From Candidatus Bathyarchaeota archaeon (lineage in GTDB: Archaea > Thermoproteota > Bathyarchaeia > Bathyarchaeales > WUQV01): a stretch of DNA of 33,491 bases. This document shows positions 1 through 33,491 of the stretch, in pieces. Below the pieces are notes generated by a model. The model was not told the DNA's origin, did no database searches, and worked only from the letters and a program-made list of their open reading frames with translations. How positions within the stretch are numbered: the stretch's first letter is position 1; each line of letters opens with the position of its first letter. The stretch is taken from NCBI GenBank assembly GCA_009889585.1, contig WUQV01000054.1, forward strand, positions 1 to 33,491. The letters are read 5' to 3'. A program made the translations under genes and the position numbers.

Positions 1-705
1 ATTGAGAACGAAGAAAGGACTATGGAAGTCCTCTTAACTTTACCGATAAAAAGGTTTTGGGTATCGATTTCGAAGGTTATAGCCTCGTTCGTATTAGGAA
101 TAATAGGGCTTATAGCTACATTCATAGGGTTCTATGTATATCTTGAGCTATTAAAGTCCGCCCTCGTAGAAATTCCAGCGGCTGCTCCAGCGGGAGTTAC
201 AACTCTCATTGGCAATAAAGAGGCGTTAGAGTGGATCATAAGGGAAGTCCTAGGAAGAATAACGATATATTCTTCAATGGCTGAAGCATTTACTCCATCT
301 CCAACATCATTCGCTTATATGATGGGATTTGCAGCTCTATCCCTATTCTTCTTCGCATCTATTGGAGTCTTAATAGGAGGGCTAAGTAGTGACGTTAGGA
401 TGGGGCTTACGATATCTGGTAACGTAGGATTCCCGATCATGTTATTATCAATGTTATTCATGTATATGGAGCCAGATAAGCTTCCGATACCAGTAGAAGC
501 CCTTCTTTCGAACCCCTTGACGGCTCTTCCAACAGCAGCATCCCTTTCCATTTTAGACAAACTGCCTCCTCTTACCCCTTTATATTTCATAATCTCTGCA
601 TCAATAGCTTTTTGCACTATAGCAGCGGTTTCTAGAGCTCTCAATTTGGAAACTTTAGATAGATTGAAGAAATTCTTAAAGTTTAAGAGACGGTTTATGA
701 AATAA
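1..705 (+). CDS. ABC-2 type transporter permease, C-terminal part (5' end outside window)
   Basis: Frame is open from base 1 (IENEERTMEVLLTLPIKRFW...); the E-ERT-E-LL-TLPI motif followed by several hydrophobic segments is typical of ABC-2 permeases. Confidence 0.75.
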   Translation: MENEERTMEVLLTLPIKRFWVSISKVIASFVLGIIGLIATFIGFYVYLELLKSALVEIPAAAPAGVTTLIGNKEALEWIIREVLGRITIYSSMAEAFTPSPTSFAYMMGFAALSLFFFASIGVLIGGLSSDVRMGLTISGNVGFPIMLLSMLFMYMEPDKLPIPVEALLSNPLTALPTAASLSILDKLPPLTPLYFIISASIAFCTIAAVSRALNLETLDRLKKFLKFKRRFMK

Positions 706-1070
706 GATAATCAATAATAGTTGAGGCTCTTAAGATAGCGTAAGTGAATTTTTGCTTAGTTAGCACCTTTTAACTCCCTTCATAAGTTTGCTCATACAGG
801 TCGACTATTTACTACGCCATCTTCCCTTTAACCCCTTTAAGCCTAACTTTGACCGATTTACTTCTAAACAACTAAGTTTGCCAAGGCCTTTCTTACGGGA
901 AAGAGCTCCCGAAGGCCATTACGAATTAAATCCCCTACTATGCCAAGCGTTAACATCCCCATTCCCTCGGTTGAACTCTTGACGTTAAGGGCTTTAAATA
1001 GAGGCCATTACGCTAATAAAGTCTCGGCGAAAAATTTATCTTTAAGTAACTATCAGATCACTCAGCCCGC

Positions 1071-2897
1071 GTGGGATTTAACGATATGGTTAGAAGGTAC
1101 CCATACGAGAGGTTTATTGCAATAAGGAGATATGGCGACTTTGCCTTCCTCAGGAATTCGAATTGGATTATATACGTATGTGATGCAAGCGGGCAATTTA
1201 ACATTTGGAAGCAGAGGTCATATATCGGCGATGATGCTTACTATGCCTATCAGCTAACGAACTTTGTGGATTTGATTGTTAGATCAGTTTATACATCTAA
1301 AGCCAATGATATCATAATCTTCTTTGCCGATGAGAAGGGAAATGAGAATTGCCAAGTTTATAGGATGGAGGTAGATGGATGGCCTGAATCAATAACTAAC
1401 AAACCAAACGTTAGACATGAATTTGGCCGTGAGTGCATTAGCCCAGATGGAAGATATTTGGCCTTCAGCTCTAATGAGAGGAATCCCCTCGATATGGATC
1501 TTGTTTTATGTGACATGAAAAGTGGAGAGTGTGTAACGCTCACGAAGGGGGGCTACTTCATCCCAATGGTATGGAGCCGAGATTCAAGGAAATTACTTGT
1601 TAATGAATGCTTCCGCCTTGACGTATTTAGAACTATGTTATTTGATGTAAGAACTGGCGAGGGTAAATACATAATGTCAATTGAGAAGAGAGCTAGGTTT
1701 TTGCCCTTTGCCTTTTCCCCTGATGGGTCATCATCCTACCTCATATCTAACATGGACAGAGAATTTTATGGAATAATGGAGTATCATTTCGATGAAGAAC
1801 GGTTTGAATGGTTGATTACACCAAATTGTGATGTTGAAGGTGCAGCTTTAAGCCATGATGGTAGGCTCTTAGCTTATACGACAAACGAGGATGGCTATTC
1901 AATCCTAAGGATTAAAAACATTAAGAGCAGCCATGAAGTAATTATTGAAACCCCAAAGGGGTTAATTAGCAAACTCCTCTTCTCATACGACGATGCGAAG
2001 CTGGCGCTTTCCCTTGGAACTGCAAGAAGGCCATTTGAGATTTACGTGCTGGAATTAAAGGATATGCTGCTACATCGCCTGGTAAAAGCTCACATTGGAA
2101 ATATACCTGAGGAGGAAATGGTTGATCCGGAAATTATAAGGTACGAAAGCTTTGATTGCCTAAAAATACCAGCTATCCTTTACAAACCCAAGGAGCTAAG
2201 GGCGGGCGAGAAACTTCCAGCCATAATCTCGATTCATGGAGGCCCAACAGCCCAAGAGAGACCTTGGTACAGCAGCGTTTATCAATACCTCGTAAACCAA
2301 GGCTTTATAATTTTAGCTCCAAATTTTAGGGGCAGTACTGGCTATGGGAAATCCTATGAAAGGTTGATCTATAGGGATTGGGGTGGCGGAGACTTAAAAG
2401 ATTACGAACATGCTGTTAAATGGCTTCTGAATCAGGGATACGTTGATAGCAATAGAATGGGCGTTTTCGGAGCAAGTTATGGAGGGTTCGCAACATTAAG
2501 TTGTATAACGAGGATACCGGATTATTGGAGGGCTGCCATCAGTATATGTGGCCCAAGCAATCTTATAACCTTCACGAAAACGATACGCCCTGAGTGGAGA
2601 AGATGGCTTGAAGAGCTTGTTGGAGACGCTGAGAAGGATAGGGAGATGCTTGAAGAAAGGTCACCGATAAACTATATAGATGATGTAAAGTCGGATCTCC
2701 TAGTGATACAGGGGGCCAACGATCCTAGGGTTATAAAGTCTGAGTCAGATCAGATGGTTGAAAAATTAAGGGAAGCTGGAAAGCACGTTGAATATTACGT
2801 CTTCGAGGACGAAGGTCATGGAATATCAAAATACAACAATCTCGTAAAGATGGGGAGGATGATCGTAGACTTCTTCGAAAGAAGGCTTAAAGTATAA
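1071..2897 (+). CDS. S9 family (prolyl oligopeptidase / acylaminoacyl-peptidase type) serine peptidase; start may be the ATG at 1086
   Basis: N-terminal beta-propeller-like repeats (FSPDG, LSHDG); C-terminal alpha/beta hydrolase with HGGP, GASYGG (Ser), GANDPRV (Asp) and DEGHGI (His). Confidence 0.92.
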   Translation: MGFNDMVRRYPYERFIAIRRYGDFAFLRNSNWIIYVCDASGQFNIWKQRSYIGDDAYYAYQLTNFVDLIVRSVYTSKANDIIIFFADEKGNENCQVYRMEVDGWPESITNKPNVRHEFGRECISPDGRYLAFSSNERNPLDMDLVLCDMKSGECVTLTKGGYFIPMVWSRDSRKLLVNECFRLDVFRTMLFDVRTGEGKYIMSIEKRARFLPFAFSPDGSSSYLISNMDREFYGIMEYHFDEERFEWLITPNCDVEGAALSHDGRLLAYTTNEDGYSILRIKNIKSSHEVIIETPKGLISKLLFSYDDAKLALSLGTARRPFEIYVLELKDMLLHRLVKAHIGNIPEEEMVDPEIIRYESFDCLKIPAILYKPKELRAGEKLPAIISIHGGPTAQERPWYSSVYQYLVNQGFIILAPNFRGSTGYGKSYERLIYRDWGGGDLKDYEHAVKWLLNQGYVDSNRMGVFGASYGGFATLSCITRIPDYWRAAISICGPSNLITFTKTIRPEWRRWLEELVGDAEKDREMLEERSPINYIDDVKSDLLVIQGANDPRVIKSESDQMVEKLREAGKHVEYYVFEDEGHGISKYNNLVKMGRMIVDFFERRLKV

Positions 2898-3212
2898 GGG
2901 AGGATGGCGAACCTCTAGGCGTTAACAAATATCCAAGATTTTATATTATCCTTATACAGTCGATTAACGTGCGTATCATCATTCATATGCTTAACGGCGG
3001 ATCGAATTCGGGCAAGCCTATCTCTTAATCTGTACATTTGAAGAGAGTTTTATCTCAAAGGCCTGTATGTGAGCAGGGACATCGGAAGGTAAGCGCTAAA
3101 TTGGTGTGAAGAGGTGTTGGTTGGTCTAAGGAGGCAGAACGCTTATTTAAAGGAGGGCCGAACTGGGCTTTTTAAAGGAAACGTCGTTAGAGCCTAAGGG
3201 GTTTGGCTTTGG

Positions 3213-3415
3213 CTAAGGGGCTAAACAAGACGCAGCCCCTTTGAGGGCGCCGATAATCCCGAGTCCCACATGGGATGGGGTAACGGGGCAATGGCACGCC
3301 CTTCGCTTCGAAGGTGTGAGCCATGAAGGACGAGGCAAATACCGATGAGTCGCTGAGCGATGAGGCATCACCAGGAGAGAGAATCTCCCGACTTTAGTCG
3401 CGGAGAGTGTCAACC
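3213..3415 (+). mobile_element. Probable degenerate right end of an IS200/IS605-type element (tnpB 3' end / omegaRNA region)
   Basis: MKDEANTDESLSDEASPGERISRL* peptide followed by the hairpin-like gaatctcccgactttagtcgcggagagtgtcaac, which resembles IS605-family right ends; no upstream tnpB ORF. Confidence 0.45.
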
Positions 3416-3708
3416 GATGTAGGCAATATTTTGCCTCTAAGGCCATCAGAGGAGCTTGAGCTGAATTGCTATTTACGGCCGGATTCATGGGAAGCGGTCG
3501 GTGCTTCTAAATATGGGCCACTAATCTTCTCCTTCGAGAGCTCATATGAAGGGCTGCCGCGCTTAAGCTGCTACCGCTGGATTCAAAAGGATCTCGATCG
3601 ATTTCGAATTTTGACGATCATTAAAGTACAAACGCTTTGACTTCAAAAGCTTTATAAGTTACAACACCTTCTTCGAAAGTCCCGATGTAACCCATGGGGT
3701 CTTAGAGC

Positions 3709-4134
3709 ATGCTAGAATTGCTTATATCTCTAATGGCTTTGTGTATCTCTGTAGGGACGCTTATCTACGTAGCGGGCTATAAAGTAGGGCAGCTTAGTGT
3801 GAAGATAGATCTTCTATGGCGAGTATACGTGGAGGAGGCGTTGATCGAGGCCATGAGGCATGGTTACATAATGTTCTCTTCTAGCATTAAATTGACGAGC
3901 CGTGGGGAGGCTTTATTGTCGCCTGCATTAAAGGCTGAAATCGACAACCTAGTGAAAAGACAGAGGGATCTTCCTAAGCAATCGGAGGACAAAATAGCCT
4001 TTAAGCTTATGGAGGAATATTACAGCATGTTAAGGAAGGTGAGCGAAGAAAATAACGTGCCGCTTAGGGCGGTGTTAGCAACAGCAGCTGTGTACGTTAA
4101 AGTCCTTTCCACGAAGGGCCCCTCGGAGGTTTGA
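3709..4134 (+). CDS. Hypothetical protein with one N-terminal transmembrane segment and a soluble helical domain
   Basis: 141 aa ORF; hydrophobic N-terminus MLELLISLMALCISVGTLIYVAGY then charged helical sequence; TATA-like gctttataagtt upstream. Confidence 0.6.
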   Translation: MLELLISLMALCISVGTLIYVAGYKVGQLSVKIDLLWRVYVEEALIEAMRHGYIMFSSSIKLTSRGEALLSPALKAEIDNLVKRQRDLPKQSEDKIAFKLMEEYYSMLRKVSEENNVPLRAVLATAAVYVKVLSTKGPSEV

Positions 4135-4154
4135 GAAACTTAAGATCCGTAAGG

Positions 4155-5555
4155 CTATCCGTATGATGAAGCGAACTTTGACAAGAGAAGGGCTATGTGC
4201 TTAATCCCCGTTATGAAGTCCTTTACCCTAATGTTCTCATTTGGCGCGTGAACCTTAGAATCGTAATAATTACAACCAGTGGAAATCGTCGGAATGCCTA
4301 AAGCTTCCGTAAATAGATAAACGGGGCCGGATCCGGCTATGCTAGGGCAGACGACGGTTTCAGCGCCGTACACTTCAGCGGCCGTCTCCGTTACGAGCTT
4401 GACGAACGGATGGGCGATGGGCGTCCTGCCAGCCGGATAACCGTTAAGATAAACGATCTCGACGTCCGAAAAGCCCAGCTTATCTAAGTGCCGTCTTAAC
4501 TTCGATAGGATGTCGTCAGGGCTTTGCTTAAGGACCAGCCTGAAGTCGAGCTTCGCAGAAGCCTTGCTCGGAAGAATCGTCTTCGACCCAGGCCCTATGT
4601 AACCAGCGACGAGGCCGCATATGTTCACAGCTGGCCCGAGATAATACGCGGCTTTGGCCTCTAAGCCAGTTAACCCGCCTAAAAGGGAGCGTATGCCAAG
4701 TCGTCTCTTAAGGCTCTCTTCGTCTAGTTCAATCATCTCCAATAAAGCTAAATCATCTTCGCTTAACTTCTCGACGTGTTCGTAAAAGCCCTCTATCAGC
4801 ACCTTCCCATCGGGAGCCCTTAACGATCCCAGCGCCTTCACGAGCCTCCAAGCTGGGTTGTCGACGATTACGCCATATGATGAGTGTAAATCGCTAGAAG
4901 GATCTTTAACCGTTAATTCGACGTAAAGGATCCCCTTCGCCCCGAGGTAAACGTTCGGCCTACCTTTCTCATCGATATAGCCCGTTTCCCAAATACATAA
5001 GTCGGCTCGTAAGCGTTCCTTATTCGTCTTCACGAAGTCGGGGAGGGTCAGGCTCCCTACTTCTTCCTCTCCCTCGATTACGAACTTAACGTTCACCGGC
5101 ACCTCGCCGATCGTCTTTAACAAAGTCTCCACGGCCTTCAATCGAGCTATTATATTGCCCTTATTATCAGCGGCCCCTCGCGCGTACAGCTTGCCATCTT
5201 GTACCTTCGGTTCAAACGGCGGGTGCAACCATCCATCCAAAGGATCAGGAGGTTGAACGTCGTAGTGATTGTAAAATAACAACGTCTTACGCGCCCTCGG
5301 GTTCATTAACTCGCCGAGCACGATGGGGTTGCCGCCGTGTTCCTTACGAAGCTCGACTAATAACCCCGCTTCTTCTAACATTTCCTTCACTAAGCGGGCG
5401 CATTCGTCGATGCCCACCCCTTGAGCTGAGATGCTTGGTTGAGCGCAAAGCCCCTTCAAGTCCTCTACGAACTTATCGACGTTCTCATCCACGTAATCGA
5501 ACGCCGACTTCACGAAGTCCACATCAGTTGATAAGCTTAAAATCGCTTTAAGCAT
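4155..5555 (-). CDS. M20 family metallopeptidase (dipeptidase / ArgE-DapE type)
   Basis: FYNHYDVQPPDPLDGW, ARGAADNKGN, IEGEEEVGS, DLHSSYGV and C-terminal HAPNEN motifs. Confidence 0.93.
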   Translation of the reverse strand: MLKAILSLSTDVDFVKSAFDYVDENVDKFVEDLKGLCAQPSISAQGVGIDECARLVKEMLEEAGLLVELRKEHGGNPIVLGELMNPRARKTLLFYNHYDVQPPDPLDGWLHPPFEPKVQDGKLYARGAADNKGNIIARLKAVETLLKTIGEVPVNVKFVIEGEEEVGSLTLPDFVKTNKERLRADLCIWETGYIDEKGRPNVYLGAKGILYVELTVKDPSSDLHSSYGVIVDNPAWRLVKALGSLRAPDGKVLIEGFYEHVEKLSEDDLALLEMIELDEESLKRRLGIRSLLGGLTGLEAKAAYYLGPAVNICGLVAGYIGPGSKTILPSKASAKLDFRLVLKQSPDDILSKLRRHLDKLGFSDVEIVYLNGYPAGRTPIAHPFVKLVTETAAEVYGAETVVCPSIAGSGPVYLFTEALGIPTISTGCNYYDSKVHAPNENIRVKDFITGIKHIALLLSKFASSYG

Positions 5556-5641
5556 TGCGGGACATTTTTCAAAGGGAAAGCTATATCATAGTTACCCTCG
5601 TAATAATTGCCGACGGTTAAACGCGGCGCAAGGAAGTAGGG

Positions 5642-6277
5642 ATGAACCCGATGCAACTTCAAGAGTGGCTGTTGAACGTAGGCCTTCAATACCAATTCTT
5701 CGGGGCCTTCTTCATAAGCTTCGTAGGAGCGCTTTCGATAGCGTTCCCCATTCCTTACCATCTCGTCATATTGGCGTTAAGCTTAGGAGGCATGGATCCG
5801 TTAGTCCTTACGCTCGCCGCCGGCTTAGGCTCTACGATGGGCCAGTTCTTCAGCTACGCCCTCGGTTATTACGGCCGAGGGTTCATTAGCGAGGAGCGGC
5901 GAAGAAAGCTTGACTTCTTCCTTAAGTTATTCGGTCGTTACAGCGCCATCGCGATCTTCGTCTTCGCTTTAACGCCTCTTCCGGATAGCTTGCTATTCAT
6001 ACCCCTCGGCATGCTTCATTATAAGCTATGGAAGGCCTTCGCCTCCTGCTTAGCTGGGAAGACGTTGATGTTCTCAATCATAGTGTACTTCGGCCGATAC
6101 TTCAAGGACCTAGTGCTTTTCTTCTTCGGAGGTGAGTCGAGTTGGATCGGCATCATCGTGATGTTAGCTTTAGTAATCTTAGCGTTAATTATCCTATTAA
6201 AAGTTGATTGGGAACGAGTCCTCGAGAAATACGTATTAAAGACTTTCAATCCTCCAGCGAGCTCCGCTATTAATTAG
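5642..6277 (+). CDS. VTT/DedA-like (SNARE-associated) integral membrane protein
   Basis: Multiple TM segments; GLGSTMGQFFSYALGYYGRG and FALTPLPDSLLFIPLGMLHY resemble VTT-domain motifs. Confidence 0.7.
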   Translation: MNPMQLQEWLLNVGLQYQFFGAFFISFVGALSIAFPIPYHLVILALSLGGMDPLVLTLAAGLGSTMGQFFSYALGYYGRGFISEERRRKLDFFLKLFGRYSAIAIFVFALTPLPDSLLFIPLGMLHYKLWKAFASCLAGKTLMFSIIVYFGRYFKDLVLFFFGGESSWIGIIVMLALVILALIILLKVDWERVLEKYVLKTFNPPASSAIN

Positions 6278-6535
6278 CGCTAATTATTTCACAAGGTAAC
6301 CTAAGGGCTTTCTTCTCATCACACAATTAGTGACCTCTCACTACTTTAACATAAGTTTAAAACAGCACATCTATCTAACATATTTACTGAGCCCAAATTT
6401 ATCTATAGCTTCAATTAAGTATAGTCCAAAATCTCAGATTATACGTTTCTTTTATCTTTTTAGCAGACTAGCCGCTTAGCTTAAGCCCCTAGCAAGCTTG
6501 ATTATGTCGCACATAAATGAAGTTCACTAGAATGC

Positions 6536-7285
6536 TCACTCAGATAACCCAACTAACGAACTTCTTTCCTTAACCAATTGATCAAACGTAATGTAGGCAT
6601 TCCCTATGACCTTTAGCCTTGCGTTAACCTCTCTTCCGCTAATCTCTATGATGTTATACGAGTTATAAAAGAAGCCCCTAAGCCTTTCAGATGAAAAGCT
6701 CCCCGAGTGTATTATCGGGGTGCCCTCAACGACCCACTTCCAAGGCCTATGCCTATGGCCGCATAGGACGAGGTTCACACCTGCCTCTATGAGGCCTTGA
6801 AGTGCATCTCCAGCGTCTAAGACGACGTATCTATCTGGCCCTGCGTCAGGGATGGGGACTAAGTGATGATGCATAGCGGCTATCTTAAACTTATCCTTAT
6901 GTTTACTTAACTCTTCCTTCGCCCAAATCATCTGCCTATACCCCACCTCTCCATCATCCCTTTCAGGCCTAGCAGTATTAATCGATATAATTACGACCTC
7001 GCCTAAATCCAATACGCCTTTGAGGGGAAAGAACTGCTTAAAAATAAGATACCCTGTGGATCTATAGTCATGGTTTCCACTTAAGATTATTATATTCTTA
7101 CATTCGAGTTGATTAAGCCTTTGCTGAGCCATCCTAAACTCTGAAAGAAGGGATTGTTCGGTTAGATCCCCTGTTACTATTATAGCATCGGGGTTAAGCG
7201 CATTCACTTCTTCGACAGCTTCCTCAAATACTTTGGCCTGGAACTGAGGGCCGCAATGGACGTCGGATATTTGTACTATGAGCAT
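6536..7285 (-). CDS. Calcineurin-like metallophosphoesterase
   Basis: Metallophosphoesterase motifs DVHCG, GDLTE, GNHDYR, HHHLVP, CGHRHRP. Confidence 0.92.
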   Translation of the reverse strand: MLIVQISDVHCGPQFQAKVFEEAVEEVNALNPDAIIVTGDLTEQSLLSEFRMAQQRLNQLECKNIIILSGNHDYRSTGYLIFKQFFPLKGVLDLGEVVIISINTARPERDDGEVGYRQMIWAKEELSKHKDKFKIAAMHHHLVPIPDAGPDRYVVLDAGDALQGLIEAGVNLVLCGHRHRPWKWVVEGTPIIHSGSFSSERLRGFFYNSYNIIEISGREVNARLKVIGNAYITFDQLVKERSSLVGLSE

Positions 7286-7744
7286 GGCAACGTCCTTAAG
7301 GTAGATCAGGCGTTATTAAGCGTTATCGTAGCTCAAAATACTTTGAGCGAGGCCTTTGACGCTTAACACGCCCTGTCGTAGGGGACCTCTATGCACGACG
7401 CTTCGCATAGGATGAACGCACTTTCGCACCGCCGACTCACTCACGTGTAATTTTTCGCTACTCCGAGAGGACGTATTGGCATTTCTTTGCAAGGTTTTAT
7501 TATCTTAACATCTTTTTCGTCCATAATACTCCTTTTGGAAAGGATGGGAAGATGAGGTTGGAGGAGTACCGCTAAGTAAAATTAGGGAAAAATGCTCTTC
7601 CGGAGGCAGAACGCCGCCGAGGTCAGGCTAGAGAGGCCGGCCACCGCGGAAATCCAGAGAGGATGCATTCTTACGCGGCCGCTAAGGCTGAGGAGAGGCT
7701 TGCGGAAGCGCCATGGGTCTATTGAAGCAATACTTTAAGTAGTC

Positions 7745-7776
7745 ACTGGTTAAGATAGCATGCTATCGTAACCAGT
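7745..7776. repeat. 32-bp near-perfect palindrome
   Basis: ACTGGTTA-A-GATAGCATGCTATC-G-TAACCAGT: 8 bp arms, one A/G mismatch, perfect 14 bp core; followed by a T-rich tract. Confidence 0.9.
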
Positions 7777-7913
7777 TTTATTTTCTTTTCAATTTTAAAA
7801 TTTCTGTGTTCAATCAATTAACTAAAAGGCAATTTACGCTATCAATCCATCAGGGCATGCTATGAAAGCGCTTAATAAGCTAGGTCTCTTGAGATTAACT
7901 AAAGGGATCGTTC

Positions 7914-8288
7914 ATGAGCTTTAGGAAATATTTGGATGAAGGCAAAAGGTACGTGGAGTTGAACGATCCAGTTCAAGCGAGTGAGAAGCTTTATAAAGCG
8001 GCTGAGGAAGCCGTGAAGGCTTTATCGAAGGTTTATGCTTTCGACGTTTATAAAGAAGTTGAGGAAGAGGGGAAGTGGACGGTTACGCTTTTGTTTAAAT
8101 CCGTTGAGAGGATGGCAGTGAAGCTCGGGGATGAGGTAAGGCGCTATTGGAATACCGCATGGACGCTTCATGTAGAAGGGTTTCATGAGACGAGGTTAGA
8201 AAGCAGCTATGTAGCAGGGAGCATAAAGGATGTAGAGGAGTTGGTTAAGCTCGCTGAAGAACGTGAAGAAAGGGTTAAGCATCGATGA
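7914..8288 (+). CDS. PaREP1 family protein
   Basis: NDPVQASEKLYKAAEEAVKALSKVY ... WTLHVEGFHETRL matches PaREP1-type architecture and is clearly paralogous to 10974..11357. Confidence 0.8.
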   Translation: MSFRKYLDEGKRYVELNDPVQASEKLYKAAEEAVKALSKVYAFDVYKEVEEEGKWTVTLLFKSVERMAVKLGDEVRRYWNTAWTLHVEGFHETRLESSYVAGSIKDVEELVKLAEEREERVKHR

Positions 8289-8601
8289 GGCCGATAAGCC
8301 GGATTTCTCAAATTAAGGCTTGATGTACAACCTTTCAAGCCTTGCCTTTAATCCTCCTATGAGATGGGATGGGTCTTCGCTAAACCATGAACGACTTCCG
8401 ATGTACCTACTCCTAATCCTCCATGAAATGAAGCTTAATGCTCAGCCTTAGGGGACTCGTCCTTTAGGATCCTTTTGATTTCCTCATGAAGCTTCGACAA
8501 GCGATAACGCCATGGCTAAGGTCATGGCTTCGCTTAACGCTAAAGCAATCGATCGTAAAACGATTTAAAATGCGCTGAGGCTAAGCCCAAGGGCGTTAGC
8601 G

Positions 8602-9966
8602 TTGAGGGAAGCCGTCCCATGCGCTTTAACGATCGCCGGCTCTGATAGCGGAGGGGGAGCTGGCATCGAGGCCGATTTAAAGACTTTCTCATCCCTTGGC
8701 GTATTCGGGACGTGCGCCATAACGGCGATAACCGCTCAAAACACGACGGGAGTTTACGAAATCTTCCCAATTCCAGCTGAAGTCGTCAAACGGCAAATCG
8801 ACGTAGTCCTAGAGGATATACCCGTTCAAGCGACCAAGACTGGCATGTTATACTCTAAGGACATAATGGTGGTCGTCGCCGATTCGATAGATAAATACGG
8901 ATTACAAGTCGTCGTCGACCCTGTTTTCAGGGCTGGAACCGGCGATCCGCTTATTTTAGAGGAGGATAAACGAGCGTTAATCGAGCTCGTCATCCCGAGG
9001 GCCCTCGTCGTAACGCCCAACGTGTTCGAGGCTACGGATATGGCTCGAATGAAGGTCGTTGACGTCGATGGCGCTAAAGAGGCAGCTAAGAGGGTCGCGG
9101 ATCTAGGGGCTAAGGCCGTCGTCGTTAAAGGCGGCCACTTAGAGGGCGAAACGATCGTCGACGTCCTTTATTGCGAAGGGAAGTTCGAGATCTTTAAGAA
9201 GCCTCGCGTCAAAGGGCTCTTCCACGGGAGCGGCTGCGCCTTCTCAGCCGCTATCGCCGCTCATCTGGCCTTAGGCCACGACGTAATCGAAGCCGTGACG
9301 AAGGCTGAGCAATTCATGGATAACGCTTTGTCCTTCGCCTTTAGCGTAGGGAGGGGTAGGATTCCGGTGAACCCGATGGCCTGCTTGTACAATGAGGCCG
9401 AGAAGTACCACGTCTTAGACGACGTTACGACGGCAGCGTCGTTAATCGAGAGGAGCCAGGAGTTAGCGCCTTACGCAGCCGAAGTCGGGATGCAGGTGGC
9501 GATGGCCCTTCCTTACGCCTTAAACAAATGGCACGTAGCAGCCGTCCAAGGGAGGATTGTGAGGTTCGACGGAGGGCTTAAGGCCGTCGGTTGCGTTCGA
9601 TTCGGAGCCTCCGAACACCTAACGCGCGTGATCTTAAGCGCCATGAAGTACGACTCGATGTTTAGGGCCGCGTTAAACTTGCGTTATGATCAACAATTGG
9701 TGGAGGCCTTTCGAAAGCTCGGTTACGTCGTTTCCAGCTTCGATCGCCGCCTAGAGCCGCCTGAGGTGAAGGCCGTCGAAGGGATGACGTTAAGTTGGGG
9801 CGTACAACAGGCGATTAAGGCCGCAGGCAATGTTCCTGACGTCGTTTACGACCTCGGCGACATTGGGAAGGAGCCTATGATTAGGGTATTGGGAACGTCG
9901 GCTAGAAACGTCGTCGAGAAAGCGCTTTCAGCCGTCCGAAGCCTAAAGCGTTCATGTGAACGTTAA
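8602..9966 (+). CDS. thiD: Bifunctional hydroxymethylpyrimidine/phosphomethylpyrimidine kinase fused to ThiN-type thiamine-phosphate synthase domain
   Basis: N-term [22 protein letters not shown]..., [27 protein letters not shown] (ThiD); C-term [15 protein letters not shown]...[19 protein letters not shown]...[10 protein letters not shown] (ThiN). TTG start at 8602. Confidence 0.93.
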
Positions 9967-10111
9967 CATCCTCCTTTTAAAGGACGTGCATTACTTTTCG
10001 GTGCAGAGCTTTAAAGGATCGTCGTTAACGTGGCCATATAACGTGCTACTGACCCTCGCGGCCCTCCTAACCATAGCCTTAGCTGCCATAATAGGGAAGC
10101 GAGGCTTATGA
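9956..10111 (+). CDS. Small membrane protein ORF (51 aa) overlapping the end of thiD-thiN; possibly the tail of a lost permease
   Basis: GTG start at 9956: [51 protein letters not shown]; single C-terminal TM segment with a basic tail like ABC-2 permease C-termini. Confidence 0.35.
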   Translation: MNVNILLLKDVHYFSVQSFKGSSLTWPYNVLLTLAALLTIALAAIIGKRGL

Positions 10112-10148
10112 GGAGAATCGGGCTCTTCAAACACTAGAGACAAGAATT

Positions 10149-10241
10149 ATGCCACAGCCTAGGAAATTAATCCGTAAAGCAAAAGCTTCTAAAAAGTTAG
10201 AAGTCAACTGTGCCTTGAAAGGTAAGCCAGCTGAGGTTTAA
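10149..10241 (+). pseudogene. Possible decayed antitoxin-like N-terminus
   Basis: MPQPRKLIRKAKASKKLEVNCALKGKPAEV* followed in frame by RLLKL*; looks like an RHH/VapB-type start interrupted by stops. Confidence 0.25.
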
Positions 10242-10292
10242 AGGTTGCTGAAGCTTTAAGCCCGAATCGTAGGAAGAGGTCTTTGGGGTTTA

Positions 10293-10550
10293 GTGAACTA
10301 CCCCAGGCTATCGCGTGGGGCTTCCTGCCTCAACGACGGCCTGCCGACATCTCCACGGGCTTAAATTCGGGCTATCCCAGCCCTACTTCGTTCTGCTTTA
10401 ACTCCTCTTTCGGCTTTACGAGATGCAGGGCTACCGGACGTGGCGCACGTGCCGACCTCATGCCTACAGGTAGACGAATTAACGCGTATGAATTGGTAAT
10501 ATAAGCGCATCGGCTTTCATCACCTCCCTCACGAAGGGGGACTTCCCGCC
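10293..10550 (-). mobile_element. Repeat copy A: IS200/IS605 tnpB 3'-end / omegaRNA-like unit without tnpB
   Basis: Minus-strand end gcaggaagccccacgcgatagcctggggtagttcac is IS605-like; near-identical to copy C over ~250 bp; minus frame gives RVNSSTCRHEVG...SPASRKAERGVKAE, a TnpB-tail-like peptide. Confidence 0.65.
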
Positions 10551-10692
10551 GATAGGGTTAAAAGCCCATGAGCTCGAAACTCCTGAGTTAAGAGCTTAAT
10601 CGGCGATGAACGAAATGGCATACCGATAAGCGTGAGAGTGCATAGAAGCTTAATTATTATAGCGCTTGTAAGCGTGGATTAAAACTCCCTTA

Positions 10693-10717
10693 GGGACGGG
10701 GCAGGATTCGAACCTAC
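10693..10717 (-). other. tRNA-like 3' fragment (T-arm plus 3' acceptor strand)
   Basis: Minus strand gtagg-TTCGAAT-cctgc-cccgtcc: 5-bp T-stem and canonical T-loop followed by 7 nt acceptor-like strand; no clear D-arm/anticodon arm next to it. Confidence 0.4.
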
Positions 10718-10973
10718 GCTAAGCAGGGAATTGATTCAAGGAAAAGCTCGTGAGCGACGCGCCGATCGCTCTTCAGACTCCTGTCCAGAGACGGATGAGC
10801 AGTCATCGATTAAAGCACGAGCTACACAGCTATCTTCATCGTTAATTCCACCCTCAAGTCAATTATTTCTAACCGCCGAGGAGGAATCCAACTCCTTGGA
10901 CGCTTCAGTTATTAATAGGCACTTTTCTCCCTCATATTTTCACCAGCAGAGGAGCTTCCCCCTCACGATGCTG

Positions 10974-11357
10974 TTAAGTCAAACCACGACCTTTGAACGT
11001 GATCGTCACGAGCCTCTCGACATCCTTCACCCTGATCTTAACGTCCTCGATATCAAGCCTCGCCTCGTGAAAGCCCTCTACGTGAAGAGTCCAAGCAACG
11101 TCCCAACAAACCCTTACGTCGTCGCCTAACGCCTTAGCGAGCTCCCTTACGGCCTCCCAAAGCCACCTCGACCTCCAAGCGCCAGTCGCCTCGGCCTTCC
11201 TCGCCTGCTCCAAGCCGTAGCACTCGGCCAAGGCCTTGACGCATTCCTCAGCGACCTTGTAGAGCTTCTCAGACGACTGAACAGGGTCGCCCTTATCGAC
11301 GTGCTTTAAGGCCTCCTCGAAAAGCCTCTTTACCAGCTCGAGCTTTTCTTTCAACAC
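10974..11357 (-). CDS. PaREP1 family protein
   Basis: KGDPVQSSEKLYKVAEECVKALAECYGLEQARK...WDVAWTLHVEGFHEARL; paralog of 7914..8288. Confidence 0.8.
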   Translation of the reverse strand: MLKEKLELVKRLFEEALKHVDKGDPVQSSEKLYKVAEECVKALAECYGLEQARKAEATGAWRSRWLWEAVRELAKALGDDVRVCWDVAWTLHVEGFHEARLDIEDVKIRVKDVERLVTITFKGRGLT

Positions 11358-11745
11358 CCTTCGCGGACTTCCTCCCTACGTACTTTACGTTCCCCCTCTT
11401 TAATCTTCTGCGCGAGCTTCGCGCTAGGCCAAGGGGTTTGGGGTAACCGAAGGCCTCGGAGGCGGCTGAGTTTGGTGCATCACCCATGCGTGAGGGAAAA
11501 TGGGGATTATTGAACATCAACATAGCATCACTTCTCATGGACGTAAGCTTTAATTGGGCCGACATTGAAGGAAGGCATTAGTGCTGCTCGTACGCTGGAG
11601 TCACCTTCTATGACGGAGGGCTAGGCTTGAAGAGGATCCAGTAGATCCCTTCGTAAAGCCGCACAAACCTTGGAAGGCCACCAGCACTAGTTTAGCAATA
11701 TAAGCCTTTCTGTTCAAAAGCTTATATATTCCACTCTCCCTTCCC

Positions 11746-12999
11746 TTGAAAGGAGGTAATAGGAGAATTTCTAAAAGAAGTGCTGAGCTCGGAGGTCTTA
11801 AAACGTTTGCTTTCTTAACCAAAATAACTTTTACTAGATACAAAGACTTCTTCCTTCTTTTATTTTCGTCAGTGTTAAGTGCTTTCGCTATTAACTTGTG
11901 GTTCTACCTTCTCTTACCTCACCTAAGTTATAACGTAGGCCTGAACGAAGTAGAGATCGGAACGCTAATGAGTATTCGCAAACTCGTCGGCTTTATGTTC
12001 GCTTTAGTTGGCGGAGTACTTGCCGACAAAATAGGCAGAAGAATTACATGTATAATTGCAACGCTCTTACTATCAATAGGCATTTTAACCTTAAACTTTC
12101 ACTTTTTCCTACTTATAATAACAGCTATTTGCCTAATTAGCGCTGGAATGTACATAAGAAGTCCTGTAATCAAAATATTCGTTGCTGAGAAATTACCGGA
12201 AAAGGTTATGGGGAAAGGGCTTGGGCTGTTCTTCACAATAACATCGCTAGTTAGTGCTATTGCTCCCATCGTAGGAGGTACAATAGCATTGTATAGTTAT
12301 AATGTACTTTTCTTTACTTCTTTTGCTGTGTCGATAATCTCGGCGTTACCGCTCATCGCTCTTCGAGAAACCATTAAAGTAAGAGAGTCAGGAGAACGTT
12401 TAAGAGGGATCAAAACCTCCATACGCCAGTTAAGCATTGTATTGAAGGACAAGACGCTTGTGATCTACTATTTCGTTTGGGGTGTTTATGCGTTTTTAAC
12501 GGAGATTCCAATAACTTTCATACCGCTTTACGCAGCAGAGGTTCTTAAAATGAGCTCGGTAGAGATAGGCACGATGTTCATGCTAGTATCCCTTGCATCC
12601 ATGGCATCTTACATCCCAGGGGGGGCACTAGCCGATAGAATAGGAAGTATAAATACGTTAGCATTCTCACTAGGAATGAATATTCCATTATTAATGCTAC
12701 TTCCACTCCTCGACAAGTGGCTGTTTATCGCTGTGTACACTTTATCGGCTTTCATATTTATGATGCATGAGGCTCCGGAAACTAGCTTCATAGTAGAGAG
12801 AACTTCTCTTGAGTCTAGAGCTACAGCCATGTCTCTATTAGTTATGCTAATAATGCCTTTTTCCATCCCTAGCCCGATTATAGGAGGAATATTATGGAGG
12901 GAGTACTCGCCATATGCTCTCTTCACTATTTTAGCTCCAGCGCTAGTGGTGATAGCTTTATTTAGGGCTTTAATAAAGCCTCTTAAAAAGAAGGCTTAA
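11746..12999 (+). CDS. MFS transporter
   Basis: ~12 hydrophobic segments; GGVLADKIGRR and GGALADRIGS loop motifs in both halves; TATA-like gcttatata and GGAGG upstream. Exact start uncertain. Confidence 0.88.
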   Translation: MKGGNRRISKRSAELGGLKTFAFLTKITFTRYKDFFLLLFSSVLSAFAINLWFYLLLPHLSYNVGLNEVEIGTLMSIRKLVGFMFALVGGVLADKIGRRITCIIATLLLSIGILTLNFHFFLLIITAICLISAGMYIRSPVIKIFVAEKLPEKVMGKGLGLFFTITSLVSAIAPIVGGTIALYSYNVLFFTSFAVSIISALPLIALRETIKVRESGERLRGIKTSIRQLSIVLKDKTLVIYYFVWGVYAFLTEIPITFIPLYAAEVLKMSSVEIGTMFMLVSLASMASYIPGGALADRIGSINTLAFSLGMNIPLLMLLPLLDKWLFIAVYTLSAFIFMMHEAPETSFIVERTSLESRATAMSLLVMLIMPFSIPSPIIGGILWREYSPYALFTILAPALVVIALFRALIKPLKKKA

Positions 13000-13397
13000 C
13001 GATCTCTTCTAAAATACCCCTGGTAGTGGGTTTTTTAGCTCTAATCCTAACCTCTCGGCCAAGTTCTTATCTAAGATTGTTTTTGGGAATCGTCGTAACT
13101 AGGAACTTTAGGGGTCCTATATCATTAACGTACACGTCTTCTACGACCATTGAGTTTTTCACGAACTTGAATTTCACGATAACTTCTTCCAATCCGTACG
13201 CACCTCTTGTAAAAAGATGGCTTATGGTAATATTTAACATTCAATGTTCGATAATATATTTGGATGTTTACGCCATCAGGTTAGCGGATGAAGCTTCGTA
13301 CGTGGGAACGAATTTCACGCTAACCGACATCTTCCTGTAGGATATTTCTTTGCTAAAGATCTTTCATCCGACAGTTTTATATAGGAGGCTCTCCTAA

Positions 13398-13601
13398 TAC
13401 TTTTGGATAGATAAAACGTTAGATGCTTATGCTAAAAAGCCTAAAACGCGGGAGGAATTCGTCACGATGCTGACGGATGCCGTGAGAAGAGACATGGAGT
13501 CACGTGTTCTCCTTGGCGTTAAACCGACAAAACCTACAGCTTTCGGAACGGCCAAAATTATGAACATACATAGAGATACCCTTTACGTATGGCTGAAGTA
13601 G
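13398..13601 (+). pseudogene. Short HTH-like ORF remnant
   Basis: Open frame ...DAYAKKPKTREEFVTMLTDAVRRDMESRVLLGVKPTKPTAFGTAKIMNIHRDTLYVWLK*; the end resembles a Fis/transposase-type HTH; first ATG only at 13467. Confidence 0.3.
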
Positions 13602-14198
13602 TTCGATGTCGATTTTAAGGAGATCTCGGGAAGCTTACCGACAACATGCTTGAGGTGGTCAAAGCCCCTAGGTCTCATCTCAAGGGAGAGTTGAAAGATA
13701 TCTTGTCACTCCCCTTTAGCGCTAACTCCATGGCTTCGTGATAAACGTCCGTAACGCCAAAGAGGCCGAGCTATCCTTTTTAAGGCCCTCCACATCATCG
13801 ATGTAACTCTTGACCTTCAATATGTCATCCCTAACTCCCTCGAGTAAGTATTCCCCTCCGTAGAAGCACATCTCGTGAAGGTAATGTTCCCTTGCGCCGA
13901 ACCTATCATGAAAGCCCTTAGCCTTAATTAGGGGGTCCCGGAGCCAGCCTCCTATCCCTATGCAACTTGATCTTCTCCTCAGGAGCCCTCTGACGAGAGA
14001 GCGTTTGTAGCTTGAACGATGGCATTCCAAGCCTTTTCAGCCGCATCCCTGATTATAACGTCGCTTTTTCTTCCTCCTCTTTTCAAACTCGATTAAAGCA
14101 GCCTCAAGGAGCTTCCTGGCCTCGGGAATGTAGTAGGATGCTCTCTTCAGACATCTCGTCTCACATACGCGCGTCAATTAGCTTGCATAACTGGCGTA

Positions 14199-14449
14199 GT
14201 GAACTACCCGTCCCCATCTGAAGGGGCTTCCTGCTTCTGCGATCGGATTCGATCTCCATCCACCCAAAGCGCAGTTTCCCGTCGGCGGAAACTTTCCTTC
14301 AGCCACGTCTGGAAGGTGGGTTACGGAGGCCTTGATCTCCACAGGCGTAAATTCGGCCTGTCCCATGCCTATTGAGGGAAGGATATGAAGAACGAAAATA
14401 TAAGCGCGTCGGCTTTCATCCCCTAGCCTTCGCAAGGGGACTTCCGCAG
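14199..14449 (-). mobile_element. Repeat copy B: IS200/IS605 tnpB 3'-end / omegaRNA-like unit without tnpB
   Basis: Minus end gcaggaagccccttcagatggggacgggtagttcac; shares gatgaaagccgacgcgcttatat and central blocks with copies A and C; minus ORF 14178..14534 (RLGDESRRAYIF...PIAEAGSPFRWGRVVHYAS) reads as a TnpB-like C-terminal tail. Confidence 0.6.
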
Positions 14450-14849
14450 AAGAAGTTAAAGTCACCTGAGTTTCAAGCCCTTGCAGGCATTCTTGAAACA
14501 GAAGGTCTAGCTCTCGATGCGCTGAGGCCTCCAATCCGCCGAAGGGCCTAGGCTTTAGGGCATCTCATCTCAGGGGAGAATTGAAGGCGATGACCTGACA
14601 GCGGGCGGAATAGGGCTCAAGAAAGGGGGTGAATGTGAAATAAAAAAGCACGATGTTATATGTGAAATCACCAAAGAATGAGAACTTCAACTTGACATTG
14701 TTCAGAATTCTGCTGGATTTGATTGTAACGCTAAGAAGAAATGGAATGGATGCGAAAGAAGTTTGCATAAAGGCTTTAGAGGGATTGTGCGCTAAACTCA
14801 GCTCCCTAGTTAAGAGGGCCTCAAAACGAGCCTCCTTGTTAAAACGAGG

Positions 14850-14921
14850 AGCCGGGGGCAGGATTCGAACCCGCGTGTAGCGGGTCTGCAGCCCGCCGCC
14901 TAACCGCTCGGCCACCCCGGC
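14850..14921 (-). tRNA. tRNA-Cys (GCA)
   Basis: GCCGGGG...GCGGG-CTGCAGA-CCCGC...GCGGG-TTCGAAT-CCTGC-CCCCGGC-U; 7-bp acceptor, anticodon GCA, U73 as expected for tRNA-Cys; TATA-like elements just upstream on the minus strand. Confidence 0.95.
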
Positions 14922-15225
14922 TCATGACGATGGCTTATAACACGGTTATAAATCTTACCGTAAGACGATGAGGCTTACGACCGTTTCCACTTAAGCTTGT
15001 CCGACGACAGCCTCCTTCAATCGAGCTACCCTCGAACTTAAGCTAAAGTCTCGTTCAGACGTTTAAACGTCCAGCTTACGCCAAGCCGCTTTATGCCTTT
15101 AAACGCAGCCCTCTCGCCGATGAGCGTGAACGATCGCGTAAAACGAGCTTCGTATGCCGTACGAAGGCTTTATCTTATTCATCAGCACGACTAAACGTTC
15201 TTAAAGCCGTTTAACCTTAAGGAAT

Positions 15226-16548
15226 ATGTGTGAAGCTTTGTACGAAAGCCGAAGCCAAATAGCGCTTTCGCTAGACGAGCTTCCTAAGAAGTGGTATAAC
15301 GTCGTCCCAGATTTGCCTGAGCCGTTGTCCCCGCCCAAGGACCCTGAGGAAGGGCCTTCACGTTTAGACCTTATGAAGGGGTTGATGGTCGAAGAGTGCT
15401 TACGTCAAGAGCTCTCAACGGAACGATGGATCCCCATCCCTCATGAGGTACAAGAGCTTTACGTTCAAGCGGGACGCCCTCGGCCGCTTTATCGCGCCCT
15501 TAGGTTGGAAAGAGCCCTTAAGCTCAAAAGGGTTCGCCTTTACTATAAGAGGGAGGATCTTTCTCCGACCGGCTCGCATAAGGTTAACACGGCTCTCGCT
15601 CAAGCCTATTACGCCGCGAACGAAGGCAAGTCCACGCTCATCACTGAGACGGGCGCGGGGCAATGGGGGACGGCGCTTTCTTACGCAGCTCGCCTCTCGG
15701 GCCTGGATTCGGTGATTTTTTGGGTGAGGTCTGTTTACGATTGGAAGGTCGATCGCCGCTTCTTCATGCAATTGCTAGGGGCGACTGTTTACCCTTCGCC
15801 GAGCGATCGAACGAGCGTAGGACGCGAGTTCTTAGCTCGCGATCCTCATCACCCGGGCTCCCTCGGCATAGCGATCTCCGAGGGCTTAGAATACGCGGAA
15901 GCGCACGAAGGAGCTGCGTATTGTTTAGGCTCGGTGCTCAACCACGTACTCCTTCATCAAACGATAATCGGACTCGAGACGATGAAACAATTCGAGCTCA
16001 TCGATGATGAGCCTGATTTAATAGTGGCTTGCCTCGGCGGAGGCTCTAACTTCGGAGGGATAGCTCTTCCGTTCATCGGCGAAGTCCTCGAAGGGAAAAG
16101 GGAGTGCGAATTCCTCGCGGCTCAATCCGAGGCAGCTCCGAACCTCGTGAAAGGCGAGTACCGTTACGACTTCGGCGACGTGGCCGAGAGGACGCCGCTT
16201 TTGAAGATGTACACGCTAGGCCATAAGGTCGAGATGCCTCCGATAAAAGCGGATGGCCTTCGTTACCATGGGGCCGCTCCGATCGTCAGCCTCTTGCGGC
16301 ACTTAGGCATCGTCAAGGCCGTGGCCTATCCAATAGACGAAAGGGCCGTCTTCGAGGCCGCGAGGCTATTTTTACAAAGCGAAGGTTGGTTAATCGCGCC
16401 TGAGTCAAGCTATGCAGTAAGGGCTGCAATAGATAAGGCATTAGAGTACGAAAGGATGAATGAGGAGAAGGTCATATGCATGAATATAAGCGGGCATGGG
16501 CTCTTGGATATCCCGGCTTATAAAGAGCGGATCTTGGGTTTATCCTAA
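15226..16548 (+). CDS. trpB: Tryptophan synthase beta chain-like protein, TrpB2 type
   Basis: RPRPLYRALRLERAL, YYKREDLSPTGSHKVNTALAQAYYA, TETGAGQWGTALSYAA, PSPSDRTSVGREFL, ACLGGGSNFGG; long N-terminus typical of TrpB2. Confidence 0.93.
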   Translation: MCEALYESRSQIALSLDELPKKWYNVVPDLPEPLSPPKDPEEGPSRLDLMKGLMVEECLRQELSTERWIPIPHEVQELYVQAGRPRPLYRALRLERALKLKRVRLYYKREDLSPTGSHKVNTALAQAYYAANEGKSTLITETGAGQWGTALSYAARLSGLDSVIFWVRSVYDWKVDRRFFMQLLGATVYPSPSDRTSVGREFLARDPHHPGSLGIAISEGLEYAEAHEGAAYCLGSVLNHVLLHQTIIGLETMKQFELIDDEPDLIVACLGGGSNFGGIALPFIGEVLEGKRECEFLAAQSEAAPNLVKGEYRYDFGDVAERTPLLKMYTLGHKVEMPPIKADGLRYHGAAPIVSLLRHLGIVKAVAYPIDERAVFEAARLFLQSEGWLIAPESSYAVRAAIDKALEYERMNEEKVICMNISGHGLLDIPAYKERILGLS

Positions 16549-16947
16549 TGTTATAAAAATGCTATACAAGAAGGGCGTTTAAAATTCTCGCTCTTTAGAG
16601 TGAAGAAGAATGAACAGAAGTAAGTAAAAGCTAAGCATTAATCATGAGTTAAGTTTAACTCGCACGTAATGGGATAATCGAAGGTGGAATAAGACTTTTA
16701 TTCGAAATGAGGTGATGATGTTCTGCTTGTGAGACATCGATTATATGTCAGTGCAGAGTTGATTTTACAGCGCAAGCCTCTTATTGAAGCCATTACTTCA
16801 GGGCTGTATTTGGAAAGCTGGTGGAAAGTAGGAATATACTCCTCAGTAGGAAGGATGTCAAAGACAAAACGAACATTATCCATAACTAGTGAAATGGCAT
16901 CTGAATGAAGCGTGCTAAGGACTTGCTATTAGGTGAAGAACTTATCC

Positions 16948-17719
16948 TTAAGAATTGGATGGCTTACTTTCTGCCTCTAAGCTATGTATGAACTCTTCAA
17001 TTATTCTCAGCCATCTCTCGAATTCCTCTTCGATATTCTCCGTAGGATAGTTCCCAAGGTAGAAGAACTGTATATGAAGTTTATCTATTATGTCCTTGAA
17101 TCTTTCCTCATGAGGAGCTGGCAACATACATTTGAGCTTACCCCAGCGAGTTTCCTCCGTAGCTATGTAAGCCATGGCGGCTATCCTGGCGGCGTCGAAG
17201 AGCCTGTTGAAGGCTAACCTTATGCAGGAATCTAGCTCCGCCTCATTCTTCGCCTCGAAGCTTCTTTCAAAGATTCTTTTGGCGCCTTCTACGCCGTAGA
17301 TACATATACGAGCTTCGTTGTACGTGGGATCGGCCTTGAGCTTATCGATCAACCGTTCCATGACGTGATCCGTGGCTAAGCGAAGGTAAGTCCCATCGCC
17401 GTATACGACCCTACAAGCCCCTCTAACCTGTACTGCGAAGCTCTCCTTGAGGATTTCGCCGACTTCAACCGGCACTATATCTACGTTAAAAGGAACTTTC
17501 AGCTCATCGTATATCTCTGCCGTTACGTCTAAGTATGTACCGTAGCCCTTCCTCCTCTTAGTGAAGACGAGGAGATCGAGGTCCTTAGCGCGTTCGGGGG
17601 TGTAAACGGAGGAGCCGAACTGAATTATCTCGATTACTTCTGGGTCGCTATTAAGAAGCTTCCGGCTGATCTCCTTCAGTATTTCCTCTAATGCCTTCAG
17701 CTTTAGCCGCCTCGGCCAT
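16948..17719 (-). CDS. Nucleotidyltransferase (MNT-like) domain followed by HEPN-like domain; start codon unclear/frameshifted near the N-terminus
   Basis: The same frame extends 81 codons upstream of the listed start: WPRRLKLKALEEILKEISRKLLNSDPEVIEIIQFGSSVYTPERAKDLDLLVFTKRRKG...; GSS-x(n)-DLDLLV is the NTase signature; ATG at 17719 is one frame off. Confidence 0.65.
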
Positions 17720-18028
17720 TACCTAACTTTCATTAATTCACAGCAACTAATTAATATGCTTGGCTGAAAATCCTAGGCCTTCAATACGTAAGGCCTCTGG
17801 CCAAAGGGCCCTCGGATTACTGTCTAAGGCCTCCTGACGTTGTCTTTTAGCTAAGTTCTTAAGAGATCAATCGGTACTTTTAACATTCCTACGGCGATAT
17901 GTTAACCTTCAACAGATGGATACTATGTCACGAAGACTTAAGGATGCATTACATACTTCGATTTAGCAATAACCTGCTTATTAGCAAATTCATAGGTAAT
18001 TAAACTGAACAAACTATGTTAGATTTCC

Positions 18029-19315
18029 TTAAGCTCCAGTTACTAGCTTGATGAAGTGATCCTCGCCTTTTGCATAACCTGATGCGATCAAAATATCCCC
18101 CGCTTGTATCTTAGTGGTTGGCTTTGGCCTAATCCAACCGTCGCCCCTTCTGATGGCTAAAATCCACATGCCGATTCTCTCATGAACTTGTGCTTCGCTA
18201 AGGGTCTTCCCAACGAGCGACGACCCTTCGGTCACTTGAGCCTTTACAACGACCTCCTCAGCCCCTTCTATGACGACCCTTAAGATTGGATGAGGCTCCA
18301 ACCCCCTTAGCACGACGTTCGCTATCTCAGCCGCCGCATCGGCGATCTTCTCCGTCGCCAACCCAAGCCTTATCAAGCCGAGGAAGTCCTTCGATTCGCC
18401 AGGCGAGAAGCCGCTCGATAAGACCGAGAGCTCGAACTCCGTATGAAGATCGTCTACGTATTCCTCTAAAGCGGCGACTTCTTTAGCGATTTCATAGCTA
18501 TCAAGCAATATCGATGAATACGCTAAATCTAACATTAACTCGGATGTATCCTTTAAAATAACTAACTTTTCAACTATCTTCTCAAAAACTTCTTTTGAAA
18601 TAGTAGTTTTAACCTCTGCTTTCTCTCGTGGCCTTTCATATACTTCACAAGCTGCCTTAAGCTCCTCTAAGCTTAGAGGAGCACCTCTAGCTATTAAAAT
18701 ATCTTCCTCCAAGAGAAGCTCTTCATCACTTGGGTTTATTATAATCTTCTTACCTCTTCGAATTGCTATAATGTCCACACCAGCTTTTACCTCAAACTTA
18801 AGATCTCCAACCCTTTTACTTACGAGCGATGAGCTAGGCCTTATCCTCGTGCGTATTAAACGTTCCTCAACCCTTTCGAACGCCTCCCTTACGATAGGAT
18901 GTATCTTAATCCCCCTAAGGACTATGGCGGCTACGTCAGCTGCTGCATCCGATATTTTATCGGTCGCAGCCGCTATAACGGGCACGCCTATTAACGCTTC
19001 GGCATCCCTTGCCCCCCTCGCTGCCACCATCGCGCTCATATCGAGTAGGTAAGCCAACTCGTCCACATGATACTCGAGCTCCATGACCTCCTCCGCTAGC
19101 TCTCGATCGTCGAAAAGAGCGGCTGAGTACGCTAGATCTATCATCAACTCGGATTCGTCCTTCATCTTCACGAGTAGATCTCGAACTGGGATCGGCTTGT
19201 ACTCAAGCTTTTCGAAATCCATTAAGCTCGATTGAGGGTTTCCCCCCTCTGAATTATTTGTGACAATCGCCGCTAGATAAACCTTGCCTTTTGCAACGAA
19301 GTAGGAAACGATCAT
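18029..19315 (-). CDS. Tandem PhoU-TrkA_C (RCK_C) domain protein, predicted cation transport regulator
   Basis: Two internal copies of (KDxSELMxDLAYSxxLxD ... AATDKISDAAADVAxIVLRG / GLATEKIADAAAEIANVVLRG) + TrkA_C-like (SSLVxKxxxxL...IIAIRRG...EEDILIARG). Confidence 0.82.
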   Translation of the reverse strand: MIVSYFVAKGKVYLAAIVTNNSEGGNPQSSLMDFEKLEYKPIPVRDLLVKMKDESELMIDLAYSAALFDDRELAEEVMELEYHVDELAYLLDMSAMVAARGARDAEALIGVPVIAAATDKISDAAADVAAIVLRGIKIHPIVREAFERVEERLIRTRIRPSSSLVSKRVGDLKFEVKAGVDIIAIRRGKKIIINPSDEELLLEEDILIARGAPLSLEELKAACEVYERPREKAEVKTTISKEVFEKIVEKLVILKDTSELMLDLAYSSILLDSYEIAKEVAALEEYVDDLHTEFELSVLSSGFSPGESKDFLGLIRLGLATEKIADAAAEIANVVLRGLEPHPILRVVIEGAEEVVVKAQVTEGSSLVGKTLSEAQVHERIGMWILAIRRGDGWIRPKPTTKIQAGDILIASGYAKGEDHFIKLVTGA

Positions 19316-19370
19316 GGCCGTAAGCGAGCGAATGAGCCGTTGGACGAACGCCCGTCATCTTTAAGAGCTC

Positions 19371-20597
19371 ATGAAGGCACGAACGCGATGGCGTGAAAGG
19401 GATTTGGCCGAGGCAGAGGCTAGCTTAAGTCGGTTCAAGGTGCTGAAGGAATCATTCGGAGCTTTATTCTTCGATTTAGGGGGCTTGTTAGCTGGAGGAG
19501 TAGCAGCTTACTACGTTTCGTTAGTCCTAATAAGGCCATGGGTAGTGATGATTTATCCTATCGTGCTAACGGTGAAAGGAGCGGTAAACGGTATATTAGC
19601 AGGAAGGATTAGCACAGGCCTTCACATCGGGTTAGTGAAGCCAAGCTTTAAGGGGAATACTAGATATTATCATTCGATTTTATCTTCGATATGTATGCTT
19701 TCGCTTATTTCAAGCGCTTCACTTGGAATAATCGTATTCATAATTAGCAGCTTGTTTTATGATACTAATATAGGTGAATTTGGATTAATAATTTTTTCAT
19801 GCTTGACAGCTAAAGCTTTAGCAATAGCCATAGTTATTCCAATTACTTCATTATTAGCATCTACATCATATAAGAAGGGATTAGATCCAGATATAATAAC
19901 ATATCCTGTATCATCAACTATTGCAGATGTATTAGCAACGATTACATACGTATTTACATTAGCCCTTATGTTTTGGCTTGGATTAATAGGTAATGCTATA
20001 GTTTACATCATAGGTTTTTCCTTCATCTTTACGACAGCTCTTTTAACGTACGTATTTAGGATGGAGGAGGAATTTTGGAAGACCATTAAGGAGGCCTTAG
20101 TAACAATCTTCATAGTCATCTTGATAGCGTCCTTATCCGGCTTCGCACTCTCCCACGTAAGGAGCCACATAGAGTTACGCCCAGGGATCCTAATGGTTTA
20201 CCCAGCTTTAATAGATACCATCGGAGGAGCTGGTTCGATCTTCGGGTCTATATCGACTACGAAAATCGCCCTCGGCTCGATCGAAATGAAGATTAAGGCC
20301 GTTAAGGATGAGGCAGCTGAGGTCGTTCAAATAGGGGCTGCCGCTTTACCCTTTTACTTTATTTACGGGCTCGTTGCCCTCTTGAGCGGAGGAGGCCCTC
20401 TTTCGTTCGTCGTAATAATTCTTTCCCTCCTTACGATCTTCTTGCCGATAATGTTCATCTCATTTTTAGTGGCGATTTTAACTCGTATGAAAGGATTAGA
20501 TCCGGATAACTTCGTAATACCCTTCGAGACGGCGTTAGCCGATTGCTTGTTAACGTTAACGTTATCGACAATGCTTATATTATTCTATGGAGCTTGA
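19371..20597 (+). CDS. MgtE/SLC41-type divalent cation transporter, membrane domains only
   Basis: Duplicated hydrophobic halves with GLDPDIITYPVSSTIADVLAT and GLDPDNFVIPFETALADCLLT, characteristic of SLC41/MgtE. Confidence 0.82.
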   Translation: MKARTRWRERDLAEAEASLSRFKVLKESFGALFFDLGGLLAGGVAAYYVSLVLIRPWVVMIYPIVLTVKGAVNGILAGRISTGLHIGLVKPSFKGNTRYYHSILSSICMLSLISSASLGIIVFIISSLFYDTNIGEFGLIIFSCLTAKALAIAIVIPITSLLASTSYKKGLDPDIITYPVSSTIADVLATITYVFTLALMFWLGLIGNAIVYIIGFSFIFTTALLTYVFRMEEEFWKTIKEALVTIFIVILIASLSGFALSHVRSHIELRPGILMVYPALIDTIGGAGSIFGSISTTKIALGSIEMKIKAVKDEAAEVVQIGAAALPFYFIYGLVALLSGGGPLSFVVIILSLLTIFLPIMFISFLVAILTRMKGLDPDNFVIPFETALADCLLTLTLSTMLILFYGA

Positions 20598-20839
20598 AGC
20601 CTCATTTAACTTGCTCCTCCTTTTATCATAAATCATTGCTCACGTACGATTTCGCACATAACTATTAATTCGTTTTATAAATCCTCGTATCCATTAACTC
20701 TTTCGATAGGAATTCTTAAGGCAGATGAAGTTTCATAGCTTAACGAAAGGAGCTCGTTTATTTGCTTTAATCGAGGAAAATTCGTTAAAAGGGTTTATGA
20801 GCGAGGTCGCCTTCACCTTTTGTTACGCAGGGGTCGTTC

Positions 20840-22462
20840 GTGATTAAGTTCATCTTCGTGACCGGCGGGGTGTTAAGCTCCGTCGGCAAGGGCGTTGTTA
20901 CGTCTTCGATCGGCAAAATGCTTCAAGCGAGAGGCCTTAAGGTCACGGCCATTAAAATAGATCCTTACGTTAACGTCGACGCTGGCACCATGAACCCATA
21001 CGTACATGGCGAGGTTTACGTTACAGACGACGGAGGGGAGACCGACCTCGACTTAGGTTGGTACGAGAGGTTCTTAGATTTGAATTTGACGAAGGAGAAT
21101 AATATAACGACTGGACAGGTGTATCAATCGGTAATAGAAAGGGAAAGAAGGGGGGGCTTCTTAGGGAAATGCGTTCAAATAGTTCCTCATGTGACTGAGG
21201 AAATTAAGAATAGGATTCGCTCAATAGCGAAGAGGGCTAACGTCGATGTGGTTCTTACGGAATGCGGTGGAACAGTTGGCGATATAGAAGGGCTTCCATT
21301 TTTAGAGGCCATACGTCAAATGCGTTTAGAGGAAGGCGTTGAGAATACCCTTTATGTACATGTTGCCTTAGTACCTATATTAGATGCAACTGGCGAGATG
21401 AAGACGAAGCCTCTTCAACATAGCGTAAATGAATTAAGGCGTATTGGTATACAACCAGATATTATAGTTGCTAGATGCAGAAAGATGATAGATATGGATG
21501 CGTTAAGGAAAATTGCCTTATTCGGTACAATACCAGAAAAGGCAGTTTTTTGTTCTTATGATGTATCAACGATATATCAAGTTCCATTTATACTTGATGA
21601 GCAAGGAATGGGCGATTTTATTTGCAATCGTATTAAACTTCAACATAGGGAGCCTGATTATAAGAAGTGGAAGGAGTTCATAAATGCTATCTTAAACCCT
21701 GAGTATGAAGTAAATATAGCCTTAGTAGGTAAATATACGAAGTTAGCTGATAGCTACGTGAGCATGAGGGAAGCCCTTCTTCATGGCGGGGCGATGCTTC
21801 AAGCTAAGGTCTTGATATCTCACATCGACGCCGAAAGCCTTGAGGAAGATCCAAGTAATGTGGATAAGCTGCAATCGTTCGACGGAATATTCGTTCCATA
21901 CGGGTTCGGCTCAAGGGGGGTCGAGGGCAAGATAGCTGCCATAAAATTCGCCCGCGAGAACGATATCCCATTCCTAGGGGTTTGCCTCGGCTTTCAGCTA
22001 GCGGTCGTGGAGTTCGCTCGTAACGTCTGCGGCCTAAGGGGGGCTAATAGCACAGAGGTGGATCCTAATACCCCTCATCCAGTCGTGGATTTAATGCCGG
22101 AACAAAGGGCCTTGGAGCAAAAGGGGGCGACGATGCGCTTGGGAGCGCGTAAGATTTTAGTGAGGCCAGGTACGTTAGCGCATGAGCTATATAAGGCGGA
22201 TGAGATTTACGAACGCCATCGCCATCGGTTCGAAGTGAACCCGAGGTACGTTGAGGAGCTAAAGCGAGGAGGGCTCGTCTTCTCAGCCGTTGGCGAAGAC
22301 GGAAGGTTGGAGATACTGGAGCTGCCGAGCCATCGTTTCTTCATGGCCTCTCAATTTCACGGCGAGTTCAAGAGCCGGCCGATGAGGCCGAGCCCGCTTT
22401 ACTACGGCTTCGTTAGAGCGGCCCTTTCGAGGAAGCTTGGGACGGTGGCCGTGGCCGGTTGA
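20840..22462 (+). CDS. pyrG: CTP synthase
   Basis: FVTGGVLSSVGKGVVTSSIGKML, KIDPYVNVDAGTMNPYVHGEVYVTDDGGETDLDLGWYERF, GVCLGFQ glutaminase motif; 540 aa. Confidence 0.98.
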   Translation: MIKFIFVTGGVLSSVGKGVVTSSIGKMLQARGLKVTAIKIDPYVNVDAGTMNPYVHGEVYVTDDGGETDLDLGWYERFLDLNLTKENNITTGQVYQSVIERERRGGFLGKCVQIVPHVTEEIKNRIRSIAKRANVDVVLTECGGTVGDIEGLPFLEAIRQMRLEEGVENTLYVHVALVPILDATGEMKTKPLQHSVNELRRIGIQPDIIVARCRKMIDMDALRKIALFGTIPEKAVFCSYDVSTIYQVPFILDEQGMGDFICNRIKLQHREPDYKKWKEFINAILNPEYEVNIALVGKYTKLADSYVSMREALLHGGAMLQAKVLISHIDAESLEEDPSNVDKLQSFDGIFVPYGFGSRGVEGKIAAIKFARENDIPFLGVCLGFQLAVVEFARNVCGLRGANSTEVDPNTPHPVVDLMPEQRALEQKGATMRLGARKILVRPGTLAHELYKADEIYERHRHRFEVNPRYVEELKRGGLVFSAVGEDGRLEILELPSHRFFMASQFHGEFKSRPMRPSPLYYGFVRAALSRKLGTVAVAG

Positions 22463-22530
22463 TATTCTGTTCGTAAATCGACGGCTGGCGAAAATCGTGA
22501 GCTTGTGGTCGCGGCTTTTTAAGCTAGGGT

Positions 22531-22971
22531 TTAGAACAACTTCTCCTTGAGCAACCTCCATGTCTCATACCAAAATATGGCGCTCGCTAACACGCCGAAG
22601 ATTAACGCGATGACGTTATGCATGGTCATCGTCTGTTCGTAAAGCGCGATGTAAGTAATCACCATGGCCGTGAAGAAGACAGAGTAAAGCAGGAACCTAG
22701 GGACCATGAACCTGCCGAGGCGCGCGAATTGCTTGAGAATGCCGACCTTGACCTCCTTAGCGAGCGAGTAATTTCCATCTTCATCCCTTACGACGAGCCC
22801 TAGGTCCACGAGCTTGTTCAGATGGTATAAGGCGACGCTAGGGCTGGATAGCCTTAGCGCGCGTTGAAGCTCCCTTACGCCGATCTTCTTGCCTGGTGAG
22901 CTAAGAAGGCGGTAATATACCAAGAGCGTAGTCCCCCTTACCTCGGCTTCGATCGCGCGCTCCTCGGACAT
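22531..22971 (-). CDS. Winged-helix transcriptional regulator with C-terminal transmembrane segments
   Basis: KKIGVRELQRALRLSSPSVALYHLNKLVDLGLVVRDEDGNYSL wHTH followed by two hydrophobic segments. Confidence 0.75.
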   Translation of the reverse strand: MSEERAIEAEVRGTTLLVYYRLLSSPGKKIGVRELQRALRLSSPSVALYHLNKLVDLGLVVRDEDGNYSLAKEVKVGILKQFARLGRFMVPRFLLYSVFFTAMVITYIALYEQTMTMHNVIALIFGVLASAIFWYETWRLLKEKLF

Positions 22972-23458
22972 CCAGACGTACTTAGCTCAGGCGCTAATAA
23001 GAGGAGCGCTTCCTTTCAGCGTAGAAATACACGTCCTAGATGCCGTTGTAAGGCCGATGTGTATCCTCCTACTCCGCAGCTTCTCAGCCTTCATATACAG
23101 ATTTATCCCGTCGTCTCTACGTCGGCGATCTCAAAGATCATTAGATAAGGATAAGGTAGCCCTCCTAAGGCGCATGCGACAATACGAATCCTAATCGGCA
23201 TAGCGAGCTTCCTCGGCTCCGTCACCCTTCAAGCAATGTCGCTCCTTCATCAGCGACTCAGTTGAGCCTGCGTCAAAGGGTATCGAAATAACTTCAACCT
23301 CGCTTCTCCTACTTTAAGTACTTCTTTCACTAAGCCCACCTTCAAGCGCCTTGCTAAACGCTTTTAGCGAAAAAGGGCTATCGAACGGCTATGCTTAAGC
23401 TTCGCGCTTCCCAAAGTTAACGATTGTTTAAATTATTGGTTTACCAAAAGCTTACTTG

Positions 23459-23689
23459 ATGAGAGAGGTCGTGGCCGTCAAGGTCCCTAGGTAGCTTAAG
23501 GAGGCGATGCGAAGGCTCAGTGCGAGCGTCGACTGGCCGAAGGAGATTAGGGCGTTCATAGAGGAGAGGATCAAGCGTGCTAAGGCGGAGGAGAACTTGA
23601 TGAAGGTCATCGAACTGCTCCGAGGCACGGGATCGGTTGAAAAGGGGCTCGCCGCGAAGGTAGTAAGGGATGACCGTGATAGCCGTTGA
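23459..23689 (+). pseudogene. VapB-type antitoxin interrupted by in-frame TAG at codon 12
   Basis: MREVVAVKVPR-TAG-LKEAMRRLSASVDWPKEIRAFIEERIKRAKAEENLMKVIELL...; the typical VapB start (VKVPxELKE) continues in frame after the TAG at 23492-23494. Confidence 0.7.
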
Positions 23690-23974
23690 TAGCTCCGTTT
23701 TAGCGGCCTTCATCCTACAGGAGCCGGGTTGGGAGAGGATGGCCGATGTGCTAAAGGACTCCGCGACGCTCGACGTCGCCGTTAAAGAGGTCGTGAACGC
23801 TATCGTCGTAGCGCTTAGGCGAGGGAGGATAACGGAGGACGGCGCTTGCCTCAAGCTCAAGGCCCTTCAAGCGCTTTAGGTAAGAACGTCGTCCCCGTCG
23901 ATCAAGCTGACGTTATCGAGGAGGCGTTCGAAGACGCCTTGAGGAGCGGTGTGCCAGCGCTACTGGTGACGTGA
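23670..23974 (+). pseudogene. VapC PIN-domain toxin, frameshifted/truncated
   Basis: MTVIAVDSSVLAAFILQEPGWERMADVLKDSATLDVAVKEVVNAI... ends at a stop at ~23877; the shifted frame continues LGKNVVPVDQADVIEEAFEDALRSGVPALLVT*. Confidence 0.65.
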
Positions 23975-24233
23975 GGCTTTAGCTAAGCATCGTTAGGAGA
24001 ACGCTTAAAGAGCCCGAAGCGTTTAGCACTGCGCCGAGGGGCAAAACAGATCGCGCAGCACCAAGCCCTTAAGGACTAAAATCGCGCTGACAACCGTTAA
24101 TGTCGACCTCGTTTCAATGAACGTGAGCTTGAGAATTGATAAGCTAATAGAGCTCCTGGCGAAAGGACGGGCAGGGAAGGCGAGCTATTAAGCGTCATTC
24201 GAACCATTAAGAAGGCCTTTAAGGCGAGGTTAT

Positions 24234-24299
24234 TTGAAGCTCATTTTGGACGCTAGCTCCTTCGTCGCGTTAAAGCGCATCGACCCTAAAGCCGTTTAG
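24234..24299 (+). pseudogene. Second PIN/VapC N-terminal remnant
   Basis: LKLILDASSFVALKRIDPKAV*: PIN N-terminal signature (LILDASxxVAL), then stop; followed closely by an IS605-like end. Confidence 0.4.
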
Positions 24300-24333
24300 G
24301 TCCTTCAAGCCAAGAGGGACGAGGCCGAGGATG

Positions 24334-24381
24334 TTGACTTGACGCTCCCCCCGCTAAAGCAAGGGGCTTTCTGGCTGACGT
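24334..24381 (-). mobile_element. Possible IS200/IS605-like end remnant
   Basis: ttgacttgacgctccccccgctaaagcaaggggctttctgg resembles a reverse-oriented IS605 right end (ttgac...cccc-hairpin-gggg). Confidence 0.35.
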
Positions 24382-24665
24382 ATGTAAGCTTGTTTGTATC
24401 ATGTTGATCATAATCATCGGTTTAGCAAGTCTTGAACATTGCTCTGCCCTTTTCCATAGGTCTCGCAGATGGCCTTAAGTTCGATGTCTTCTTCGATAAT
24501 ATTCAGAAATGCTCTGAAGATCTCAACCCTTGATACTGTATCATAATACTTTGCTGACAACGTATCGATGTTGGCAGGGATGTGAAGCTCGCCAACTACG
24601 GAAGTGAAACGGCCTCATTCGTTAAATTAAACGCTTAACTAGGTGATACACTTGCAGTTCATGAC

Positions 24666-25169
24666 TTGATCGAGATAGCGTTCAAGCCGGTGGGCTACGT
24701 TAAGAATGGCGTAAGCAGCTCAGAAGACCTTAAGCGCTTGGGGTTACGATGGAGCGACATCGTATCGGAGATAGAGCTTCTGCCCGAGTACGAAGAGGCT
24801 TTGACGGGCGTAGACGGCTTCTCGCACCTCTTCATCATCTTCTACCTTCATAAGGTCGGGCTAAGCGAAAGATCCATCCTTACGATAAAGCCTAAGGGCT
24901 TGCTTAAGTACGGCTTAAGGATCGAGGAGCTGCCTACGATAGGGGTATTCGCAAGCGATACGCCCGTCCGTCCCAATCCAATAGGGCTTACCATCGTTGA
25001 GTTCCTCGGAAGGGAGGGCAGAGTTTTAAAGGTCAAGGGGCTCGACGCTTACGACGGCACGCCCATCCTCGACATAAAGCCTTACACGTCGGATAGGGCT
25101 ATACCGAACGTTAAAGTCCCCGAATGGTACGAGGGTTTGCTCAAGAAGACGGGAAAGAAGAAACTGTGA
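24666..25169 (+). CDS. trmO: TrmO/TsaA family tRNA (N6-threonylcarbamoyladenosine)-N6-methyltransferase
   Basis: FKPVGYVKN, GVDGFSHLFIIFYLHK, GVFASDTPVRPNPIGLTIVEFL, LDAYDGTPILDIKPYT motifs. Confidence 0.93.
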   Translation: MIEIAFKPVGYVKNGVSSSEDLKRLGLRWSDIVSEIELLPEYEEALTGVDGFSHLFIIFYLHKVGLSERSILTIKPKGLLKYGLRIEELPTIGVFASDTPVRPNPIGLTIVEFLGREGRVLKVKGLDAYDGTPILDIKPYTSDRAIPNVKVPEWYEGLLKKTGKKKL

Positions 25170-25416
25170 ACTACCCCTCCCTATCGAAAGGGGCTTCCTG
25201 CCTCAACGACGACCTGCGGGGTCTCCACAGGCTTGAACTCGGGCCGTTCAGCCCTACTTCGTCCCGCTTCAACTCCCCTTCGGCTTTACGGGATGCAGGG
25301 CTTGAAGCGGCGCTACGCATGCCGACCTCATGCCTACAAGTAGACGAATTAACGCGTATGAATTGGGGATGTAAGCGCATCGGATTTCATCCCCTCACGG
25401 AAGGGAACTTACCGCC
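25166..25416 (-). mobile_element. Repeat copy C: IS200/IS605 tnpB 3'-end / omegaRNA-like unit without tnpB
   Basis: gtgaactacccctccctatcgaaaggggcttcctgcctcaacgac...; closely matches copy A over its length; minus peptide RVNSSTCRHEVGMRSAASSPASRKAEG. Confidence 0.65.
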
Positions 25417-25615
25417 AATGTAGTTAAATGGCGTCGAAAAGCGTCCTGAATTCGCGATCAAAATCGGCACGTTGGACCGTCTTCGCTTTTACGTACCGAT
25501 GGAGCCTCGGACGTTCGATCGCCGGCGAATCCGCTTGGGCTGTATATCAGCATGGACGGCAATGGACTTTGGGACCGAGGAGCTTCGAGATAAGCTTCTC
25601 GCTTTAAGCGTTTAA

Positions 25616-25727
25616 TGCCGTTCTTGTCTCACGGCACCTCGAAACGTCAAGCCGCCCAGGTACAATCGCTGGGTCAAGGCGGCTGCAGCCCCTTCCTTCT
25701 ACTAGTAGAGCAACGACGAGCTTCGAG
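25616..25727. ncRNA. Candidate structured RNA (multi-hairpin), strand uncertain
   Basis: tgccgt(25616)/acggca hairpin; agccgcc(25650)/ggcggct hairpin with inner cag/ctg; outer ctcgaa-a-cgtc (25638) pairing gacg-agc-ttcgag (25715-25727). Lies upstream of the promoter of the next gene. Confidence 0.35.
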
Positions 25728-25730
25728 AAA

Positions 25731-25740
25731 TGCTTATAAA
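25731..25740 (+). promoter_or_regulatory. Putative archaeal TATA box for the methyltransferase gene
   Basis: tgcttataaa ~25 nt upstream of the ATG at 25765, consistent with a near-leaderless transcript. Confidence 0.5.
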
Positions 25741-25764
25741 ACGTCGGCCGGCCTTCCACCGGCG

Positions 25765-26592
25765 ATGTCTCAAGCGCCTTTTGATTGGCCCCATCGATTT
25801 TTCGTAGAGAAAGCCGAGCTTTGCGCTAAGGTCCTCGATTCCGAGAGGATGTTGAAAAGAGGTGAAGAGCTAGCCTTAGCTATAGCGGATTACCTTAAGA
25901 AAAGGGGCGTTAAGGATGGCGTGTTACTAGAAGTCGGCTGTGGAACCGGCAGGATAGCCGTGCCTCTCGCCAGACGAGGCTATCAGGTCGTAGGAGTGGA
26001 CATATCGGAGTCCTTCATAAGGATGGCTAAGGCGAGAGCTGAAAGAGAAGGCGTGGTTAGGAATACCGCCTTCGTGGTTTGTGACGCTAGGGAGATGAAG
26101 GAAGCTTTAAAGCATATGGCTCCTTTCGATTCAATCTTATTCATCTACACGACCGTCATAGGATATTATGATAGGAAGACGGACGTTAAGATCCTTAAGG
26201 AATGCGCTGAACTCTCTAAGGAGGGATCGCTCCTCTTGATCCTTGATACTTCCAGCCACGACTTAATGGCCTTTAGGCAAACGTACTTTGGAGGAATGAC
26301 CTATTACGATGAAGTAGACGACCTCGTTATAATCGAAATGCCAACGTATGATCCTAAAACATCTAAGGCTAGCAGCAAGTGGATTTACTTTCAAAAGAGG
26401 GGGAAAGATTTAATTTACTTAGACGAGGCTTGCTTTGAGGCTAGGCTATACAGCCTTCATGAGCTCATAGAGATAGCTGAGGAGGCGGGTTGGGCCTTCG
26501 TCGAAGCTTATGGCGACTTAGTTAACGCCATGCCGTTCAGGCCCATAGGAAGGCTGAATGTGATCTTCGAGCTGAAGCGACGTTACCCTTAA
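25765..26592 (+). CDS. Class I SAM-dependent methyltransferase
   Basis: LLEVGCGTGRIAVPLARRGYQVVGVDISESFIRMAKARA motif I/II; ATG at 25765 preferred over the listed ORF start 25615 because a TATA box and the hairpin region lie between them. Confidence 0.88.
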   Translation: MSQAPFDWPHRFFVEKAELCAKVLDSERMLKRGEELALAIADYLKKRGVKDGVLLEVGCGTGRIAVPLARRGYQVVGVDISESFIRMAKARAEREGVVRNTAFVVCDAREMKEALKHMAPFDSILFIYTTVIGYYDRKTDVKILKECAELSKEGSLLLILDTSSHDLMAFRQTYFGGMTYYDEVDDLVIIEMPTYDPKTSKASSKWIYFQKRGKDLIYLDEACFEARLYSLHELIEIAEEAGWAFVEAYGDLVNAMPFRPIGRLNVIFELKRRYP

Positions 26593-26686
26593 TCGAACGT
26601 TTCATCATTCGTTACCTCCCCTCCCTTAACTTTAATCGTACGGGACAAAACTTATTATGGACTGTTCAAAGCTTTAATCGAGAAGC

Positions 26687-27076
26687 ATGACTCAACCTCG
26701 GGAAGCTTACATTAAGCTTGCGTGGGACTTCTTAGCGGAGGCTAAAAGGCGATTGGAGGATTACGTTAAAACAGGGGATGAGGTTTCGTTAAGGCAGGCG
26801 TGCGAGAAGGGATGGGGAGCCGTAGCCCAAGGCCTTATGTACGCCGTCGGCAGAGCCATCACAAGCCATAGGGAGTTCGCGATAGTGGCATCTGAGCTTT
26901 TTAAGAAGACAGGCGATAGGATCTTCCTCGACGGCGAGACGGCTGGCGAATACCTTCACGGAGCGGGCTTTTACCACGGGGTTCCCACTGCTGAACTCGT
27001 CTCTCGCAACTTGGACGTAATAGAGGAGATGTTAAAGTCATTAGAGCGGCTAATTCAGTCGTTGCTAGGCTGTTGA
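26687..27076 (+). CDS. PaREP1/HEPN-like family protein
   Basis: AYIKLAWDFLAEAKRRLEDYVKTGDEVSLRQACEKGWGAVAQGLMYAVGRAITSHREF...YLHGAGFYHGV; resembles PaREP1-type helical proteins. Confidence 0.6.
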   Translation: MTQPREAYIKLAWDFLAEAKRRLEDYVKTGDEVSLRQACEKGWGAVAQGLMYAVGRAITSHREFAIVASELFKKTGDRIFLDGETAGEYLHGAGFYHGVPTAELVSRNLDVIEEMLKSLERLIQSLLGC

Positions 27077-27547
27077 AAAATTCTTAAAAGCCCCCTTGAT
27101 GGCCTCAGGATCAACGCAATGATAAGCTCGATAGCCATCTAGCCAGTAGATTATGCGCAGCATTGGAGGGAGTAAGGGTTGAACGAATTGTTTTGGCTCC
27201 TTGCAAACCTCAACTTAACTTAAATTAATCTATAGGATTAAGGATGCCCTCTGGGAGCTCCTGCACCTCAAGGAGCGTTCTAACATCGATTTTGTACTTT
27301 AACCTCAACTTTATGAACAACATTACTCGTTCCTTCCGTCTAACCCTTACCTTGGTCATACGATCGATGCAGGAATGATGTGAAATTAATTTTATTTAGT
27401 ATGAGAGTAGGGCTTCAAACAGTGTACATTATGAGCCAGCAAATTAACGCCCTCAAGGTTTTCAAAGCTAATTGCTTATAAGCGCTGCCTTTACTACGCA
27501 AACGCCATTGTATATGTGAGGTTAATGATGTCAACTGCAGAAGCGAA

Positions 27548-27961
27548 CTACTTAAGCCACTTTACCTTAAGCCCTTTAATCTCCTTGAAATGCTCATCAT
27601 CTGTAATTACCGTAGATTTAGCATGTATTAATGCTGTAGCGGCAATTATGGCGTCAGCCAAAGGGATTTCCGGATGGTCTAAGGCTATCTCGCCTGCGAG
27701 GCTGGCCACCCGCTCGTTCACTGGTAAGATTTTGACGTTTGAAGCCTTTATCGAGGTTATCCGCATTTTTACGACGTCCTTTCCTAACGCCCTCCCCATA
27801 GTGCCATAAAGTTCAGCTATGGTTACGGCTGAAGATGCTACCTCGACCTCCCCCCTTGACGCCCTTCTGATCAATTCCCTACTCCAGCTCGCCACCTCCT
27901 CACTTTCTGGGTTAAAGTATGAAAAGTAAAACCTTGTATCGAGGATGGCCTCTAACGCCAT
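27548..27961 (-). CDS. VapC-like PIN domain ribonuclease toxin
   Basis: EAILDTRFYFSYFNPESEE..., AELYGTMGRALGK, EIPLADAIIAATALIHAKSTVITDDEHFKEIKGLKVKWL. Confidence 0.88.
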   Translation of the reverse strand: MALEAILDTRFYFSYFNPESEEVASWSRELIRRASRGEVEVASSAVTIAELYGTMGRALGKDVVKMRITSIKASNVKILPVNERVASLAGEIALDHPEIPLADAIIAATALIHAKSTVITDDEHFKEIKGLKVKWLK

Positions 27962-28176
27962 TTACCCCTTACCTTGTCGAGCGCCTCCTTCATCATCCTA
28001 ACGTCGTACTTACCCGCGTCAACACCAGCTAGGTCCTCTAACGGCGGTATGGGCTTAAGGATTATCAGGCCTGCCCCCTCCTCTACGATCAGCCTCGAGC
28101 CCTCCCTTATCCCGTACTTCCTCCTGTACTCCACGGGGATGGTTACTTGCCCCTTACGCGTCACCAAAACTTCCAT
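27952..28176 (-). CDS. AbrB/MazE-type antitoxin (VapB)
   Basis: MEVLVTRKGQVTIPVEYRRKYGIREGSRLIVEEGAGLIILKP; overlaps the PIN ORF by 10 bp. Confidence 0.9.
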   Translation of the reverse strand: MEVLVTRKGQVTIPVEYRRKYGIREGSRLIVEEGAGLIILKPIPPLEDLAGVDAGKYDVRMMKEALDKVRGKWR

Positions 28177-28202
28177 AGGCTCACCAAGCGATTTAGTCCT
28201 AA

Positions 28203-28263
28203 GTTGTACTTAAATATTTTGTCCTACTTTATTTAAATGTAGTACTTTATCCAAGTGTACAAC
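28203..28263. promoter_or_regulatory. Inverted repeat in AT-rich region upstream of vapBC, candidate operator
   Basis: gttgtac (28203) ... gtacaac (28257) flanking an AT-rich segment just upstream of the vapB start at 28176. Confidence 0.4.
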
Positions 28264-28267
28264 ACAT

Positions 28268-28291
28268 CGTTCGGCCATCGATGGCCGAACG
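28268..28291. repeat. Perfect 24-bp palindrome
   Basis: CGTTCGGCCATCGATGGCCGAACG equals its own reverse complement. Confidence 0.95.
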
Positions 28292-28746
28292 ACCGCACTA
28301 TGATGACGCTTTAACAAGCGCGTGCGAATCCTTAAGGCTGTGGACTGAATCCGATAACTTAGAGGCGAATTCCTTAAAGACGCCCTCCACCTTTACGTAT
28401 AGAATACGCGTTATGACGCTACCATTCACGCTTAAGTGCACCTTAAATCAGGTTTATTTTCATTAACGGTCAATCATTGATGCGGCTGCCAGCAAGAGTA
28501 GAAGGCCTTTAATTTAGAGAACATCGAGAAAATTCATGAAGAGTTTCTAATGAGGGGATAGGATGTCTTTAGACAGCGTTAAGTCATCCATTTCCAAAGC
28601 TGATAGTAGACGCTGTTTTGTAGGTGTTAAGAATTTCAGTTTTGAAGTTACATCAATGGGCAATGAGGAACTTAGACGCGGGAAGTTTTATCATCAAGGG
28701 TTGTTAATTTTAAGGTAGAGACGCAACGAGAGGTTGTGATCGGCGC

Positions 28747-29539
28747 ATGTATGAAATCGAGAGGGTTGACGAAAGCAACAGGCAATCGGTTATCGATCTC
28801 CTTAAGGCAGACGCTATAAGGCACGTTTTCGCACTTTACGACGTCCAATACGAACCTGAGCATACAATCATGTATGCGGCCTTCGAGAAAGGCTTGTTAA
28901 AAGGGTATATCCTCATCTACACAGCTATGGAGTTCCCAAGCGTCATATTGGAGTGCACTGGAGACGTAGCCGGGGAGCTAATGAGCTACGTACCCGAAGG
29001 CAACTTCATTATGCAAGCTCCACCACAACTACTACCAATTATAAAGGACAGGTTCCCAAGCGTGAAACATTACGTCGAGGATTGGATGAGGGTCAAAAGG
29101 GGTGAAGCGAACTTCTTCAAGTCGATACTTGTACGCAAGCTGCGCGGTCCGGAGGATGCCATGAAGCTTAAGACGCTTCTTTCAACATGGGAAGGCCGCC
29201 CGACGGAAACCATAGAAAGGTGCATAAGTTGGATGAGTAGGATGCCAGCGTATGGTGTCTTCGTGAGCGGTGAGCTTGTCTCCTGCGCTGGATCCTTCCT
29301 CCAACTGCCACAGGTCTGGATGATAGGTGGGGTTTATACGCATCCAAACCAGAGGAACAAGGGATACGCAACGCTGGCCACATCAGCGATAACCGAGGAG
29401 GCCTTGGAGCGCGCGGAGTCCGCAGCTCTGTTCGTGAGGTCGGATAACCGTCCGGCCATCAGGGTTTAATGAGAAAATCGGTTACAGGAAAGTTGGTGAG
29501 AGGCTTTGGGCAGATGTAGGAACCGGGCTGAAACCCTAA
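28747..29539 (+). pseudogene. GNAT family N-acetyltransferase, frameshifted near the C-terminus
   Basis: GVYTHPNQRNKGYATLATSAITEEALERAESAALFVRSDNRPAIRV then stop; deleting one base from gtttaatgag restores VYEKIGYRKVGERLWADVGTGLKP*, the expected GNAT end. Confidence 0.82.
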
Positions 29540-29783
29540 CTATATTCGCTGATAAAGTCCATCTGGCATGCCAGAAACCCGCCTACCCTTGCCCTAAGGG
29601 GGTACTTTCTGAGCCTAACTTCTATCCCTTGATAATAGTTCTTCGTACAATATCTGAGCACTTAATCGGGATTTTGAACTGCTAGGTTCAAAATCTGAAC
29701 TCTAAGGAATGAAGTAGTGAAGAAGGGGGCATTAGTTAAATTGACATCCGAAGGGATTTATGGCGGGATCGTCAACAGATATT

Positions 29784-30263
29784 TCATGAAGCGGGCTTAA
29801 AGTACTTGATATCAGTTATAGACCCTATTCGTTCAACTTTATCCTTAAAGGCTGGCTCTACAACCATTCCAATCTTAACATCCTTCGGATCAACTTCATC
29901 TATCATATGAATTAAGCCACCATTTGCAATTCGTATGAATGCCCAGACGATAGGCTTATCTAATCTCTTTCCATTCTCATCAATATAAGCAACACTATAA
30001 GTATGCACGACACCTCTTTTACCTACATCGACCCATGCATTCTCAATATTCTCAAAACACCTCTCACAATATATCCTTGGTGGCACATATGTAACATTGC
30101 ATTTAACGCATTGCGTACCTATGAAACGAGCATTCTCTTTAATCTCTAAGAAGAATCTCTCACCAGCAATTCCAGCAGTATACCGATAAACAACAGCCAT
30201 ATCTCCAATCTCATGCTTTACATCAGTAACACGAGTTAACTTCTCAAACATTGCTATTATCAC
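29784..30263 (-). CDS. DUF35 Zn-ribbon/OB-fold protein (ChsH2-like)
   Basis: CVKCNVTYVPPRIYCERCF zinc ribbon followed by WVDVGKRGVVHTYSVAYID...OB-fold. Confidence 0.9.
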   Translation of the reverse strand: MIIAMFEKLTRVTDVKHEIGDMAVVYRYTAGIAGERFFLEIKENARFIGTQCVKCNVTYVPPRIYCERCFENIENAWVDVGKRGVVHTYSVAYIDENGKRLDKPIVWAFIRIANGGLIHMIDEVDPKDVKIGMVVEPAFKDKVERIGSITDIKYFKPAS

Positions 30264-30836
30264 CTACTTGATAGGCTTAAAATACTTTATATCAGTAATG
30301 CAACCCTTCCTCTCTTCCTTCGGCTTCCAAACAGCTTGAACATTCATTCCTATCCTCACTTCAGCTGGATCTACTTCGCCTAACATATGATAAATACCCA
30401 TGCCAGGCGAGGCTCCATCGATCTCTATAACGGCTGGAATAAGCGGTTCTTTCAACCTCGAAGCATTAACTCCAATCCAAGCTATTGAAAAGGTATTCAC
30501 CCTTCCAGTATCCTTTACATATACCCACTCATCAGTCGGCCTATAACAAAGTTCGCAAAACATTCGTGGAGGAATTAATACTCGTCCACACTTATTGCAC
30601 TTCCTCGCAATAATCTTACCTTCCTTAAGTTCACTTAAGAACCTACTTATCGCTACTCCAGCCGTCCAAGCATAATATGCCTTAGCCCTTATATCGCTGA
30701 ATATTACCTTCTTCTCCTTAAAGTCCTCCTCGCTTAAGGCTATTCCCTTGAAGTCCTCAGCCTTAAACTTAGAACTCACTTTAATCACCCCCTTTGCATA
30801 ACTACGACTGAGCTCTTTTGCATGAGCTCGCCCCAT
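30264..30836 (-). CDS. DUF35 Zn-ribbon/OB-fold protein; start probably GTG near 30780 just after the thiolase stop
   Basis: CNKCGRVLIPPRMFCELCYRPTDEWVYVKDTGRVNTFSIAWIGV; upstream gggggtgat RBS-like sequence and VSSKFKAEDF start. Confidence 0.88.
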   Translation of the reverse strand: MGRAHAKELSRSYAKGVIKVSSKFKAEDFKGIALSEEDFKEKKVIFSDIRAKAYYAWTAGVAISRFLSELKEGKIIARKCNKCGRVLIPPRMFCELCYRPTDEWVYVKDTGRVNTFSIAWIGVNASRLKEPLIPAVIEIDGASPGMGIYHMLGEVDPAEVRIGMNVQAVWKPKEERKGCITDIKYFKPIK

Positions 30837-31972
30837 GCATGAGCTACTCCTATAACAGCGTCCTTCTTCACCTGCCTCTTACCTGCTTCACCTCTGAGCT
30901 GCCAAAATATCTCAGCCACCCTCATCAAGCCAGCGGCTGATATCGGGTTTCCAACGCCGAGAAGCCCTCCATCAGGGTTAAGGGGCATGTCACCGTCCCT
31001 CTCAGTCACGCCTTCCTCCGTAGCCCTCGGGGCTTCACCTGGCTTGAAGAGCAATAGCGCTTCAGCATGTTGAAGCTCCTTGTAATCGAACGGGTCGTAA
31101 GGGTTTGCGACGTCCACCTCCTTCCTCGGGTTCCTTATGCCAGCCATCCTATACGCCATGCGAGCGGCTTCCTCAAGGTACTTACAGTAAGCTAGATCCC
31201 TATCAGTCCAATGTTGCGTATCTATGCCGGATCCTATGCCCGTTATCCACACGGGTACGTCCGTAAGCCTCTTCGCAAGCCCTTCGTGAGCGAGGATTAT
31301 CGCGACTGCCCCATCTGAAGTAGGGCTTATGTCCAATCGCCTTACGGGATCCGCTATGACCTCTGACTTCAATACGTCTTCAACCGTTATCTTAGCAGCC
31401 AATTGAGCACATGGATGGTCTAAGGCGTTCCTCTTGTTCTTAACTGATACTAACGCTATTTGCTCGTGTCTTACGTTGTAGACGTGCATGTACCTTTTCA
31501 TCTCGAAGGCGAAGTTCCATGCGACGTTAAGGCCTATCGGCCTCACTAATATGGGGTCGTAAATTGTTAAGAAGGCGTATTGAGGGTGTGGAAGGCATGA
31601 TGACATCTTTTCCTCGCAAACTACGAGACATACGTCAGATAGGCCTGATGCTACCGTCCAAAAGGCTGTTGGGACTACGCCTACGCCAGTAGAGCCGCCG
31701 TCGAATTGGCGGAAGCAAGGCTTCCTCCAAGCTCCGGATCCATCCGCTAGGTATTCACCCTTCATGTGAACTCCGTCGAAGGCGTCAGGGGCTGAGCCTA
31801 TGACGACGGCGTCGACGTCCTTCAACGTAAGGCCAGCTGAGTCCAGTGCCATCTTGGCCGCTTCGTAAGCGAGCTCCTTCCCCGTTTCCTTCGCCCTTCG
31901 TACGAACTTCGTCATGCCAGCTCCGACTATCGCCACCCGACGTTTGATGGCGGCTATCGTCTTGACGACCAA
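30785..31972 (-). CDS. Thiolase-fold protein (SCP2-thiolase-like), canonical catalytic residues apparently absent
   Basis: RVAIVGAGMTKFVRR..., LDSAGLTLKDVDAVVIG, RRLDISPTSDGAVAIILA, NPDGGLLGVGNPISAAGLMRVAE; thiolase superfamily throughout. Confidence 0.88.
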   Translation of the reverse strand: MVVKTIAAIKRRVAIVGAGMTKFVRRAKETGKELAYEAAKMALDSAGLTLKDVDAVVIGSAPDAFDGVHMKGEYLADGSGAWRKPCFRQFDGGSTGVGVVPTAFWTVASGLSDVCLVVCEEKMSSCLPHPQYAFLTIYDPILVRPIGLNVAWNFAFEMKRYMHVYNVRHEQIALVSVKNKRNALDHPCAQLAAKITVEDVLKSEVIADPVRRLDISPTSDGAVAIILAHEGLAKRLTDVPVWITGIGSGIDTQHWTDRDLAYCKYLEEAARMAYRMAGIRNPRKEVDVANPYDPFDYKELQHAEALLLFKPGEAPRATEEGVTERDGDMPLNPDGGLLGVGNPISAAGLMRVAEIFWQLRGEAGKRQVKKDAVIGVAHAWGELMQKSSVVVMQRG

Positions 31973-31976
31973 CGCC

Positions 31977-33131
31977 TCATCCCTCCGTGCTTAACACGAC
32001 GACGGCCCCTGAAGTCGTGGGGATTCCCCTCCACGTTTGAGCGACACCCACCTTGGCATCTTCGACCTGACGGCCTTGGGCTTGGCCCCTAAGCTGAAGG
32101 ACGACCTCCAACGCCCTCGAGAGCCCGCATGCCTCAAGGAGGTTGCCGACGCCTAAGCATCCTCCTGACGGGTTAACGGGGAGCTCGCCGTTAACGTAAA
32201 ACGAGCCAGCCTCTAAAAGCTCCCCTGCCTCGCCACGAGTACAAAGCCTTAACGCCTCGACGTGTTGAAGCTCCTTATATGAGAACTTGTCATCGACCTC
32301 CGCCACGTGTATTTGCCTCCTCGGGTTCGTTATCCCAGCCATCTTATACGCCATGTCGGCCGCGACCTCAACGTAGACCGCCCTTCCCCAATCCCGGCCG
32401 TCTAAGTTCGGCGTGTCAATAGCCCATCCTACGCCTCTCACCCATATCGGCACGTCCGTAAGACGTCGGGCGACATCCCCTGACGCGAGTACCATGACGA
32501 TCGCCCCTTCAGCTGTAGAGCTAACCTCTAACGCCTTTAACGGCGAGAAGACGTAAGGCGAATTTAAAACGTCTTCAACCGTTAACTCAGCTGGGTAAGC
32601 AGCGTTAGGGTTGAATATGGCGTTTCGCTTATTCTTAACGACTACTTGAGCGCATTGTTCCTCGCTTACGCCAGTTTCATATAAATAACGCCTCATCTCC
32701 AAGCCAGCTATGTAAAATGGATGCCCTCCTAATGGCTTGACGTAAACGGGGTCTGTTGCATGCTGTATTATGCCAGCATAGGAGAGTATATCAGAGGCCT
32801 TGCTATGAGATTCCACTACAACTACTTCAAATAGGTTGCTACGTATCATCATGTATGCGTTAATAAGCGCATGAAGGCCATCCCCTGTTATATGCCAAGT
32901 CGGCTTGAGGACTGCCCCTAGTTGATCTGGCACGTATTCCTCGAATATGCTATAGCCAGCCCAATAATCTTCATCTGCGCTTATGAACGCGTCGACATCC
33001 ACTTGAGGGTTTACGTTAGCGTCTGCATAAGCCTTCACAGCCGCCTCGTAAACCATCTCTTGGAACGATAGGTCCGGTGTACAGGACTTGGACCCAGCCC
33101 AGCCCACGCCGATTATAGCTACTTCTAACAT
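31977..33131 (-). CDS. Thiolase-fold protein (paralog), canonical catalytic residues apparently absent
   Basis: EVAIIGVGWAGSKSCTPDLSFQEMVYEAAVKAYADANV..., VSSTAEGAIVMVLAS, NPSGGCLGVGNLLEACGLSRALE. Confidence 0.85.
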   Translation of the reverse strand: MLEVAIIGVGWAGSKSCTPDLSFQEMVYEAAVKAYADANVNPQVDVDAFISADEDYWAGYSIFEEYVPDQLGAVLKPTWHITGDGLHALINAYMMIRSNLFEVVVVESHSKASDILSYAGIIQHATDPVYVKPLGGHPFYIAGLEMRRYLYETGVSEEQCAQVVVKNKRNAIFNPNAAYPAELTVEDVLNSPYVFSPLKALEVSSTAEGAIVMVLASGDVARRLTDVPIWVRGVGWAIDTPNLDGRDWGRAVYVEVAADMAYKMAGITNPRRQIHVAEVDDKFSYKELQHVEALRLCTRGEAGELLEAGSFYVNGELPVNPSGGCLGVGNLLEACGLSRALEVVLQLRGQAQGRQVEDAKVGVAQTWRGIPTTSGAVVVLSTEG

Positions 33132-33359
33132 CGGATCGAATTCATAGCTTGCGAATATAAGCCTAACTATGGCTTCGATCGTAAGACGAGAACGGAAGCG
33201 CGCTTATTTCAATCACTGCGACGCGACGAAGCTTTAAAAACCTCTTCAAACGCCTTTAGCATTAACGAGTCGCCATGGACTCCGCTCTGATGTAATTCCG
33301 CCGGACGTTTTACGATGAAAAACTTAATATAAGCTTTCAAACAATGGTAAAACGGAAAT

Positions 33360-33491
33360 ATGTCGACTTTTGACAAGATATTGCAGAAGGTCATCTACAT
33401 TTTAGCTTTCGCCAACATAGTCTCGGGGGTTTATGCGATCCTTAAAATAGCGGGCTTAAACCCTCAGCTTGAGCTAATACCTTTCATAGTA
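33360..33491 (+). CDS. N-terminus of a membrane protein (continues beyond window)
   Basis: ATG at 33360: MSTFDKILQKVIYILAFANIVSGVYAILKIAGLNPQLELIPFIV...; TATA-like cttaatataagc ~25-35 nt upstream. Confidence 0.55.
   Translation, partial: MSTFDKILQKVIYILAFANIVSGVYAILKIAGLNPQLELIPFIV

Follow-up and report, generated by a model that had tools for sequence, protein, structure and literature searches.

Thiolase-fold proteins joined to DUF35 proteins form several described complexes, and in the larger complexes that have been solved the DUF35 proteins bind the thiolase-fold partners (PMC6996347). Such heteromers include BbsAB (benzoylsuccinyl-CoA thiolase) and the PhlABC acylase, the latter pairing thiolase-fold subunits of unequal function, as well as the archaeal acetoacetyl-CoA thiolase/DUF35/HMG-CoA synthase complex (6ESQ, 6ET9), whose thiolase keeps CASG, HDCF and the His at the GHP position. 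In the steroid aldolases Ltp2-ChsH2 and Sal-Shy (6OK1, 9MYR) a homodimeric thiolase-fold core has a DUF35 partner and linked hydratase domains, and a tyrosine, Tyr294 of TcLtp2 and Tyr302 of CtSal, is essential in both (PMC12329534). Another set, ltp3/ltp4/Rv3521, has two tandem Cys-less thiolase-fold proteins and two DUF35 domains, and its members have been implicated genetically as aldol lyases required for C24-branched sterol side chains; because one strain of M. neoaurum still formed 4-HBC from phytosterols after deletion of ltp3 or ltp4, the exact step of these genes is not settled.

The window analysed here (the whole stretch of 33,491 nucleotides) carries a quartet of two SCP2-type thiolase-fold and two DUF35 open reading frames, T2-T1-D2-D1, all on the minus strand. 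All four were found where the preliminary description had placed them and in the order that it gave (thiolase, thiolase, DUF35, DUF35):

31977..33131, minus strand: T2, thiolase-fold protein of 384 aa (Pfam, NCBIfam, alignment, AlphaFold2)
30785..31972, minus strand: T1, thiolase-fold protein of 395 aa, probable catalytic subunit as judged from sequence (Pfam, NCBIfam, alignment, AlphaFold2)
30264..30836, minus strand: D2, DUF35 protein with zinc ribbon and OB fold (Pfam, intact CxxC-x10-CxxC)
29784..30263, minus strand: D1, second DUF35 protein (Pfam, intact CxxC-x10-CxxC)

The likely start of D2 is the GTG at 30779, 3' of the T1 stop and of a GGGGTGA motif, rather than 30836. Genes upstream of T2 fall outside the contig.

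Thiolase_C_1 was matched above its curated cut-off by T1 (1e-34) and T2 (6e-30), and Thiolase_N by T1 only; T1 is a clear member of PRK06065 (627 bits, cut-off 455) and T2 falls just below the cut-off of PRK06066 (506.6 bits against 516). The names of these two NCBIfam families (thiolase domain-containing protein) give the fold and attach no function. Single-chain AlphaFold2 models, with pLDDT values of 84.3 for T1 (loops 128-133 and 339-342 low) and 93.4 for T2, have the thiolase fold and match thiolases of the PDB with TM values of 0.8-0.9, the best structural matches of both being the Cys thiolases 7yvy and 6esq/6et9, and the archaeal complex of the latter being the best fold match of T2. 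D1 and D2 both matched zf-ChsH2 and OB_ChsH2_C above the curated cut-offs and have the rubredoxin-like CxxC-x10-CxxC zinc ribbon and OB fold of DUF35 scaffolds, which bears out their earlier identification as DUF35 proteins. The two are 46% identical in the window and belong to distinct orthologue groups; their best PDB match was 3irb (SSO2064), followed by 6esq_E, the DUF35 protein of the thiolase/HMG-CoA synthase complex.

Alignment with canonical Cys thiolases, two of them from the same genome, showed that the motifs quoted in the preliminary description lie at the catalytic positions and that, as it had claimed, neither thiolase-like protein has the catalytic Cys/His/Cys set: the nucleophilic Cys, the His and Cys of HDCF and the His of GHP, by which classical and SCP2-type thiolases are recognised, are all gone. 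In T1 they have been replaced by residues that are the same in every member of a set of 81 archaeal and bacterial T1 proteins:

31694..31696, minus strand: codon of T1 Gly93, at the position of the nucleophilic Cys, in the loop GGxTG (Gly in 81/81)
31097..31099, minus strand: codon of T1 Tyr292 (YDPF), aligned with the HDCF His (Tyr in 81/81)
31091..31093, minus strand: codon of T1 Pro294, aligned with the second catalytic Cys, in HDCF (Pro in 81/81)
30947..30949, minus strand: codon of T1 Asn342 (GNP), aligned with the GHP His (Asn in 81/81)

This invariance is far beyond chance, and the segments GVGNP, GGxTG, YDPF and WG show no or hardly any variation across the span from archaea to Chloroflexota, with a mean column identity of 76% for T1 over 41 archaeal and bacterial sequences. 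One sign put forward earlier, the loss of the C-terminal CxG, proved uninformative because canonical archaeal thiolases are also without it and read THNVGG there; their second Cys sits in HDCF, where T1 has Pro. Loss of CxG was thus discarded as a mark of lost catalysis. Since the T1 site is invariant in 81 sequences, a pseudogene or an artefact of genome assembly from metagenomes was also rejected for the family; the copy in the window is intact, yet unusually divergent.

The thiolase-fold pair is unequal, as T1 alone keeps the replacement site. T2 has no Cys at the nucleophile position, reads VDDKF and GNL at the remaining positions, and its relatives vary at that of the GHP His (H22/Y22/N14/W8), so that a conserved catalytic set, present in T1 as an invariant replacement, is absent in T2, probably a non-catalytic or structural partner.

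Examination of related genomes showed that the four genes have stayed together in numerous archaea and in a number of bacteria. A complete same-strand T2-T1-D2-D1 arrangement was present in 67 of 80 related loci, with all gaps below 100 nt in 60, and T2 adjoins T1 by coordinates in all 34 genomes above the T1 cut-off within a 151-genome sample of the phylum. Among 14 control genomes one, probably that of Sulfolobus acidocaldarius, scored above the cut-offs of both families. More divergent relatives were seen in Cupriavidus, with two thiolases and two DUF35 genes in the order T-T-D-D, and in Tsukamurella (locus L129), where a double-DUF35 fusion accompanies two thiolases; their T1-like members carry GGxTG/AGSVGG, YxPF (YEPC in Cupriavidus) and NP motifs. 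The preliminary description had given each thiolase a DUF35 partner: DUF35 partnering stands, and the actinobacterial fusion points to one heteromeric assembly more than to a division into two separate pairs. The same linkage bears on the notion that D1 and D2 are translation recovery (Trf-like) proteins lying beside thiolase-like genes by chance. Sso2509 (Trf), which acts on aIF2 in Sulfolobus, is indeed a DUF35 protein, and D2 has a weak match (E = 0.026) to 6htj, annotated as a Zn-ribbon nucleic-acid-binding protein; however, SSO2064 and 6esq_E match D1 and D2 far better and both genes remain beside T1 and T2 in those 67 loci, and we rejected the translation role as the best reading, regarding it as extremely improbable. 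We found no earlier description of the archaeal quartet in the literature searched.

What the assembly does may be approached through the Ltp2 and Sal aldolases. Like them, T1 combines a thiolase fold and a DUF35 partner with a glycine-rich loop where the Cys would be and a Tyr where HDCF has its His, and it has lost the GHP His. The alignment puts its Tyr292, within the YDxF that holds their tyrosine base, opposite Tyr294 of TcLtp2 and Tyr302 of CtSal. The second catalytic residue is not shared: Asn342 of T1 aligns with Tyr344 of TcLtp2, and Pro294 with Cys304 of CtSal and His296 of TcLtp2. The homodimeric core and linked hydratase domains of these aldolases also differ from the T1/T2 quartet, no hydratase being recognised among the recurrent annotated neighbours of the archaeal-type quartet. 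In the phylogeny a branch with support of 100/99 parts T1 and T2 from Ltp2/Sal, and forcing T1 into the Ltp2/Sal clade was rejected (AU p = 0.0094), which rules out direct membership of that family. Of the likeness to Ltp2-type aldolases suggested earlier there remains a resemblance in mechanism, in the Tyr, the glycine loop and the loss of the GHP His, and membership of their family falls away; as T1 lies outside the clade, the Ltp2/Sal mechanism may not carry over.

Because the replacement site resembles that of the steroid aldolases, T1 is probably an enzyme of C-C bonds in acyl-CoA compounds. We therefore lean, with moderate confidence, towards T2-T1-D2-D1 being one heteromeric, Cys-independent acyl-CoA C-C enzyme, likeliest an aldolase or retro-aldolase with T1 as the catalytic subunit. 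Where the preliminary description had left open a heteromeric C-C lyase/aldolase or a scaffold, the Tyr site favours the aldolase, and the scaffold takes a lower place. A related protein that lacks the Cys loop and reads YDCF, TbSLP, slowly decarboxylates malonyl-CoA (PMC12329534), and the complex might by the same token remove carboxyl groups or hydrolyse acyl-CoA (with malonyl-CoA-type or beta-keto compounds as substrates, for example), using an oxyanion pocket without covalent catalysis. We consider this very unlikely, since the activity of TbSLP is very low, an aldolase role has been proposed for TbSLP itself (PMC12329534) and the neighbours of the quartet do not point to malonyl-CoA chemistry.

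Under the aldolase reading, the complex and its stoichiometry would be those of a T1-T2 thiolase-fold heterodimer flanked by D1 and D2. Tyr292 would act on the beta-hydroxyl, as base in cleavage and as acid in condensation, the hydroxyl oxygen being held by backbone amides of the Gly92/Gly93 loop, and the thioester oxygen or enolate by Asn342 with the C-terminal Trp380-Gly381 loop. T2, without conserved chemistry of its own, would make up the second half of the dimer and may contribute to the acyl pocket, and D1 and D2, as zinc-ribbon/OB scaffolds, may give the entrance its shape or serve as docking sites for other enzymes. A 3-hydroxyacyl-CoA, small and branched, would be the probable substrate, or else the ketone and acyl-CoA formed from it.

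Among described proteins, those nearest to T1 appear to be in the set of two thiolases and a double DUF35 that matches ltp3/ltp4/Rv3521. The Tsukamurella genes, identified as ltp3/ltp4 by order, length and NCBIfam name rather than by accession, have the order and sizes given for Rv3521-ltp4-ltp3; their T1-like member shares the glycine loop, YxPF and NP. Ltp3/Ltp4-type proteins lie on the T1/T2 side of the 100/99 branch, and grouping T1 with the Ltp3-like (Ta) proteins was not rejected (p = 0.27), with no one-to-one pairing of T1 and T2 with Ltp3 and Ltp4. The Tsukamurella set nevertheless differs from the quartet in its fused DUF35 domains, the first zinc ribbon being without its Cys, in YVPF instead of YDPF, in an identity of only 36% and in its sterol gene neighbourhood. 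As a tentative proposal, which we hold at rather less than even confidence, the quartet may represent a heteromeric acyl-CoA aldolase of great age and wide distribution, not described before and with a catalytic set of its own (Gly loop, YDPF Tyr, GNP Asn) lying across an unequal T1-T2 dimer, that forms or cleaves branched 3-hydroxyacyl-CoAs in archaea and bacteria without sterols, some of them without acyl-CoA dehydrogenases. An aldolase here would give archaeal acyl-CoA metabolism a Cys-free step at C-C bonds, hint at branched-chain handling without sterol pathways and connect ltp3 and ltp4, sterol genes that are poorly understood, with an enzyme group of far greater age and breadth, one accessible in species that are easily handled in the laboratory.

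Genes of acyl-CoA metabolism neighbour the quartet in 43 of the 73 loci with at least eight genes, among them acyl-CoA dehydrogenases (29), acyl-CoA mutases (11), CoA-transferases and acyl-CoA synthetases. The settings follow lineage: isobutyryl-CoA mutase-like neighbours in Bathyarchaeia (we found no published support for the mutase residue signature in the literature searched), CoA-transferase with acyl-CoA dehydrogenase in Archaeoglobus and Chloroflexota, and 2-oxoacid oxidoreductase in Nitrososphaeria. Because these three differ, no single substrate follows from them, and deducing one from neighbours was abandoned. They also bear on the possibility, which we judge quite unlikely, that both thiolase-fold proteins are dead, the quartet serving nearby enzymes (mutase, acyl-CoA dehydrogenase, CoA-transferase) as a scaffold or as a module for CoA binding or regulation. 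No complete known catalytic set is present, the T2 positions vary and DUF35 proteins serve as scaffolds in solved complexes; but a pure scaffold needs no such constancy as the T1 active-site segments have, and neighbours that vary by lineage make no single client apparent.

Many archaea and several phyla of bacteria have T1/T2-type proteins, for which the only names are thiolase or thiolase domain protein, so that acetoacetyl-CoA thiolase or beta-oxidation steps are credited to organisms in which the T1-type protein cannot do them normally. The preliminary description had warned of misleading thiolase annotation and doubted an acetyl-CoA thiolase; the replaced residues justify the warning and, as regards the classical Cys type, support the doubt. 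In the window's genome (90% complete) no match to an acyl-CoA dehydrogenase, a crotonase-type hydratase or an acyl-CoA mutase was found, which weakens an ordinary beta-oxidation setting there. The separate canonical thiolase with HMG-CoA synthase for which a search had been suggested was found on other contigs, C114 and C258 being canonical thiolases and C323 an archaeal HMG-CoA synthase homologue adjoining a thiolase fragment. Such thiolases weigh on a last alternative, rather unlikely in our view, that the quartet is a Cys-independent Claisen-type or acyl-transfer complex, thiolase- or PhlABC-like and working directly from acyl-CoA, instead of an aldol enzyme. Its fold and DUF35 partner are those of PhlABC, BbsAB and the archaeal thiolase/HMG-CoA synthase complex (T1 itself lies outside the BbsB family by profile score, 121.9 bits against a cut-off of 750), Cys thiolases are the best structural matches of both models and unequal paired subunits are known from PhlABC. 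Against this, both Cys and both His have been lost and a different invariant set stands in their place, and canonical Cys thiolases, present in many quartet loci as well as in this genome, would make the function redundant.

Read along the minus strand of the window, the two thiolase-fold proteins (T1 and T2) and the two DUF35 proteins (D1 and D2) are encoded by open reading frames in the order T2, T1, D2, D1:

31977-33131, minus strand: T2, open reading frame, Pfam Thiolase_C_1, nearest NCBIfam family PRK06066
30785-31972, minus strand: T1, open reading frame, Pfam Thiolase_C_1 and Thiolase_N, NCBIfam PRK06065
30264-30836, minus strand: D2, open reading frame, Pfam zinc ribbon and OB fold
29784-30263, minus strand: D1, open reading frame, Pfam zinc ribbon and OB fold

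Thiolase_N was matched in T1 only. T1 is a member of PRK06065 (627 bits, cut-off 455) and T2 is closest to PRK06066 (506.6 bits, cut-off 516), both families being labelled merely 'thiolase domain-containing protein'. The GTG at 30779 is the most likely start of D2; the T1 stop codon and a GGGGTGA motif directly precede it. A GNAT acetyltransferase gene (28747-29469) lies convergent to D1, with no evident tie to the quartet.

When genome contigs were scanned, T1 relatives turned up at 80 loci. The groups represented include Bathyarchaeota, Nitrososphaeria, Geothermarchaeota, Marsarchaeota, Archaeoglobus, Chloroflexota, Zixibacteria, WOR-3, Armatimonadota and Symbiobacterium. The complete same-strand quartet was present in 67 of the loci (all gaps below 100 nt in 60), and contig ends truncate most of the others. 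Of the two DUF35 genes, the first was nearer to window D2 in 76/76 loci and the second nearer to D1 in 66/74, with zinc ligands intact in 71 of the 76 and 69 of the 74, respectively. T1 scored above cut-off in 34 of 151 genomes of the phylum, and the coordinates of both searches placed T2 beside it in all 34. This linkage is strong evidence that the quartet is one functional unit, though it does not prove that the proteins form a complex.

We aligned the T1 and T2 relatives with two kinds of reference: canonical thiolases, both those of neighbouring loci and those of the same genome, and sequences of solved structures. In T1, Gly93 occupies the place of the nucleophilic Cys, Y292-D293-P294-F295 that of HDCF and Asn342 that of the GHP His; the Gly, the complete YDPF and the complete GNP are invariant in all 81 T1 proteins, mean column identity being 76% over 41 of these. 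T2 relatives have no Cys at the first site, mostly DD for HD, and H, Y, N or W at the GHP site. The loss of thiolase catalytic residues proposed in the preliminary description is a family-level fact that extends beyond the window copy, and the label 'thiolase' is misleading. The missing C-terminal CxG had been read as a further sign of lost catalysis, but it does not discriminate, because canonical archaeal thiolases have THNVGG in that position, their second Cys being part of HDCF. Another Cys-less thiolase-fold variant, distinct from T1, is the archaeal thiolase-like ST0096 of Sulfolobus tokodaii (PDB 4yzo), with NTSGSGG at the Cys site and both His kept.

T1 and T2 each formed a single clade in the tree (99/99 and 99/98), and a 100/99 branch separated them, together with bacterial two-thiolase/two-DUF35 proteins, from canonical thiolases and the steroid aldolases Ltp2 and Sal. 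This branch and the rejection of a topology joining T1 to Ltp2/Sal (p-AU 0.0094) rule out membership of that family; joining T1 to Ltp3-like proteins was not rejected (p-AU 0.27). The bacterial sets come from Tsukamurella (a fused double-DUF35 protein and two thiolases, surrounded by sterol genes), Cupriavidus (order T-T-D-D) and Rhodococcus, and their T1-like members, reading AGSVGG/GGATGG/GGTVGG, YVPF/YAPF/YEPC and NP, have Tyr and Asn replacements identical to those of T1. The smaller Tsukamurella thiolase matches PRK07937 'lipid-transfer protein' (593 bits), and gene order and lengths there agree with those of Rv3521-ltp4-ltp3 in Mycobacterium. Ltp3/Ltp4-like sets appear as nearer kin of T1/T2 than Ltp2, and the double-DUF35 fusion suggests a shared assembly for D1 and D2. 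As cited in PMC8708139, Wilbrink 2012 describes ltp3 and ltp4 as essential aldol lyases of C24-branched sterol side-chain degradation; an Rv3521 homologue adjoins ltp4 (PMC9782250), and one M. neoaurum strain still formed 4-HBC after deletion of ltp3 or of ltp4 (PMC10398937).

The comparison with Ltp2 made in the preliminary description fails as membership and holds as analogy, T1 sharing the Tyr and the glycine loop. In TcLtp2 the YDHF motif supplies the base, Tyr294, and Tyr344 serves as the acid; in CtSal, Tyr302 and Cys304 act and the backbone amide of Gly89 contacts the hydroxyl (PMC12329534). T1 differs in having Asn at the Tyr344 place and Pro at the Cys304 place. Together these features argue for a Tyr-base retro-aldol reaction, or its reverse, as the best-supported chemistry by analogy, in which the Tyr of T1 would be the base and solvent, an Asn-bound water or a T2 residue would be candidate proton donors. 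PhlABC has unequal pairs, and T2 would likewise have the structural role in the dimer. Its AlphaFold2 single-chain model is confident (93.4). The T1 model has low confidence in loops 128-133 and 339-342, and Asn342 falls in the second of them; this fits, weakly, with ordering of these loops by a partner. Foldseek top matches for both models were Cys thiolases, so function is not settled by fold alone. The quartet would encode a heteromeric, Cys-free thiolase-fold enzyme with DUF35 partners, probably an aldolase.

Among 41 relatives, window T1 is the most divergent: of the columns in which the others are at least 95% identical, it departs at 18 (runner-up 9). Many of these substitutions lie close to the active site (V91D, F98G, E290N, H301Q, G305A, S334D, A345S, Q378H), Gly93, Tyr292 and Asn342 being retained; a same-family relative (L133) has the usual residues. 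An altered specificity of window T1 is possible.

Among 73 loci with at least eight genes, 43 had acyl-CoA neighbours, including acyl-CoA dehydrogenase (29), B12 acyl-CoA mutase (11, accompanied by the small subunit, MeaB and BtuR), CoA-transferases, acyl-CoA synthetases and 2-oxoacid oxidoreductase. These point to short or branched acyl-CoAs and to no single substrate. Ten of the 11 mutases have Phe...Gln, which we take to be the isobutyryl-CoA mutase signature, and one the Tyr...Arg of the methylmalonyl-CoA type; the methylmalonyl-CoA mutase label given to the bathyarchaeal Phe...Gln proteins by NCBIfam and Pfam is probably wrong, an isobutyryl-CoA mutase-like enzyme being indicated. At eight bathyarchaeal loci (L015, L016, L017, L018, L021, L023, L029, L030) such a mutase, small subunit, MeaB and BtuR follow directly downstream of D1. 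In the window's genome (90% complete), none of PF00441 (acyl-CoA dehydrogenase), PF00378 (crotonase) and PF01642 (methylmalonyl-CoA-type mutase) had a match; either the quartet works outside beta-oxidation in this organism or those genes are absent from the assembly. A separate canonical thiolase and HMG-CoA synthase, which the preliminary description had suggested seeking, were found as thiolases on contigs C114 and C258 and, on C323, as an archaeal HMG-CoA synthase homologue below the cut-off (338.8 bits against 353) with an adjoining thiolase fragment. This homologue (locus L125) sits in a 508-aa open frame starting with a DUF35-like zinc-ribbon segment, so DUF35 and HMG-CoA synthase may be fused here or arranged in an unusual way.
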